This document shows, piece by piece, positions 1-64,000 of a stretch of 64,000 nt of DNA; within the stretch, counting starts at the first letter, position 1; every line of letters starts with the position of its first letter. The stretch spans positions 1 through 64,000 of the forward strand of contig JAJDBJ010000002.1 in assembly GCA_029261395.1 (NCBI GenBank), written 5' to 3'. A program made the position numbers and the translations under genes. Below the pieces are notes generated by a model. It saw only the letters and a list, made by a program, of their open reading frames with translations, ran no database searches and was not told the DNA's origin. This DNA comes from Nitrospinaceae bacterium (GTDB lineage: Bacteria > Nitrospinota > Nitrospinia > Nitrospinales > Nitrospinaceae).

Positions 1-279
1 ATAATCAGCGTGGGTGCGCAATTGCACAACGATCTGGAACCCATTGTTATTAAAAGGCTTCCTGTCGTAGAGAGCATTAAGGAGAAACTGCGCTCTCTGA
101 GTGCGGCGGGTACGCTGGTATCGGGGAGCGGGTCAACCGTCTTCGGGATTTTTGAGGATACAAAGACGGCTGAACAGGCCTTTGTCCAATGTCGTGAGGA
201 GGCATGGGATGTGTTTCTGACCGAAACCGTATCCAGTTTTTCCGAGTTTATGCCGGAAGAAATTCTCAATTATCCCTAA
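1..279 (+). CDS. ispE: 4-diphosphocytidyl-2-C-methyl-D-erythritol kinase, C-terminal part
   Basis: This is the 3' end of a GHMP kinase; the reading frame is open from base 1, so the gene begins before the window. The visible residues include NDLEP and the glycine-rich SGSGSTVFGIF, which match the C-terminal substrate and phosphate region of IspE. IspE phosphorylates CDP-methylerythritol in the cytoplasmic MEP pathway of isoprenoid synthesis. The following tRNA-Gln, prs, rplY and pth reproduce a gene order common in Deltaproteobacteria, which supports the call. The in-frame GTG at 10 is internal and is not the start. Confidence 0.9.
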   Translation: MISVGAQLHNDLEPIVIKRLPVVESIKEKLRSLSAAGTLVSGSGSTVFGIFEDTKTAEQAFVQCREEAWDVFLTETVSSFSEFMPEEILNYP

Positions 280-498
280 AATCGGGCCTCATAGAGGTCC
301 TTCGGTGTTTGTTATGGTACTCTGATCCACACAAGCCTGCCAAGTCTCTAAGAGTTCGTCAGTCGGTTAGCCAAGAATATATGAATTGGGGTCGCATCTG
401 CTGGAACATGGGTCAGCGGGAAGAGGGAATATTTTTTACATACACAAAACGTTAAGAGCAATTAACTTAATATATTAGTAGGGTTTTTTACACACTAC

Positions 499-574
499 TG
501 GGGCGTCGTCAAGCGGTTAAGACACAGGATTTTGATTCCTGCATTCGGAGGTTCGAGTCCTCCCGCCCCAGCCA
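499..574 (+). tRNA. tRNA-Gln (anticodon TTG)
   Basis: A 76-base cloverleaf is visible. The acceptor stem TGGGGCG (499-505) pairs with CGCCCCA (564-570), followed by discriminator G and an encoded CCA at 572-574. The anticodon arm CAGGA-TTTTGAT-TCCTG places TTG at positions 34-36, reading CAA for glutamine. The T arm contains GGTTCGAGTCC. It lies 33 bases upstream of prs and may be co-transcribed with it. Confidence 0.96.
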
Positions 575-607
575 ATTATTCATTTGTGAAACGGGGAACG
601 TATAGCA

Positions 608-1570
608 ATGGGTGACAACGGCAGAGTTCTGGTATTTTCCGGAAGGTCCAATCAGGGTCTGACTCAGGAAATCTGCGATTATATGCACATTCCCATGGGC
701 AATTCGGTCATCAAGGCCTTTTCCGACGAGGAGATTTTTGTCCGTATCGAGGAAAATGTCCGTGGTGGAGACGTATTTGTCATCCAATCCACCTGCACCC
801 CCGGAAACACGAATTTGATGGAAATGCTCATCATGATCGACGCGCTCAAACGCGCCTCGGCCAAGCGCATCACCGCAGTCATCCCCTATTACGGATACGC
901 CCGGCAGGACCGCAAATGCGAGCCCCGGGTGCCCATCACCTCGAAGCTGGTCGCCGACATCCTGCATACGGCGGGAACCAACCGGGTGTTGACGATGGAT
1001 TTGCATGCCGGGCAGATACAAGGATTTTTTAACATTCCAGTGGATCATTTGTTTGCCATTAACGTGTTGATCGGATACATTAAGAACCTCAATTACAAAG
1101 ATCTGGTGGTTATTTCTCCCGATGCGGGTGGTGTGGAACGCGCGCGCGCGTACGCCAAACGTTTGGGAACGTCCCTCGCCATTATTGATAAACGGCGGGA
1201 AGGCCCCAATGTTGCCAAAGCCATGAACATTATCGGCGATGTCAAAGGCAAAGTCGCGGTCATCGTAGACGACATGATCGATACTGCCGGTACTTTGATT
1301 GAAGCCACCAACGCCCTGCTCGGTGCCGGTGCCGCGGAAGTGCATGGATTGTGCACCCATCCTGTCTTGTCTGGGCCGGCTGGAGAACGGATACAGAATT
1401 CGCCGATCAAATCGGTGATTTCCACCAACACCATTCCGTTGTCGAAGGAGTTGGAGGCAGTTGGGAAAATTAAAATATTATCGGTCGCCCCCTTGTTTGG
1501 AGAGGCGATCATCAGAATTCACAGCGAATCGTCTGTGAGTTCCTTATTTGATTCAGACGGAGATTTGTAA
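608..1570 (+). CDS. prs: ribose-phosphate pyrophosphokinase (PRPP synthase)
   Basis: This enzyme makes phosphoribosyl pyrophosphate from ribose-5-phosphate and ATP, feeding purine, pyrimidine, histidine (hisG and hisI are nearby) and nucleotide salvage (apt at 31427). The 320-residue length is normal for class I enzymes. Visible motifs are FSGRSNQGL at the N-terminus, the ATP-binding loop [10 protein letters not shown] near residue 100, [11 protein letters not shown] near 138, and the PRPP loop [12 protein letters not shown] near 222. The ATG at 608 follows a GGGGAAC stretch and lies just after tRNA-Gln. rplY starts one base after the stop, implying a shared operon. Cytoplasmic. Confidence 0.97.
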
Positions 1571-1571
1571 A

Positions 1572-2237
1572 ATGGCAGTTGCATTGAAAGGAAAAATCAG
1601 AGAAGGCCGAGGCAAAGGCGCCAACCGTAAATTACGTGCCACCGGAATGTTACCGGCTGTCGTGTATGGCGGAAAAACCAACGTCAGCTTGTCGGTGAAT
1701 CCCAAGGAATTAAAAAAGTTGATCGAGAAAGAGGGGATCAACAGCTTGATTGAGCTTGCCATCGAAGGCGATTCCGAATCCAAACGGGTTGTGGTGGTTA
1801 AGGAACACCAGCAGCATCCCATCCGGCCCGGATGGGAGCATGCCGATTTTCTTGAAGTGGATATGAAGCAGGAGATCAAGGTGGACGTTCCTGTTATTTT
1901 GGTGGGGGATTCTCCTGGCGAAAAACTGGGTGGTATGGTCGAACAGAATCTTCACACGGTGGAGGTCAAATGTTTGCCCGGCGACATTCCTGAGTCATTC
2001 AAAGTCGATATGACCAAGGTAGAACTCGATCAGGTGGTTCATATCTCCGACTTGGAAGTGCCGGAGAATATCGAAATTTTAGATCACCTGTCCGAAGCCG
2101 TAGTTTCAGTCCATGAAGTGAAAGTGAAAGCAGAGACAACAACTGAAGTGGTTGAGGGCGAAGAAGAAGGCGCAGAAGAAGCTACGGACGCTAAAGCTGA
2201 AGATAAGAGCGAGCCAGCTGAAGCCGAAAAGAAATAG
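1572..2237 (+). CDS. rplY: 50S ribosomal protein L25, Ctc (long) form
   Basis: L25 binds 5S rRNA in the large ribosomal subunit. The 221-residue product has an N-terminal L25 barrel (about residues 1-95, with LRATGMLPAVVYGG) and the C-terminal TL5/Ctc domain (about 96-190). It ends in a very acidic Glu/Ala-rich tail from about residue 190, typical of the long form. The frame is open upstream to 1548 inside prs, but the ATG at 1572, opening MAVALKGK and preceded by GGAG, fits the family and sits one base after the prs stop. The prs-rplY-pth order is a conserved cluster. Confidence 0.95.
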   Translation: MAVALKGKIREGRGKGANRKLRATGMLPAVVYGGKTNVSLSVNPKELKKLIEKEGINSLIELAIEGDSESKRVVVVKEHQQHPIRPGWEHADFLEVDMKQEIKVDVPVILVGDSPGEKLGGMVEQNLHTVEVKCLPGDIPESFKVDMTKVELDQVVHISDLEVPENIEILDHLSEAVVSVHEVKVKAETTTEVVEGEEEGAEEATDAKAEDKSEPAEAEKK

Positions 2238-2242
2238 AGTCT

Positions 2243-2788
2243 GTGTATCTGATTCTAGGGTTGGGAAATCCCGGTCCGCGTTACGAGTTGACGCGGCACA
2301 ATATGGGGTTTTTGGTTATTGATACCCTGGCCGAAAAATATCGGATAAAACTGAATCAGCATCAACACCAGGCTCTGAGTGGCCGGGGTGAAGTGGAAGG
2401 ATGCCCCGTTGTTGTCGCCAAGGCCATGACGTATATGAATAAAAGCGGAGTGGCCGCCAAAGCGCTTCTGAATGCTTTGCACATTCCTCCGGAGCGGATG
2501 ATCGTCGTTCATGACGAGATCGATTTGCCTCTGGGAAAGATCAAAAAAAAATTCAAAGGTGGCAACGCCGGTCACGGCGGTATTGGTTCTATTATTGAAA
2601 AGTTGGGAACGGGCGAGTTTGCGCGGTCCCGTATCGGAGTGGGTCGCCCGGAAGACGGAGGAGAGGTCGTCGAATATGTGCTTTCCTCTTTCACCGATGA
2701 AGAGATTCCCCAGGTCAACGAAGTCCTGGAAGACGCGGTGCGCGGGATTGAAGAAACTCTGAAGGAACTCAACAAGAAATCTCAATAA
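2243..2788 (+). CDS. pth: peptidyl-tRNA hydrolase
   Basis: Pth cleaves peptidyl-tRNAs released by stalled ribosomes and so recycles tRNA. The 181-residue length is standard. The signature [18 protein letters not shown] at the N-terminus carries the catalytic His (about residue 19). YMNKSG near 65, [10 protein letters not shown] near 90 and [11 protein letters not shown] near 108 form the remaining active-site and tRNA-binding features. The start is GTG at 2243, five bases after the rplY stop, so translation is probably coupled. Nothing about the sequence is unusual. Confidence 0.97.
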
Positions 2789-2805
2789 ACGGAGGAACAA
2801 CCAGA

Positions 2806-4881
2806 ATGATTAAGGAATACAAAGGGGAGCTTTTTTTCATTGCTGTTGCCGTGGGTTTGTATTTGGTGTTTGCGATTTTTCAGGCATCGCATAATTTTGT
2901 CTACCTGAGTCCGATCTTTGGATTATTCGGACTGGCCATCGCATGGAAGGTTTATGAGTATGTCGACGACCAGCCGGAAGGTAGCGAGAAAATGGTCGAA
3001 ATCGCCGAATCCATCCACGAAGGCGCCATGGTGTTTCTCTCCCGGGAATATCGTATTCTGACATATTTTGTTGGGGGCGTGTTTGTCCTGTTGGTGATTT
3101 TTATCGGCCAACAGCAGGGAATCTGGGTCGGGATCTGGACGGGCGTGGCTTACCTTTTAGGAGCTGTTTGCTCCATGGCCGCTGGATTTTTTGGCATGAA
3201 CGCCGCCACCACCGCCAACGTGCGCACCGCGCAGGCCGCCAACGATTCTGGTCAGGCCAAAGCTCTTGATGTTGCGTTTAACGGTGGAGCCGTGATGGGC
3301 CTGTGTGTGGCCAGTCTCGGTTTGATTGGTGTCGGCGGATTGTTCCTGTTGTTCGGACGCGGCGACAACGCCAGCGTCATCAGCGGATTTGCCATGGGTG
3401 CCAGTTCCATCGCTTTGTTTGCCCGTGTCGGCGGCGGTATCTATACCAAAATTGCCGATGTCGGATCCGATCTCGTCGGTAAAGTGGAAGCCGGTATTCC
3501 TGAAGATGACCCCCGTAACCCCGGCGTCATCGCCGATAACGTGGGCGACTGCGTGGGTGACACGGCGGGTCTGGGCGCGGATATTTTTGAATCCTACGTC
3601 GGTTCCATGATCGCGACCATCGCCATTGCCGCCAGTATGGAGGTCCTTAGAATACAGTACATGGCATTGCCCATCATCATCTCCATGGCGGGACTCCTTG
3701 CATCCATCATCGGTATCCGTTCCATCCGCATCATGTCCAATATGGACCCGGCGGATGTTCTGCGTTATTCCACCTTCATCAGCGCCGGTGTTCTTCTGCT
3801 GGCCGGATTCATCGCTATCACGGTCATGGGTTTGCCGATGGGTGTATTCGTCGCGCTGGCGTTCGGGTGTTTCGCGGGTATCGCAATCGGTTTGATCACT
3901 GAATATTACACAGCGGGTAAACCTGTTGTCAAAATCGCAGAATCGAGTCAGACCGGCGTTGCAACCGTTATGATTACCGGATTGGCCGTGGCCATGGAAA
4001 GTTGTGTCGCTCCCATTCTGATTATCTGTCTGGCTATTTTCGTCGGTGCTTATTCCGCCGATCTATACGGTGTGGCCCTGGCGGCTGTTGGAATGTTGGC
4101 TACCGTTGGAATCACCATGTCAGTCGACGCCTATGGACCGATCGCCGATAACGCCGGCGGCATTTCTGAAATGGCAGGTCTGGGTGAAGACACCCGCAAA
4201 ATCACCGACGGCCTCGACGCGTTGGGTAACACCACCGCCGCCATCGGTAAGGGATTCGCCATCGGTTCCGCAGCGCTAACCGCGTTGGCTCTGTTTTCAG
4301 CGTACACGCAAGCGGCGGGAATTACATCCATCGACATCACCTCCACCAAGGTCATTATCGGTTTGTTGATCGGTGGTATGGTGCCGTATCTGGTAGCGTC
4401 CATTACCATGACGTCCGTCGGCAAAGGCGCGTTCATCATGATCGAAGAAATTCGCCGACAATTCAGGGAAATCCCCGGTTTGCTGGAAGGTACCGGTAAA
4501 CCCGATACTGCAAAGTGTGTTGACATCAGCACCCAGGCCGCCCTGCGGGAAATGGTGCTACCGGGAGTTATCGCGTTCCTCATGCCGATCCTCATCGGTT
4601 TTCTGATGGGTAAGGAAGCTCTGGGTGGGATGCTGGTCGGTGCGACGTTGTCCGGTGTCCTGTTGGCCCTGTTCATGTCCAATGGCGGCGGTGCCTGGGA
4701 CAACGCCAAGAAGTATGTCGAGGCTGGCAATCTGGGCGGTAAAGGGTCTGAAGCGCACAAGGCCACGGTTGTGGGTGACACCGTCGGCGATCCGCTGAAA
4801 GACACGTCGGGACCTGCGATGAACATCCTCATCAAACTGATGTCGATTGTTTCTCTGGTTTTGGCGCCGCTCTTTATCTAA
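2806..4881 (+). CDS. hppA: membrane-bound proton/sodium-translocating pyrophosphatase (K+-dependent type)
   Basis: This integral membrane enzyme couples hydrolysis of pyrophosphate to cation pumping. At 691 residues with about 16 hydrophobic segments it is full length. The substrate-binding block [20 protein letters not shown], followed by [15 protein letters not shown], is intact, as is the C-terminal [16 protein letters not shown] block. The sequence [10 protein letters not shown] has Ala where potassium-independent enzymes have Lys, which by family knowledge indicates the K+-requiring subclass. Whether it pumps H+ or Na+ cannot be decided by eye. A strong GGAGG (2791-2795) precedes the ATG, and a perfect terminator follows. 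Confidence 0.96.
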
Positions 4882-4899
4882 GAGTCGCGAAAGTTCTCA

Positions 4900-4930
4900 C
4901 CGGGATGGAGTTTCTCCATCCCGGTTTTTT
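4900..4930 (+). terminator. rho-independent terminator after hppA
   Basis: A perfect 11-bp stem, CCGGGATGGAG (4900-4910) with CTCCATCCCGG (4914-4924), closes a TTT loop and runs directly into six T residues. It ends the pyrophosphatase transcript 20 bases before mqnA, so mqnA either needs its own promoter or depends on read-through. Confidence 0.93.
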
Positions 4931-4949
4931 ATTTTAAAGGGAAGTCCAC

Positions 4950-5765
4950 ATGGCGGGAAAGAAGTTGAAATTTGGTTTTCATGACTTCATCAATGCCCAG
5001 CCTCTACTGGTTCCTCTCAAAGAGAAGGAACAGCAACTGGGAGCCACCCTGGTCACCGGGTCTCCAGCCAGCCTTGCTGAGCAGTTGAGAGCGGGAGAGC
5101 TGGACCTGGCAATGGTTCCCTCAATTGAATATCTGAAAGGTGCAGGGCAATACCGCCTGTTTCCGGATATTGCTGTGGCTTCCCGGGGCCCGGTGGATAC
5201 CGTGTTGTTGGCGTCCCACCTGCCGCTGGCAGAAGTGCAATCCATTGCGCTCGATGCCCGGTCCCGAACCTCCGCCGCGTTGCTTCAGATATTGTTCGGA
5301 GAGGTGTTCCCCCGGAACGTATTTTTGGAAACCACCGATCCCAATCCGAGAGCAATGTTGAAGAATCACGATGCCGCCCTCATCATCGGTGACCCGGCGT
5401 TTGGCTTGCGGTCCGATTTTCCCAATCTTCAAATTGTTGACCTGAGCGAACAGTGGTTCAAGCAAACCGGGAAAACCTTTGTTCATGCGGTTGTGGCGGT
5501 GCGGCCGGAAACTCAGTTGGATCAGGAATTTCTGACGACGGTTCAGGAGGCGAAACGGGAGGGGCTGTCACGAATTGAGAGTATCGCGCAAACCCTGTCG
5601 AAACAATCAGGGATTGCTTTTGAAACCTGCCACGACTACCTGTCGGCCAAAATCATCTACGATCTGGGTAAAGACGAAATGATCGGGCTTCAGCATTTCC
5701 GCGACGTTTGTTTTGAAAAGGGCGTGCTCGACCAGAAGGAAATGATCCGGTTCGTTGAGATTTGA
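4950..5765 (+). CDS. mqnA: chorismate dehydratase, futalosine-pathway menaquinone synthesis
   Basis: MqnA dehydrates chorismate to 3-[(1-carboxyvinyl)oxy]benzoate, the first step of the futalosine route to menaquinone. The 271-residue protein has the periplasmic-binding-protein-like MqnA/MqnD fold. Recognisable elements are the opening FGFHDFINAQPL, DLAMVPSIEYL near residue 55, the SRTSAALLQIL strand-helix near 110 and ALIIGDPAF near 145. The ATG at 4950 is preceded by AAAGGGAAG. MqnB, MqnC and MqnD are not in the window. A UbiA-family prenyltransferase at 14967 could serve a later step, but that link is inference. Confidence 0.92.
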   Translation: MAGKKLKFGFHDFINAQPLLVPLKEKEQQLGATLVTGSPASLAEQLRAGELDLAMVPSIEYLKGAGQYRLFPDIAVASRGPVDTVLLASHLPLAEVQSIALDARSRTSAALLQILFGEVFPRNVFLETTDPNPRAMLKNHDAALIIGDPAFGLRSDFPNLQIVDLSEQWFKQTGKTFVHAVVAVRPETQLDQEFLTTVQEAKREGLSRIESIAQTLSKQSGIAFETCHDYLSAKIIYDLGKDEMIGLQHFRDVCFEKGVLDQKEMIRFVEI

Positions 5766-5783
5766 TTCAGAGAGCTGAAACGT

Positions 5784-5893
5784 AGATTCTTTCCTTCTTT
5801 CGGCAGGCTCAGGGCAGGCTCTTCCCTGGCTCCTCAGAATGGCAATAGGTATCTCTCGGTCATTCTGAGCGGAACGAAGTCGAGCGAAGAATC
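5784..5893. repeat. dispersed inverted repeat, family A
   Basis: The left part reads AGATTCTTTCCTTC then GGCTCCTCAGAATGGCA. The right part reads GGTCATTCTGAGCGGAACG then GAGCGAAGAATC. The two halves are roughly inverted, so the element can fold into a long imperfect hairpin. Related copies occur near 10753, 14374, 23910, 28927, 32020, 34965, 44101 and 50151, all between genes. No coding potential is seen. Confidence 0.8.
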
Positions 5894-6005
5894 GGTGTTT
5901 CCGTTAAAAAATGGAGTTAGGGTTTATCCCGATCTTCGAAAGCAAGGTAATTCTTCCAGGTTACGGAGGGCTCACCTTGTTAACGGGAACGATCAGATAA
6001 GGACT

Positions 6006-6689
6006 TTATTTGAACAAACCGGTGAGCCAGTTCCAGATAGCGGCGAAGAAATTTTCCATCCATTCCACAAACTTCTGCGACTCATGATTTGGGTTGTCTT
6101 GTTCGATATCCTCTAGAACCTCTTCATCCTGATTTTCCGGAAAGAGTTTTACCGGTCCAGCCTCGGTGTCTGTCCCGTCTTCAAAAGAAGGCGGCACCGG
6201 CGGCGCTTGCGCGGGAAGGACAACTTTTTCCTTGAGTCGCATCACATCTTCGTCGAGAGTGGTCAGCGAATTTTGGTGAGACTTCAGGGTGATATCGATA
6301 TCCGTTTTAAATTTCTGTAATTCCTGATTCAGGGCATCGATCGACTGTTTGTTTTGGCGGGCCTGATCCGCTTCGGTATCCAACGCGCTCAACTGAGCTT
6401 CCAGTTGAGAGAGCTTGGCGAAGGTCTCGTTTTGAAATTTCATCTGCTCCTGATACAGATAATATCCGCCGGCCCCAATACCTCCCGCAATGATCAGGAA
6501 AAAGAAAAGTACAATGCCCCAGAGGCCGGAAGACTTTTTTTCCTTTTTGGATTTTGAAGAGGCCAGAGCGGGTGGAAAAGATTCCTGGGAAGGAACGACT
6601 TCCGGTTCTTCTGCAGGGCGTTTAGATTTTTCGGGAGTTGAGTCGGGTTTCTCAGAGTCCGGATTCGGGTTGTTTTTTTTATTAGCCAA
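6006..6689 (-). CDS. single-pass membrane protein with coiled coil, unknown function
   Basis: The 227-residue protein has a charged, proline-rich cytoplasmic N-terminus (about 1-54, many K/E/P/S). One strongly hydrophobic segment (about 56-78, GIVLFFFLIIAGGIGAGGYY) follows, then a heptad-rich coiled coil (about 82-155), an acidic linker and a Trp-rich amphipathic end (FVEWMENFFAAIWNWL). This layout resembles HemX-like or division-associated proteins, but no family is recognised. The start is TTG at 6689 with AGGAAA four bases upstream. It begins 14 bases after hisG, so it is the last gene of a hisI-hisG operon, although no histidine role is evident. Confidence 0.75.
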   Translation of the reverse strand: MANKKNNPNPDSEKPDSTPEKSKRPAEEPEVVPSQESFPPALASSKSKKEKKSSGLWGIVLFFFLIIAGGIGAGGYYLYQEQMKFQNETFAKLSQLEAQLSALDTEADQARQNKQSIDALNQELQKFKTDIDITLKSHQNSLTTLDEDVMRLKEKVVLPAQAPPVPPSFEDGTDTEAGPVKLFPENQDEEVLEDIEQDNPNHESQKFVEWMENFFAAIWNWLTGLFK

Positions 6690-6703
6690 GGGGTTTCCTG
6701 AGT

Positions 6704-7582
6704 TTAATGGATAATTTTATTTAGCGGAAATTCGACGATATCTTCCGCGCCAGCACTTTTTAAGTCCGGCACGATTTCGCGTACCAGTTTCTCCTCAAGG
6801 ATAACCGTCAGGGCCACCCAGTTTTCATCAGTTAAATTGGCGAGGGTGGGTTTCAATTGCGGCGGCAGAATTTTCATCACTGCGTCCAGGCATTTTTTGG
6901 GAACGTTCATCAGCATCCCCACCTTTTTATTGGCGGCCATGGCGCCGTTCAACATGAGGACCAGGCGGTCGACTTTATTTTTCTTCCACTCGTCCTTGGC
7001 GGAATCCTTGTTCATGATGAACTTGGTGTTCGATTCCATCAGGGTATCCAGGATTCTGAGGTTGTTGGCCCGCAGGGAATTGCCGGTTTCCGTGACTTCC
7101 ACGATGGCATCGGCCAGCTTCGGAGGTTTCACCTCGGTGGCGCCCCAGGAAAATTCAACCGAGGCGGTCACGCCGTGTTTCTTCAGATAGTCCGTGGTCA
7201 TGTTGACAACCTCTGTCGCAATGCGTTTGCCCTGCAGATCCTTGACCGTTTTGATGGGTGAATCATTGGGCACTGCGAGCACCCAACGGACCGGTCGCGC
7301 CGACACTTTGGAGTACACCAGATCGGCGACATCTTCTACATCCACACGGTTTTCCTGAACCCAGTCCTTGCCGGTGAGTCCGGCATCCAGCACGCCATCG
7401 GCCACGTAACGGGCGATTTCCTGCGCGCGAATCAACATGCACTCGATTTCGTCATCGTCGATGCTGGGGAAATAAGAACGACTGCTGATTTTGATCTGAT
7501 ACCCTGCCTTGGCGAACAGATTGACCGTTGCCTCTTCCAGACTGCCTTTTGGAATCCCTAACTTCAAAACATTGCCGCTCAT
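6704..7582 (-). CDS. hisG: ATP phosphoribosyltransferase, long form
   Basis: HisG condenses ATP and PRPP, the committed and feedback-controlled step of histidine synthesis. The 292-residue length is the long form, whose C-terminal ACT-like domain (about 220-292, [18 protein letters not shown]) binds histidine, so no HisZ partner is needed. Catalytic-domain motifs include [21 protein letters not shown] near 88, [10 protein letters not shown] near 145 and the PRPP-binding region with [18 protein letters not shown] near 184. It lies between hisI (32 bases upstream) and the coiled-coil membrane protein. Confidence 0.96.
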
Positions 7583-7613
7583 TAATTCTTACCTGCCCTA
7601 TTTAAGGTTGACG

Positions 7614-7985
7614 TTACTTTTTATAGACTTTATCCGGATCGAATACTTTTTCTTCAACCGTGGTGATTTCGCCATTAAGCTTGCGGAAGAAACAACTGGT
7701 GTAGCCTTTGTGGCAGGCGGCTTTGCCCACCTGCTCGACTTTGAGGAGGACGGTATCATCATCGCAGTCGACGAACACTTCCTTCACCACCTGTACGTTG
7801 CCGCTTTCCTCGCCCTTCATCCATTGCTTGTCGCGCGACCGGCTGTAAAACCAGGCCTTTCCTGTTTCCAGGGTTTTTTCCCAGGCGATTTTGTTCATAT
7901 AGGCCAGCATCAGCACCTTGCCCGTGGCATGGTCCTGTATGATCGCAGGGACGAGGCCCCCCATTTTTTCAAAATCCAGTTCCAT
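7614..7985 (-). CDS. hisI: phosphoribosyl-AMP cyclohydrolase
   Basis: This enzyme opens the adenine ring of phosphoribosyl-AMP, the third step of histidine synthesis. The 123-residue protein is the stand-alone form without a HisE pyrophosphohydrolase domain. It shows MLAYMN near residue 27, [15 protein letters not shown] near 45 with SGN following, and the metal-binding series DCDDDTVLL near 72 followed by the paired cysteines of [12 protein letters not shown]. The ATG at 7985 follows CGGAG. A consensus-like promoter lies just upstream, making it the first gene of the leftward hisI-hisG operon. Confidence 0.96.
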
Positions 7986-8007
7986 AGAATCTCCGAGTAA
8001 ACAGGCG

Positions 8008-8035
8008 ATTTTAAATTATATTGATTTTCTGTCAA
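8008..8035 (-). promoter_or_regulatory. candidate sigma-70 promoter for hisI-hisG
   Basis: Reading leftward, TTGACA (8035-8030) is separated by 16 bases from TAAAAT (8013-8008), about 23 bases before the hisI ATG. The spacing and -35 match are good; the call rests on sequence alone. Confidence 0.5.
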
Positions 8036-8061
8036 CATTATAATAGCCTGTCCGCACCCAA

Positions 8062-8089
8062 TTGAAAACGTGTATTTTGCCCCTAATAC
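8062..8089 (+). promoter_or_regulatory. candidate sigma-70 promoter for the LRR gene
   Basis: TTGAAA (8062-8067), a 16-base spacer, then TAATAC (8084-8089), about 84 bases before the ATG at 8173. It diverges from the hisI promoter within the same gap. Confidence 0.4.
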
Positions 8090-8172
8090 CCCGATTTTGT
8101 GAAATATTTATGCATTTGTGAGTTAGAATCGGGCGATAGGAATCATTATAAAAACCAGAAATTTGAGGTGTT

Positions 8173-8793
8173 ATGCCTTCTTTAAGCGGAATTAAGATCT
8201 ACGATACAGACGAGCCTTGTAACTATACAGGGCAGAAACTGGTCGAAGCCATGACCAAGGTGGTGGATGACCGACTTTCAGAAAACCAGCGGGAATTGGA
8301 TCTTAAAGGCTGTTGCGTCGGAATCAACGGCCTGGAGGTCATCGGTCAAGATCCCCGGATTACCAAGATCAAGCGCTTGAATCTGGGCGGCAATAAAATT
8401 GGCGATATCGGTGCCCATTATCTGGCCGAAAACGAGGTTTTCGCCAAGCTCAACTGGCTGGAGCTGGGCGGCAACGATCTGGGCACGGAAGGGGTTCGCA
8501 CGATCATCAAATCCAAAATTCTCAAAAAATTGAAAACCCTCAATCTGTATCGCAATTACCTGAAGGATGAGGGGGCCAAAGTCCTGGCCGAGGAAAATGA
8601 GTTGGAGAAACTCGAGGAAATGGATCTTGCCCAGAATGAAATTGGGGACGACGGTTATATCGCGTTGTCCAATTCGAGTCGATTCCCCAATCTGGTCGCT
8701 CTTTACCTGGACAATAATTTTGGCACCCGTGAGGGCAGGGAAACCGCCCGGCAGGGTCCCAATTTCAAAAAACTGCAATCACTGAATATTTAG
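8173..8793 (+). CDS. leucine-rich repeat protein, ribonuclease-inhibitor type
   Basis: The 206-residue protein is built of about five LRR units of the RNase-inhibitor class. Each has a variant of L-x-x-L-x-L-x-x-N followed by a helix, as in RLNLGGNKIGDIGAHYLAEN, WLELGGNDLGTEGVRTII, TLNLYRNYLKDEGAKVLAEE and EMDLAQNEIGDDGYIAL. No signal peptide or membrane segment is present, so it is probably cytoplasmic and protein-binding. The ATG at 8173 follows TTGAGGTG. The partner and function are unknown, and it stands alone between the his operon and the algH-like gene. Confidence 0.85.
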   Translation: MPSLSGIKIYDTDEPCNYTGQKLVEAMTKVVDDRLSENQRELDLKGCCVGINGLEVIGQDPRITKIKRLNLGGNKIGDIGAHYLAENEVFAKLNWLELGGNDLGTEGVRTIIKSKILKKLKTLNLYRNYLKDEGAKVLAEENELEKLEEMDLAQNEIGDDGYIALSNSSRFPNLVALYLDNNFGTREGRETARQGPNFKKLQSLNI

Positions 8794-8829
8794 TCGGCAC
8801 AGCTGGCCTCACTATTTTAATATTTCGCT

Positions 8830-9396
8830 ATGGAAAACGGTTCATACAGTAAAGGATCCTTCTTAATCGCCAACCCCGTTTTACCGGACCCTAATTTTTC
8901 GCGGACGGTGGTTCTGCTGTGCAACCACGACGAACAGGGATCGTTTGGTCTGGTCATCAACCGGAATTCCGGATTGAAATCGACCGAAGTATTCGCCTCC
9001 TCGGAATTGTTGGCGGGTTACGAGGGCGAGGTATTCATCGGCGGCCCGGTGGCTCCCTCTCAGGTGTTTTATTTGTGCCGGTCTTCCCGGCCCCTGCCGG
9101 AAATGGAGGAAGTGTGTCCCGGCGTTTATATGGGGGTGAGTTGGGATGCGCTGGAAGCAGTTCTGCCGGACTTGCCCAACCCGAATGAGGACCTCCGGTT
9201 TTACATGGGGTATTCCGGTTGGGGTTCCGGTCAGTTGGCGGGAGAAATGGATCAATGCAGTTGGTTGACCTGCGATGCCACGGACCCGTTCGTGTTTACC
9301 TCACCGGAACAGCATATCTGGCCGAAGGTGGTCCAATCTCTGGGCAAGGATTATGAATACCTGTTGCACGCCCCGGTCGATCCCAGGAACAATTGA
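8830..9396 (+). CDS. UPF0301 / AlgH (YqgE) family protein
   Basis: The 188-residue protein starts with the family signature GSFLIANPVLPDPNFSRTVVLLCNHDE, here read as three adjoining blocks, followed by GSFGLVINR, EVFIGGPV near residue 73 and the GYSGWGSGQLAGEM block near 123. Members are named AlgH after an alginate effect in Pseudomonas, but a biochemical role is not established. No clear Shine-Dalgarno precedes the ATG at 8830, which is 36 bases after the LRR gene, so coupling to that gene is possible. Confidence 0.9.
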   Translation: MENGSYSKGSFLIANPVLPDPNFSRTVVLLCNHDEQGSFGLVINRNSGLKSTEVFASSELLAGYEGEVFIGGPVAPSQVFYLCRSSRPLPEMEEVCPGVYMGVSWDALEAVLPDLPNPNEDLRFYMGYSGWGSGQLAGEMDQCSWLTCDATDPFVFTSPEQHIWPKVVQSLGKDYEYLLHAPVDPRNN

Positions 9397-9453
9397 CTCC
9401 CGTTGCCAAACCGTTGTGTGGAGACCTTTGTATAACGCAGACACTAAAATATT

Positions 9454-9576
9454 CCTCCCCTTACTAAGGGGAGGATACAGGTGGGGTTGGTTTTGACTGA
9501 ATCACTGAATGAGCTCAAAACAAGATAGAATTTATCATAACCTCCCCTGAGTCCCCTCCTTACCAAGGAGGGGAGC
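9454..9576. repeat. two copies of the CCTCCCC...GGGGAGG repeat (family B)
   Basis: Perfect 10-bp arms CCTCCCCTTA (9454-9463) and TAAGGGGAGG (9465-9474) are followed by a GGTGGGGTTGG tail. A second member, with CCCTCCTTACCAAGGAGGGG, lies at about 9554-9575. Both fall in the gap between the algH-like gene and the pseudouridine synthase. Similar elements lie near 10670, 26624, 30416, 32407-32561 and 34468. Confidence 0.8.
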
Positions 9577-9615
9577 CACTGTTGTTCTATTTTCTTCAGT
9601 TTTTGAGGTCATGGC

Positions 9616-10539
9616 ATGGTGAAATTGTATCGTCCTCCTCCTGCCGAGCAAATTTACGAATCGTATCTCCCAGGCAAATACTTCGGATATACCGTCGTCG
9701 GTTACTTTAGCGAACGGTTTCCCTACCTGAGCCCGGAGGAGTGGCAAGAACGCATTCTCGACGGACGGATCACCGTCAATGGCGAACGCGTGGACCCGGA
9801 GTTACTTCTCAAACAACACGATTACATTGTGACCCGCATGGGAGTCCGCGAAGAGCCCCCCGCTGATCGCACTCTGGATGTGGTGTATGAGGATGATGCG
9901 ATCCGCGTGTTCAACAAGGGTGCGCCTTTGGCCGTGCATCCCAGCGGACGTTATTTTAAAAACAGTATGACCGAGATTTTGAAGGAAGCGTATCCAGACG
10001 AGATACCCCGCCCGGTTCAGCGGCTGGACGCTCTCACCACGGGTCTGGTGGTGTTCGCCAAATCGAAACAAGTGGCCACGCATTTGATGCGGGAGTTCGA
10101 GCAGAATCGGGTCGATAAGGAATACCTGGCGCTGGTCGAGGGCATTCCTCCTCAAAAAATTTTTATGGTCGATGCACCCATCGGCAGAGTCGTTGGCTCG
10201 GCGCGGGCAGTGGGCTATCAGACCCAAAACCCGAAAGAGGCGGTCACTCATTTTGAAGAATTGAGCTCGCTGGACGGCAGAACCTTACTCAAAGCGTTTC
10301 CCCGTTCCGGCAGAACCAATCAGATTCGCGTGCATCTGGCCAGCGTGGGCCTGCCGGTGGTCAATGACCCGGTGTATGGTCAGCGCACAGACGACGCGCA
10401 TCGCTACGGGTTGCACGCCCACCGGTTACGATTTAACGGAGTCGACGGCGAGATCAATCTGCAGGCTCCATGGCCCGAACATTTTCAGCCGTATTGGGAT
10501 GCCTCCCTTGACAGGGAGAGGAAGCTGGCTAAAGGTTGA
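9616..10539 (+). CDS. RluA-family pseudouridine synthase
   Basis: This enzyme isomerises uridine to pseudouridine in rRNA or tRNA. The 307-residue protein has an N-terminal S4-like RNA-binding region (about 30-85, with RILDGRITVNGERV). The catalytic domain carries QRLDALTTGLVVFAK near residue 135, with the invariant Asp, then KEYLALVEG and the C-terminal GRTNQIRVHLASVGLPVVNDPVYG. The common S of RLDxxTSG is T here, a mild change. The ATG at 9616 has GAGG eight bases upstream. The exact RNA target (RluA, RluC or RluD class) cannot be assigned. Confidence 0.92.
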   Translation: MVKLYRPPPAEQIYESYLPGKYFGYTVVGYFSERFPYLSPEEWQERILDGRITVNGERVDPELLLKQHDYIVTRMGVREEPPADRTLDVVYEDDAIRVFNKGAPLAVHPSGRYFKNSMTEILKEAYPDEIPRPVQRLDALTTGLVVFAKSKQVATHLMREFEQNRVDKEYLALVEGIPPQKIFMVDAPIGRVVGSARAVGYQTQNPKEAVTHFEELSSLDGRTLLKAFPRSGRTNQIRVHLASVGLPVVNDPVYGQRTDDAHRYGLHAHRLRFNGVDGEINLQAPWPEHFQPYWDASLDRERKLAKG

Positions 10540-10954
10540 CTGTAAAAAAATACTCTTGAGCGCAAGATACAGTCGAAGAATCCATTTCAACTTTATTGGG
10601 ATGTCATAGGAAAGTAAGACGAAATACTTTAGACAGGATCAGCAGGATGAACAGGATTTGACCTTATTCCTCCTCCCCTTACCAAGGGGAGGACTGAGGT
10701 GGGGTTGCTTTTAATGTTTTATAGTTGCCTCATTTATGAGGCTCTCTTTAAAACACAGATCCTTTCCTTCGACAGGCTCAGGACAGGCTCTGCCAGTGGC
10801 TCCTCAGGATGACAAGACCTCTCTTTCTGTCATTCTGAGCGTTAGCGAAGAATCTGTGTTGGGTTTGTTTAAAACAGCTCGATGAATCGAGCAACTACAA
10901 AAGTAAAGATAGAATGAAAGAGGTTATCGCAATCTTTTCTTTTATAATAACGAG
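10540..10954. repeat. 415-base gap filled with dispersed repeats
   Basis: No gene is seen. Positions about 10620-10650 carry the ACAGGATCAGCAGGATGAAC type repeat. Positions 10670-10705 carry a family B hairpin (CTCCCCTTACCAAGGGGAG with a GGTGGGG tail). Positions 10753-10860 are a complete family A element bounded by CACAGATCC and AATCTGTG. A promoter for the downstream dus gene may lie after 10890 but none is clear. Confidence 0.75.
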
Positions 10955-12022
10955 ATGGAAATGAATCAGGATGCTTTAAAAGAAAAACCGAACGGAACCA
11001 CCGCTCCTGTGAAAGGTGGGCGACTGATTGACCGTGCCCGCAACGCTTACTGGATGGCGCCGATGTCCGGCATTACCGATGTTTGCTACCGGCAGTTGAT
11101 GGATGAAATGGGCGCGGGCGTTCTGGTCTCCGAGCTGGTCTCGGCCAAAGGACTGGTGTTCAATTCGGAAAAAACCAAGCGGATGATAGAGATTCATAAA
11201 AACCCCGGCACGTTGGTGGGCCTGCAATTGTTTGGGGACTACGCCGATGATTTTATCAAGGTCGCGCATCTGGTTCAGGAGCAAGGCGCGGATTTTCTGG
11301 ATATCAATCTCGGTTGCCCGGTGAGGAAGGTTGTGCAAAAAGGTTGCGGCTCGGCATTGATGCGCGATCCCGCTTACCTGGAATCTTTTCTGACAAAAAT
11401 TAAACGGAACATTGAGTTGCCTCTCACTGTCAAAATGCGCACCGGTTGGAATGAAGAAGAATTAACCATCCACGAGTGTGTCGCCGCCGCGCAAAATGCC
11501 GGTTGCGAATGGGTCGCCATTCACGGGCGCACCCGTGTGCAGGGTTATGATGGCTTGGCGGACTGGGATCTGATGGCCGAGGTCAAACAACGCACCACGC
11601 TCCCCATCATCGGCAACGGAGATATTCGCGATGCCGAGCGGGCCCAAACCCTGCTGAAGGAAACGGGAATGGACGCGGTGATGATCGGCCGGGGCGCGCT
11701 ACGCAATCCGTGGATTTTCAAACAATGCACGGGTGAGCTGGGAGAGACGCTAAACCCGACCCGGAGGGCACTGCTCCACCGTTTCCATGAACTGTTGAGG
11801 CCGCAGTATGATACCCGGCGCACCCTGCTGTATCTCCGCAAGCTGGCGGTTTGGCTGGCCTTTGGGTATCCGGGAGCCGCAGCCTTTCGCGGCACCATGT
11901 TTCAGACACCCACCACCCATGAGGTGTTGGAGAGAGCGGAGGAGTTTTTCTCGAATGTGGACGATTTGCCGGTTCCCCGGTTTAGCGAGTCGGAAGCGTT
12001 TATGATGGGTGGGCACGGTTGA
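10955..12022 (+). CDS. tRNA-dihydrouridine synthase, DusB type
   Basis: This flavoenzyme reduces specific uridines in tRNA to dihydrouridine with NADPH. The 355-residue protein starts with a non-conserved tail (about 1-30). The TIM barrel follows: MAPMSGITDVCYRQL, VGLQLFGD near 89, and DINLGCPVRKVVQKGCGSAL near 112 with the catalytic Cys of the GCGSAL segment. VKMRTGW near 151, AIHGRTRVQGY near 188 and IGRGALRNPW near 247 complete it. The extra N-terminus hints that the true start could be a later codon, but none has a better ribosome site. The gene is monocistronic by spacing. Confidence 0.93.
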   Translation: MEMNQDALKEKPNGTTAPVKGGRLIDRARNAYWMAPMSGITDVCYRQLMDEMGAGVLVSELVSAKGLVFNSEKTKRMIEIHKNPGTLVGLQLFGDYADDFIKVAHLVQEQGADFLDINLGCPVRKVVQKGCGSALMRDPAYLESFLTKIKRNIELPLTVKMRTGWNEEELTIHECVAAAQNAGCEWVAIHGRTRVQGYDGLADWDLMAEVKQRTTLPIIGNGDIRDAERAQTLLKETGMDAVMIGRGALRNPWIFKQCTGELGETLNPTRRALLHRFHELLRPQYDTRRTLLYLRKLAVWLAFGYPGAAAFRGTMFQTPTTHEVLERAEEFFSNVDDLPVPRFSESEAFMMGGHG

Positions 12023-12066
12023 GAGCCGGGAAATCGGCTGAAAGTATTTCTATTGGGTTGTGGTTT

Positions 12067-12095
12067 TTGAGGGAGTTTAACTTTACAATTATAGT
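12067..12095 (+). promoter_or_regulatory. candidate promoter for the cNMP-binding protein
   Basis: TTGAGG (12067-12072), a 17-base spacer and TATAGT (12090-12095) lie 28 bases before the ATG at 12124. No clear Shine-Dalgarno follows. Confidence 0.42.
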
Positions 12096-12123
12096 ATACC
12101 GATATTAACTTATATGGATACTG

Positions 12124-12573
12124 ATGATGAATAAAGATAAACTCATCAAACTCATGGGTGAAACCCCATTTTTCAAGGAGATGGATAAAGCGGATCACGA
12201 AGTTTTGATCTCCCATAAAAATCATTGGATGCAATTCAAACCTCAGGAAAAAATTCTTAAAGAGGATGAGGTGGATTACGGATTTTTTGTGCTGTTGGAA
12301 GGGCAAGTCAGCGTGACGCGCAATTATCCCGAGGAAGTTTCTCTGGCTCAGTTGGTGCCGGGGGCCATATTCGGAGAAATCACCATGAAAGCCAAAAAGC
12401 CGCGCTCCAGCTCTATCGTGGCGGACAACGATGTCACGGTCTTCAAGGTGGACCACCAGCTGGTGGACCAGCTGGCTCCGGAAACAGTAATTAAAATCAA
12501 GGATCAGATAATCGATCTGGTCATCACCCGGTTGGACGAGGTGAATAATCGGTTGAGCAGTTTCATCCGGTAA
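12124..12573 (+). CDS. cyclic-nucleotide-binding (cupin-like) domain protein
   Basis: The 149-residue protein is essentially one CRP-type cNMP-binding domain. It opens with ETPFFKEMDKADHEVL, then KILKEDEVDYGFFVLLEGQVSV (two strands), the loop PGAIFGEITMKAKKPRSSSIVA near residue 80 that corresponds to the phosphate-binding cassette, and FKVDHQLVDQL. There is no C-terminal helix-turn-helix, so it is not a stand-alone CRP regulator. It may sense a ligand and act on a partner. Whether it binds cAMP is unclear, because the Arg/Ser pattern of the cassette is only partly conserved. Two adjacent ATGs (12124, 12127) could start it. Confidence 0.82.
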   Translation: MMNKDKLIKLMGETPFFKEMDKADHEVLISHKNHWMQFKPQEKILKEDEVDYGFFVLLEGQVSVTRNYPEEVSLAQLVPGAIFGEITMKAKKPRSSSIVADNDVTVFKVDHQLVDQLAPETVIKIKDQIIDLVITRLDEVNNRLSSFIR

Positions 12574-12632
12574 CTCCCAGATCGAATTGCCCCTGACGTT
12601 CAGGGATCGCCTTTTTACGAAAGAACAACTCG

Positions 12633-13463
12633 TTGTCTCAAGTCCCTCCAAAAAAAACCGTCCCTGATAAGAAGCCTCCCTATGCTGGATCGTCACGTTC
12701 ATCTCTCAAGCAAAGAGAATTCACGGTCTATGGATGGAACGCCTGTCAACGGGTTTTCGAAACCCGGCCGCAGGATATTTTGCGTGTCTTCTTCAGTAAA
12801 GAACGGTCGCATCAACTAAGCAAGGTCAAGGAGTGGTGTCACAATCACAAATTGCCCTACCGCAAGTTGGATCAGGAATCGCTGAACAAGGTTGCGTCCA
12901 GCGTGCATCACGAAGGGTATGTGATGGTGGTGACGCCTCTGAAACAACCCTCGGTCCACGAGTGGGTGAAGGCGGGGCTTCCGAAACATCAATTCGTTCT
13001 GGCGCTGGACCGGGTGGAAAATTCACATAATGTCGGCGCTATTCTCAGATCGTGCGCCTACTTTGGAGCGGAAGGATTGCTGGTCGGATTGGGTGAAAAC
13101 GCCACGGCGGTGAATTCGTCTGCCGTGCGGATGGCGGAAGGGGCACTGGAAATGGTGCCGTTGTACGAATGCAAAAGCCTGCCGTCCATCTTGCGGGAAT
13201 TGAAAGCGCAAGGCGTGTTTATCGCCGGAGCCGACGCCTCTGCCAAGAAAAGTCTTTACGATACGAAACTCAGATACCCGTGCGTCATGGTCGTCGGCAA
13301 CGAGAAGGAAGGCCTCTCCGATGCGGTTAAGAAACGTTGCGACACGCTGGTGCACATTCCCGGAGCCGGGGATATGGAATCCCTGAACGCATCGGTCGCG
13401 GCGGGGATATTGCTGGGAGAACTTTTCCACAAAGCGCCACGACCGTCCAAAACTCCTTCGTAA
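12633..13463 (+). CDS. TrmH/RlmB-family RNA 2'-O-methyltransferase
   Basis: This SPOUT-class enzyme would transfer methyl from SAM to a ribose 2'-OH in rRNA or tRNA. The 276-residue protein has an N-terminal substrate-binding domain (about 29-108, YGWNACQRVFETRP). The knotted SpoU domain follows: LDRVENSHNVGAILRSCAYFG near residue 125, NSSAVRMAEGALE near 160, VVGNEKEGLSDAV near 220 and the SAM knot HIPGAGDMESLNASVAAGILL near 246. Initiation appears to be TTG at 12633, with GAAAG upstream. An imperfect CCCTGA/TCAGGG hairpin lies just before it. The next gene starts six bases after its stop. Confidence 0.92.
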   Translation: MSQVPPKKTVPDKKPPYAGSSRSSLKQREFTVYGWNACQRVFETRPQDILRVFFSKERSHQLSKVKEWCHNHKLPYRKLDQESLNKVASSVHHEGYVMVVTPLKQPSVHEWVKAGLPKHQFVLALDRVENSHNVGAILRSCAYFGAEGLLVGLGENATAVNSSAVRMAEGALEMVPLYECKSLPSILRELKAQGVFIAGADASAKKSLYDTKLRYPCVMVVGNEKEGLSDAVKKRCDTLVHIPGAGDMESLNASVAAGILLGELFHKAPRPSKTPS

Positions 13464-13469
13464 TACATT

Positions 13470-13940
13470 ATGGCCTTTTTTGCCCAACTACATCCCTTGC
13501 TGGTTCCCTTCGCCGTCGCCCTGCTAGTGGCCGGGGTGATATTCGAGTTTTACGGCAAACTGCAAAATGAAGAGTCAGCACGGACGGCGGGTGGGCTTAA
13601 CATCCGTCTGGGTCTGGCGTTTGCCGCCACCGCGGTGATCGTCGGGTTTCTGGGCGTCATCGGACTGAGCGATATTTTTTCCGAAGCCGATCCGCGGGTC
13701 AGTCCGGAAGTCAAAACCCAGATGCGGAAATTTTTGTCTTACCATATCCTCTTCGCCTGTTCGACGGTGGTGATCTTCAGTCTGGCTCTGGTTGCGGCGC
13801 GTTACCGCAAAAAGCAATGGGTGCGGGTTTTATACTTCTCGCTGTTGGGCGTGGGGTTGGCAAGCGTGCTGGCGACGGGCTACTGTGGCGGGGAACTGGT
13901 GCATCGGTTCGGCCTGCCTGCGCCGACTCCGGTTCAATGA
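13470..13940 (+). CDS. DUF2231-like four-helix membrane protein
   Basis: The 156-residue protein has about four membrane spans (near 7-27, 45-67, 88-108 and 118-138). HPLLVPFAVALL sits at the start and GYCGGELVHRFG at the end, the pattern of DUF2231 proteins. Members of this family are often found near cytochromes or in respiratory contexts, but the function is unknown. It starts six bases after the methyltransferase gene with no obvious Shine-Dalgarno. Its last seven bases overlap the 3' end of a second DUF2231-like gene on the opposite strand. Confidence 0.8.
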   Translation: MAFFAQLHPLLVPFAVALLVAGVIFEFYGKLQNEESARTAGGLNIRLGLAFAATAVIVGFLGVIGLSDIFSEADPRVSPEVKTQMRKFLSYHILFACSTVVIFSLALVAARYRKKQWVRVLYFSLLGVGLASVLATGYCGGELVHRFGLPAPTPVQ

Positions 13941-14356
13941 AACACCAACTGGTAACCGGACCAGGCGGTGGCGCCTATCGACAGTAACGCGATCCCGTAA
14001 AAAAACAGAGCCGCCGGTTTGAAGGGTTGGGTGTATACGTAGATCGTGCAGAAGATGTAAGCCGTAACCGTTAAGAACGAATACCCTTGATGCCCCTCCA
14101 CTTCGACAATCGGCCATTGCGAAAGGTCAGCGGCAAACATGCCGGTCAAGATCGCAAGCACCGCCATCAATAATCCCATACTGAAATTCATACAGGCTCC
14201 CCGAACCCAACGTGAATCGGGACGGCGTCGCGCGAGGCCCAGCATCACCAGTCCCGCCAAAAACAGGGCCGGTGGAAAATGCGAGAAAAACGGATGCAGG
14301 GTAGGGGTGCTCAGCATAGGAAGATGGTGTACCAGGGTAAGGGGGAATGGTTCCAC
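13934..14356 (-). CDS. second DUF2231-like membrane protein
   Basis: The 140-residue protein again has four hydrophobic spans. It starts with a histidine-bearing segment (TLHPFFSHFPPALFLAGLVML), has an internal HQGYSFL after span two and ends with SGYQLVFH. The distribution of His and Gly resembles the convergent neighbour at 13470, so the two may be distant paralogs acting together. The stop codons overlap tail to tail by seven bases. The start at 14356 lies beside a family A repeat. No ribosome site is obvious, and a start at the ATG near residue 14 is possible. Confidence 0.75.
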   Translation of the reverse strand: MEPFPLTLVHHLPMLSTPTLHPFFSHFPPALFLAGLVMLGLARRRPDSRWVRGACMNFSMGLLMAVLAILTGMFAADLSQWPIVEVEGHQGYSFLTVTAYIFCTIYVYTQPFKPAALFFYGIALLSIGATAWSGYQLVFH

Positions 14357-14373
14357 TTATGGAGTGCGCAAAC

Positions 14374-14446
14374 ATAGATTCTTCGTCGCTATCGCTCCTC
14401 AGAATGACAAAGAGACATTTATTGTCATTCTGAGCGAAACAAAGTG
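14374..14446. repeat. family A inverted repeat, right end truncated
   Basis: AGATTCTTCGTCGCTATCG and CTCCTCAGAATGACA are followed by TTGTCATTCTGAGCGAAAC. The right arm breaks off after AAAGTGGCACCC and runs into another repeat type (GCCGTCAGCAATTTCC). Confidence 0.75.
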
Positions 14447-14506
14447 GCACCCAGCGACTTTCGCTTGCCAGTAGCCGTCAGCAATTTCCCCCTCCGGGCA
14501 GGAGGT

Positions 14507-14794
14507 TCAGTTCTGGTCGGGTTTAATATCCGGTTCGTCGTTCAGGTCGAGGTTGACATCGACATCCACCTTGGTCGCGGCGGAGACTTCCTGTTCGAGT
14601 TGGTCGATGCCGACCGTTTGTTTCACGCCTTCGGTTTCATTGAGCACGTCCTGTTTCAGGTCGTTGAACGTTTTCTGAAACTCGCCCCAGCCCCGGCCGA
14701 TCCCTTTCGCCAGTCTTGGGAGGTTTTTGGGACCGATCACGATCACGCCGATCACCATAATAATCATGATTTCGAAAAAACCGATATCAAACAT
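14507..14794 (-). CDS. twin-arginine translocase TatA/TatB-type subunit
   Basis: The 95-residue protein begins MFDIGFFEIMIIMVIGVIVI, a single N-terminal membrane helix. The hinge GPKNLPRLAKGIGRGWGEF and an amphipathic helix follow, then an acidic tail (VDVDVNLDLND). Opening with MFDIGF and the Glu early in the helix favour TatB, which receives folded twin-arginine substrates with TatC. TatA cannot be fully excluded. No tatC lies in the window. GAGGG precedes the ATG at 14794. Confidence 0.88.
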   Translation of the reverse strand: MFDIGFFEIMIIMVIGVIVIGPKNLPRLAKGIGRGWGEFQKTFNDLKQDVLNETEGVKQTVGIDQLEQEVSAATKVDVDVNLDLNDEPDIKPDQN

Positions 14795-14884
14795 AGCGCA
14801 CCCTCGTGGGGTTAATATTCGTATATAGGCCGATCATATCAAACTCCCGCACCATCGGCAAGGGGGGACTGAAGTAGGCCGTAT

Positions 14885-14916
14885 TTGACACCTCAACCCT
14901 TCTTGGCTACCATGAA
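14885..14916. repeat. left copy of a direct repeat flanking the UbiA gene
   Basis: This copy begins TTGACACCTCAA, has four variable bases, then TCTTGGCTACC, a variable base and TGAA. An almost identical copy lies at 15875-15906, overlapping the stop of the prenyltransferase gene. Confidence 0.75.
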
Positions 14917-14966
14917 TCAATAGTTTCCAGCGTACCCACCCTTCCACAGGAGGCACCGGAACCATT

Positions 14967-15878
14967 ATGGCAACGAACTTTGCATCCGGGGTTTGGCGTC
15001 TCGCCGATCCCAAAATTTCTCTGGCTTCCATGGCTTCGCTCTTTCTCGGTGCCTGTGCCGCGGCGGCCAAGGGACCTCTGCACTGGGGATGGCTGGCGCT
15101 CACCGTATTGGGTATCTTCTGCATTGAAGTCGCGAAAAATGCCTCGGGCGAAATCTTCGATTTCGATTCCGGGACGGACCCCGGCGTGGCTCCCGAACAT
15201 TTGACGCCTTTCTCGGGCGGCAAGCGGGTGCTGGTCGAAGGACTGCTCACGCGCGGGCAGACCATCGGCATCGCGGCGGTTACCTACCTCCTCGGTATTG
15301 CGATCGGGCTAGTCATCGTTGTGTACCGCGAGCCGCTAGTCCTGTGGCTGGGGGTGATCGGCGTGGGCGCGGCTTACTTTTATAACGGCGCTCCGCTGAG
15401 GTTGGCGTATCGGGGACTGGGCGAGGTGACCGTCGCGTTTTGTTACGGGCCGTTGATTTGCTGTGGCATGTATCTGGTGCAACAGGGCACCGTGACTCCG
15501 CAGGTGGTTGCACTGGCCGCGCCTCTCGGATTGCTCATCGGAGCGTTTCTCTGGATCAACGAATTTCCCGATGTCCACGCCGACCGAAAGGCGAATAAGA
15601 AAACACTGGTGGTCCGCATGGGACCGCGAAAGGCCAGCCGGGTGTTTGCCATGATTATGGTGACAGCGGGCATTTTGCTGGCCGAATTGCCGCTGATCGG
15701 TTTTCCGCGCAGTGTCTGGATCGCGGGTATCGCGTTTCTCCCGGCGTTTATGGCGGCCCGGCTGTTGTGGGTGGATTACGATCACGCGCAACGTCTGGTT
15801 CCGGCGCAGGTGAATACACTGCTGGCGTTTGTGCTGTTTGCGGTGGGCGGCGGCGTGGGTCTACTGATCGCCAATTGA
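14967..15878 (+). CDS. UbiA-family polyprenyl/aryl prenyltransferase
   Basis: The 303-residue protein has about eight hydrophobic spans and the two acidic motifs of UbiA enzymes. The first is NASGEIFDFDSGTD near residue 52, where the usual NDxxD is spread out. The second is NEFPDVHADRKANKKTLVVRMG near 190 (the DxxxD motif). Such enzymes attach a polyprenyl chain to an aromatic ring in menaquinone, ubiquinone, heme or lipid synthesis. The GEIFDxxxGxD form is closer to MenA-like members. With MqnA in the window a menaquinone role is reasonable but unproven. AGGAGG lies 13 bases before the ATG. Direct repeats flank the gene. Confidence 0.86.
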   Translation: MATNFASGVWRLADPKISLASMASLFLGACAAAAKGPLHWGWLALTVLGIFCIEVAKNASGEIFDFDSGTDPGVAPEHLTPFSGGKRVLVEGLLTRGQTIGIAAVTYLLGIAIGLVIVVYREPLVLWLGVIGVGAAYFYNGAPLRLAYRGLGEVTVAFCYGPLICCGMYLVQQGTVTPQVVALAAPLGLLIGAFLWINEFPDVHADRKANKKTLVVRMGPRKASRVFAMIMVTAGILLAELPLIGFPRSVWIAGIAFLPAFMAARLLWVDYDHAQRLVPAQVNTLLAFVLFAVGGGVGLLIAN

Positions 15879-15906
15879 CACCTCAAGCTATCTTGGCTAC
15901 CCTGAA
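15875..15906. repeat. right copy of the direct repeat flanking the UbiA gene
   Basis: It begins at the last codons of the prenyltransferase gene; the repeat's TGA supplies the stop codon (15876-15878). It differs from the left copy at about four positions. Confidence 0.75.
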
Positions 15907-15912
15907 ATAAGG

Positions 15913-16003
15913 CCAGCGTGACGCTGGACCCAAATTCTGAAATGCGCTCAGGGATTATTGGTTGCCGTTACCAGTCAGCAAATTATCAGCGGGGAATCCC
16001 CGC
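15913..16003. repeat. family C/D/E mosaic repeat
   Basis: A perfect palindrome CCAGCGTGACGCTGG (15913-15927) is followed by ACCCAAATTCTGAAATGCGC, a GTTACCAGTCAGC segment and the GCGGGGAATCCCCGC palindrome (15989-16003). The same blocks recur near 18740-18822, 23855-23910, 30311-30372, 50098-50269 and 63285-63379. A further GTTAACGGTCAGCC and CCCCTCCGGGCAGGAGC continue to about 16065. Confidence 0.75.
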
Positions 16004-16110
16004 TTGCGCTCTGGGGTTTTTCGGTTTCCGTTAACGGTCAGCCTTTCCCCCCTCCGGGCAGGAGCGGGCCTTGCCCGGCTTCTGTTTTTTCTTTTAGGCT
16101 TAATCCCATT

Positions 16111-17043
16111 ATGAAAATCATTCGCGGCACCAAACATATCCCCGATCCCGGTCCGTACCCGGTGATGACGATCGGTAACTTCGACGGCGTGCATCTGGGG
16201 CACCAGATCATCTTCCGCCGGGTGGCGGAGATCGCCCGTGAGCACAACGGCACCGGTATCGTATTCACGTTTGAACCGCACCCGTTGAAAATCATCGCGC
16301 CGGAAAAGGCGCCGCCTTTATTGACGAGCTTCCGCAAGAAAATGGAACTGATCGAACAGTGCGGCATCGATCAGGTCATCTGTGCGGATTTCAACCAGGG
16401 GTTTGCCGACCAGCAACCGCGGGAATTTGCCGAAAATATTCTGGTCGGCAAGATCGGCGTGAAGGAGATCGTGGTCGGTTACGATTACGCGTTCGGCCGG
16501 GGACGCGAGGGCACCATCACTTATCTGAAAAAAATGGGCGAGGAGTTTCACTTTAAAGTGCACGTGATTGATCCGGTGCAATTTGACGAGCACCGGGTGG
16601 GCAGTTCCTATGTCCGGGAATTGATCGAAGAGGGGGAGATGATCCGCGCGCGCGATTTTCTGGGCCGCTATTACTCCATTCAGGGACCGGTCGTGCACGG
16701 GCACAAGACCGGTCGCGGGATCGGGTTCCCCACCGCCAACATTGATACCAGCAAGGTGAAAATTCCCGGCGTCGGGGTCTATGCGGTTTACGTGACCTCG
16801 GAAAATGTGGTGTATTCGGGTGTGGCCAACATCGGCTTCAACCCGACGTTCAACCGGGACCGGTTGAGTGTGGAGGTGCACATTTTCGATTTTGGCGACA
16901 CCATTTACGGAGAGGAAATTGAGGTGACTTTCATCGAACGGATTCGTGGGGAAATCCAATTTGAATCGGCGGAGGATCTTGTCAAACAGATCCAGAAGGA
17001 TATTGCCACCGCTAAAATTATTTTATCCAGGAACCCACTTTGA
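16111..17043 (+). CDS. ribF: bifunctional riboflavin kinase / FAD synthetase
   Basis: RibF phosphorylates riboflavin to FMN and adenylates FMN to FAD. The 310-residue protein has an N-terminal nucleotidyltransferase domain, with TIGNFDGVHLGHQ near residue 16, FEPHP near 55 and GYDYAFGRGREG near 125. The C-terminal flavokinase domain has GRGIGFPTANI near 205 and the beta-barrel end NPTF. The frame is open upstream to 15958, but that stretch is repeat sequence. The ATG at 16111 gives the normal family N-terminus. Its stop overlaps the TTG start of the next gene. Confidence 0.95.
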   Translation: MKIIRGTKHIPDPGPYPVMTIGNFDGVHLGHQIIFRRVAEIAREHNGTGIVFTFEPHPLKIIAPEKAPPLLTSFRKKMELIEQCGIDQVICADFNQGFADQQPREFAENILVGKIGVKEIVVGYDYAFGRGREGTITYLKKMGEEFHFKVHVIDPVQFDEHRVGSSYVRELIEEGEMIRARDFLGRYYSIQGPVVHGHKTGRGIGFPTANIDTSKVKIPGVGVYAVYVTSENVVYSGVANIGFNPTFNRDRLSVEVHIFDFGDTIYGEEIEVTFIERIRGEIQFESAEDLVKQIQKDIATAKIILSRNPL

Positions 17044-18065
17044 AAAAATCCGGACAATTGATTGTCGGGCTGATCGTTGCCATAGTTGCGGTTTATTACA
17101 CGATGCGTAACGTATCCGTCTCCGAGTTGATGGAGTCGTTTCGACACGTCAATTATATCTGGCTCCTGCCTACGTTTGTATTGATGTGCCTGACGTATGT
17201 GGCGCGGGCGATTCGCTGGCGGGTGCTCCTCTTGCCGATCAAGGAAGTGAAGACGTGGGACTTGTTTTCGCCGCTCATGGTCGGGTTCATGGCCGGTGTC
17301 CTGCCAGCGCGCGCGGGAGAGCTGGTCCGCGCCTATCTGCTGGGAAAAAAATTCGAGTTGTCCTTCGCCAGTTCGCTCGCCACCATTGTGGTTGAGCGGT
17401 TGTTCGATATGATTCTGCTGTTGTTTCTGTTCTCGTGGATTCTGGTGTTTCATGGAGATATCTTTGATGGCAACATCGCGTGGTCGGGAATCTCGATCAA
17501 AGACCTGGCGTTCCAATTCGGAATAATCAGCCTGGCGCTGGTACTGGTTTTGATTGCGTTCATCTATCTGCTGACGTTTCATAATGAAAAAGCGATGGCG
17601 CTGGCGCACTGGCTGGTTCGGCCGTTTCCCGAGAAGTGGCAACTCAAATTGATTTTAATGACGGAAACCTTCAGCCAGGGGTTGGGAGTGTTCCGGAGTT
17701 TAAGAGCGCTGATATTTATCGGAGTGGCGACGGTGGGGGTGTGGGGGCTGATTGTCCTGCAATATTATCCCCTGTACTGGGCCTACAACCTGCAGGATAA
17801 ATCCGTGGCGTCGCTGATCTTGCTGACGGTGATGGTCTGTATTTTGATCACGGTACTGCCCACGCCCGCGTTTCTGGGATCGTTCAATGCCGGTGTGTTG
17901 ATTGCCCTGCATGAGATCATGGGCGAAGCAGAGGTGGCGACAGTGAGTCTGGGATTCGTTGCGTGGGGCGTGAACTTCGCGGTAATCATTTTGGGCGGTG
18001 TTTATTTCATTCTTCACGACCACATTTCCGTGAGGAAGCTGGTGGACATTGGCGAAGAGGACTGA
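17040..18065 (+). CDS. lysylphosphatidylglycerol synthase TM-region (UPF0104/AglD-like) membrane protein
   Basis: The 341-residue protein has eight or nine membrane spans. It shows the family pattern YVARAIRWRVLLLP near residue 55, LMVGFMAGVLPARAGELVRAYLLG near 85 and IVVERLFDMILL near 118, ending with VLPTPAFLGSFNAG near 283. This is the flippase-like domain seen in MprF without the aminoacyl-transferase half. Such proteins are thought to move or modify glycolipids, and the substrate is unknown here. Initiation is at TTG 17040, overlapping the ribF stop by four bases, so the two are translationally coupled. Confidence 0.87.
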   Translation: MKKSGQLIVGLIVAIVAVYYTMRNVSVSELMESFRHVNYIWLLPTFVLMCLTYVARAIRWRVLLLPIKEVKTWDLFSPLMVGFMAGVLPARAGELVRAYLLGKKFELSFASSLATIVVERLFDMILLLFLFSWILVFHGDIFDGNIAWSGISIKDLAFQFGIISLALVLVLIAFIYLLTFHNEKAMALAHWLVRPFPEKWQLKLILMTETFSQGLGVFRSLRALIFIGVATVGVWGLIVLQYYPLYWAYNLQDKSVASLILLTVMVCILITVLPTPAFLGSFNAGVLIALHEIMGEAEVATVSLGFVAWGVNFAVIILGGVYFILHDHISVRKLVDIGEED

Positions 18066-18072
18066 AGTCAGG

Positions 18073-18255
18073 CTATTGAAGAATCTGCTTGAGGAGGGTA
18101 TTGAATTGCAGGACCGCTTCCTTCAGTTTCTGGATCTTTTTGCGGATCAGATAGCCGTACACTTCTTTGCAGATTTTTTCCTGTTTCGAGTGCGAGACGA
18201 TGAAAACGGGTTCTTGCGCGGCGCTATTCTTGGAACGTGAGCTAGCAGGAAACAT
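18073..18255 (-). CDS. possible small basic protein, 60 residues
   Basis: This short frame lies tail to tail with the membrane protein gene, ending eight bases from it. It is preceded by a G-rich GGGGGGGAAT just before the ATG at 18255. The product is Lys/Gln-rich with a predicted amphipathic helix (about 25-58, VYGYLIRKKIQKLKEAVLQF). No family is recognised. The position between convergent genes and the possible ribosome site argue for a gene, but chance cannot be excluded. Confidence 0.4.
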   Translation of the reverse strand: MFPASSRSKNSAAQEPVFIVSHSKQEKICKEVYGYLIRKKIQKLKEAVLQFNTLLKQILQ

Positions 18256-18453
18256 ATTCCCCCCCGGGAAAAAAATTTTCAGAATCTTTGTGCCGTCGGC
18301 CTCAAGTCGCAGCGATTATCTGATAGTCGGCTTCCAAAAGCAAGGGCGATTACCCATATAGAGTCAACTAAATGAACAGGTTAGAAGGAAACCGTGATTC
18401 CGGTTAACAATGACTTTCAATACAAGGATTAATTCCTGCGGTGCAAAAATACT

Positions 18454-18483
18454 TTCACAATTTTGAGATGGGTGTGATATTTT
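18454..18483 (+). promoter_or_regulatory. candidate promoter for tRNA-Leu
   Basis: TTCACA (18454-18459), an 18-base spacer and TATTTT (18478-18483) lie 16 bases before the first base of the tRNA. The sequence between the small frame ending at 18255 and this point shows no gene. Confidence 0.42.
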
Positions 18484-18499
18484 AAGCGTCACCTCGAAA

Positions 18500-18586
18500 G
18501 CCGAAGTGGTGGAATTGGTAGACACGCATGGTTCAGGTCCATGTGGGGGCAACCCTGTGGAGGTTCGAGTCCTCTCTTCGGCACCA
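18500..18586 (+). tRNA. tRNA-Leu (anticodon CAG)
   Basis: This class II tRNA is 87 bases including encoded CCA (18584-18586). The acceptor stem GCCGAAG pairs with CTTCGGC. The anticodon stem CATGG/CCATG holds the loop TTCAGGT with CAG, reading CUG. A long variable arm (TGTGGGGGCAACCCTGTG) and GGTTCGAGTCC T arm are present. Its last nine bases plus adjoining sequence are repeated about 106 bases downstream. Confidence 0.96.
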
Positions 18587-18886
18587 CTCCTCCTCCGCGG
18601 AGGGCGAATTTGCTCACGCCGTAGGGGCAGTTTGCTGACGACGGACAGAGTGCCTGCGGTTTGCGGCGAGTCTCTTCAGTTGCTCGGCACCACTACTCCT
18701 CCGCGCCTCTTTCCAGGGGAGGGTGCTGGCGGACGGGTGCCTGCGAACGATGATCGTTGAGCGCCATCGAAAAATTTGGGTCCAGCGTCACGCTGGCGCG
18801 GAGGGCGAATTTACTCACGTCGCGCGATGCTTTCTGGATTTGGTTCAAACTTTTTTCGTCCGAACGCACAATGAAATTATGTGAAT
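18587..18886. repeat. repeat mosaic between tRNA-Leu and glyQ
   Basis: No gene is seen. A 22-base segment from the tRNA 3' end (18578-18599, TCGGCACCACTCCTCC...) recurs at 18684-18705 with one mismatch. A 25-base block beginning GCGGAGGGCGAATTT occurs at 18597-18621 and again at 18798-18822 with two mismatches. Family D (CGATGATCGTTGAGCGCC, about 18748-18765) and the family C palindrome CCAGCGTCACGCTGG (18782-18796) also lie here. Confidence 0.75.
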
Positions 18887-18921
18887 AACCGGGTCCCGGC
18901 CAACGCCGACCCGGTTTTTTT
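18887..18921 (+). terminator. rho-independent terminator downstream of tRNA-Leu
   Basis: AACCGGGTC (18887-18895) pairs with GACCCGGTT (18908-18916), followed by a run of T to 18921. The T run is on the + strand, so it serves rightward transcripts such as tRNA-Leu. It may also insulate the end of the leftward glyQ gene. Confidence 0.75.
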
Positions 18922-18932
18922 GTGCGCTGAGT

Positions 18933-19799
<867 letters not shown>

Positions 19800-19843
19800 G
19801 TCTGCTACTTACATTTAGATTATTGAGAGCCCGCTTGAAAAGT

Positions 19844-20764
19844 CTATTTTTTTATTGGGCCGGCTCTTTGCACAATCAGCCAATATGAAATGCCCAGGCA
19901 CAACACCAACACCCCATATAACAAAACATCCATGGCTTTTGTTGACGACAAAGAAAAAATCAGTATTTTTCGAATGAGCGCGGCGATGGCCAGTGTTATA
20001 AAGGCCTCCAGCGCAAAACTTCCACCGCGAAGGTGTCTCATTTCTTCATGTATGAGTTCGATGGCCGCCCATAAGATCAAAAGACTACCGAGTGTCGTTA
20101 AAATGCCTTGTTCTATAGAAGTCTGTCGGGAAAAAAGCAGATAGACATCATATCCGAATAAGCCTACAGCAAAAAACGCGACCATCACCAGGGCGCCTGC
20201 CAGCAAATAGTTGAAATAGGCGCTGGTTTTTTTTAGAGCGCCGAGCAATGTTTTTTCAATACGGGAGAGAGACAAAAAACGGCCCATCTCCTCTTCCCGA
20301 TAGGAGCTTGTTAAGGTATCCAGGTTGATATCGAGAATCTTTTCAACGGCTTTAAACCGATCGGTTAAATCGTCGTTGCCAGAGTATTGTTTGTTGATGC
20401 GACCCAGCGTAAAAACACGAACATAATTAAACGCCGCATTCACATAATGCGTGGGAAGCCCGAGCTTGACATGGATTTCGCCGATTTTATAAAGCTTCAG
20501 GAAATAAGAAGCTTCATAAGTGCCACTGAATAGATTCAGATACCATTCTCGAATCTTGCCGCGGTGGCGGGCGATAACCTCCTCATCCTTCAGAAAATCC
20601 GCAGTTTCCCCAAAATTCCAGATAAATTCGTAAAACCCCTCCAAAAATTCATCTACGAACGGTTCCAGCTCAGACTTCATCTGAAGCAGTAACGCTTCGT
20701 CATCTTTGGTGAAGCGGTAGTGAGATTTTAGAGTGGTGAAGTTGTGTTGCATGGCTGCGTCCAT
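19844..20764 (-). CDS. protoglobin-like heme domain fused to PsiE-like membrane domain
   Basis: The 306-residue protein has two parts. Residues about 1-170 match the globin-coupled-sensor/protoglobin fold: HYRFTKDDEALLLQM at the start, IARHRGKIREWYLNLFSGTY near 64 and YKIGEIHVKLGLPTHYVNAAF near 92. In that last segment, the His at about 98 sits where the proximal heme ligand is expected. Residues about 184-300 form four hydrophobic spans like PsiE (LIHEEMRHLRGGSFALEAFITLAIAALIRKIL). This suggests a membrane protein that senses O2, NO or CO, but heme binding and output are inference. The start may be M1 (20764) or M5 (20752). Confidence 0.72.
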   Translation of the reverse strand: MDAAMQHNFTTLKSHYRFTKDDEALLLQMKSELEPFVDEFLEGFYEFIWNFGETADFLKDEEVIARHRGKIREWYLNLFSGTYEASYFLKLYKIGEIHVKLGLPTHYVNAAFNYVRVFTLGRINKQYSGNDDLTDRFKAVEKILDINLDTLTSSYREEEMGRFLSLSRIEKTLLGALKKTSAYFNYLLAGALVMVAFFAVGLFGYDVYLLFSRQTSIEQGILTTLGSLLILWAAIELIHEEMRHLRGGSFALEAFITLAIAALIRKILIFSLSSTKAMDVLLYGVLVLCLGISYWLIVQRAGPIKK

Positions 20765-20951
20765 TACGACTGTTATTGCTTTTCCAGCTTCAAGTTCATG
20801 GCGGGTATTTAACCGGGAAACGGCCGTAAAGTCAACTGTTCCAAAGGGCGGATGAAAAAAGCCTGAAATTTATGCCCGATCGCCTGTTTAGCCTTTATAT
20901 TAGGAGTATGGCCTTACACGAAAAAAATCCGGAAGAATTTGGACTGGAGAG

Positions 20952-21416
20952 CTAAATTACGGCAACGGTCTTTGGAGTGAGGATCACTTGTTTGACTTTG
21001 AATTTGAGGTCGAACAGGTCTTCGCCGAGGGATTTGAAGACGGTGAGTCCCTGGATCCTGGTGAGGTCCAGTTGGTTCCTGGTGACTTTGAAATTGCCGC
21101 CGATTTTTTTCTCACCGATGATCTCCGGTGTGAACATCGGCACGTTGGGAATCTTCTCGCGTAACTTTTGACCCGCGTTGAGAAACAAACCTTCCAGCTT
21201 TCCTTTTTCGCTTCGCAGGATCAAGTCGCCTCTTATTTTTTGAATGCGTATTCCCTCTTTTTTATCGAATCCGGCAATTGTCAGAATATGCAGGAGCGGC
21301 ACCTTGCCGCCGCCTTTGAGCGACATCTTGCCGATAAACTGAATCAGCTGAGCCACTTTTTTGTGATCCTGTTTGGCGATGGGAATTTCGAAGATATTTT
21401 TGAGGTCGTCGAACAT
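20952..21416 (-). CDS. conserved-looking protein of unknown function
   Basis: The 154-residue product is soluble and basic, with no signal peptide or membrane span. Its second half is strand-rich (IRGDLILRSEKGKLEGLFLNAG, then FKVTRNQLDLTRIQGLTVF), suggesting a beta-sandwich or barrel. No family is recognised. A good ribosome site (CAGGAG, eight bases before the ATG at 21416) supports it as a gene. It is the downstream neighbour of the DUF2059 gene, 131 bases away. Confidence 0.7.
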   Translation of the reverse strand: MFDDLKNIFEIPIAKQDHKKVAQLIQFIGKMSLKGGGKVPLLHILTIAGFDKKEGIRIQKIRGDLILRSEKGKLEGLFLNAGQKLREKIPNVPMFTPEIIGEKKIGGNFKVTRNQLDLTRIQGLTVFKSLGEDLFDLKFKVKQVILTPKTVAVI

Positions 21417-21547
21417 CGGTAAAACTCCTGAACCTGTTTGTGGTGCCTCTAAGCATTATAAGGCGGGAGAGGGCGGAGCCGGGATAATAATCGGGTGGAA
21501 TTTGTCAGCGGTGGAAGGCGCTGGCAGGAGAACGGAAATACCGCGCT

Positions 21548-22093
21548 TTACTCTTTGCCATCTGGTTTTTGTTTGTTCAGGCCTTCGAGGTCGTGCTTTT
21601 GGATCAACGCCTCCAGCTTTTTATTGAAAGCTTCGGACTGGAGCAATGCCTGCCCCCACTCACTGCCGATCTGCCCCGCCTCCCGGCTGATGGCCGGCAT
21701 CTTCACTTTCCATTCCTCCCAGAACGGTGTTTGGAACATCTCGATGAGCTTGCGGATCACTTCGTGTGACATGTTTTTGTCGTACACCGGGATCATCCTC
21801 TCCACCAGGGTGTCGATATCCTGTTGTCCGATCAGGTCATAATACTCTTCCCAGAAGGCGTCAGGCGACTTGGGGTAAGATCCCGAAAATCCCATCGAGT
21901 ATTGATTCAGTAGATTATTTTTCACGATCTTCAATTGGTCGTGAATGCCCGAAACCTTCAATAGTTTGCGAATGTCCTCGGCTTTGGCATCGCCGGGATT
22001 GGCCACCACCCCGAACGCCGGGTTGATCGCGGCCAGGCACAGCAGAACCGCCACAGCGGACCCGGCAATTTTTGAATACAGGTTTGATCTCAT
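21548..22093 (-). CDS. exported DUF2059-like protein
   Basis: The 181-residue protein has a signal peptide (about 1-28, IAGSAVAVLLCLAAINPAFG) and so acts outside the cytoplasm. The mature part has the helical DUF2059 pattern: IRKLLKVSGIHDQLKIVKNNLL, then LVERMIPVYDKNMSHEVIRKLIEMFQTPFWEEW, ending in a Lys-rich helix. The frame is open further upstream, but the ATG at 22093, preceded by CGGAG, gives the signal peptide directly. A related helical module forms the N-terminal part of the PilP-like protein at 57022. The function of DUF2059 is unknown. Confidence 0.8.
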   Translation of the reverse strand: MRSNLYSKIAGSAVAVLLCLAAINPAFGVVANPGDAKAEDIRKLLKVSGIHDQLKIVKNNLLNQYSMGFSGSYPKSPDAFWEEYYDLIGQQDIDTLVERMIPVYDKNMSHEVIRKLIEMFQTPFWEEWKVKMPAISREAGQIGSEWGQALLQSEAFNKKLEALIQKHDLEGLNKQKPDGKE

Positions 22094-22121
22094 AGTAGGA
22101 CTCCGGCTACGGTTTGCGTTT

Positions 22122-22721
22122 TCATGAATTTTCTTGTTTGAGGTCTTCGAAGTTGCGGCGGATGGTTTCGGTTTCATCATGGTATCGTTGGGCGTCGCCA
22201 TAATCGAGAAAATACTTGTAACGGCTGTGGATGTTCCCCCCTCTCCGGGCGTGCTTGATCGGGCACCAGTGTTGTTCCGTGCGCGCCGCCATTTCCCGTG
22301 CATAACCCATCAGACCGTTGAAGTAACTGCAATACATACAATTAATCTTTTCGAAAACATTCAGGTAACTGAGATTGTGCCGGTCAATGATCACATAGTC
22401 ACTCCGCCGCACCTTTGGGATGCCGTACACAGGGAAACAGATGGCCTGGTAAATCGTGACCGTCACGTCCATCAAAATAGCCGGAAACAAACAGGCCCAG
22501 ATGACCGGCATGGTGAGAATGGCCAGGGGCCGTGCCTCACGAATATATTGAAGTGCGGTAATCATCAACTTCTTGTGTTGCAGTTTGATTTCCCGTTTGA
22601 AGCGGACTTTTTTCTTTTTAACTGTGTAGAAAAACTCCTCCTGTTTTTTCTGCAATTCCTCCGTCAATTCGAGTTCGACGTTCCGGAATTTTTCCAACAG
22701 CATTTCCAACTTATCGTTCAT
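22122..22721 (-). CDS. membrane-associated protein with conserved-looking Cys motif
   Basis: The 199-residue protein has a charged coiled-coil N-terminus (about 1-50, LELTEELQKKQEEFFYTVKK). Two hydrophobic stretches (about 65-100, ILTMPVIWACLFPAIL and TVTIYQAICFPVYGI) follow, then a cysteine region: NCMYCSYFNGLMGY near residue 128 and QHWCPIKHA near 150. CxxC plus C and H could bind a metal. It resembles uncharacterised bacterial proteins with the same C-terminal Cys pattern, but no function is known to me. It is the upstream neighbour of the DUF2059 gene, 28 bases apart, so the two probably share a transcript. Confidence 0.75.
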   Translation of the reverse strand: MNDKLEMLLEKFRNVELELTEELQKKQEEFFYTVKKKKVRFKREIKLQHKKLMITALQYIREARPLAILTMPVIWACLFPAILMDVTVTIYQAICFPVYGIPKVRRSDYVIIDRHNLSYLNVFEKINCMYCSYFNGLMGYAREMAARTEQHWCPIKHARRGGNIHSRYKYFLDYGDAQRYHDETETIRRNFEDLKQENS

Positions 22722-22843
22722 AACGTCACCTTTGACGAGGATTTAAAAGAATATTTCCTTTAACCATAGCATTATTTTATTTGTTTGCAAACCGAGCCGC
22801 CAAAACCCATAATCGGGGAAACGAAAACAGTCACGGGGTGCTC

Positions 22844-23239
22844 ATGCACGTTGTTTACAGGGAGGTTTCGGTTCAGGATGCGCAGAGGATTCTGGACTAC
22901 TGCCACCGCAACACCATCAAGGACGGCGGCCTGTTTGAGGTGTATACCACGCCGGGACAGGATATCCATATGGTCATCGTCAACTCCTGCCCGGAGGATG
23001 AGCCGCTGGAAAAGTTTCGCCCGCTCGGCGCGTTCTACCTGAACTACCTCAATCCGGGAACCATCTCGATTGAGGAGGACGACCCGCACTTCGATGGCGC
23101 CCCGGCGCGCAAATACCACGTCGCCGCCATCCGGCAAGTGATCGACTTGCTGTTCCAATACGCGCATCCCGGATACAAGCTGAGTTTCAACGACCTGCCC
23201 GCGATTCCCAAAACGGACGAACCCAAAAAAAGCCGCTGA
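22844..23239 (+). CDS. protein of unknown function
   Basis: The 131-residue soluble protein starts MHVVYREVSVQDAQRILDYC. Its middle contains FEVYTTPGQDIHMVIVNSCPEDEPLEKF and a C-terminal segment HPGYKLSFNDLPAIPK. No family is recognised. The frame is open upstream to a TTG at 22781, but the ATG at 22844 has CGGGG a few bases before it and gives a compact domain. It diverges from the Cys-motif gene and precedes the DsrE-like gene by about 100 bases. Confidence 0.65.
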   Translation: MHVVYREVSVQDAQRILDYCHRNTIKDGGLFEVYTTPGQDIHMVIVNSCPEDEPLEKFRPLGAFYLNYLNPGTISIEEDDPHFDGAPARKYHVAAIRQVIDLLFQYAHPGYKLSFNDLPAIPKTDEPKKSR

Positions 23240-23341
23240 GAATTCCAGCCGTGATAGACTCAGTTGAGTATTCCTCTGCTTGTCTGGAGTGATAAGCGGG
23301 GCTTATCATAAAAAATTGGAACACAGTTCCAGGAGGACCCT

Positions 23342-23809
23342 ATGTTGCAACGCACACTGGCATTTCGAATAGTAGTGATTGGAATTTTCCTGTTCGTGGG
23401 AGCGCTCTCCGCACAGGCGGGAGCGGACAACCACCGCACCGCCGATGGTAAGCTGAAAGTGCTGTATCACATCGACACCTCGGATGTCGGCACCGTCAAG
23501 TACGCCATGGCGCTCATCAACAAACACATCGAGGCCGAAGGCGGGCTGGACAAAATCGACATCAAGGTTGTGGTGCATGGACCCGCCTTGATGCTGTTCG
23601 ATAAGGAAACGGTCGATCCCGCCCTCAAGGCTAAATTGAAAAAGATTCTGGATATAGGTGTGAAACCGGAAATGTGCCAGGTGTCGATGAAACTGTTCAA
23701 TCGGCCTCTGGATAAACTGACGCCGGGATTCCAGCCGACCGCGCATCCCGTTGCCGTCAAACGCATCGCCGACCTGCAGGAGCAGGGCTACCTCTACATC
23801 AAGCCTTAA
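23342..23809 (+). CDS. exported DsrE/DsrF-like protein
   Basis: The 155-residue protein has an N-terminal signal peptide (about 1-27, VVIGIFLFVGALSAQA) followed by a DsrE-type alpha/beta domain: KVLYHIDTSDVGTVKYAMALINKH, then KIDIKVVVHGPALMLF and a single Cys in KPEMCQVSMKLFN. DsrE-like proteins carry sulfur in sulfur oxidation or tRNA thiolation, but secreted relatives are uncharacterised. AGGAGG lies six bases before the ATG at 23342. No sulfur genes are adjacent. Confidence 0.83.
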   Translation: MLQRTLAFRIVVIGIFLFVGALSAQAGADNHRTADGKLKVLYHIDTSDVGTVKYAMALINKHIEAEGGLDKIDIKVVVHGPALMLFDKETVDPALKAKLKKILDIGVKPEMCQVSMKLFNRPLDKLTPGFQPTAHPVAVKRIADLQEQGYLYIKP

Positions 23810-23854
23810 ATTGCGCCCAGAGATTCTGTGTAGCCAATACTGGCTTAACGTTAA

Positions 23855-23976
23855 CGACTGGCGATGATCGTTGAGCGCAATGCAGAAATTGAGTCCAGCG
23901 TCATGCTGGCGCTCAGAATGACAGAGAGACGTTCATTGTCATTCTGAGGAGGCGGAGCCGACGAAGAATCTATGTT
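23855..23976. repeat. family D-C-A chimeric repeat
   Basis: Family D (GGCGATGATCGTTGAGCGCA, from about 23861) runs into the family C palindrome variant CCAGCGTCATGCTGG (23895-23909). This joins the right part of a family A element (CTCAGAATGACA, then TTGTCATTCTGAGG and ACGAAGAATCTATG). The left arm of family A has been replaced by family C, so this copy is a recombinant. Confidence 0.72.
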
Positions 23977-24063
23977 TTAAATTCATGCTTCATGAATGGG
24001 ACAACTACAGCTTTTCTCTGCGTGCTCGGCGCCCTCTGCGGTGAATAATTCGTCACGCTGGCT

Positions 24064-24258
24064 TTAATTATCTTCAGGAGAGTCTTCCGGTGAGGGGGGA
24101 GAATCGGTGCTGGGCACGGTATAGCCCCCGTCCAGCCATTGCCCGAGATCAATCAGCTGACACTGTTCGGAGCAGAACGGGAAAAAAGCATTGCCCTCCT
24201 TGAGCACGGGTTTTTTGCAATGAGGGCATTTCAGTTGGCGTTTTTTTGGGGTCGTCAT
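24064..24258 (-). CDS. yacG: YacG-type zinc-binding DNA gyrase inhibitor family protein
   Basis: The 64-residue protein has the YacG zinc ribbon: C11-x2-C14 and C29-x3-C33 (CPHCKKP, then [19 protein letters not shown]). The C-terminal tail is acidic and proline-rich. In E. coli YacG inhibits DNA gyrase. Whether this holds here is inferred from family only. It is monocistronic, in a gap between repeats. Confidence 0.88.
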
Positions 24259-24512
24259 TACGGGGTCGCATCCTTATCGGTCAACAGGCCATACAATAAC
24301 CTCATTCAGCCTTCCCGGTCAACCGCTCTCCGCCCACCCCACCTCTGGAGAGAAACTCTGGGCGAGCCTGCCAAACCCCCAAAAGATCATTGTTTTTTAA
24401 AGGTTTATCTCTTAATTTTTGTTTACAGCTCTCTCTGGAGTTTGTATATTGATACGGCGTCAAAAAATCGCCGCTGATGTCGAATTGGCAACTGAACCCC
24501 TGGAGAGCAACT

Positions 24513-26594
24513 GTGTCCACTGTCAAACATACCGATTACTACAAAGCTCTGGGTATTTCTCCCCAGGCCTCGCCGCGTGAGGTCAAGGAATCTTACCTGG
24601 GTTGGATCCGCCATTTTGATCATCCTCAGGAGCGCCCCAAACCGGGTTCGCTGGAGGGTTCGCTGAACGAGCAGATCGAACAGGTGCAGGAGGCGTTCGA
24701 CCTGCTGTCGGACGATGCCAAGCGCGAGCAATATAACGCGCGGATGAATTTTACTCCCGATTCCGCAGAGTCGCGACCGAACACTGAGATCGCACCGAAC
24801 AAGACTGCTCCCCGTGCGGTGGGCGAGGTGGAGGTGATGATTGCCAAACGGAAGTTGATACGGTCTGATCTGGGTTTTTTCGGATTGAGCGCAAAGCCCT
24901 TTGAACTCTCTCCCAACCCGGAATACTTGTATTTGAGTCCCCGGCACAAGGAAGTGCTGGCTCAGCTGGTGATTGCTCTTCATGAAAATAAGGGCATCGT
25001 GAAAATTATCGGCGCCGCGGGGACCGGCAAAACGACGCTCAGCCGCAGTTTCTTAAGGGAACTGGATTCGGGCATCGATTTGGCCTACATGGTTCATCCC
25101 TGCGACAGCGCGGTGGAATTGCTGCAATCCATCAACGCCGGGTTCAACCTGCCGTCGCACAGCACCAGCAAAAAAGAATTGTTGTTTCATTTGAGGAAGT
25201 TTCTCATCAAAAAGAATGCAGAGAGCCGACGCGTCGCCGTTGTGGTGGACGAGGCGCAGACTCTGACTCCCGGGATGCTCGAAGAACTGCGCATCCTGTC
25301 CAATATTGAAACTGAAAAAGATAAACTACTGCAAATCATTTTGATCGGCCAGCCGGAGTTGAATAAAATTCTGAGCCAACCCTCCCTGGCATCGCTTCAA
25401 CAACGCATCGGCGCCCAGTGGGAACTGCATCCGTTGAACGTCGAAGAAACCCATGCTTATATTCAGCATCGCCTGAATGTCGCGGGCGGCAAGGGCAAGG
25501 TGGCTTTCAGCCGTCCTGCGGCCGATGCCGTGTACTGGGCCTGCGGTGGTTTGCCCCGGCTGATCAACCGCTTCGCCGACCAGGCGCTGGCGGAGGCGCA
25601 TCTTCAGGGAGTGAAAAAGATCGACCGTATTATTATCAGCCGGGTGGAGGAAAAGCTGAAGGACATCCAACCGAAACCCGCGAAGAGCCGATGGGTGCGA
25701 AGGGCGGTCGCTGGTTTTTGGGTGATCGGTGGGCTGGCGGCGATTGTGGTTTATTTTCAAATCCAGTACCCATGGCCCGATCCGGTACCCCAACCGCAAG
25801 ACAGTCTCACGCACATGATTGAACAGAAGCCCCTGAGTTTGTCCCAGCCGGGACAACTGATGCCTCAAGGTTCGCCTCAAACGCGTACTCTGTCTTCGGC
25901 AGGCAACAGTCCAGTCGATGGGTCCGCCACGGAGGAGTCTCAGGTTCCGGTCCAATTTTCCCAGGAAAAAGAGTTGGTCGAGGTATTGTCCACGCTGACC
26001 GCCAGTGAAAGTAAAATCGAAGCCGCGCGGTCGGTGTTAAAAAAGTGGCGTGCCTTCAAAAAGGAAACAGTCACCCTGACGCCGCAGGCGCAAAAAATCC
26101 TGAAAGCCGACTACGGACTTTCCGTCTATGAAACGAGCAGTAACCTGAACCGGTTGACGACGCTCAACTATCCGGCAATGGTGGAGCTCAATCTGCCGGA
26201 CGGCAAAGGCGCGCGTTACCTGGCGTTGGTGGCACTCAAGGGGAATGTCGGAGTGTTTCGCTCCAACGAGACGTTTGAAATTCCGTTGCCGCTGTTTGAA
26301 TCGCTGTGGACGCACAAGGCCTGGGTGCCCTGGAAAAACTTTGAGGAATTGCCCGGCGATATGAAAGCCGGCTACAAAGGCGAGCCCGCTCAATGGTTGC
26401 AACAGCAGTTGAGCCTGCTCGGTTACTACAACAAAGTACCCGACCTCCGATACGGCCGAGGGACTACCGATGCGGTTGCAAAATTCCAACGGTATTACAA
26501 TCTGAAGGACCACGGCCGCCTCGACACCGAAACCCAAATGATCCTCTACAACCGCCTGCCCTCCTACTCCGCCCCCAAACTCACCGGGGGGTAA
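24513..26594 (+). CDS. ExeA/GspA-type secretion ATPase with N-terminal degenerate J-domain and peptidoglycan-binding end
   Basis: With the GTG at 24513, six bases after GGAGAG, the protein has about 693 residues. An ATG at 24477 would add 12 without a ribosome site. Residues about 7-80 resemble a DnaJ domain (DYYKALGISPQASPREVKESY, then AFDLLSDDAKREQYN), but the HPD triad is absent (FDHPQ). The AAA ATPase follows, with FGLSAKPFELSPNPEYLYLS near 123, Walker A GAAGTGKTT near 167, Walker B VAVVVDEAQ near 241 and a Gly-Gly-Leu-Pro arginine-finger region. One membrane span (about 397-417) precedes a C-terminal peptidoglycan-binding repeat (near 625-680). ExeA partners remodel the wall for secretin insertion, so it may serve the PilQ of this genome. 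Confidence 0.88.
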   Translation: MSTVKHTDYYKALGISPQASPREVKESYLGWIRHFDHPQERPKPGSLEGSLNEQIEQVQEAFDLLSDDAKREQYNARMNFTPDSAESRPNTEIAPNKTAPRAVGEVEVMIAKRKLIRSDLGFFGLSAKPFELSPNPEYLYLSPRHKEVLAQLVIALHENKGIVKIIGAAGTGKTTLSRSFLRELDSGIDLAYMVHPCDSAVELLQSINAGFNLPSHSTSKKELLFHLRKFLIKKNAESRRVAVVVDEAQTLTPGMLEELRILSNIETEKDKLLQIILIGQPELNKILSQPSLASLQQRIGAQWELHPLNVEETHAYIQHRLNVAGGKGKVAFSRPAADAVYWACGGLPRLINRFADQALAEAHLQGVKKIDRIIISRVEEKLKDIQPKPAKSRWVRRAVAGFWVIGGLAAIVVYFQIQYPWPDPVPQPQDSLTHMIEQKPLSLSQPGQLMPQGSPQTRTLSSAGNSPVDGSATEESQVPVQFSQEKELVEVLSTLTASESKIEAARSVLKKWRAFKKETVTLTPQAQKILKADYGLSVYETSSNLNRLTTLNYPAMVELNLPDGKGARYLALVALKGNVGVFRSNETFEIPLPLFESLWTHKAWVPWKNFEELPGDMKAGYKGEPAQWLQQQLSLLGYYNKVPDLRYGRGTTDAVAKFQRYYNLKDHGRLDTETQMILYNRLPSYSAPKLTGG

Positions 26595-26623
26595 AAAGGC
26601 TCCATTCACCACAGAAATTTAGC

Positions 26624-26657
26624 TCCCCCTTCAAGAAGGGGGCCGGGGGGATTTGGC
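26624..26657. repeat. family B hairpin at the edge of the AT-rich pocket
   Basis: CCCCCTTC (26625-26632) and GAAGGGGG (26635-26642) form a perfect 8-bp stem with a two-base loop, followed by CCGGGGGGATTTGG. It lies 23 bases before the end of the leftward HEPN-like gene. Confidence 0.75.
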
Positions 26658-26664
26658 ACCGCAT

Positions 26665-27846
26665 TTAAAGATCCATCCTGATTTGCATATTCTCAGGAGG
26701 CTCTAATGGGAAATTTTGATAATTATGCAAATAATATTTGATTGCCTCCTGAAAATATCTTCTTAATAGAGGCGAAAATTCAGATAATGGTAGTTCAGAT
26801 TCATTTTTGAGGTCGCCATGGGATAATCGGTCCCTGGATTTTTTTACCTTTTTAAAAGTTTCAATATCTTTTAATACAGTTTTACTTTTCAATCCGACAG
26901 CCATAATTGTGAATTTTTGTGTCAAATTCAAACGATTTTTTGGGGGGCACAATTCTCTGGTTGCAATCCAAGGTTCAACTTTAATGTCATCATTGTCATC
27001 TATTGCGTCGTATTCAAAAGTTAAATTTTTCACAACAGGGTCATAAAGTTGGTTGGAAATTTTGTTTGCTAGGATCTCCATTGACAGGAAACCCCACATG
27101 AACTTTTTCCAAGGATCTGCCTCTTTTATGGCAGCTAGATACCAATGTTCTGCAGAATCAAATGATTTATGAATGCCTTCCGGGAGATTGCGAAATTTAT
27201 TTAATAAACTTTCGATAGTTTGGAAATCTAATTCTTCTTTAAGATGACCTATTGAAACTGTGGGAGCATGACCCACAATGTCCCATTGGCTAAAAGGCAT
27301 CTTATCCGGGGTACAAAAAACCTCATCTTCTACAACAATATTTGAAATAAAATCCTCACCAAAAACCAGTAACGCCAATGAAGCCAACCTATCAAGGTGT
27401 ATTTTGCTATATTGATGGAATTGTTCCTTTAACTCAACGGACTTGGTGGTATTCAGCCAAAAATATTGTCGGTCTTTAATAAATTTATCCTCAATCTCAA
27501 TTTCCCTCATAATGACGAAGGTTAAATACCAGTTCCAATCTTCTTTTGAGAATTTGTATTCTGAAGTTTCCAGTGTTTTTCGAATATAGCCATCGAACTT
27601 ATCATGATCATTTCCTCCATTGGCTTGGGTAAACGAAGAATTAGTTATATTTTTTACAAATGCTTTTCTCACCCGGAGGGCTATTTCATAATTTTTTGGA
27701 AACTCTCCTAAGATTATTTCTGAATTTTCGTTTTCTTGAGGGTGATTTGAAATGACAAATGGCTTTGAGAATGGATTTCCCCTTGGTTCCTGGCCATATT
27801 GACTTTTGGAACCGTAGATTCTGTATGATTGTATTGATATTTTCAT
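26665..27846 (-). CDS. HEPN-like protein (first of a tandem pair)
   Basis: The 393-residue soluble protein has an N-terminal domain (about 1-190) of unknown type. Its C-terminal helical domain (about 225-370) includes HWYLAAIKEADPWKKFMWGFLSMEILANK and KKVKKSRDRLSHGDL near 347. There, R-D-R-L-S-H matches the R-x4-H catalytic motif of HEPN ribonucleases and the Apea-like family. The base composition is markedly richer in A and T than its neighbours, with many AAA and TTT runs, suggesting transfer. It lies 27 bases after the second HEPN-like gene and likely shares its transcript. A nuclease or defence role is inference from the motif. Confidence 0.68.
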   Translation of the reverse strand: MKISIQSYRIYGSKSQYGQEPRGNPFSKPFVISNHPQENENSEIILGEFPKNYEIALRVRKAFVKNITNSSFTQANGGNDHDKFDGYIRKTLETSEYKFSKEDWNWYLTFVIMREIEIEDKFIKDRQYFWLNTTKSVELKEQFHQYSKIHLDRLASLALLVFGEDFISNIVVEDEVFCTPDKMPFSQWDIVGHAPTVSIGHLKEELDFQTIESLLNKFRNLPEGIHKSFDSAEHWYLAAIKEADPWKKFMWGFLSMEILANKISNQLYDPVVKNLTFEYDAIDDNDDIKVEPWIATRELCPPKNRLNLTQKFTIMAVGLKSKTVLKDIETFKKVKKSRDRLSHGDLKNESELPLSEFSPLLRRYFQEAIKYYLHNYQNFPLEPPENMQIRMDL

Positions 27847-27873
27847 CGCTTATTTATTTTCCTTCTTTTACCT

Positions 27874-28815
27874 TTACGGTCCAACCTCTAGGAGGTTCGA
27901 TAGCATTACCTCAAGTTGTGCAACTACGGCACTAACATCCTCTCGTGTTGGAAAAGGAATTCCTCCGTGGACCAAGCGACTTCTTATTCCGTAACATTCC
28001 AGGAAGAAGTCTTCAGCAATTTTGTTGTTATAGCTCTTTCCATCGAGTTTCTCCTTAACGAGTCGCTTTCCAGCTTGTATAATTGATTCGCGTTTGAGCA
28101 TACCTAGGCCACTTTTAAGAGCTTCTTTTTCTTCCGGTGTTATGTCATTTGCGGTGCTTGTCGCAGAAATAAGTGACCTAATATGATTTTTTACAGCTGG
28201 CGAGCGTGCCCCTTGTTCAATTAGGGCTTCAAGGCCACTCATCAAGAGTAAGAAACGACTGTCCACAGACTGTTGGAAAAAAGATTGATTAAAAAGCTCC
28301 AGCGCAACCCGTTCCCTATCGGTTAGTGTTTTCGGTTGTCTTAAAGTATATTCGAATGCTTTAAGAAATTTTTCTGCTAGTACCCCTCGAATTCCATTCG
28401 CATTCATTGTTGCGAATTGGAGATTTTCAATTGGTTCATACACTATGAGTCCGTGTACATTATTCAGAGTAGGCCTTCCGGTCTTTCCCTCAATCCATTT
28501 GAGTCCATAATTGGTAAAAAGTGATTTCGGCGCTCGGTCACCAAAATCTGCGCCGATTCGCAATCGCGCAAAAACTCTGGCAAGAGTATTAATATAGAAA
28601 GCGCCAAACTTTCTTGCTTCTTCAGATTTCGACCAACCGCTTCCATTAAGTACGAGGGATTTAGCCTTTTTTATGGTGGTGTCCTTCTCTCCGGCAATTA
28701 ATGAAATATGATGGGTGGGGTCCATATTTGGGAGTTCAAGTTCACGGTGCTCTACGTCTAAAATATTGCTCGGTGGGCAGTTGAAGCGAAAACGGAAGTT
28801 ATAAGTCTTGGCCAT
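27874..28815 (-). CDS. Apea-like HEPN protein (second of a tandem pair)
   Basis: The 313-residue protein has an N-terminal beta-rich part (about 1-150, FRFRFNCPPSNILDVEHREL) and a C-terminal Apea-like HEPN domain. That domain includes RFLLLMSGLEALIEQGARS near 188, NHIRSLISATSTAN near 210 and FFLECYGIRSRLVHGG near 270, with R-S-R-L-V-H giving R-x4-H. The ATG at 28815 has GAGG nine bases upstream; a TTG at 28830 is less likely. It lies upstream of the other HEPN-like gene on the same strand, and both are AT-rich. The pair probably act together, perhaps as RNases or phage-resistance proteins, but no activity is shown. Confidence 0.74.
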   Translation of the reverse strand: MAKTYNFRFRFNCPPSNILDVEHRELELPNMDPTHHISLIAGEKDTTIKKAKSLVLNGSGWSKSEEARKFGAFYINTLARVFARLRIGADFGDRAPKSLFTNYGLKWIEGKTGRPTLNNVHGLIVYEPIENLQFATMNANGIRGVLAEKFLKAFEYTLRQPKTLTDRERVALELFNQSFFQQSVDSRFLLLMSGLEALIEQGARSPAVKNHIRSLISATSTANDITPEEKEALKSGLGMLKRESIIQAGKRLVKEKLDGKSYNNKIAEDFFLECYGIRSRLVHGGIPFPTREDVSAVVAQLEVMLSNLLEVGP

Positions 28816-29134
28816 GTTTGAATTCCTCAATTAATTGAGTAGATCAAACTTAGCAAAGGTTTAAATATTCCGCAAGTCGATTAAAAAGGGTGAATATAAA
28901 TCAGAGGGAGAATAAAGGGTAAACCCAGATTCTTCGCTCCACGTTGTTCCACTCAGAATGACATACCCTACGTATTTGTCATCCTGAGAGTCAGCGAAGG
29001 ATCTATGTTTTCATCGGTGTTTATCTGTGGTTAATCCACTTTTTTATCCTGTGATCCTGTCAGGTTTTTTCTGTGCGCTCAAACGACTTCGGGTAGCCGT
29101 CAACGTTCAGCCAGTCGCTTCCCTCGCTAGAGGG
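28816..29134. repeat. 319-base gap with family A and F repeats
   Basis: No gene is seen. A family A element spans 28927-29004 (AGATTCTTCGCTCC, CTCAGAATGACA, TTGTCATCCTGAG, GCGAAGGATCTATG). It is followed by the family F sequence TCATCGGTGTTTATCTGTGG (about 29011-29030) and a partial GCCGTCAACGTTCAGCC block. The promoter for the leftward HEPN pair must lie between 28816 and about 28920, but no strong match is visible. Confidence 0.7.
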
Positions 29135-30274
29135 TCAGGACTTGATGCGGCCGATGTCGATGCGGCGCATGAAGATTTGGAGTGTGGCGGAATCGTACAG
29201 GAGGACAGCGAGATCTTCCAGTCCGTCCTTGTTGAAGTCGGCGCCGGCGATGGAGCGCGGTTGGCGTCCCACGGCATAATTGAAATGCGGAAAGATGAAC
29301 GATCCGTCGCCCCGCCCTTGGAGTAACGAGATGTCGCCGTCGCGCACGTTACCGACGATCAAGTCCGGTATCTTGTCACCCGTGAACTCACCCGCCACGA
29401 TGTATCCCGGCTTCTTTTCTGCGGCAAAGTCTTCCTGCCGTTTGAAATTGCCTTTGCCGTCTCCCAGGAACAGGGTCAGGCTGTCCACCAGGGCGCTGGA
29501 GATGATCAGGTCGAGATGGCCGTCGCCGTTCATGTCGCTCTGGGTGATGAAGCTTGCCTGCTTGCCGCCGAACACTTTCCTCGGGGGCTGGAAGGTGCCG
29601 TCGCCGTTGCCGTCGTAGATGCGGATGAAATTCATCTTCATCGCGTTGAACGCGATGGCGAGGTCCAGGTTTTTATCGCCGTTGTAATCGCCCGTCACCA
29701 GTCGCGACGGTGTGCCCGGTGCGATATAGGCTTCGGCTTGTTTGAACGTGCCGTCGCCGTTGCCGAGAAAAATAAGCAGTTTGTCGAACCGCAGAGTCAC
29801 CGCCAGGTCCGCTTTGCGGTCGTTGTTGAAATCACCGGTGGTGATGGCGATCGGCAGTTTGCCGGTTTTCACCGGTTCGAGCACTTTGAACATGCCGTCT
29901 TTTTGTCCGATAAAGATGGACAGGTTCCCGTCGCCGTAGTTGCACACGGCGGCATCGGGAATGCGATCGCTGTTGAAATCCGCCACCGCCAGGGCCATCG
30001 GTTCGCGGCCTGTGTTCATTACGAACGGTTCCTTGAAGGTGCCGTCGCCGTTGCCTTCGAAAAACATCAACGTATGGTCGTCCGTGTTCGGGATCAGCAG
30101 ATCCGGAAAGTCATCGTTGTTCATGTCGTGGGCGACCAGCGTGGAGGGCTTTTTGCCGACCTTGTAGGCGGAGGGGATGCCGAACGGTTGCGGATCCTGA
30201 GCGTCGGAACCGCACCCCGCAAAAGCGCCAAGTAACATCGACGCTACGAAACCAATCAGAATCAGACGAGTCAC
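29135..30274 (-). CDS. FG-GAP/VCBS beta-propeller lipoprotein
   Basis: From the GTG at 30274 the product is 379 residues. It opens with VTRLILIGFVASMLLGAFAGC, a lipoprotein signal whose Cys would be acylated. The rest is about seven repeats of the FG-GAP type (NGDGTF and DFNSDRIPDAAV-like calcium loops), the layout of an integrin-like beta-propeller. The frame is open further upstream, but that region is repeat sequence. It is probably a surface-exposed or periplasmic binding protein of unknown ligand. No operon partner is apparent. Confidence 0.84.
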   Translation of the reverse strand: MTRLILIGFVASMLLGAFAGCGSDAQDPQPFGIPSAYKVGKKPSTLVAHDMNNDDFPDLLIPNTDDHTLMFFEGNGDGTFKEPFVMNTGREPMALAVADFNSDRIPDAAVCNYGDGNLSIFIGQKDGMFKVLEPVKTGKLPIAITTGDFNNDRKADLAVTLRFDKLLIFLGNGDGTFKQAEAYIAPGTPSRLVTGDYNGDKNLDLAIAFNAMKMNFIRIYDGNGDGTFQPPRKVFGGKQASFITQSDMNGDGHLDLIISSALVDSLTLFLGDGKGNFKRQEDFAAEKKPGYIVAGEFTGDKIPDLIVGNVRDGDISLLQGRGDGSFIFPHFNYAVGRQPRSIAGADFNKDGLEDLAVLLYDSATLQIFMRRIDIGRIKS

Positions 30275-30580
30275 ATGAATTCTCAGGTTATGGAGATAGT
30301 TTAAGGCCAGCCAGCGTGATGCCCGGCGAATCGCCGGAGATAATTCTAAAATTACCGGCGGAGGTACTCCGCTTGCGCTCAAGAAGTTTATCTTGTAGTT
30401 ACCCTTCAGCCAGTTTCCTCTCCCTGTTAGGGGAGGTGTAAGCGGTTACATTCAAACCTCTTGACGTTAATCCCGATTTATACAGGATGTTGCAAACCTT
30501 GTAAAGCCGGGAATCGCCTTGACACGGTGCTTTTCAATATCTTAAGCTACTTATTAACAATAACTTAATGTCACCCCGCC
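30275..30580. repeat. 306-base gap with family C/E/B repeats
   Basis: No gene is seen. A family C partial (CCAGCGTGATGCCCGG, from 30311), the family E palindrome GCGGAGGTACTCCGC (30358-30372) with TTGCGCTC, and a family B fragment (CTCTCCCTGTTAGGGGAGG) are present. Near the right end TTGACA (30519-30524) is a possible -35 for the M23 gene, but the -10 is poor. Confidence 0.7.
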
Positions 30581-31354
30581 ATGGTCTCCCTCCGACAGAT
30601 TTTGATTCGCTTCGCCTTGTGCCTGGTGCTGGGTTTGACCCTCTCCAATTGCGGCGGCGTGTCCTACTACGACTCGTTTGATTACTCGCATCAAAAATCC
30701 GACGGCATCTACCACCCGGTCAAAAAAGGACAGACGCTGTATGCCATCGCCAAAGCGTATGGAATGAGTGTCAAAGAATTGCAGAGTATCAACGGGATTC
30801 AAGACCCCTCGGGTTTGGATGTCGGGCATCATCTCTGGATTCCCGACGCCACACAGCTGGTGTACGTTGCGCCGACGGTGGAGAAAGCGCCTAGAGAAGC
30901 TAAGTCTTCCGCTCCCAAGAAAAAGTACGTCCCAAAAAAAAGAAAAACGAAGGCAGAAAGGAAAGCCGCGGCTTCGAAGAGAAAATTGTTGTGGCCGGTG
31001 AGGGGCGGCACGTTAACGTCGCGCTTCGGAACGCGCAACGGCAAAAATCATCACGGCATTGATATCGGCGCGCGCCGGGGAACACCCATCCGCGCCGCGG
31101 AGGGCGGTACCGTCAAGTTCAGCGGGTGGGGTCCGACAGGATACGGCCTGATGATTATCGTCAAACATCCCGGCAACTTGACTACAGTGTACGCGCACAA
31201 CTCGCGCAACCTCGTCAAAAAAGGAAGCAAGGTGAAGCGCGGCCAGATGATTGCGCGCGTCGGTAAAACCGGACGCGCCAGCGGACCGCATGTTCATTTC
31301 GAAGTGCGCAACGATGCCCATGCCAAAAACCCTTTCCTGTACCTCAAAAAATGA
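30581..31354 (+). CDS. LysM and M23-peptidase lipoprotein (NlpD/EnvC-like)
   Basis: The 257-residue protein has a lipoprotein signal with Cys at about 24 (LGLTLSNCGG). A LysM peptidoglycan-binding domain (about 44-88, HPVKKGQTLYAIAKAYGMSV) is followed by a very basic linker (about 108-140, KKKYVPKKRKTKAERKAA). The M23 domain (about 145-255) has both zinc motifs: HHGIDIG near 162 and HVHFE near 241. It would cut peptidoglycan cross-links or activate amidases at the division site. The metal ligands are intact, so it may be an active enzyme. It is followed 72 bases later by apt. Confidence 0.9.
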   Translation: MVSLRQILIRFALCLVLGLTLSNCGGVSYYDSFDYSHQKSDGIYHPVKKGQTLYAIAKAYGMSVKELQSINGIQDPSGLDVGHHLWIPDATQLVYVAPTVEKAPREAKSSAPKKKYVPKKRKTKAERKAAASKRKLLWPVRGGTLTSRFGTRNGKNHHGIDIGARRGTPIRAAEGGTVKFSGWGPTGYGLMIIVKHPGNLTTVYAHNSRNLVKKGSKVKRGQMIARVGKTGRASGPHVHFEVRNDAHAKNPFLYLKK

Positions 31355-31426
31355 TACTCTTCACTCTTTAAGTTTGACGCCCGTTACATAACCGTTTGCA
31401 GAATTAAATCACCCGAAAGGAATCGT

Positions 31427-31945
31427 ATGGAAGCGCTGAAGCAGATCATCCGGGACATCCCCGACTTTCCCAAGCCAGGCATCATCTTCAAGGACATCGC
31501 GCCGTTGCTGGGCGACCCTGTCCAATTCACAACTGTAGTGGATCACTTAAAGGAGCGGTACACGGGAAAGAAAATCGATCACGTGGTGGGTATCGAGGCG
31601 CGCGGGTTCATCTTCGCCGCGACCCTCGCCTATGCGCTGGGCGCGGGATGCGTCATGGTGCGCAAACCGGGCAAGCTTCCGTACAAAACGTTCAAGCAGA
31701 GTTACGACCTGGAATACGGCACCGACACGGTTGAGATTCATCAGGACGCATTGAAGGAAGGCGAACGCGTGGTACTCATCGACGACGTGCTCGCTACCGG
31801 CGGGACCATGGCGGCGACGGTCGACCTGATCCGCGAAAACTTCCACGCGGAAATCGTCGAAGCCGCGTTCCTCATCGAACTCACCTTCCTCAACGGCCGC
31901 GAAAAGTTAAAAGACCTGCCAAGATATTCTCTGATTCAGTTTTAA
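31427..31945 (+). CDS. apt: adenine phosphoribosyltransferase
   Basis: Apt converts adenine and PRPP to AMP in purine salvage. The 172-residue protein shows [18 protein letters not shown] at the start, [18 protein letters not shown] near residue 54, the flexible-loop segment [21 protein letters not shown] near 78 and the PRPP loop [16 protein letters not shown] near 115. CGAAAGGAATC precedes the ATG at 31427. All catalytic features are present. Confidence 0.97.
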
Positions 31946-32019
31946 GTTTTAAAGCTGAATCGACCACCGATGAACACAGATAAACACGGATAAGCCTGAA
32001 AAATAGAGAATAATAAAAC

Positions 32020-32107
32020 ACAGATTCTTCGTCGCTAACGCTCCTCAGAATGACAATACGCAACTTTCTGTCATTCTGAGCGAAACGAAGTGGAGCGAAA
32101 AATCTAT
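32020..32107. repeat. family A inverted repeat, near-complete copy
   Basis: ACACAGATTCTTCGTCGCTA at the left and TGTCATTCTGAGCGAAACG with AATCTATGTT at the right form the best-matched inverted pair in the window. Family F (CACCGATGAACACAGATAAA) immediately precedes it near 31963 and follows it near 32110. Confidence 0.82.
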
Positions 32108-32131
32108 GTTCTCATCGGTGTTTAATCGAAT

Positions 32132-32365
32132 TTATTGTTTCAGTATACGCAGAGGGATTTCATCGGCAAGGCGTTCCAGCAGTTTGGCGATTTCGCCGAC
32201 GTAGTCGGGGGAGGCCATCAATTCGATATGGCCGCGCGAGGCATCGAGTGTGCGCACCACGGCGAAGTCGTCGTAGGCGTCGAATAATCCGACGATGTAC
32301 GCGATGTCGCGCTTGTCAACTTCGAGGATCCATTGAACGGAATCGGTATGTGTCGGGTCAATCAT
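32132..32365 (-). CDS. DUF4911-like small protein
   Basis: The 77-residue protein has ILEVDKRDIAYIVGLFDAYDDFAVVRTLDASRGHIEL followed by PDYVGEIAKLLERLADEIPL, the pattern of DUF4911. This is a compact ferredoxin-like fold whose function is unknown. The ATG at 32365 has GAGAG five bases upstream; a TTG at 32377 would add four residues. It lies upstream of mnmG on the same strand, separated from it by repeats. Confidence 0.78.
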   Translation of the reverse strand: MIDPTHTDSVQWILEVDKRDIAYIVGLFDAYDDFAVVRTLDASRGHIELMASPDYVGEIAKLLERLADEIPLRILKQ

Positions 32366-32406
32366 CACAGCTCTCAAAAAAGTAATTCATTTACCGGCCT
32401 TAATTA

Positions 32407-32561
32407 TTCCTCCTCCTCTTACCAAGGGGAAGAGACAGCTGGGTCCGGGCAAAGGCCCGGAGCTAAAATTCTCCTCTCCCCTCATGGGGAGAGGATTAAG
32501 GTGAGGGGTGGAGTTATCATAACCTCCCCTATATCCCCTCCTTTGTAAGGAGGGGAGGACT
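32407..32561. repeat. cluster of family B repeats upstream of the DUF4911-like gene
   Basis: Three adjacent members are seen: CTCTTACCAAGGGGAAGAG (about 32417-32435), CTCCTCTCCCCTCATGGGGA (about 32471-32490) and CCCCTCCTTTGTAAGGAGGGG (about 32536-32556). They make a locally hairpin-rich 155-base stretch just after the 3' end of the leftward mnmG gene. They could act as transcript ends. Confidence 0.75.
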
Positions 32562-32588
32562 CTACCTCGGTTTAGAATTTATCCTTGT

Positions 32589-34460
32589 TCAAACGGTGGG
32601 CGTGGCAGGGCGGCGCTCCAGTAGAAGCATGAGAATGCTGATCGCGGCCGGTGTCACGCCGGAGATGCGCAGGGCCTGACCCAGTGTCGCCGGGCGGATT
32701 TCCTCCAGCTTCTGCACTTCCTCGTTGGACAAACCGGAAACGCCCCGGTACTCCATGTCCACCGGAATGCTGTAGTTCTCCAGCTTCTTCTGTTTGGCGA
32801 CCATCTGGTTTTGCCGCTCGATAAACGTTTCGTACTTCACCTCAATCTCCACCAGCTCCGCCACCGTCTTGGAAACCGACGCGCCGTTGAACACACCGAT
32901 CAACTGACCGTAATTGATTTCCGGACGCCGCAGAAGACCGCCCAGTGTCGTCGGGCCTTTGAGATCGGTAATACCGATCTGCGACAACTGCGCCAGCGTC
33001 GGTTTGTTGGGCAGAATGGGGGTGCGATTGAGTCGCCCGACTTCGTGCTCCACCGCTTTGTGTTTATCTATCGATGCCTGATAGATCTCTTTAGGAATTA
33101 ACCCAAGTTGAAAACCTTTGCCCATGAGGCGCAAGTCGGCGTTGTCCTGCCGCAGGAGCAAACGATACTCCGCGCGCGAGGTGAACATGCGGTACGGCTC
33201 CTTGGTGCCCTGGGTGACGAGGTCGTCGATCAGCACGCCGATGTACGCGTCCATGCGCGTCAGCACAAACGGATCGCGCTTCTGCACCTGTAGAGCGGCG
33301 TTGATGCCGGCCATCAGCCCCTGCGCCGCCGCTTCTTCATAACCGGAAGTGCCGTTGAGCTGTCCGGCATGAAACAATCCGCGCACACGTTTGGTCTCCA
33401 GCGTCGCCTTCAATTGCGTCGGCGGGATGAAGTCGTACTCCACCGCGTAACCGGGACGCACGATTTCGGCTTCTTCCAGTCCGGGAATCGAGCGCACCAC
33501 TTGAATCTGTACCTCCTCCGCCAGACTGGTGGAGATGCCGTTGGGATAAAACCAGTCGGTGTCCAATCCTTCCGGCTCGAGGAAAACGTGATGCGTGCTC
33601 TTGTCGGGGAACTTCACCACCTTGTCTTCGATCGACGGACAGTAACGCGGTCCGACGCCATCGATCTTGCCGCTGTACAGCGGTGACAGGTGCATGTTGT
33701 TCTTGATGATCTGCGCCGTCTTTGCGTTGGTGTAAGTGAGGTGACACGGAATTTTCGGGCGTCCATCAACCGACTCGGTCTGGAACGAAAACGGTTTGGG
33801 ATTCGGATCGCCGTCCTGAATCGTGCATTTCGAAAAGTCGATGGTGTCGCGCAGTAACCGCGGTGGCGTACCCGTCTTGAGACGTGCCACTTCGAAGCCG
33901 CAGGCCAGAAACGATTCGGACAGCATGTTGGATGGTTTTTCGCCGACCCGTCCGGCAGGGTGACTGTTCATGCCGACGTGGACGAGACCCTTCAGGAACG
34001 TACCGGTGGTGATGACCACCGCGCCCGCCGCATACTCATTCCCCTGAGCCGTGCGGAGTCCGCGGATCACGCCGCTTTCGACGATCAGTTCTTCGGCTTC
34101 TTCTTTGGCGATGGTGAGGTTGTCCTGCGCTTCAATTACCCGGCGCATTTCATTTTTGTATTGATGCTTGTCCGCCTGCGCGCGGTTGCCCTGCACGGCA
34201 GGACCCTTGGACGCGTTGAGCATGCGGAACTGGATACCGGTGCGGTCGATCACCCGCGCCATCTGCCCGCCGAGAGCGTCCATCTCGTAGACCATGTGGC
34301 CCTTGGCGACCCCGCCGATAGCGGGATTGCACGGCATCAGGGCGATCTTGTCGAGATCGAGCGTCAGCAGAAGCGTGGCGCATCCCATCCGCGCCGACGC
34401 CAGCGCCGCCTCACATCCCGCGTGCCCCGCTCCTATAACTATGACATCGTATTGTTTCAT
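32589..34460 (-). CDS. mnmG: tRNA uridine-34 5-carboxymethylaminomethyl modification enzyme, FAD subunit
   Basis: MnmG (GidA) works with the GTPase MnmE to modify U34 of certain tRNAs. The 623-residue protein is full length. It opens with the FAD-binding [21 protein letters not shown] (Rossmann), then [24 protein letters not shown] near residue 43, [14 protein letters not shown] near 85 and [12 protein letters not shown] near 151. GTPPRL near 193 and [29 protein letters not shown] near 350-365 follow. No mnmE lies in the window. A family B repeat sits just upstream of its start. Confidence 0.97.
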
Positions 34461-34608
34461 AATTTTATATAGCCCCTCTTTGTGAAGAGGGGTTGGGGTG
34501 ATTCTTCCTCTTATTGTATCCGAAGGACCTCATATTACAACAAAACCCCCGCTCTGAGTAGGGTTTTGGGTTTTATTGGTGTTTATCTGTGTTCATCTGT
34601 GGACAAAT

Positions 34609-34875
34609 TCATTTCTTTTCGCCGTGTTTCCAGATGACCTGGTTGGCGTCGTTCTTGATGTAGGCGAATTCGCCGTCGGCGTCGTCGTTCAGGGTGAGGT
34701 GTTCTTCGACGTCGACGGACATGGCCGACACCTTTTCCATGGTCCCGCCCATCTGCAGATAGATGCGGTCGCCATTGTCCATCTCCTTGCTTTTGTAGAT
34801 GAACACGAAGTTGTAGTAATGCGAAAAATGGAGTGGCTCGTCGCCATATTGATCAAACGCTTCTTCATCCGTCAT
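34609..34875 (-). CDS. small protein of unknown function
   Basis: The 88-residue protein starts at the ATG at 34875 with GAGGAAC six bases upstream. A longer frame to 34959 runs into repeat sequence and is rejected. It is acidic and aromatic-rich, with strands such as HYYNFVFIYKSKEM and DRIYLQMGGTMEKVSAM, then VDVEEHLTL and QVIWKHGEK, suggesting a small beta-sheet domain. No family is recognised. It stands alone between repeats. Confidence 0.65.
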   Translation of the reverse strand: MTDEEAFDQYGDEPLHFSHYYNFVFIYKSKEMDNGDRIYLQMGGTMEKVSAMSVDVEEHLTLNDDADGEFAYIKNDANQVIWKHGEKK

Positions 34876-34935
34876 GGTTGTTCCTCGTTGGGTAATGAAT
34901 CGCTTCAAGCTATCAAAGGCGGGTCCATTCCGCAA

Positions 34936-35075
34936 GCGGAGTACCTCCGCGGGTAACATAAAATAAAGATCCTTCGCCCGACTACGTTCCGCTCAGAATG
35001 GCAAACCTGCCGCCCTTCGACAGGCTCAGGGTGACAGGTTTTGGGTTTCATCGGTGTTTATCTGTGTTCATCGGT
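34936..35075. repeat. family E, A and F repeats before glyS
   Basis: The family E palindrome GCGGAGTACCTCCGC (34936-34950) is followed by a partial family A (GATCCTTCGCCCGACTACG, CTCAGAATGGCA, then GACAGGCTCAGGGTGACAGG) and family F TCATCGGTGTTTATCTGTG (about 35048-35066). The right arm of family A is missing. Confidence 0.7.
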
Positions 35076-35110
35076 GGCTGAATGCCTTGCAGTATTTGAC
35101 TTTACTCCGT

Positions 35111-35138
35111 TTGTCTGATAAATATCCGGCTCTATAAT
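35111..35138 (+). promoter_or_regulatory. candidate sigma-70 promoter for glyS
   Basis: TTGTCT (35111-35116), a 16-base spacer and a perfect TATAAT (35133-35138) lie 22 bases before the glyS ATG, with TGGAGAG as ribosome site. An overlapping TTGACT (35096-35101) with TAAATA, 17 bases apart, is an alternative. Confidence 0.58.
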
Positions 35139-35160
35139 ATGTTGTTTCTTTGGAGAGTTC

Positions 35161-37227
35161 ATGCCAGATCTGTTTATAGAAATCGGAACTGAAGAAATCC
35201 CCGCCGGGTACATTGAACCGGCGCTGGCGGACATGGGACAAAAGCTCGCCGACTTCTTCGAAAAGGGCCGTGTGGATGCAGGAACGCCGCAGGTGATGGG
35301 CACGCCGCGCCGTCTGGTGGTGCATATCCCGGACGTCGATGCCCGACAACAGGACGTGGTCGAGACCTATCAGGGTCCCAACGTCAAGGTGGCGTACGAT
35401 GCCGAAGGCAATCCCACCAAAGCGGCGATCGGTTTCGCGCGGGGCAAGGGTGTGGATATCGCCGATTTGACGACCATGGAATCTCCCAAGGGCGAAGTGA
35501 TCTGCGCCAAAGTCGAGAAAAAGGGCCAGCCCACCGTTCAGATATTAAATGAATACCTTTCGCAGTGGATGGCCGACATCACCTTCCCTAAAAAAATGCG
35601 CTGGGGATCGCGCAAGATTCCGTTTGTGCGTCCGGTCCACTGGATCGCCGCGCTGTTCGACGGCAAAAAACTGAAATTCGATTTCGAGGGCACCAAGGCC
35701 GGCAATACTTCTCAGGGCCATCGTTTCCTCAAACCGCAGAAATTTAAATTCGACAGTTTCAAAAGCTATCTCCGGGAATGCAAGAAGCACAAGGTCATGG
35801 TCGATCCGGCGGAGCGTCGACAATCCATCCAAGACCAAATCAAAACCATCGCCAAACAGGTGAAGGGCAAGGTGAAGGAAGACGCCGGCCTGCTCGACAC
35901 GGTGACTCATCTTGTCGAGTTCCCGGTGGCGGTGCTGGGCGAGTTCGACAAGGCTTATCTGGAACTGCCGAAGGAACTGCTGGTCATTACCATGAAGGTG
36001 CACCAGAAATATTTCCCGGTGTGGAAGGGCGACAAGCTCCTGCCGTATTTCATCACCATCAGCAACATGAAGGCGAAGGGCAAAGACATCCCGCGCGGCA
36101 ACCAGCGCGTGTTGAAAGCGCGGCTGGAGGACGCCCGCTTCTTTTACGACGAAGACCGCAAACGCAAGCTGGAAGATTTCGTCGACGATCTCAAAGGCGT
36201 GGTGTTCCAAAAAGACCTCGGCACCTCGCATGAAAAGCTGATGCGTATCGTGTCGCTGGCCGGAACGATTGCGCAGAAGGTGTGTCCGGAAGCGGAAGAC
36301 ACGGCGAAACGCGCCGCGTTGTTGTCGAAGGCCGATCTGGTGTCGCAGATGGTGTTCGAGTTCCCGGAACTGCAGGGCATCATGGGCGGTTATTACGCCG
36401 AACATAGCGGAGAAAGCGCAGAAGTGGCGCAGGCCATCAAGGAACATTACCAGCCCGCGTTTGCAGGAGACGCCGTACCCTCTACCAAGGCTGGAGCCGT
36501 GGTGGCGGTGGCGGACAAGCTGGACACCATCGTCGGTTGTATCGGCGTCGGATTGATCCCGTCCGGGTCGGAAGACCCGTATGCCCTGCGGCGTCACGCG
36601 ATGGGTATCATGCAGATATTGAGCGAGTACAACTTCAGCCTCGATCTCGAATGGTTGATTGAGCAGGGGACCCGGACGCTGGGCGATAAAGCCAAACTCT
36701 CCAGTGAGGAAATCTTTGGCCATTGCAAGGCTCTGTTCAACCAGCGGTTCAAGTCGATGTTGGCGGGCGACGGATATGAGCACGACGTGATCGACGCCGT
36801 TCTGGCTACCAAAATAGCTTCTTTCAAAAATGCAGAGGGGAAAGCCAAGGCCTTGTCCGAACTGAAACAGCAGGATTATTTTGCGGATTTGGCCACGGCG
36901 TTCAAGCGTGTGGACCGCATTATCGAAGGCGACATTCCGAGTACCATCGACCCGGAACTCTTCACTGAAGAAGCCGAAAAGGCGTTGTTTAGGAAATTCG
37001 CCGGGATCAAGCCCACTGTGGAAAATCAAACTCTGGCGGGAGATTACGCCGGGGCGCTGGCGAAGATTGTCGAGATCAAGGCCGAGGTGGACGCTTTCTT
37101 TGACCACGTGATGGTCAACGTGGACGATGCGGCGCTCAAGGCCAACCGCATGGCCCTGCTCAAGTCGATTGCCGGCCTGTTTTCCCCGCTGGCCGACTTT
37201 TCCAAGATCGTTCTGAAAAAAAATTGA
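35161..37227 (+). CDS. glyS: glycyl-tRNA synthetase beta subunit
   Basis: GlyS binds tRNA-Gly and completes the alpha2-beta2 synthetase with GlyQ (18933). The 688-residue protein has the N-terminal LFIEIGTEEIPAGYI, QGPNVKVAYDAEGNPTKAAIGFA near residue 77, PKKMRWG near 140 with FVRPVHWI, and the HD-like region ITMKVHQKYFP near 275. The C-terminal anticodon-binding part follows (GCIGVGLIPSGSEDPYALRRHAMGI near 460). TGGAGAG lies just before the ATG. It is separated from glyQ and has its own promoter, so subunit balance cannot rely on one operon. Confidence 0.97.
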   Translation: MPDLFIEIGTEEIPAGYIEPALADMGQKLADFFEKGRVDAGTPQVMGTPRRLVVHIPDVDARQQDVVETYQGPNVKVAYDAEGNPTKAAIGFARGKGVDIADLTTMESPKGEVICAKVEKKGQPTVQILNEYLSQWMADITFPKKMRWGSRKIPFVRPVHWIAALFDGKKLKFDFEGTKAGNTSQGHRFLKPQKFKFDSFKSYLRECKKHKVMVDPAERRQSIQDQIKTIAKQVKGKVKEDAGLLDTVTHLVEFPVAVLGEFDKAYLELPKELLVITMKVHQKYFPVWKGDKLLPYFITISNMKAKGKDIPRGNQRVLKARLEDARFFYDEDRKRKLEDFVDDLKGVVFQKDLGTSHEKLMRIVSLAGTIAQKVCPEAEDTAKRAALLSKADLVSQMVFEFPELQGIMGGYYAEHSGESAEVAQAIKEHYQPAFAGDAVPSTKAGAVVAVADKLDTIVGCIGVGLIPSGSEDPYALRRHAMGIMQILSEYNFSLDLEWLIEQGTRTLGDKAKLSSEEIFGHCKALFNQRFKSMLAGDGYEHDVIDAVLATKIASFKNAEGKAKALSELKQQDYFADLATAFKRVDRIIEGDIPSTIDPELFTEEAEKALFRKFAGIKPTVENQTLAGDYAGALAKIVEIKAEVDAFFDHVMVNVDDAALKANRMALLKSIAGLFSPLADFSKIVLKKN

Positions 37228-37333
37228 AAAAAACTGATTCCTTCCCTCCTGTTGCCGCGTCTTTAATGTTATTATCTGCCGATGTTCAAGTACGAGACAT
37301 TTTCTGTTTATACGGAGTATCCGAAGCCCAGCA

Positions 37334-39967
<2,634 letters not shown>

Positions 39968-40121
39968 CCTGCTAATTCCCCCTGTTTGAAGGGAAAATCC
40001 GGTTGACTTCCCCTGGGCCTGCAATCATAATTGACCCATTCGATTTATGTGTGGACATCAGTCCGGTCTGCGAGTGTACTCCAAGGTGTGGAGATTTGCT
40101 CGGGCTGGGATTTTTTATGGT

Positions 40122-40155
40122 TTGGACCCTTTCATCAAAGTAGTTATAACTACTT
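40122..40155 (+). promoter_or_regulatory. promoter with overlapping 18-bp perfect palindrome upstream of the epimerase
   Basis: TTGGAC (40122-40127), a 17-base spacer and TATAAC (40145-40150) form a candidate promoter. A perfect palindrome AAGTAGTTATAACTACTT (40138-40155) covers the -10 element, the usual place for a repressor operator. The epimerase ATG lies 26 bases downstream, after TTGGAGG. Confidence 0.5.
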
Positions 40156-40180
40156 GATAATAAAGTATTTGGAGGTTTGA

Positions 40181-41119
40181 ATGAACGTCGCAATTACCGG
40201 GATCACCGGCATGGTCGGGTCCCATTTGATCAAGAAGCTATGCGAAGAAAATAGAGCAGGCGGCAAGCCCACTGTTCGGGCTTTGATCCGTGAGGGGAGT
40301 GTGGTCGATCACCTCAAGGCCTTCGAGGATGTGGATTATGTGATCGGCGGGCTGGAGGACAAGGAATCGTTGGCCAAGCTGGTGGACGGCATGGATGTGC
40401 TGGTTCACCTGGCGCATTATCCCGGTCCCGTACAAACCGCAGACGAACTGGTCAAAGTCAACGTGAACGGCACGTTCGACCTGTTGGAAGCGGCGCGCAA
40501 GGCGCGGGTTCAGCAGGTGGTGTTCATGAGTGCCTGTACGGTATTCGGTCAGATTCTGCCGACCGTCGATGCCGAACATCCGCTCGACGAAACGCATCCG
40601 GTAATGCCGGGAAGTTTGTACGGTGCCATCAAGTCGTCGATCGAATCATTCTGTTCCTTTTATCAAAGGAGCCGCGCCTTCAATACGACGATCCTGCGTC
40701 CGGTGACCATTTACGGCGTGAAGCCGCAAATCGACAAGTCCGAGTGGTTCAACACCATCGATTATCTGGCGACCAATTACAATGTCGATCTCAAAGGCAG
40801 TACCAAGTACGTTTCAGTTGCTTCGGTAACGCAGGCGTTGGACAAAGTGATCGGCAATCCGGATTGCGCCGGCAAGATTTATCATTTGATCGACGGCCAC
40901 ATTCACAATCTGGACCTGGGACAGATGATCATCGACCTGATCGATTCCTTCGGCGAAACTGAAGGGATCAAGGGAGAAGAAGGCGTGCCGATGTCCAACC
41001 AGGCGGCGAAAGATCTGGGCGTGGAGTTTCAAGGCGTGGAAGGCATCAAAGAATATATCAAGCTGGTTCATAAACTGCAGACGACCTTCGGCGGCGAACG
41101 TCTGGTCGATAAATGGTAA
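40181..41119 (+). CDS. NAD-dependent epimerase/dehydratase (extended SDR)
   Basis: The 312-residue protein is an extended short-chain dehydrogenase. The NAD-binding TGITGMVGSHLIKKL (GxxGxxG) is at the start, DVLVHLAHYPG near residue 70, VNGTFDLLEAARKA near 94, VVFMSACTVFG near 109 and the catalytic YGAIKSS (YxxxK) near 146, followed by LRPVTIYG. The substrate is likely a nucleotide sugar or a polyol, but nothing fixes it. A strong TTGGAGG precedes the ATG. It leads a possible cluster with the TPP decarboxylase genes 73 bases downstream. Confidence 0.88.
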   Translation: MNVAITGITGMVGSHLIKKLCEENRAGGKPTVRALIREGSVVDHLKAFEDVDYVIGGLEDKESLAKLVDGMDVLVHLAHYPGPVQTADELVKVNVNGTFDLLEAARKARVQQVVFMSACTVFGQILPTVDAEHPLDETHPVMPGSLYGAIKSSIESFCSFYQRSRAFNTTILRPVTIYGVKPQIDKSEWFNTIDYLATNYNVDLKGSTKYVSVASVTQALDKVIGNPDCAGKIYHLIDGHIHNLDLGQMIIDLIDSFGETEGIKGEEGVPMSNQAAKDLGVEFQGVEGIKEYIKLVHKLQTTFGGERLVDKW

Positions 41120-41192
41120 CGGACCGCTGTCGAGTCCCGGCGGTCGGGTAGTACGGGCGCCGTCGGTTCCTCACTTTACTTTTCTGATTCGG

Positions 41193-41693
41193 ATGCTTTC
41201 ATCTAAAATTTTTGTCGATAAATTGCGGGGAAACGGTTTTGATTTTTTCACCGGAGTACCCTGTTCCCTGCTGTCCGGCCTGATCGCTGAACTCGAAGCC
41301 GATCAGGGAATTGGATACATCCCCTCCGTGCGTGAAGATGCGGGAGTGGGTCTGTGCGCGGGGGCCTACATGGGCGGCAAGCAACCGGTTTTGCTGATGC
41401 AAAATTCGGGATTCGGCTACAGCCTCAACGCCTTCACCTCCCTCAACCTCATCTACAACATTCCGGTACTGGTCATCATGAGCTGGCGCGGGTGCGGCGG
41501 CAACGACGCGCCGGAGCATATCATCATGGGCGACATCAACGAGCCCCTGCTCAAGACGTCCGGTATGGAGTATTCGGTGCTGGATGAGAACAATGCCGAT
41601 CAGGTACTGACCACCGCCCTCAAAAAAATAAACGACGAGAAAGTGCCCTACACATTGTTGGTCAAGAAAGGACTATTCGATGAAAGGCATTGA
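41193..41693 (+). CDS. TPP-dependent decarboxylase alpha subunit (sulfopyruvate/phosphonopyruvate type)
   Basis: The 166-residue protein is the PYR half of a thiamine diphosphate enzyme. It has FFTGVPCSLLSGLIAEL at the start, SVREDAGVGLCAGAYMGGK with the cofactor-activating Glu near residue 48, and MQNSGFGYSLNAFTSL near 70. The WRGCGGNDAPEH segment resembles ComD of coenzyme M synthesis and the N-terminal half of phosphonopyruvate decarboxylase. The beta subunit gene overlaps its last 14 bases. Neither comA-like nor PEP mutase genes are seen here, so the substrate (sulfopyruvate, phosphonopyruvate or another 2-oxoacid) is open. Confidence 0.82.
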   Translation: MLSSKIFVDKLRGNGFDFFTGVPCSLLSGLIAELEADQGIGYIPSVREDAGVGLCAGAYMGGKQPVLLMQNSGFGYSLNAFTSLNLIYNIPVLVIMSWRGCGGNDAPEHIIMGDINEPLLKTSGMEYSVLDENNADQVLTTALKKINDEKVPYTLLVKKGLFDERH

Positions 41694-42240
41694 AGCCTTT
41701 GAGGCGCTGGCGCCTTTACTGAAGAACGAACCGACGGTGCTGGCGAACGGCTTCATCAGCCGTGCGTTCTTCAACGTGACCGACCGCAAGGAAAATTTTT
41801 ACATGATCGGGTCGATGGGCCTCGCATCGTCCATCGGGCTGGGGGTGGCGCTGGCGCAACCGGAACGCAAAACGCTGATCCTCGACGGCGACGGCAATGT
41901 GCTGATGTCGATGGGCACCCTGGCAATGATCGCCACCTGCGCGCCGAAAAACCTGATCCATATCGTAATCGATAACGAAGTGTACGAATCGACCGGAAGT
42001 CAACGTACCTTGTCGCACGAAATCAAACTGGAAGAAGTGGCTAAAAGCTCCGGATACAAGCAGGTCATGCGGGTGACTCGCCCGGAAGAGATCCAGCCCG
42101 CCTATGAGAAGTTGTATCAGGCCGAGGGGCCGGTGTTCCTGCTCATCAAGGTCGAGCCGGCGTTCGATGCCTCCCAGGGCCGGGTGACGCATACTCCCGA
42201 GGAAATCCGTGACCGGTTTATGGAGTCTATAACCGGATAG
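41680..42240 (+). CDS. TPP-dependent decarboxylase beta subunit (sulfopyruvate/phosphonopyruvate type)
   Basis: The 186-residue protein is the TPP-binding PP half. It has GSMGLASSIGLGVALAQPERK near residue 44, then the TPP motif LDGDGNVLMSMGTLAMIA near 68 and HIVIDNEVYESTGSQRTL near 95, which together hold Mg-TPP. It starts inside the alpha gene (overlap 41680-41693), so the two are translated together as one two-subunit enzyme, the ComDE-like arrangement. In phosphonate producers the two halves are usually one polypeptide. The ABC exporter gene follows 27 bases later and may be in the same operon. Confidence 0.83.
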   Translation: MKGIEAFEALAPLLKNEPTVLANGFISRAFFNVTDRKENFYMIGSMGLASSIGLGVALAQPERKTLILDGDGNVLMSMGTLAMIATCAPKNLIHIVIDNEVYESTGSQRTLSHEIKLEEVAKSSGYKQVMRVTRPEEIQPAYEKLYQAEGPVFLLIKVEPAFDASQGRVTHTPEEIRDRFMESITG

Positions 42241-42267
42241 AGTTTCGTCCGCCTCAAGAGTTCTCCT

Positions 42268-44019
42268 ATGAAAGATTTCTCCAAAATACTGCGTTACGCC
42301 AAACCGTACAGCAAGGGCATCGCCTTCGCTTTTCTGTGCCTGACGGTTACTTCGGTGATCACGTTGGCGCTTCCGCTGATGGTACGCAACATGATCAATG
42401 TGGTGGTGGTGGAGAAAAATGCGGTGGCGCTCAACACCCTGACTCTGGACATCATTGGGGTGATTGCGTTTCAGATGGTGTTCGGTATTACCCAGAATTA
42501 TATTCTGGGGTTTGTCGGCAACCGCATGACTGCCGATTTCCGGATGGATCTGTTCAATCATATCCAAAGTTTGTCCCTGCGATTTTTTCAGGAACGGCGG
42601 GTGGGGGAAATCATCTCCCGGATGAGTAACGATATCTCGGTGATTCAAAAAGCGTTGGTGTCGATTCCCGTGGCGGTTCTGCGACAATCCATCACTCTGG
42701 TGGGTGGGCTGGCCATCGTTTTTTATCTCAACTGGAAACTGTCGGGCCTGATACTGATCGTACTGCCTCCATTGATGCTGTTCGCCCGTATCTTCGGCAA
42801 ACGTTTGCGTACCCTGGCGGGACAGGTGCAGGACCAGCTGGCCCGCACCATGGTTGTGTTGGAGGAAGTGTTCTCATCCATCAAGGTGGTCAAGTCCTAC
42901 AATCGGGAAGAATACGAAAAGAAACGGTTTGAAGAAGGGATCGAAGCCGCCTTCGATGCCGAAGTGAAAAAAGTAAAGGTCTCCGCTTTCTTCGGTCCGT
43001 TTGTTTTGTTCCTGACGTTTCTGGTGTCCGCGCTGTTGGTGTGGTACGGCGGACGACAGGTCATGGCCGGGACCACCACGCCGGGAGAGCTGGCGGCGTT
43101 TTTTCTGTATGCGATTATCATCGCGGGGCCGATCGGTACCTTCGTGCGTCTGTACACACAAGTTCAGGAATCTTTGGGAGCTGTCCGGCGCGTCTACGAA
43201 ATACTGGAGACCCGGCCGTTGATCGTGGATCCGGAAAATCCGGTGGCGTTCGACAAGGTGGAGGGTGGAATCGAATTCGACCATGTCTCTTTTGGATATA
43301 ATAAAGATACTCCTATTTTGAAAGACGTGTCCCTGCAAGTGCGTCCGGGAGAGCAGGTGGCGCTGGTGGGCCCCAGTGGCGCGGGCAAGTCGACCGTGAT
43401 TCAGCTGGTGCACCGGTTTTTCGATGTGGATGAGGGAGCCATTCGTGTCGATGGTCATGACATTCGCGACACCGAGCTCAAAACGTTTTTGAATCACGTG
43501 GCGCTGGTGCCGCAGGAAACACTGTTGTTCGGCGGCACCATCCGTGAAAATATTTTGTACGGCAAACTCGACGCGACCGATGAGGAACTGGACCAGGCCG
43601 CCCGGTTTGCCAATGCGTACGACTTCATCAAGGATCTCGATCAGGGCTACGATACCGTGGTGGGTGAGAAGGGCGTCAAGCTGTCCGGAGGCGAGCGGCA
43701 GAGGATTGCCATTGCTCGCGCGCTGTTGAAAAATCCGAAGATTCTGATCCTGGACGAAGCGACGTCGTCCCTCGACAATCAATCGGAAACGCTGATTCAG
43801 GACGCGCTGGAAAATCTGATGCAGGACCGCACCACGCTCATCATCGCGCATCGGTTGAGCACGGTTCATAACGCCGACCGGATCGTCGTTCTCGACAAGG
43901 GCCGGGTGGTGGAAACGGGCAATCACAAGGAATTGATGGCCAACGAAGATTTATACTACAAGCTCTATACCCTGCGCGCGTTCGAAGACCCCGTCCCGGT
44001 GGAAAACGAAGTCCCTTAG
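42268..44019 (+). CDS. ABC exporter, fused permease and ATPase (MsbA type)
   Basis: The 583-residue half-transporter has a six-span membrane domain (about 15-300) and a nucleotide-binding domain (about 335-570). Walker A is GPSGAGKST near residue 370, the Q-loop VPQETLLFG near 412, the signature LSGGERQRIAIARALL near 473, Walker B ILILDEATSSLDNQ near 493 and the H-loop IIAHRLSTVHNADR. It would work as a homodimer exporting lipid, lipid A precursor or another amphipath. The family includes MsbA, but no lipid A genes are adjacent, so MsbA function is only possible. It lies 27 bases after the decarboxylase beta gene. Confidence 0.92.
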   Translation: MKDFSKILRYAKPYSKGIAFAFLCLTVTSVITLALPLMVRNMINVVVVEKNAVALNTLTLDIIGVIAFQMVFGITQNYILGFVGNRMTADFRMDLFNHIQSLSLRFFQERRVGEIISRMSNDISVIQKALVSIPVAVLRQSITLVGGLAIVFYLNWKLSGLILIVLPPLMLFARIFGKRLRTLAGQVQDQLARTMVVLEEVFSSIKVVKSYNREEYEKKRFEEGIEAAFDAEVKKVKVSAFFGPFVLFLTFLVSALLVWYGGRQVMAGTTTPGELAAFFLYAIIIAGPIGTFVRLYTQVQESLGAVRRVYEILETRPLIVDPENPVAFDKVEGGIEFDHVSFGYNKDTPILKDVSLQVRPGEQVALVGPSGAGKSTVIQLVHRFFDVDEGAIRVDGHDIRDTELKTFLNHVALVPQETLLFGGTIRENILYGKLDATDEELDQAARFANAYDFIKDLDQGYDTVVGEKGVKLSGGERQRIAIARALLKNPKILILDEATSSLDNQSETLIQDALENLMQDRTTLIIAHRLSTVHNADRIVVLDKGRVVETGNHKELMANEDLYYKLYTLRAFEDPVPVENEVP

Positions 44020-44049
44020 CAGGGGAGGCAACCCTCTACCGAGGGAGGG

Positions 44050-44184
44050 AATTTGCTGACCGTTAAAGGCGAACGATGATTGTGGAGCAAAGACTTAAAA
44101 ACACAGATTCTTCGCTAGCGCTCAGAATGACACTACACGTTTTTTTGTCATTCTGAGGAGCCGTAGGCAACGAAGAACCTATGT
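44050..44184. repeat. family D and A repeats between the ABC exporter and GH57 genes
   Basis: Family D (TTTGCTGACCGTTAAAGGCG, then ACGATGATTGTGGAGC) is followed by a family A element from 44101 to 44184 (ACACAGATTCTTCGCTAGCG, CTCAGAATGACA, TTTGTCATTCTGAGGAGCCG, ACGAAGAACCTATG). The rest of the 253-base gap shows no gene. Confidence 0.75.
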
Positions 44185-44272
44185 TTAGGTTTTTTTAACG
44201 CCGATAAATCAAGCAACGACAAAACATGGATTCCTCGTTGCCCCTCCACCGAATTTGTGCCGTTGAGGTGTT

Positions 44273-46423
44273 ATGAAAAAATTAAAATTTCTCTTCGGCA
44301 TTCACAACCACCAGCCTCTGGGCAACTTCGATCATGTATTCGAAGAATTGTATGGGCAATGCTACCAGCCGTATTTTGAAGTCCTGCAACAATTCCCCAA
44401 ACTGAAAACCACGGCCCATTTCAGCGGATGCCTTTTGGAATGGCTCAAGGCGCATCGACCGGAATACCTGGAAATGATTCGTGATTTGGTGCAAAACGGT
44501 CAGCTGGAACTTCTCAGCGGCGGGTTTTACGAACCGATTCTGTCCAGCCTCCCGGAAGAAGATGCCATCGGGCAGATCCGCATGATGAATGATTTTCTCG
44601 AAGCCGAGTTCGGTTGCCGACCGCAGGGGTTGTGGTTGACGGAGCGCATCTGGTCCCCTCACCTACCGAAAATCATCGCGCAGGCGGACCTGCGTTACAC
44701 GATAGTCGACGACACGCATTTTTATTATGCCGGCCTGGAGGAGCGGCAGATGCACGGGTATTACCTGACGGAGACGGAAGGGTTTTCGTTGGCAGTGTTC
44801 CCCATCAGCAAGACCCTGCGCTATTCCATTCCGTTTGATCTGCCCGAGGTGACTCTCGATCATTTACGCCGGTACCGCGACGAGTGGGGGTTTGATGCGG
44901 TGACGTATGCGGATGACGGTGAAAAATTCGGCGGTTGGCCGGAGACGCATCAATGGGTGTACGAGGAAAAATATCTTCATAAATTTTTTACGGCGCTGGA
45001 GGAACAATCAGATTGGCTGGAAACCATGACGTTCGGTGAATATGTGGACCGGCATCCGCCCACGGGCCGGGTCTATCTGCCGATGGCCTCGTATGAGGAG
45101 ATGATGGAGTGGTCATTGCCCTATGAAGCGGGCCTGCGTTTCCGCGAGCTCAAGCAAGAGTTGCAGGCCGCAGACGTCGATGAGGCGTCTGTCACTGAAT
45201 TTTTGCGGGGCGGGCAATGGGATAACTTTTTAACCAAGTATGAAGAGAGCAATCACCTGCACAAGCGCATGCTGGTTGCGGGAGAAAAGGTGAAGCAGTT
45301 GCCACCGGGACATCAGGAGTCCAGCGGCGCTCTGCGTGCCCTGTACCGCAGTCAGTGCAACTGTGCCTACTGGCACGGATTGTTCGGCGGGTTATATCTG
45401 AATTACCTCCGGCATGCGTTGTACAGCCAGATGATCGCGGCGGAGAACAGCGCCGATGATTTACTGTTTGGCACGGAGCGGGGATTGAGTGTTGAAACGG
45501 TCGACTTCAATAAAGATGGTTTTGATGAAGTGATTGTCAGCAACCCTCAAATAAACGCTTTCATTACACCGGCTCGGGGCGGGGCGTTGATGGAGCTGGA
45601 TTACCGCCCGGCCTGTTTCAATGTGAGCAACGTTCTGCGCCGTCGGCCCGAGGTGTACCATCAGGATATTCTGGATGCCCGGACCAGGGATGAGTCCGGC
45701 GGGGATCGACCTCTATCTATACACAATCGTATACAGCTCAAGGAAGAGGGCTTGCAGGATAAGCTGATTTACGATCGCCTGGATCGGTATTCTTTCATGG
45801 ATCATTGTTTGGCTCCCGCCAACACGTTCGAGGAGTTTAAGTCAGGCGCACAGGAAACGTTGGTTTCCTTTGCAGGCCAGCCTTATCAGTGGCAACGCGG
45901 GGAGGATCCGGTCGATCCGCACACTCCGTTTGAGTTGCGGTTGAAACGGGAAAGTGCCGGGAGTAGCTCAGGAGAGAGATGCCTTGCCGTTGAAAAGACT
46001 TATCGATTTGATCCCAACAGGGCCGCTTTGGAAGTAAGTTACAGTCTGCATAACAAAGACGAAAAACCTTTGGACTTCATTTGGTTGGTGGAGCATAACT
46101 TCACTTTGCTGGCGGGGGATGCGGCGGATCGGAACTACATTCTGCCCGAAGGCGGGCTGGAAGATTCAAGGTTGGCAAGTGCCGGGGTGTTGTCCGATAT
46201 TCAAACCCTGGGTATGAGGGATGAGTATTTTGGCTTTGAAGTGCAATTGAAATACAGTCCAGCCGTCGAGTTGTGGCGGTTTCCGGTAGAAACCGTATCG
46301 CAATCTGAAGAGGGATTCGAAAGCGTTTATCAGGGGTCTTGTATTGCAGGTTGTTGGAGGGTGCGATTAGAGCCGGGGCAGAGCCGGCAACTTCAGGCGG
46401 GTCTGGCAATCAAAAAGCTGTGA
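44273..46423 (+). CDS. GH57 4-alpha-glucanotransferase / alpha-amylase type enzyme
   Basis: The 716-residue protein matches the Thermococcus litoralis-type glucanotransferases. The GH57 barrel starts with FLFGIHNHQPLGNFDHVFE, then GLWLTERIWSP, where Glu at about 124 is the expected nucleophile, and VTYADDGEKFGGWP, where Asp at about 214 is the expected acid/base. Helical DUF1925-like (about 290-390) and beta-rich DUF1926-like (about 400-715) parts follow. It would transfer or cut alpha-1,4-glucans such as glycogen in the cytoplasm. TTGAGGTG precedes the ATG at 44273. No glg genes are adjacent. Confidence 0.92.
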   Translation: MKKLKFLFGIHNHQPLGNFDHVFEELYGQCYQPYFEVLQQFPKLKTTAHFSGCLLEWLKAHRPEYLEMIRDLVQNGQLELLSGGFYEPILSSLPEEDAIGQIRMMNDFLEAEFGCRPQGLWLTERIWSPHLPKIIAQADLRYTIVDDTHFYYAGLEERQMHGYYLTETEGFSLAVFPISKTLRYSIPFDLPEVTLDHLRRYRDEWGFDAVTYADDGEKFGGWPETHQWVYEEKYLHKFFTALEEQSDWLETMTFGEYVDRHPPTGRVYLPMASYEEMMEWSLPYEAGLRFRELKQELQAADVDEASVTEFLRGGQWDNFLTKYEESNHLHKRMLVAGEKVKQLPPGHQESSGALRALYRSQCNCAYWHGLFGGLYLNYLRHALYSQMIAAENSADDLLFGTERGLSVETVDFNKDGFDEVIVSNPQINAFITPARGGALMELDYRPACFNVSNVLRRRPEVYHQDILDARTRDESGGDRPLSIHNRIQLKEEGLQDKLIYDRLDRYSFMDHCLAPANTFEEFKSGAQETLVSFAGQPYQWQRGEDPVDPHTPFELRLKRESAGSSSGERCLAVEKTYRFDPNRAALEVSYSLHNKDEKPLDFIWLVEHNFTLLAGDAADRNYILPEGGLEDSRLASAGVLSDIQTLGMRDEYFGFEVQLKYSPAVELWRFPVETVSQSEEGFESVYQGSCIAGCWRVRLEPGQSRQLQAGLAIKKL

Positions 46424-46460
46424 CGGGTGAAGACTGGAATCAATAGCAGAATGGGCCGGG

Positions 46461-46883
46461 TTAGTTCTCTCCCGGGTCGGCACCGTTAAGAAAACCGATC
46501 AGGTGGGCTCTTTTTTCCTGATTCCCGCGGCGGTAAATGCGTACGGCCTTTTCGACCACTTCCCTTAATTTTTGATCTTCGCCGTAATCTTGGGCGGCCT
46601 CTTGAACCAACGCTCCGTCATCCAAGTCAGATGCGGCGGAACGGTCACGGGTCATGGGGCCTTTGCCCAGCAGTAACCAGATGATGTTCAGGTCAGAGTA
46701 AAGATACAATTTGGCGATAGTATCAGCCGAGGGCAGGGATTTGTTGTTTTCGATGTCAGATAAAGAGCCTTGGGAGATTTTAATCAGTTTGGCCAGTTCA
46801 AACGATTTGAGTGGCAGGGTTTTTCTCCATTGCCGGAGGCGGGTTCCCAGGTTTTTCGCCGCTCCTACTTTTTTATCTTGCAT
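46461..46883 (-). CDS. XRE-family helix-turn-helix regulator
   Basis: From the ATG at 46883 the product is 140 residues. The N-terminal HTH (about 11-70) includes LGTRLRQWRKTLPLKSFELAKLIKISQGSLSDIENNKSLPSADT, the typical XRE fold, then LYSDLNIIWLLLGKGP. The C-terminal part is acidic and then Arg/Lys-rich (AVRIYRRGNQEKRAHLIG) without a known ligand domain. A longer start at 46922 or 46949 is possible; the 46883 start lacks a strong ribosome site. A dyad upstream could be its own operator. It stands convergent to the GH57 gene. Confidence 0.8.
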   Translation of the reverse strand: MQDKKVGAAKNLGTRLRQWRKTLPLKSFELAKLIKISQGSLSDIENNKSLPSADTIAKLYLYSDLNIIWLLLGKGPMTRDRSAASDLDDGALVQEAAQDYGEDQKLREVVEKAVRIYRRGNQEKRAHLIGFLNGADPGEN

Positions 46884-47503
46884 TATTCGGTCCACCAGCA
46901 AAAGATTCAAAAAGCCATGCATTACCCTAAATAAGGTAAGTTTTGGCACTTCTTAATCAAAGCATTTTGAGCCGGCTAACCCACCCAGGCTTGATTATAA
47001 AAAACGCCAGGTCGTCTAACTGATGTCGGCTCTTGACCTTAAAATCGAGCCACACTTTAGTTTTTTTAAATTCCGGTGTCAACCTAAAAGTCCTCCAAAC
47101 ATCTAAAAAAAAAGGGCTTGAGCCATCAGGAAGTTCGCGTCCCCAAATAAAATTGACTATAAAATTGGTATTCCGAAATTTTAATAAAGGAAAAAATCGA
47201 CTCTGCGGATACCTGTTTTAAGGTGTTTTTCTCTGTCGTTTTGTGTCTTCCTGACTCCTGAAATATAAATCCTTCCTGGCTGTTCAGGAGGTTAATGCCG
47301 CGGTTTTCCCTAATATACGGCATGGTTAGGAGATTTCATCCTGAAGAATGGGATTTAAATCTGGCAATAGGGCTGGGTTGGGATTTATGCCTATAACTAC
47401 CAAGGATACTCTTATTTTTTTGGGTTAAACGAATTTGGATCAGTGGGAATTTAGTTGCCCGAGGGGATAAAAAAAGTTTATTTATTTTCGAATATTTTCC
47501 AAA
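46884..47503. other. 620-base AT-rich non-coding stretch before nagZ and the XRE gene
   Basis: No convincing gene is seen; short frames here lack ribosome sites and familiar sequence. It contains the dyad at 46922-46939, a TTTTTTTAAATTCC-rich segment and a GATTTAAATC palindrome (about 47352-47361). Unlike other gaps it holds none of the repeat families A to F. It may hold the promoter of the leftward XRE gene or a small RNA, but neither is defined. Confidence 0.5.
46922..46939. promoter_or_regulatory. candidate operator dyad upstream of the XRE gene
   Basis: TTACC (46922-46926) and GGTAA (46935-46939) flank CTAAATAA. Seven of nine positions pair in the 18-base dyad. It lies 39 bases before the chosen start codon of the XRE gene and could be an autoregulatory site. 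A start at 46922 would place it in the coding region instead. Confidence 0.35.
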
Positions 47504-48628
47504 TTAAGGTCTTTTGAGAATGGTCCGTAGGGTCAATCCTGAAAAATGAGATTGCAGTTCACTGGCGAGAGGTGTGTGGGTTTCCTGCCAGTTTGCTGGA
47601 TTGGGCGAATTGACGGGAGGGGCGGCGAGGCTCTTTTTTAAATGGAGAATCCGCTCCACCGATTGTTGAATCGGAGTGATAGGAATGATTCCATTGTCCA
47701 CATCCTCAATCAACTGGTTGTGCAACACTCTGAGTTTTTCCACGTTGTTGCAGATCATAAACATATCCAGCCCGGCTTCGATACCCATGCGGGGGAAAGC
47801 ATCGAAGGGAAAGTAGTTTTCCACCGCTTTCATTTCCAGATCGTCGGATAGGATCACCCCTTGAAACCCCAGCCGTTGCCTCAAAATATCCTGCAGAATC
47901 GTTTTGGAAAAAGTGGCGGGATTTTTGGCATCCCAGGCGGTATAGATCACATGCGCGGTCATGATCACCTCCAGGCCCTGGGCGATGGTGTCCCGGAAAG
48001 GGACCAGTTCCACCGCTTCCAGAGTGGCGGCATCTCTCTTAACCGTGGGCAAATCCAGATGCGAATCCAGATGGGTATCGCCATGGCCGGGGAAATGTTT
48101 GCCGACAGGGATCATGCCCTTGTCTCTGAATCCCTTGATAAACGAGTTGGCCAGTCTGGCCACCGTTTCCGGGTCGGACGAGATGGCGCGGTCTCCGATG
48201 ATGGGGTTGTCCGGATTGGTATGGACATCCAGCACGGGGGCGTAATCCATATTGATCCCCACATCCACCAACTCGGTCGCCAGCGCCTGGCCGAAACGGT
48301 AGGCCAGATCCTCCGACTGGGAATTACCGACGCAACACAGTGGCGGGTATTTGGTGAAGGGTTCCGTCAAACGTGCGACCCGACCGCCTTCCTGATCGAC
48401 CGACATCAACAACGGCAATCCGGTAGAGGTGGAAGCCGCTACGCCTTGGAGATCCCGAATCAGCGTGTGCAACTGCTCCGGGTTCTCATAATTGCGACTG
48501 AACAGGATCAACCCGCCGACATGGTGGTTGCGGATCAGATCCTCAGTTTCGGAATTAAGCGTCGTGCCTTCGAACCCGGTCATCAGCATCTGGCCGGTCA
48601 GTTCGGGAATGGTCGTCGGTTTGTTCAA
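47504..48628 (-). CDS. nagZ: beta-N-acetylglucosaminidase, GH3 family
   Basis: NagZ removes GlcNAc from cell-wall muropeptides during peptidoglycan recycling in the cytoplasm. The 374-residue protein lacks a signal peptide. It has VGGLILFSRNYENPEQL near residue 37, SVDQEGGRVARL near 76, and the catalytic loop KHFPGHGDTHLDSH (177-190), which supplies the His/Asp acid-base. The nucleophile motif SDDLEM is at 261-266. It is somewhat longer than the E. coli enzyme. No other recycling genes are adjacent. The start at 48628 is followed upstream by an AT-rich gap. Confidence 0.93.
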   Translation of the reverse strand: MNKPTTIPELTGQMLMTGFEGTTLNSETEDLIRNHHVGGLILFSRNYENPEQLHTLIRDLQGVAASTSTGLPLLMSVDQEGGRVARLTEPFTKYPPLCCVGNSQSEDLAYRFGQALATELVDVGINMDYAPVLDVHTNPDNPIIGDRAISSDPETVARLANSFIKGFRDKGMIPVGKHFPGHGDTHLDSHLDLPTVKRDAATLEAVELVPFRDTIAQGLEVIMTAHVIYTAWDAKNPATFSKTILQDILRQRLGFQGVILSDDLEMKAVENYFPFDAFPRMGIEAGLDMFMICNNVEKLRVLHNQLIEDVDNGIIPITPIQQSVERILHLKKSLAAPPVNSPNPANWQETHTPLASELQSHFSGLTLRTILKRP

Positions 48629-48834
48629 GTGGAAATAACTCCGGTAAGCACAGTGAAAATAAAATTCAATTGCAACAGAGTAGCATCAATCTGACAATTT
48701 TCAAATTGCTACCGGGTGGCTTAATGCAGGCTCACCAGTCTGTAGTCCGTCCATTGGATTTAGGTGTGTCCGGTGCTAAAACGGTGTGATAAGATTTTGA
48801 AAAGTGGAATAGAAAAGAATTTTAGGGGAAATTG

Positions 48835-50091
48835 ATGATGGCAAGGCGAGTGGTCTTTACCGGGTTGGGGGCGATGAGCCCCAATGGATCGGGAAAAAAA
48901 CAGTTTTGGGAGAACACCTGTAACGGGGTCAGCGGTGTACGCCGTATCAGCAGTTTCGATCCTTCGGGGCTGGAATGCCAGATCGCGGGACAGGTGCAGG
49001 ACTTTGATCCGGGTGAGTATTATTCCGACGCCGATCTGAAAAAGCTTCCGCGAACAGTGCCTCTGGGTGTGGCGGCCGCCAAGGAAGCGTTGAGCGATGC
49101 CGGAATCGATCTCGACGAGTTCGACGAGGAGGATTTCGAAAGCCTGGGCGTACTGATAGGCACCGGCGGCTCGGGTTTCGACTTTTCCGAAATACAGTTC
49201 GGTCATTATTTTGCCCAGGAAATGCACAAGATCAGCCCCTACGCCATTTCCAATGCGCTGGTCGGCATGTTGTCCAGTGAGATTTCCATGTTCTTCGGAC
49301 TCCAGGGACGCAGTCACGTGATGTCCAACGGTTGTACCAGCTCGACCGATGCGATGGGTTACGCCTTCAACGCCATTCGCTCCGGGCAGGAGGATTGGAT
49401 GCTGACCGGCGGGGTGGAGTCTTGCGTGACGCCGGCGATGATGACGGGGTTTCAGCGCATGCGGGCCAATCCGGTGCATTTCAATGAGGATCCCTCGCGC
49501 GGTTCGCGGCCTTTCAACCGCGACCGGGAAGGTTTCGTGCTGGCCGAGGGCGGTTGGATGCTGGTGATGGAGGAATTGGAGCACGCCAAAAAGCGTAACG
49601 CTCCGATCTATGCAGAGGTCATTGGCTACGGCACCACCTGCGACGCTTTCCATCGAGTCGCCATCATGCCGGACGGCAAGCAATCCACCCGCGCTCTAAA
49701 GTTGGCGATGAAGGACGCGCGCATCAATGAGGAAGAGGTGCAGTACATCAATTTCCACGGCACATCGACCGTGATCAACGACAAGATTGAGACGCTGGCG
49801 GTTAAAGGCGCATTGAACGGATACGCGATGAAGGTGCCGGTCAGTTCGACCAAGTCGATGGTGGGGCATCCCCAGGGCGCTTCGGGAGCATTGGGGGCGG
49901 TGGTTACCGCGCTTTCTTTGCAGGATGGAATATTGTCGCCGACCATCAATATGGAGAACCCGGACCCGGACTGCGATATGGACTACATTGCCAACGAAAG
50001 CCGGGAGCAGGCTATTCAGGTGGCGATCAGCAACTGCATTTCATTCGGGTCGAAAAACTCGGCCCTCGTTCTCAAAAAATTCGCCCTCTAG
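48835..50091 (+). CDS. beta-ketoacyl-ACP synthase, FabF/KS-like
   Basis: This thiolase-fold enzyme would condense malonyl-ACP with an acyl chain. From the ATG at 48835 it has 418 residues. The catalytic Cys lies in SNGCTSSTDAMG (about 167), the first His in NFHGTSTVIND (about 308) and the second in STKSMVGHPQGASGALG (about 345), with VFTGLGAMSPNG at the start. The Cys segment is unlike the usual ACATG of FabF, so a specialised synthase is possible. GGGG lies six bases before the ATG; a TTG at 48832 or ATG at 48838 are alternatives. No acpP, fabG or fabD is adjacent. Confidence 0.87.
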   Translation: MMARRVVFTGLGAMSPNGSGKKQFWENTCNGVSGVRRISSFDPSGLECQIAGQVQDFDPGEYYSDADLKKLPRTVPLGVAAAKEALSDAGIDLDEFDEEDFESLGVLIGTGGSGFDFSEIQFGHYFAQEMHKISPYAISNALVGMLSSEISMFFGLQGRSHVMSNGCTSSTDAMGYAFNAIRSGQEDWMLTGGVESCVTPAMMTGFQRMRANPVHFNEDPSRGSRPFNRDREGFVLAEGGWMLVMEELEHAKKRNAPIYAEVIGYGTTCDAFHRVAIMPDGKQSTRALKLAMKDARINEEEVQYINFHGTSTVINDKIETLAVKGALNGYAMKVPVSSTKSMVGHPQGASGALGAVVTALSLQDGILSPTINMENPDPDCDMDYIANESREQAIQVAISNCISFGSKNSALVLKKFAL

Positions 50092-50097
50092 CGAGGG

Positions 50098-50269
50098 AGG
50101 CCAGCGTGACGCTGGACCCATTTTTTTCAAACGCGCTCTACAACATAAAACCCGGATCCTTCGTCACCTCTGGTTCCTCAGGATGACAACGCGTTAAGGC
50201 TGTCATTCTGAGCGGAACATAGTGGAGCGAAGAATCTAGGTTTTCAATTTACCAGCGGAGGTACTCCGC
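50098..50269. repeat. family C, A and E repeats in series
   Basis: The CCAGCGTGACGCTGG palindrome (50101-50115) with GACCCATTTTTTTCAAACGC is followed by a family A element (50151-50240: CCCGGATCCTTCGTCACC, CTCAGGATGACA, TGTCATTCTGAGCGGAAC, GCGAAGAATCTAGG). The family E palindrome GCGGAGGTACTCCGC (50255-50269) comes next. Three families abut within 170 bases. Confidence 0.78.
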
Positions 50270-50280
50270 CCGGGCAGGAG

Positions 50281-50556
50281 CTAGCGATAAGGCATGCTGT
50301 CGCCGGACAGCTGGGAGTTGATATCCCGTTCAAACTGATTTTCCTGCGTGACGAATGTTTCCAGCTCTTTTTCGCTGTTAAACACAAACAATCGCGGTTC
50401 CTTTTGTCCGCAGATTTCCTCATCCTGCTCGACGGTCACGGTCGTGCCCTCAATCGATTGGATGGCGAATTTTTTGCGGGTGTTCAAGCGTCCAAAGATT
50501 TTGCGATAGACGATCTCAATATTATGTTGATGATCTTTATTGTCTGAATTATCCAT
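50281..50556 (-). CDS. small protein of unknown function
   Basis: The 91-residue soluble protein begins at the ATG at 50556 with a strong AAGGAG seven bases upstream. A TTG at 50574 would add six residues. It is acidic overall, with strands FAIQSIEGTTVTVEQDEEICG and RLFVFNSEKELETFVTQE, suggesting a small alpha/beta domain. No family is recognised. It is a single gene between repeats and the 279-base gap before the next gene. Confidence 0.7.
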   Translation of the reverse strand: MDNSDNKDHQHNIEIVYRKIFGRLNTRKKFAIQSIEGTTVTVEQDEEICGQKEPRLFVFNSEKELETFVTQENQFERDINSQLSGDSMPYR

Positions 50557-50835
50557 AGCCAAACTCCTTATCAAAACATGGAATTTTTGAAGTGGTTTTA
50601 TCCCTCAATCTACTGAGTTGCCGGGATAAAATCAAGCCCCTTTCGAAATCCAAAAGGATATTTTATAAAGGGGAATAAAGGGGTTGCGCACCTGCCGGTT
50701 TATGTTAAGATTTTGGCGGATAGAGTTTGGAGCCTGATTCCTGGCTCCCTGTTAAACCCACCTGGCAAGGGAACATCGGTTCCCACTTTTTAAGTATCCG
50801 TTACTTTCTTCTAATCTTACCCGAGCCATTGCCCC

Positions 50836-52284
50836 ATGCCCCATAAAATGACACTCCAAGCGCTAGCTGAAAACCTGATTCGTGAATCCCGTGAACCGTT
50901 TTCGGTCGATGAATATATCGAAACCCTTCAAAATCGCTGGCGCCGTCGCATTGCGCCTGCGACGCTGGATAATCTCAAGCAAACACTGACGAACCATTCC
51001 CACGTGATTGAGGTGAGTGATGACAACTTCCTGCCGTATCAGGCGGTGCTGGATCGCATCGGTCACATCCCTATGGAAATACAATTGGGCAAGGCTGAGC
51101 TACAGCACAAACGGATGATACCCGGCCACCACCTGGTGCCCTTTATTTCTCCTGATCTGGAAGAAGATGAGTTGACCTTTTTAGATCCGCGCGGCCGCGA
51201 AATTCCCAAGAAGAGACAATCCTTTTTTATCGAAGAGGTCATCAATCATTACCAGTACTCCCATGAAAAGCATTTTCCTTACCAGATCAAAGTCAACCAG
51301 TGGATGCCTGGAAAAAGCACGCTGAACCTGACGGTCTGGGATATCCGGGATTTGCTGGACCAGTTGGAATTTCACCCGGAAGACCGGCTGATGGTGCGGT
51401 TGGTGGACTATTACCGTGGGATTTATTCTATTGATGCGTATCCGGTTTCGATGTGGAGTACGAACCGACTGCGCACCCGATCCCTTCATATTGCCTTGGA
51501 AGACGAGTTGATGAAGGAGTTGGGCGGGATAGAGGACTCGGCTTTGTCCCTGGAGCGGCAGATGTTACGGGGGCTGTTCAATCTGGATGCGGGATTGACT
51601 CAGGTCCCCGCGTTTTCGTTGACCGGATTTGTGGAGTCGATGCATAAAATCACGGTGATGCGCAACGAGGATGCCGGCGTTTATTTGGCATTGGACGGCG
51701 ATTCCCCGGTCAAACCATACGCATTGGAGAGCGTGCATCATACTCCGCAGGGACGCACCGGATCGCTTCAGGAAATTTTTGAGGATATGGGGCTGGCGTT
51801 CTCTGAAAAGGAATTCAAGGCCATTTTGTATTCCATGATGGGAACGGAAGAATTCGACCTGGAATCGGTGTTTGATCTTTTATTCGGAGCCAAGAAGGAT
51901 TGCTTTTACGATGAGAAACAGCACCAGGCCTTTTACCGGATGTTGCGCAAGCTGTTGAATCTCATTTGTGATGAATTGAAAGGTCCAGAGCCCCGGCTGA
52001 TTTCCCAACTGCGCAGTAAAATCGTTTATATGAAGTTACGCCTCATTGAGATGCTGAGGTATATCGAAGCACAGGAAGTGTGCCTGGAAGATTTGCCGGA
52101 AGAAGTTCTGGAACACATGGCGGATCTGGATGGTTTTTGTTTGGAAGGGTTGAGTCACTTATCGGACCGCCCCGAACCGCCGGATCTCAAGACCATCCAT
52201 GATTTGCGTCTGGCCCTGAAGATGGTTCAGCCCAATCTGGATTATCTGGAAGAGACCATTTTCTACCGGTTGGGCGTTTACTGA
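50836..52284 (+). CDS. 482-residue protein of unknown function, possible N-terminal winged helix
   Basis: The soluble protein is Leu/Glu-rich with no signal peptide or membrane span. Residues about 1-70 (TLQALAENLIRESREPFSVDEYIETLQNRWRRRIAP) look like a winged-helix or HARE-type HTH. The middle (about 150-250) includes LNLTVWDIRDLLDQLEF and the C-terminal part is helical (LRKLLNLICDELKGPEPRLISQLRSKIVYMKLRLIEML). I do not recognise the family. No clear ribosome site precedes the ATG. It stands alone between nagZ/fabF-like genes and miaB. Confidence 0.72.
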   Translation: MPHKMTLQALAENLIRESREPFSVDEYIETLQNRWRRRIAPATLDNLKQTLTNHSHVIEVSDDNFLPYQAVLDRIGHIPMEIQLGKAELQHKRMIPGHHLVPFISPDLEEDELTFLDPRGREIPKKRQSFFIEEVINHYQYSHEKHFPYQIKVNQWMPGKSTLNLTVWDIRDLLDQLEFHPEDRLMVRLVDYYRGIYSIDAYPVSMWSTNRLRTRSLHIALEDELMKELGGIEDSALSLERQMLRGLFNLDAGLTQVPAFSLTGFVESMHKITVMRNEDAGVYLALDGDSPVKPYALESVHHTPQGRTGSLQEIFEDMGLAFSEKEFKAILYSMMGTEEFDLESVFDLLFGAKKDCFYDEKQHQAFYRMLRKLLNLICDELKGPEPRLISQLRSKIVYMKLRLIEMLRYIEAQEVCLEDLPEEVLEHMADLDGFCLEGLSHLSDRPEPPDLKTIHDLRLALKMVQPNLDYLEETIFYRLGVY

Positions 52285-52310
52285 TCGCCCCCTACCCGGG
52301 GTGGGAACGG

Positions 52311-52372
52311 GCTGACCGTTGATGGTTGGCGATGATCGTTGAGCGCAACCGGCCAGGCTAGCGCCTGGAGGC
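52311..52372. repeat. family D repeat with palindrome variant
   Basis: GCTGACCGTTGATGGTTGGC with GATGATCGTTGAGCGCAACC (family D) runs into CCAGGCTAGCGCCTGG, a palindrome similar in form to family C. The remainder of the gap to miaB shows nothing else. Confidence 0.68.
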
Positions 52373-52427
52373 AACTTTTGCAGGGTCGGATTCCCTCGAT
52401 TACAGGTTACCTTCGCCTCCCAAGGTT

Positions 52428-53801
52428 TTAAAGTTCGCCCCGTCCACCATCGGACCTCGCTGAGCAGTGGCGATTCGCCGCCCAATTCCCTTTCAAAACA
52501 TGACCGTTGGCCTCTTCCACCCGGACGCGGGTGACGTCTCCCGGTTTCAGGTGGTCCTCCCCACCTTTAAAGACTACTGACCAGTAATGTGGGCTTCGGC
52601 CCCTGAACGACATGCCCCTCCGCGAGGTCACGCTTTCAATCAACACCTCAACCTCCTGGCCCAGAAACGCCTGGCTGTTTTCCTCGGTGAGACGGTTTTG
52701 AAGCTGAATCGTTTGCTGAAGGCGCTCCTGTTTTTCTTCGTGTGAAATATCGTCCGCCATTTCCAGCGCTGGAGTATTGGGTCGGGGGCTGTAGGTGAAC
52801 ATGTAGCTGTTGTTGAACCTCACCTGCTCCATGAGTTTCAAGGTGCCCTCAAAATCCTGCCGGGTCTCTCCGGGGAAGCCGACAATGATATCAGTTGATA
52901 ACGCAATATCCGGCACTTCGCTTTTCAGTTGCGCGATGAGGTCCATATACCATTCCGTGGTATGGCTCCGGCGCATCAATTCCAGGATGCGATTGCTTCC
53001 GCTTTGGACGGGCAAGTGCAGGTGGTTCATGAGGATATCAATGTCGCGGTAAGCCGCGATCAGCTCGCGGGTGAAATCCATTGGATGACTGGTGATAAAA
53101 CGTAACCGCTCCACCCCTTTGATGTCAGCGATTCCGTACAGCAGTTCGTGAAAGGCTACCGGTTGTTCCAAACCGCGCTTGCCATAAGCGTTGACGTTCT
53201 GACCGAGGAGCACAATCTCCTTTGCGCCCTTATCCACCAACTGCCGGATTTCCGCATAAATCTCCCCAGCTTCACGCGATTTCTCACGACCCCGGGTAAA
53301 AGGAACTACGCAGAAACTGCAAAACTTATCACACCCCTTGATGATGTTCACAAAGGCGCTGGGGCCGGGATCTTTGATCAGTGGTTGCTCGGGTATGGAA
53401 TAGTTTTTCTCGGAATCGAACTCCGTCCATACAATCGGGCCTTCCCCCAACTCCACGCGGTGGATAATTTGCTGGATGGACTCGACGGCATCGGGGCCGA
53501 CGATGAAGTCCAGGAAGGGAATCCGGTTCATGAGAACTGTTTGTTCCTGCTGGGCCAGACAGCCCGCCACCCCGAGGATGAGGTCGGGATTGGCTTGTTT
53601 CAAGGGCTTTAGGCCTCCAAACAGGGAAAATACCTTCTGCTCGGCTTTTTCCCTTATAGAGCAGGTATTGATCAGCACCAGATCGGCATCCTCCACATGT
53701 GGGGTATGCAGGTATCCCGATTGGAACAACAAGAGTTCCATTCGGTCGGTATCGGCCACGTTCATTTGGCATCCGAAGGTTTCCATATAGACTTGTTTCA
53801 T
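52428..53801 (-). CDS. miaB: tRNA-2-methylthio-N6-dimethylallyladenosine synthase
   Basis: MiaB is a radical-SAM methylthiotransferase acting on A37 of tRNAs. The 457-residue protein has the N-terminal UPF0004 domain with three cluster Cys (TFGCQMNVADTDRM, INTCSIREKAEQKVF, VAGCLAQQE). The radical-SAM motif GCDKFCSFCVVPFTRGREKS (CxxxCxxC) lies near residue 157, and a C-terminal TRAM domain (about 375-440, VLIESVTSRRGMSFRGRS) follows. The start at 53801 has no Shine-Dalgarno. A TTGGAT-16-TAGAAT promoter (53838-53811 on this strand) would place the transcript start within a few bases of the ATG, so the mRNA may be nearly leaderless. Confidence 0.95.
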   Translation of the reverse strand: MKQVYMETFGCQMNVADTDRMELLLFQSGYLHTPHVEDADLVLINTCSIREKAEQKVFSLFGGLKPLKQANPDLILGVAGCLAQQEQTVLMNRIPFLDFIVGPDAVESIQQIIHRVELGEGPIVWTEFDSEKNYSIPEQPLIKDPGPSAFVNIIKGCDKFCSFCVVPFTRGREKSREAGEIYAEIRQLVDKGAKEIVLLGQNVNAYGKRGLEQPVAFHELLYGIADIKGVERLRFITSHPMDFTRELIAAYRDIDILMNHLHLPVQSGSNRILELMRRSHTTEWYMDLIAQLKSEVPDIALSTDIIVGFPGETRQDFEGTLKLMEQVRFNNSYMFTYSPRPNTPALEMADDISHEEKQERLQQTIQLQNRLTEENSQAFLGQEVEVLIESVTSRRGMSFRGRSPHYWSVVFKGGEDHLKPGDVTRVRVEEANGHVLKGNWAANRHCSARSDGGRGEL

Positions 53802-54205
53802 AGGATTTGGATTCTATCAAAAATTCCGAATTATCCAACCGGGAATTGGAACGATCTCATTATCTTTATAAATTATTGAAAAAAATGATCTAAAACGGGC
53901 CGTGAATTGGGTCATTTTTGATCCAAGGCGGAGCGCGTTATTAAATATTTTTTTTCAACACCCTTCACCCGGATACCCGCATGAAACAGGGCTGGAACGG
54001 GTGACGCGTACTTTATGCCTGTTACTTTAAATTTAAACAAATTTATATATAGTTTGATTGTTTAACCGCCCTATAGGATTAAATTATAAAATATTATTGA
54101 CTCTTAATATGAGTTCCCTTATATTGGAAACAATCCAGTAACAAAAACAGATAGTTAGCGGAAGCTAGTCAGAACACCCATTAAGCTTTTTGGAGGGGAA
54201 TAAGA
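53802..54205. other. 404-base AT-rich divergent regulatory region
   Basis: No gene is seen between miaB (leftward) and the XRE gene (rightward). It contains the miaB promoter candidate (53811-53838), an AAATTTAAACAAATTT direct repeat near 54030, the rightward promoter at 54097-54125, and a small TAGCGGAAGCTA hairpin just after it. This is likely the control region for both transcripts. Confidence 0.55.
54097..54125 (+). promoter_or_regulatory. sigma-70 promoter for the XRE gene and probably the pil operon
   Basis: TTGACT (54097-54102), a 17-base spacer and TATATT (54120-54125) are close to consensus. The XRE start lies about 80 bases downstream and pilM about 500, with no terminator seen between them. 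Confidence 0.62.
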
Positions 54206-54451
54206 GTGTCCCAATTCAACAATGTTCGCACTATTCGCGAATCCAAAATGATGAGCAAGGCGGAATTGGCCCGTAAGGCCAGTGTCACCGTGCAGACCAT
54301 CGACCGGATCGAGAAGGGCAACGATTGTCGTTTGGACACCAAGCGCAAGATAATTTTAGCCTTGGGGTACAAGTTGGGTGACCGGTCCAGGATATTTGCG
54401 GACCAATCAAGTGCTGGGACAAAAAAGAAAAAGAGCAGGGCAAAGAAGTAA
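54206..54451 (+). CDS. small XRE-type regulator upstream of pilM
   Basis: The 81-residue protein is nearly all HTH (about 5-60): IRESKMMSKAELARKASVTVQTIDRIEKGNDCRLDTKRKIILALGY. A basic Lys-rich tail (KKKKSRAKK) follows. It starts at GTG 54206 with TGGAGGGG eight bases upstream. It lies 172 bases before pilM in the same orientation and may regulate the pilus operon or itself. No target site is proven. It is AT-neutral compared with the preceding intergenic region. Confidence 0.82.
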   Translation: MSQFNNVRTIRESKMMSKAELARKASVTVQTIDRIEKGNDCRLDTKRKIILALGYKLGDRSRIFADQSSAGTKKKKSRAKK

Positions 54452-54625
54452 GCAAGTGCTTGGTTTGGGGTTTTCTTGGAGGAGTCAATCCCATTAGGCT
54501 TAGCTTGGAACCTGCGGATTATTTACTTGGCCAGTAAAGCATCCAGACGATCAAAAGTTTTGTAGGTAAATTGCAGTTTCGGATTCAGGGAATTAACGTA
54601 AATAGAAGACTTTAGGAGTTGATTG

Positions 54626-55705
54626 ATGTTTCTATCAGCCAAAACACCTCTACTCGCAGTAGATATCGGGTCAAATTCCATCAAGATAGGCCGTTTGATG
54701 GGGACTCCGGGCAAATACGAGTTGTCGAATTTCGGAGTGATGCCTTTGGAATCCGAATCGGTTATCGACGGGGTCGTGCAGGACGAGGATCATGTGGCGG
54801 ATGCTTTGGCCCGTCTGGTTAAAGCGGAGGGTGTGGATACTCCTTATGCAGTCGCTTCAGTGGCCGGCGAGGCGGTAATGATCAAAAAGATCAAAGTCCC
54901 CATGATGTCCCATGAAGAGTTGGAGGAATTCATTCCCCAGGAAGCGGAACAGTACATTCCCTTTGACATCGATGATGTTCGAATAGACTTTCATGTTCTG
55001 GATGGGGCTCCGTCTCTGGATGAGCATGAATTCGAGGAAGAAGAGGAGAAGCAGGAAATTCTTCTGGTGGCCGTCCAAAACGAAATTATTGATAGCCGTT
55101 CCGACGTATTGACCGCGGCAGGACTCAAGCCGGTCATTATTGACTTGGATGTTTTTGCCATGGTGAATGCCATCAACATTTCCAGAAACCTTCAGGATAT
55201 GGGATCTGTAGCCATCATTGATCTAGGAGGCGCTTTTACCCATCTCAACATTCTGATGGATGGAGTGACTTCTTATACTCGAGATATCCCTGCGGGTCAA
55301 GACGCATGTACCAATGCGCTGATGGAAAAATATGAGATGGAATACAGAGAGTCTGAAAGCATCAAGGTGGGAGCTATTCCCGAAGGGGCGGAGAAGGAGC
55401 AGATCATTGAAACGATCATCGAATCCTTTGAGCCGATTATGGAAGAGCTCTATAAGTCATTTGAATTTTTCAGTACCACCTCTAACAGCCAGGTTGAGCA
55501 GGCCTTTGTTTGCGGCGGTGGTGCGATGATTCCGGGAGTGGATGGTTTTCTTGCAGACCGTCTGGGAGTACCGGTGGAAATATTCAATCCTCTGGAAGCA
55601 GTTCGGTTGGGAGCAAGAAAATTCGACGCACAAAGTCTGGGGCAAATGGCACCTATGGCTACGGTGGCAATCGGTCTCGCAACAAGAAGGTTTGACTACA
55701 TATGA
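54626..55705 (+). CDS. pilM: type IV pilus inner-membrane platform ATPase-fold protein PilM
   Basis: PilM is an actin-like cytoplasmic protein that docks on PilN to build the pilus machine. The 359-residue product has LLAVDIGSNSIKIGRL at the start, VASVAGEAVMIKKIKVPMM near residue 74, FIPQEAEQYIPFDIDDVRIDF near 96, then AIIDLGGAFTHLNILMDG near 200 and VCGGGAMIPGVDGFLADRL near 292. These are the actin-fold phosphate loops. AGGAG is eight bases before the ATG at 54626. Its stop overlaps the pilN ATG (ATGA). Confidence 0.96.
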   Translation: MFLSAKTPLLAVDIGSNSIKIGRLMGTPGKYELSNFGVMPLESESVIDGVVQDEDHVADALARLVKAEGVDTPYAVASVAGEAVMIKKIKVPMMSHEELEEFIPQEAEQYIPFDIDDVRIDFHVLDGAPSLDEHEFEEEEEKQEILLVAVQNEIIDSRSDVLTAAGLKPVIIDLDVFAMVNAINISRNLQDMGSVAIIDLGGAFTHLNILMDGVTSYTRDIPAGQDACTNALMEKYEMEYRESESIKVGAIPEGAEKEQIIETIIESFEPIMEELYKSFEFFSTTSNSQVEQAFVCGGGAMIPGVDGFLADRLGVPVEIFNPLEAVRLGARKFDAQSLGQMAPMATVAIGLATRRFDYI

Positions 55706-56364
55706 TTACGATTAATTTATACGACTATAAGAGAATCATCCGGGATGTTGGCATCCAGAAACAGCTTGCCATGGTAGCGGCAGGCACCTTGGTCGTCTTC
55801 CTTATATGCTGTGGGGTCTGGATGTTCCAGAATATGTTGATCTGGAGTACTCAAAGTGAATTGGCTGAAGTTGAAACCAAGGTTGCGGCGGCAACACCGG
55901 ATTATAACGCGGTCCAGAAGCTGAAAAAAGAGCAGACCCAGTACACAAAAATCATAACAGGGATCGATGCATTACGATCGGATCAAGCCCGGACCACTGA
56001 ATTTTTAGAAGATATGGGTCAGGCGGTTCCTGAAGGAGTTTGGCTGACTTCGGTTCATCAAATGGACATGGAGCAGATTCAACGTAAAAAAGTCCCATTT
56101 CTGTTTATTACTTATGAAAATGGACAATCAAGAAAAAGAAGGAAGAAGAACAATACGGAAGGCCTGTCTAATGACAAGTTTGTTGAGCTGAAGGGAACGG
56201 CGGTGGACGGTCAACCGGTCGTTCATTTGCTGGAGCAATTAAGAGCAATCCCTTACATTGATGCGGTAGTCCTCAATACGTCAAAAAGAGTATGGATGGA
56301 AAACCAACCGGTTCAGATGTTCGAGATTTACTTACATTTTCTAAACACCAAACCTGCGGCATGA
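55702..56364 (+). CDS. pilN: type IV pilus assembly protein PilN
   Basis: PilN links cytoplasmic PilM to periplasmic PilO. The 220-residue protein opens with ITINLYDYKR, the conserved PilM-binding segment. One membrane span (about 22-44, LAMVAAGTLVVFLICCGVWMF) follows, then a periplasmic coiled coil (about 50-80) and a ferredoxin-like domain. It overlaps pilM by four bases and ends 10 bases before pilO. A Lys/Arg-rich insert (RKRRKKNN near residue 145) is notable but does not disturb the frame. Confidence 0.94.
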   Translation: MITINLYDYKRIIRDVGIQKQLAMVAAGTLVVFLICCGVWMFQNMLIWSTQSELAEVETKVAAATPDYNAVQKLKKEQTQYTKIITGIDALRSDQARTTEFLEDMGQAVPEGVWLTSVHQMDMEQIQRKKVPFLFITYENGQSRKRRKKNNTEGLSNDKFVELKGTAVDGQPVVHLLEQLRAIPYIDAVVLNTSKRVWMENQPVQMFEIYLHFLNTKPAA

Positions 56365-56374
56365 GGCTGGATGC

Positions 56375-57016
56375 ATGAATCTGAATAAGATATTTGACAA
56401 AATACCCTACGAGACATTCACCAATTTCAAACCTGCGCATTATATAGGGGTGTTCGTGGGTTTAAGTGTGGCTATTTGCGGCGTCATGTTTTTTATGGTG
56501 TTCAGTCCCAACGCGGAAGAGAAGGCTCAGCTTGACAAGAAGTTGGCGGCATCAGAGAGCAAGCTTGTGCTGTATCTGGCTGAGGGGGCTAAAAAAGAAG
56601 CAATCACCAAACAAGTGGCTACGCTTTTTGGAACCCTTGTAGAGAAAAAGAGGCAACTGCCTCTGGCTGAGGAAATTCCGTTGCTGATCCATAAAATTTC
56701 GGACATTGGAGATTTTCTCGGTGTGGATATTGTTTCTTTCAAACTGAGACCGGCCACAAGCTCAGAGTTTTATAAATCCATTCCCATGTCGGTGACCATT
56801 AACGGGAGTTACTATAAAACGGCTGGATTTTTCGATTCACTGCAGAATCTGCTTCGTGTGGTCAATGTGAAAAAATTCGAGATGAACATGCGGCCAGCGG
56901 TCAAGTTAGTGATCAATGAGGATGGTGAAAAAGAGCAGGAAAACGTGGATACTCTTCAAACGATAATCACAGCCGATACCTTTGCGTATATCGAAGGTTC
57001 TGAGAACGTTAAATAA
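56375..57016 (+). CDS. pilO: type IV pilus assembly protein PilO
   Basis: The 213-residue protein has a membrane span (about 24-46, YIGVFVGLSVAICGVMFFMVF), a coiled coil (about 52-95) and a ferredoxin-like domain with VDIVSFKLRPATSSEFYKSIPMSVTINGSYYKTAGFF. This is the PilO signature. PilO forms a periplasmic dimer with PilN and carries PilP. GAGGCTGG precedes the ATG. It is five bases before the pilP-like gene. Confidence 0.93.
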   Translation: MNLNKIFDKIPYETFTNFKPAHYIGVFVGLSVAICGVMFFMVFSPNAEEKAQLDKKLAASESKLVLYLAEGAKKEAITKQVATLFGTLVEKKRQLPLAEEIPLLIHKISDIGDFLGVDIVSFKLRPATSSEFYKSIPMSVTINGSYYKTAGFFDSLQNLLRVVNVKKFEMNMRPAVKLVINEDGEKEQENVDTLQTIITADTFAYIEGSENVK

Positions 57017-57021
57017 AAGGT

Positions 57022-58584
57022 ATGAAGATGGCGAATATGCAACTATGGGGTCAGAGAATGAATATTAAAAAAGGCTTGATGATCACCCTTATGGTCGCGG
57101 CTTGGGTATTCACTCAGTGGGTGTCTGACGGGCAGGCGATTGCTAGAACCAGCTCGAAAACCAAACAAAGCCTTTCTCGACAGCTCTATAACGTCAGCGG
57201 ATTTAGCAAAGAAAAAAATGTTCTGTCCAAAAAAAGGATCAAATCAACCATTTGGACCCGACCGCGGGTTCTTCGGTCTCTGGGATTGTCCTTAGAGCAT
57301 ATTACGTTGATCAATGATATTTATAAGGGAACCTTTAGCGCAAATAACTTCTATAGTCAGAAATTAAAAAAGATCACGAGCAACTACCACGGTGCGCACG
57401 TGACCAAGAGTATTCGGTTTTTCCGCTCTTCTGTTGGGCGAAAAGTGGTGAGTCTCAATGTGAAATCGCTGAAGGTGAGTCAGAAGACTTATCAGAAATT
57501 CCTTGAAAAAATTGTTGAAAAGCCTCCCGAGAAAAACCGTATCAACTTGCTGGATCAACTTGAGAAAGCAATGGGCACGGTGGATGAGGTTATTGATTTG
57601 GAGAGCACCGTTCTTCAGCTGACGAATCCGGTCAACAAGGAGTTCAGTGCGCCTCATGCAGAGACGCTGATCACCCGCCTACGGTCCGATCTGCGGGAGC
57701 AACTTCGGTCGCTTAGATTACTTGAGGATATGTACAACTATCGTTCTCTTTCCAACCGTGAGCTTCAAAAGTTGATTCAGTTTTACGAATCTTCTGCAGG
57801 CCAATGGTTCCGGAGAGTGGATCGCGCGGGGAATCTGGCTGGTTTTGCCACCATTAACCGGAAAGCCCTGAGGCATATGGAAAAAATTCTGAAAGTTATT
57901 GAGTCGGGACATCAGAATATACAAACAACCCGAGTGGTTTTTGCTCCAGGACTGCGGCATCTGTTTTCAGAGAATCGCGATCCCTTTGCTCCTCTGATAG
58001 TTCCCGAAAAGGATAAGCCTGCTAAAAGGAGACGACCGGCCAAACCGGCTCCAGGACAAAAGCCGGGACCTCAACAGCCGGATGGAGAAACGATCAAAGT
58101 GTTGGAGGCTACTATTGGCGGTCTTCCAGCCATCCCGTTTGAATTGTATCAAAGAATCAAGGAAAGCAATCCGCGCTTGTATTCGGATCTTGAGTACTAC
58201 GGAGCCTTGTTCAAAAACAAAATTGGGTTGAGCGGAATGAAACCCTCTGAGTTGAAAGAAGAAGTGGCTCAATACAAGAAGTTGATTGCTAAAGCCAGAG
58301 AAGAGGTGGAAATGCTGGTACAAACCCCATTGCAATCCAGCTTGAGCAGTTTGACATTTGCCGGAGTAATTTGGGATGAAAAAGAAACCATTGGCTTGAT
58401 CGAAACACCGGATACCAAGGGTCATACTATCCGCGTAGGTGCCTTTTTAGGGCCTAATTTCGGAGTGGTCCAATCCATTGATGAGGAAAGAGTGGTTGTG
58501 CTGGAACGGCTTCGAAAATATGACGGAAAAATTGTTACCCAGACCGAGTTTATAGAATTCCCCCATCCAGATGAACAGGAGTGA
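57022..58584 (+). CDS. pilP: PilP with a long N-terminal DUF2059-like extension
   Basis: PilP normally has about 175 residues; this one has 520. A hydrophobic N-terminal segment (about 17-33) is an export signal or anchor. Residues about 80-300 form a helical region with two FYxSxxG-like motifs (IRFFRSSVGRKVV near 131 and YRSLSNRELQKLIQFYESSAGQWF near 240), the DUF2059 pattern. A proline-rich linker follows. The C-terminal PilP beta-domain has SENRDPFAPL near 316 and LSSLTFAGVIWDEKETIGLI, then VGAFLGPNFGVVQSI near 472. The frame is continuous, so this is a fusion. It lies between pilO and pilQ. Confidence 0.88.
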   Translation: MKMANMQLWGQRMNIKKGLMITLMVAAWVFTQWVSDGQAIARTSSKTKQSLSRQLYNVSGFSKEKNVLSKKRIKSTIWTRPRVLRSLGLSLEHITLINDIYKGTFSANNFYSQKLKKITSNYHGAHVTKSIRFFRSSVGRKVVSLNVKSLKVSQKTYQKFLEKIVEKPPEKNRINLLDQLEKAMGTVDEVIDLESTVLQLTNPVNKEFSAPHAETLITRLRSDLREQLRSLRLLEDMYNYRSLSNRELQKLIQFYESSAGQWFRRVDRAGNLAGFATINRKALRHMEKILKVIESGHQNIQTTRVVFAPGLRHLFSENRDPFAPLIVPEKDKPAKRRRPAKPAPGQKPGPQQPDGETIKVLEATIGGLPAIPFELYQRIKESNPRLYSDLEYYGALFKNKIGLSGMKPSELKEEVAQYKKLIAKAREEVEMLVQTPLQSSLSSLTFAGVIWDEKETIGLIETPDTKGHTIRVGAFLGPNFGVVQSIDEERVVVLERLRKYDGKIVTQTEFIEFPHPDEQE

Positions 58585-58593
58585 GGACGTATT

Positions 58594-60555
58594 GTGAATA
58601 TAAAAATTAAAAATCAATTTATGTTTGGCTTAATTGCCGCAATCTTCGGGGCGGGTTTGGTTCTTCTGCCAGCGTCCCATATCCAGGCGGAAACCGGCTC
58701 AATGGAAGCCGGGAAATCCGTATCCGGGAACAAGGCGGTCGCCAAGAAAATGATCAAGATCAGCCCGGCAAAAGGTACTAAAGCCGAGAGAATGCTGATG
58801 GCTCAGGCCTCGGGGGATGCCAAAGCCGGAACGCTTTCAAAAATTATCGACTTGCAAACAGCTAAGGAGGATAACGAGGTTTCCATTAAACTGCGATCTT
58901 CTCAGGCCTTGGAATACACCGCTTTCAAGTTAGTCGATCCTCTTCGCCTGGTCCTCGATTTTCCTAATATGGAAAAAAGTGACTTGAGCGGGGTTATGGA
59001 AGTGAATCAAGGAGTGGTCAATACCATTCGACCCTTATATTTTGAAGAGGCGAAGGTCATGCGGTTGGAAATCGGTCTTACCAATGCGGCTTCCTATGAG
59101 ATTCTCCGTCCCAGCTCTTATGTGATGGATATTCGTCTGAAAGATAATGAACCGCCTGCGAAGGAAGCAACGGCTCCTGAAGAAGCCGAGGCTGCACCAG
59201 AACAGATGGCCATGGCCGACACCGAGTCCGCGGACTCGAAAAATGCTACTCCTAAAGAGGAGGTTAGCGAAGAGGATGCAAACGATTCCTGTTACGAGCT
59301 GTTAGGGGGCGTTAAAGACAGTTTCTCGATGGATTTTCAAAATGCCAATATTAAAAATATATTCCGAATCATTGCAGAAGTCAGTGGATTCAACCTGGTG
59401 CTTTCTCCGGATGTTTCAGGAACGGTAAATATTCGTCTCGTTGATGTCCCGTGGAACAAAGCCTTTGAGCTGATATTGGAAAATAACGGTCTGGGCAGGT
59501 TATGCGAAGGCAATGTCATCCGTATTGTGCCGAATGCGACCCTGTTGGCTCTCCAGGTGGCGGAACCTCTGGTCACGGAAATGATTCGTATTAATTATGC
59601 CGATATCACGGAAATGTCTACGAACCTTGCCGGGTTGAAGAGTCCCAGGGGAAATATTACCGCAGATACCCGGACCAATACCTTGATTTTGACGGATATC
59701 AGTGAAAAAGTGGACGAAATGATTTCAGTCATTAAAACCCTGGATGTAAAAACACCACAGGTGATGATCGAGTCTAAAATTGTCGAGGTCACCAGAGGCT
59801 TCGCTCAGGAATTGGGAGTTCAGTGGGGTGCATTCACCGAAAGAGTTGATTTTAGTCAGCCAGATCAGTTTCCTTCTTTGATTCGGACGGGTGGAGCCCG
59901 CACTACCCGATTTCAGGATCAAGCGGATATTGCTGCGGATGGGCTCGACCCTGGGTTTATTGTAGACTTGGGCATTCCCAGTCAGCCGGCGGGTCAATTC
60001 GGGGTTTTGCTTGCAACTCTGGGCTTGGATGCAGCATTGGATATCCAGTTGGAAGCTTTGGAATCTCAGGGAAAATCCAGAACGATTGCTACTCCCAAGG
60101 TGACAACTCTTGACAACAAAGAAGCTAAAATCCAGAGTGGACGGCGGATTCCATACCAAACAGCATCTGCTAACCAAGGACAGCAAATACAGTTTGTGGA
60201 CGCGAACCTGGAGCTCAAGGTCACGCCTCATATTACGGCGGACGAAAATGTCTATATGAAAATTACTGCCACCCAGAATGCTGCCGATTTCGGAAACTCG
60301 GTGAATGGCGTTCCTACCATCCTCACCAAGGAAGCGTTGACAGAAGTCCTGGTGTTCAATGGCGCCACCACAGTGTTGGGCGGGCTTTATCAGAAATCGA
60401 CGTCGGAAAACCGTACCAGTGTGCCTTTCTTCGCCGATATTCCTTTCATCGGCTACCTGTTCAGAAACCGCGCCGAGCAGGACGATATTTCTGAATTACT
60501 GATTTTCGTTACTCCGACCATCGTGCGGAGTGAAGCATCGTTCACCAATAAATGA
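58594..60555 (+). CDS. pilQ: type IV pilus secretin PilQ
   Basis: PilQ forms the outer-membrane pore for the pilus. The 653-residue protein has a signal peptide (about 1-31, LIAAIFGAGLVLLPASHIQA). It has one AMIN domain (about 82-183, which binds peptidoglycan), an STN domain (about 245-315, FSMDFQNANIKNIFRIIAEVSGFNLVLSPDVSG) and a secretin N1 region (about 330-410). The secretin barrel (about 470-645) includes VPFFADIPFIGYLFRNRAEQDDISELLIFVTPTIV. The GTG at 58594 follows GAGGAC. Its stop overlaps the aroB start. Confidence 0.96.
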   Translation: MNIKIKNQFMFGLIAAIFGAGLVLLPASHIQAETGSMEAGKSVSGNKAVAKKMIKISPAKGTKAERMLMAQASGDAKAGTLSKIIDLQTAKEDNEVSIKLRSSQALEYTAFKLVDPLRLVLDFPNMEKSDLSGVMEVNQGVVNTIRPLYFEEAKVMRLEIGLTNAASYEILRPSSYVMDIRLKDNEPPAKEATAPEEAEAAPEQMAMADTESADSKNATPKEEVSEEDANDSCYELLGGVKDSFSMDFQNANIKNIFRIIAEVSGFNLVLSPDVSGTVNIRLVDVPWNKAFELILENNGLGRLCEGNVIRIVPNATLLALQVAEPLVTEMIRINYADITEMSTNLAGLKSPRGNITADTRTNTLILTDISEKVDEMISVIKTLDVKTPQVMIESKIVEVTRGFAQELGVQWGAFTERVDFSQPDQFPSLIRTGGARTTRFQDQADIAADGLDPGFIVDLGIPSQPAGQFGVLLATLGLDAALDIQLEALESQGKSRTIATPKVTTLDNKEAKIQSGRRIPYQTASANQGQQIQFVDANLELKVTPHITADENVYMKITATQNAADFGNSVNGVPTILTKEALTEVLVFNGATTVLGGLYQKSTSENRTSVPFFADIPFIGYLFRNRAEQDDISELLIFVTPTIVRSEASFTNK

Positions 60556-61628
60556 AGAAACTGAAAATCGATCTGGCCGACAGGAGTTACGATATCCTGA
60601 TCGGCCGGAACTTTCTTTCCCGCTTGGGCGGCCATCTCTCTCATCTCAAGTCGGTCCGTCGGGCTCTGGTAGTCACCAATCCCGCCATCAATAAACTCTA
60701 TGGCAAAGCATTATCCGAAGGGCTCCAAAGCGCCGGGCTGGCAATAGAATGTGTGGAAATCCCGGAGGGGGAAACGCACAAAACCCTGCAGGACGCCCAA
60801 ACGGTTTACAATCACCTGATCGAAAATCAATACGACCGCAATACACTGCTGGTGGCTTTGGGAGGTGGGGTCATCGGCGACCTCACCGGATTTATCGCAG
60901 CGACTTTTTTGAGAGGGGTACCTTGTATCCAGATTCCCACCACACTGCTGTCGCAAGTGGACAGCAGTGTGGGCGGGAAAACTGCCGTTAACCATCCCAA
61001 GGGGAAAAACCTGATCGGCGCGTTCTATCAACCTCGGCTGGTCGCGATCGATCTCGACACTTTGAGTTCCCTGCCGCCCGATGAATTTCGCGCCGGCATG
61101 GCCGAAGTCATCAAATACGGTGTCATCGAAGATCCCAAACTGTTCGCGTTCCTCGAAAAGAACTCCGAAAAAATTCTGAATCAGGACACGCAGTGCCTGG
61201 AAACCATCATCGAAACTTCCTGCGCCATCAAAGCTAAAGTCGTGGAACGCGATGAACGGGAAAGCAGTTACCGCATGGTTTTGAATTTTGGCCATACTAT
61301 CGGCCACGCTGTAGAAGCATTGACCAGCTACTCGCAGTACAAGCATGGCGAAGCTGTGGCCATCGGTATGGTCTACGCCGCCAAACTGTCCTGCCAACTG
61401 GGTTACTGTTCCGAGACAGTGGTACAAAAAATTGAGGCTCTGGTCGAACAATTCGGCCTGCCTTCGCGCCTGCCGGAATTTCCCGTGTCCGAGTACATCG
61501 AAACCATGTACCGGGACAAGAAAGCTCATGACCGGAATATCCGCTTCATTTTGGTCAAAGACATCGGCACGGTGGAAATCGTCGACCGCGTCGCCGAGGC
61601 TGATCTCCAAAAAGTCCTGACTGCCTGA
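60552..61628 (+). CDS. aroB: 3-dehydroquinate synthase
   Basis: AroB turns DAHP into 3-dehydroquinate, the second shikimate step; chorismate from this path feeds MqnA. The 358-residue protein has LVALGGGVIGDLTGFIAATFLRG near residue 98, QIPTTLLSQVDSSVGGKTAVNHPKGKN near 131, the metal-binding Glu and His in EFRAGMAEVIKYG near 180, and FGHTIGHAVEAL near 250. It is the last gene of the pilM-Q run (pilQ-aroB overlap of four bases), a known arrangement, though aroK is missing from it here. A terminator-like palindrome follows. Confidence 0.97.
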   Translation: MKKLKIDLADRSYDILIGRNFLSRLGGHLSHLKSVRRALVVTNPAINKLYGKALSEGLQSAGLAIECVEIPEGETHKTLQDAQTVYNHLIENQYDRNTLLVALGGGVIGDLTGFIAATFLRGVPCIQIPTTLLSQVDSSVGGKTAVNHPKGKNLIGAFYQPRLVAIDLDTLSSLPPDEFRAGMAEVIKYGVIEDPKLFAFLEKNSEKILNQDTQCLETIIETSCAIKAKVVERDERESSYRMVLNFGHTIGHAVEALTSYSQYKHGEAVAIGMVYAAKLSCQLGYCSETVVQKIEALVEQFGLPSRLPEFPVSEYIETMYRDKKAHDRNIRFILVKDIGTVEIVDRVAEADLQKVLTA

Positions 61629-61653
61629 GGGCGCGCCCTCCCCATCTTTTTTT
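61627..61653 (+). terminator. candidate terminator after aroB
   Basis: The perfect palindrome GAGGGCGCGCCCTC (61627-61640) is followed six bases later by seven T residues (61647-61653). It is weaker than a classical terminator because of the gap but would end the pil-aroB transcript. Confidence 0.5.
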
Positions 61654-61660
61654 CCATATC

Positions 61661-61688
61661 TTGACTTCCCCCCGCCATTTGTTATATT
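61661..61688 (+). promoter_or_regulatory. sigma-70 promoter for the aldehyde dehydrogenase
   Basis: TTGACT (61661-61666), a 16-base spacer and TATATT (61683-61688) lie about 78 bases before the ATG, just after the aroB terminator. The leader between them contains no clear riboswitch. Confidence 0.62.
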
Positions 61689-61765
61689 CGATTCAGTAAT
61701 CACTTTCCGTTTGAGCGTTCCCGTCTCAACCGTTTGGTTAACACCTGAATGCTTGGAGGTGTCCC

Positions 61766-63253
61766 ATGTCAAAACTGTTCAAAAACTATATCAATGGAAA
61801 ATGGAAAGCCTCTGCCAGCGGAGAAACGTTTGAGAACGTAAATCCTGCCAATCATAAAGAAGTCCTGGGGCGGTTCCCGAAGTCCAATAAAAAGGACGTC
61901 AACGAAGCCATATCAGCGGCGGAAAATGCGCAGAAGTCGTGGCGCGCCACCCCCGCTCCCAAACGCGGGGAAATTTTGTTCAGGGTTGCCGAGCGGCTCC
62001 TGCAACAAAAAGAATCGCTGGCGCAGGACATGACCCGCGAAATGGGAAAAGTTATAAGCGAAACCCGCGGTGACGTGCAGGAAGCGATTGACCTCACCTA
62101 CTACACCGCCGGGGAAGGCCGCCGACTGCTCGGCGAAACAGTGCCCTCTGAACTCAAAAATAAATTCTGCATGTCGGTGCGCATGCCGGTCGGTATCGTT
62201 TCCGCCATCACACCGTGGAACTTTCCCCTCGCCATTCCGTCATGGAAACTGGTGCCGGCGCTGATCTGCGGTAACACCGTAGTCATCAAGCCCGCCACCG
62301 ACACACCGTTATCGGTGGTCAACTTCGTCAAGATCTTCGAACAAGCCGGTTTGCCTCCGGGCGTACTGAATCTGGTTACCGGCTCCGGTTCCGAAGTCGG
62401 TACGCCGATGGTCGAACACGACAAGGTCAACCTCGTCTCATTCACCGGGTCAACCGATACCGGGTCGGTCATCGCGTCTTCCTGCGCGAAAAACATGAAA
62501 CAGTATTCCCTGGAGATGGGCGGCAAGAACGCTATTATCGTGATGGACGACGCCGATCTGGAGCTTGCGGTGGAAGGCGTCATCTTCGGCGCGTTCGGCA
62601 CCACCGGTCAACGCTGTACCGCCTGTAGCCGCGTCATCGTTCATAAAAAGGTCTTAAAAAAATTCACCGACCTGCTGGTCGCGCGCACCAAAACCCTCAA
62701 GCTCGGCGACGGACTCAAGACCAAAACCGATGTCGGTCCGCTCGTCAATGAAAGCCAGCGCACCAAGGTGGACAACTACGTACAGATCGGCAAAACCGAA
62801 GGCGCGAAACTGCTCATCGGCGGTAAGTATGCCAGCGGCAAGGACTGCAAGAACGGGTCGTTTTACCAGCCGACGATTTTCGGCGATGTGGCATCGAAAA
62901 TGCGCATCGCCCAGGAGGAGATTTTCGGACCGGTCGTCGCCATCATTCCCTGCAGTAGCTTTGAGCAGGCGGTGGAGATCGTCAACGATTCCAAATTCGG
63001 CTTGTCGTCCGCCATTTATACCCGCGACGTCAACCGGGCCTTCAAAGCCATGGAGACTCTGGATACCGGGATCACTTACATCAACGCATCGACCATCGGT
63101 GCGGAAATCCAACTGCCGTTCGGCGGCACCAAGGGTACCGGCAATGGTCACCGTGAAGCAGGCACCACGGCGCTCGAAATTTTTTCCGAATGGAAATCGA
63201 TTTACGTCGATTACAGCGGCACACTGCAGAAGGCGCAGATCGAACACAATTGA
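61766..63253 (+). CDS. NAD(P)-dependent aldehyde dehydrogenase
   Basis: The 495-residue ALDH-superfamily enzyme oxidises an aldehyde to the acid. It has [21 protein letters not shown] near residue 150, [10 protein letters not shown] near 173, and SFTGSTDTG near 228. The catalytic Glu is in [11 protein letters not shown] near 253 and the catalytic Cys in [15 protein letters not shown] near 285. [12 protein letters not shown] near 385 follows. The TACSR context departs from common succinate-semialdehyde enzymes, so the substrate is uncertain. GGAGG lies seven bases before the ATG. It is monocistronic, with its own promoter. Confidence 0.92.
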
Positions 63254-63284
63254 CCGCTCCGCGAGGCCCGATCGTGAACGGGGC

Positions 63285-63379
63285 GAACTAGCGTGACGCC
63301 GGACTTATTTTTTAAATTGCGCTCAAGGACCATCGCTTACTGTCAACCGTCAGCCAGATGCCAGCGGGGGCTACCCCGC
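63285..63379. repeat. family C/D/E mosaic repeat overlapping the start of the last gene
   Basis: A CTAGCGTGACGCCGG variant (about 63291-63305), then ATTGCGCTCAAGGACCATCG and ACTGTCAACCGTCAGCCA lead into a family E palindrome GCGGGGGCTACCCCGC (63364-63379). The ATG at 63358 lies within this mosaic. Confidence 0.7.
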
Positions 63380-64000
63380 AGAAAGGAAAAAATATTTTTC
63401 AATTTTCCGTACTAGCCAGCGGTAGTAAAGGCAACTCCGTCTACATCGAAAGCGAACAGGCGAGTATTTTGATCGACATCGGCATCGGACCGCGTGTTCT
63501 CAAAAAACGCCTGGAACATATCCGGCGCGAACCGCAGGAAATCACCGCTTTGTTCCTCACTCATGAACATTCCGATCATATCAGCGGCGCGGGAGCCCTC
63601 ACTAAAAAACACAGCACTCCGATTTACGGTACGCGCGGTACGCGTGAGGCGATGCATCGACACGTCAGCCCCGACGTTGACTGGCGGACGATCCAGCAGG
63701 AAGATGAAACCATAGTGGGGGATTTAATGGTGGAGTCGTTCGCCACCCCGCACGACGCGGCGGAGTCGGTGGCCTATGTGGTGCGTTGCGGATCAAAGAA
63801 GCTCGGGCATATCACCGACCTGGGAAAGGTCACTCCGAGTATCGTCGAAAAACTTCAGGACTGCGACACTTTACTGGTGGAATCGAATCACGACGAACGC
63901 ATGCTGGTGGATGGGTTTTATCCGTGGCCGCTCAAGCAGAGAATTCAAAGTGACGTCGGGCATTTATCGAATACCGCCTGCGCGGATTTATTGAAGCAGG
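63358..64000 (+). CDS. YycJ/WalJ-type metallo-beta-lactamase-fold hydrolase, cut by window edge
   Basis: The frame is open to the end of the window, so the 3' part is missing. It reads FSVLASGSKGNSVYIES, then IDIGIGPRVLKKRLEHI, and the zinc motif LFLTHEHSDHISGAG (HxHxDH) near residue 65. LGHITDLGKV and LLVESNHDERML follow, the YycJ order. Family members start a few residues before FSVLASG. The ATG at 63358 lies in a repeat and adds 12 residues. ATT at 63394, with AAAGGA six bases upstream, matches the family N-terminus better and is a possible rare start. Function in DNA repair or cell-wall signalling is inferred from family. Confidence 0.82.
   Translation, partial: MPAGATPQKGKNIFQFSVLASGSKGNSVYIESEQASILIDIGIGPRVLKKRLEHIRREPQEITALFLTHEHSDHISGAGALTKKHSTPIYGTRGTREAMHRHVSPDVDWRTIQQEDETIVGDLMVESFATPHDAAESVAYVVRCGSKKLGHITDLGKVTPSIVEKLQDCDTLLVESNHDERMLVDGFYPWPLKQRIQSDVGHLSNTACADLLKQ

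Follow-up and report, generated by a model that had tools for sequence, protein, structure and literature searches.

A candidate ApeA-like HEPN ribonuclease gene in an AT-rich insert of a Nitrospinaceae genome

Two adjacent genes with R-x4-H motifs

Two neighbouring genes of a Nitrospinaceae bacterium each encode a protein with an R-x4-H motif, and the question raised by the locus is whether they make up a two-gene HEPN ribonuclease or defence module, or whether one or both have a separate history. The window analysed is the whole stretch of 64,000 nucleotides that forms positions 1 to 64,000 of contig JAJDBJ010000002.1. The two genes are as follows.

27874..28815, minus strand: gene A (P0002), 313 aa from its ATG, predicted ApeA-like HEPN protein, upstream gene of the pair
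26665..27846, minus strand: gene B (P0001), 393 aa, downstream gene of the pair, matches no family

The initial annotation had described two neighbouring leftward genes spaced by 27 bases, an R-x4-H in each protein, an AT-rich composition unlike that of the flanks and no visible membrane segment, and each of these points was borne out. The gap of 27 bases between two minus-strand genes was confirmed from the ORF list and translations. A motif scan found R-x4-H once in each protein, as RSRLVH at residues 278-283 of gene A and as RDRLSH at residues 338-343 of gene B. The G+C content of the two-gene stretch, 38.4% vs 51.6% for the window, is almost the lowest of any 2151-bp segment, and the GC3 values of the pair (0.32 and 0.37) are the lowest of the long ORFs, the others having 0.48-0.73. 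No convincing membrane segment was found in either protein, the best 19-residue hydropathy values being 1.76 and 1.35. Because R-x4-H also arises in 34% of shuffles, whichever of the two proteins is shuffled, the motif by itself is weak evidence, and therefore gene A and gene B were each tested separately. The stricter form R-[NDSHT]-x3-HG is rare, occurring in 0.2-0.5% of shuffles.

The insertion site

26595..29105, no strand: insert of about 2.5 kb compared with congeners, with alignment breaks at 26594 and 29105 in G016

In four congeners (G015, G016, G017 and G019) the same two flanking genes, encoding a DnaJ/AAA/peptidoglycan-binding protein and an FG-GAP repeat protein, adjoin across a short spacer that holds neither gene A nor gene B; in G016, 26 bases lie between the alignment ends at the empty site. 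In a fifth congener, G018, the same spacer carries a different insert of roughly 3 kb and 34% G+C, with genes for a D12 adenine methylase, a ParB_N protein and a 276-aa protein that has an R-x4-H of its own (FRNARNLLDHP). Since it is empty in four congeners and otherwise occupied in the fifth, the spacer is a site at which different AT-rich inserts appear. The insert with genes A and B is most likely phage-defence cargo that was acquired horizontally. If this reading is right, different defence-type inserts come and go at this intergenic site in the lineage. The G018 insert (L041, 6852-9481) is possibly a separate defence module.

Repeats lie on both sides of the gene pair.

26617..26663, no strand: left dispersed intergenic repeat, REP-like, with an inverted repeat, at least 15 genome matches
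28915..29015, no strand: right dispersed intergenic repeat, REP-like, at least 43 genome matches

The presence of repeats on both sides, which had been pointed out earlier, was thus upheld; that they might be a matched pair bounding a mobile unit was not. The left and right repeats are unrelated to each other and are dispersed genome-wide, with 15 and 43 genome matches, and they were rejected as the bounds of a mobile element. Being two unrelated dispersed intergenic elements, they do not define the insert. The larger repeat family, that of 28915-29015, also recurs several times inside the window.

The gene A family

When the gene A protein was compared singly with Pfam, PADLOC, NCBIfam, PDB sequences and phages, nothing above noise was found. 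A family alignment of 14 members was assembled. Homologs are encoded in another genome of the same order (one), on Arthrobacter and Cytobacillus plasmids, on viral contigs, in Methylococcus, Undibacterium, Desulfobacula, Comamonas and a Rhodobacteraceae MAG, and in three further genomes of the phylum to which the Desulfobacula record belongs. Among 399 sampled genomes of Pseudomonadota the only match was to an already known member, and in the second phylum, that of the Desulfobacula record, 4 of 395 genomes matched, one of them already known. The homologs are therefore rare and scattered over phages, plasmids and chromosomes. Weak Pfam matches to FmrO, SPACA7 and RPN2_C, each seen in one family member only, were judged to be noise.

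The family is divergent, and only five columns of the 14-member alignment are invariant: E196, S244, Y275, R278 and H283. Were five of the 313 columns invariant by chance, both motif residues would be among them with a probability of about 2 in 10,000. The residue after R278 is S in 13 members and N in one, and the HEPN pattern of R-x4-6-H with a polar residue following the arginine is found in all 14. Gene A might instead serve in mobile-element housekeeping, or encode a non-catalytic RNA-binding protein in which R-x4-H is kept for structure and not for cleavage; a rare distribution scattered over phages, plasmids and chromosomes would suit such a role, and some HEPN domains are non-catalytic (PMC3710099). 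However, that R, H and E never vary in a family otherwise so divergent fits an active site better than a scaffold, and we give this alternative little credence.

Architecture of the gene A protein

An AlphaFold2 model of the gene A protein (pLDDT 80.5) shows a mixed N-terminal domain followed by a helical C-terminal domain.

28378..28815, minus strand: N-terminal alpha/beta domain of gene A, about residues 1-146 (AlphaFold2 model)
27883..28338, minus strand: C-terminal helical domain of gene A, predicted to be HEPN-like, about residues 160-311 (model, ApeA matches)
28228..28230, minus strand: Glu196 of gene A, invariant acidic residue in 14/14 homologs, aligned to the E of ApeA 'AIESLI'
27967..27984, minus strand: RSRLVH, Arg278 to His283 of gene A, predicted catalytic motif, aligned to Ec2ApeA RNLIVH

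The N-terminal domain has predicted strands and one long helix, with block pLDDT values of 78-92 at residues 1-90 and below 50 at residues 95-101 and 117-140; we infer that it is a candidate sensor. The C-terminal domain has model helices at residues 166-178, 184-198, 206-220, 227-239, 245-256, 267-282 and 291-311. Glu196 lies in the helix of residues 184-198, and the motif closes the helix of residues 267-282, with a loop and then the last helix, 291-311, after it. HEPN domains have the motif at the end of the helix before the last one and a conserved acidic residue in an earlier helix (PMC3710099), and the gene A model matches this layout. A Foldseek search with the full-length model against the PDB and BFVD viral models gave only noise, with nothing at E <0.001, so the predicted HEPN fold rests on sequence and layout.

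Relation of gene A to ApeA

The profile of the 14-member family, run against all PDB sequences, had ApeA proteins as its five best matches, among them Ec2ApeA (E 9.3e-4) and Ec3ApeA (0.33). In these matches the order of the two conserved blocks is preserved, and E, R and H line up. ApeA was missed among the PDB sequences by a narrower 8-member profile. The consensus of an 11-member alignment matched the Pfam family HEPN_Apea (PF18739) over model positions 1-122 of 136 at E 7.2e-4, with 20.4 bits against a cut-off of 24.4 bits, and had one other match, at E 4; no gene A profile score clears the curated Pfam cut-off, each lying near threshold. One family member matched HEPN_Apea at E 0.012, which is weak by itself and counts only together with the consensus and PDB profile matches, and another matched PADLOC Cas13-ApeA at 0.042. 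In a profile-profile comparison with five HEPN_Apea domains gene A gave P 0.002, again with the motif in register. The signals are not uniformly robust: besides the miss of the 8-member profile, the 14-member consensus had no HEPN_Apea match and instead a weak match to HEPN_AbiU2, at an E of 0.05 that is no better than the scores of shuffled or reversed controls against other families. These comparisons, together with the model, support the view that the gene A protein is a divergent ApeA-like HEPN protein.

Gene B

26818..26835, minus strand: RDRLSH, Arg338 to His343, HEPN-like motif of gene B

The gene B protein had no match in Pfam, PADLOC, NCBIfam or PDB sequences. Its sole detectable homolog, about 25% identical, is encoded on an Arthrobacter conjugative plasmid near integrase and restriction-modification genes, and retains the R, the H and the next G of the motif as RNKIAHG. 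Profile comparison of gene B with the ApeA HEPN domain gave P 0.03, the motif being in register. A model made from the single sequence, with no alignment, had a pLDDT of 33 and was unusable. Scans of viral contigs found no gene B, and no homologs were found in the 399 sampled Pseudomonadota genomes. Its motif and its one homolog make a HEPN identity for gene B possible.

The profile search of both proteins against HEPN and ApeA models proposed with the initial annotation thus gave near-threshold ApeA matches for some of the gene A family profiles and no Pfam or PDB match for gene B. The HEPN/ApeA-like reading is supported for gene A by the motif invariance, ApeA as the top PDB match, the HEPN_Apea match at E 7e-4 and the model layout; for gene B, with the motif and one 25%-identical homolog, it is unproven.

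Neighbourhoods of gene A homologs

The homolog on Arthrobacter plasmid pJ349-116 (L005, 8013-10749) has a Tn3 transposase on one side and, on the other, a SIR2 protein that matches the PADLOC candidate PDC-S25. Neighbours of other homologs include a ParDE pair, a DUF2971 protein matching PADLOC PDC-S31, a phage terminase, a tyrosine recombinase and an HSDR_N protein, and a weak SIR2-like gene lies near a homolog at the end of a phage contig. With the window's variable site included, about 8 of the 14 loci have neighbours of defence or mobile type, as a raw count; the other contexts are ordinary or uninformative, and about six homologs have no clear defence gene nearby (L011, L013, L014, L015, L055 and L057). 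The defence or mobile context suggested earlier is supported by both the insertion site and these neighbours.

Two of the loci have features of their own. On a phage contig (L010, 9992-10531) only the C-terminal half of a gene A homolog is present; by eye, the half-gene ORF overlaps a SnoaL-like frame, with a SIR2-like gene after it, and this may be a truncated or rearranged copy. Downstream of the Methylococcus homolog (L011, 11034-11576) is a gene whose 180-aa product weakly matches the WYL domain. WYL domains are ligand-sensing and common near defence genes.

Do genes A and B form a unit?

The pair might be a dedicated two-component heteromer, in which one protein is a HEPN-type RNase and the other its sensor or inhibitor. 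The shared strand, the 27-base gap, the placement in one AT-rich insert, the low GC3 of both genes and the presence of R-x4-H in each would all accord with this. Against it, none of the eight genomes or records in which gene A has a homolog holds a homolog of gene B, no gene A homolog is present in the single record that has one of gene B, gene B was absent from the 399 Pseudomonadota genomes, and the two proteins have no detectable similarity. We therefore regard a dedicated heteromer as unlikely. The bolder form of this idea is a long shot: two unrelated HEPN-type proteins, one an ApeA-like RNase whose compact sensor domain is new and the other from an otherwise almost unknown family, would act jointly as a heteromeric, phage-triggered ribonuclease.

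The proposal that the pair is a two-gene system did not hold, since the homologs occur singly, and the comparison of neighbourhoods that was to show whether the pair is kept together across genomes found, in the genomes and records searched, the homologs of each gene without the other gene. The word 'tandem' had been used of the pair; an origin by tandem duplication was rejected, there being no detectable similarity between the proteins. With unpaired homologs and dissimilar proteins, the pair has the look of cargo, two genes that were acquired together or adjacently. In sum, to judge from the sequence records, no conserved partnership links gene A with gene B. The Arthrobacter homolog of gene A is on pJ349-116 and that of gene B on pJ337-114, in strains with the same recorded source.

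The leader of gene A

28793..28872, minus strand: long imperfect palindrome of 80 bases that covers the gene A start codon and its ribosome-binding site

As RNA, the palindrome has a predicted energy of -26.7 kcal/mol (z -4.7) and could form a hairpin. The hairpin was looked for in the homologs and is not conserved, and the idea of a conserved regulator at the start codon was rejected. An Rfam search found no RNA partner at the locus. The hairpin bears on a toxin-antitoxin reading, in which a HEPN toxin encoded by gene A would be held in check by gene B or by the leader hairpin. HEPN domains are common as toxins of such systems (PMC3710099), the hairpin over the gene A start is strong, and one homolog adjoins a ParDE pair. 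Yet gene A homologs are solitary, with no constant partner, gene B is too rare for a cognate antitoxin, and the hairpin is absent from the homologs, all of which make the toxin-antitoxin reading rather improbable.

Proposed function

On balance, gene A is probably an ApeA-like HEPN RNase borne as horizontally acquired defence cargo, and gene B an optional passenger or accessory. The sequence data show the gene layout, the insertion relative to congeners, the conservation of the motif in the family and a distant link of gene A to ApeA; the RNase activity, dimerisation, sensing, phage defence, co-transcription and gene B role that follow are inferred. The C-terminal helical domain of gene A would dimerise, setting R278 and H283, aided by E196, at an RNase site. 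This metal-independent site would cut RNA of the host or the phage, with tRNA or mRNA the likeliest target. Judged by established HEPN biology, a phage-triggered, metal-independent RNase is the likeliest action of the gene A protein. Cutting would follow the sensing of infection, for which the N-terminal alpha/beta domain would most likely act as sensor or brake, in the role that ApeA gives to its long, beta-rich N-terminus. Growth of the infected cell would be stopped, through abortive infection or dormancy. Gene B is probably co-transcribed with gene A and possibly encodes a second HEPN-type protein.

Comparison with known systems

HEPN toxins and Abi proteins (HepT/MntA, AbiF, AbiU2, RnlA and PrrC) have the same R-x4-H at the end of the helix that precedes the last one and a conserved acidic residue in an earlier helix, and their neighbourhoods, like those of the gene A family, are of mobile or defence type (PMC3710099). 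They differ from gene A, beside which neither an MNT antitoxin nor an ABC ATPase, RnlB or a known non-coding RNA is encoded. The type IX retron (PMC13405049) resembles the present locus in having a HEPN RNase effector and a second protein in one operon. It differs in its reverse transcriptase, ncRNA and winged-helix gene, none of which is at the gene A/B locus, and in a HEPN domain without the canonical motif (PMC13405049), whereas gene A has R-x4-H.

The closest likeness is to the anti-phage HEPN protein ApeA; that deoxydinucleotides activate it is what a preprint cited in PMC13405049 states in its title. In ApeA (PDB 9hxb and 9hxj) the HEPN domain is C-terminal, as is the predicted one of gene A, and its E, R and H align with those of gene A. 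ApeA, as is the gene A family in most genomes, is encoded by a single gene. ApeA is larger, 593 aa vs 313 aa, and gene A stays below the ApeA family cut-offs. The N-terminal domain of ApeA is long and beta-rich (PMC3710099), with about 300 residues that are mostly beta, whereas that of gene A is modelled as a compact alpha/beta domain of ~145-150 residues, so that gene A lacks a long beta domain of the ApeA type. If the ApeA-like reading of gene A is right, the family would be a compact, single-gene branch of ApeA-like HEPN ribonucleases that PADLOC 2.0.0, Pfam and NCBIfam miss. Sensing and cleavage in ApeA would then be easier to tell apart, with a small relative at hand that has no large beta-rich domain.
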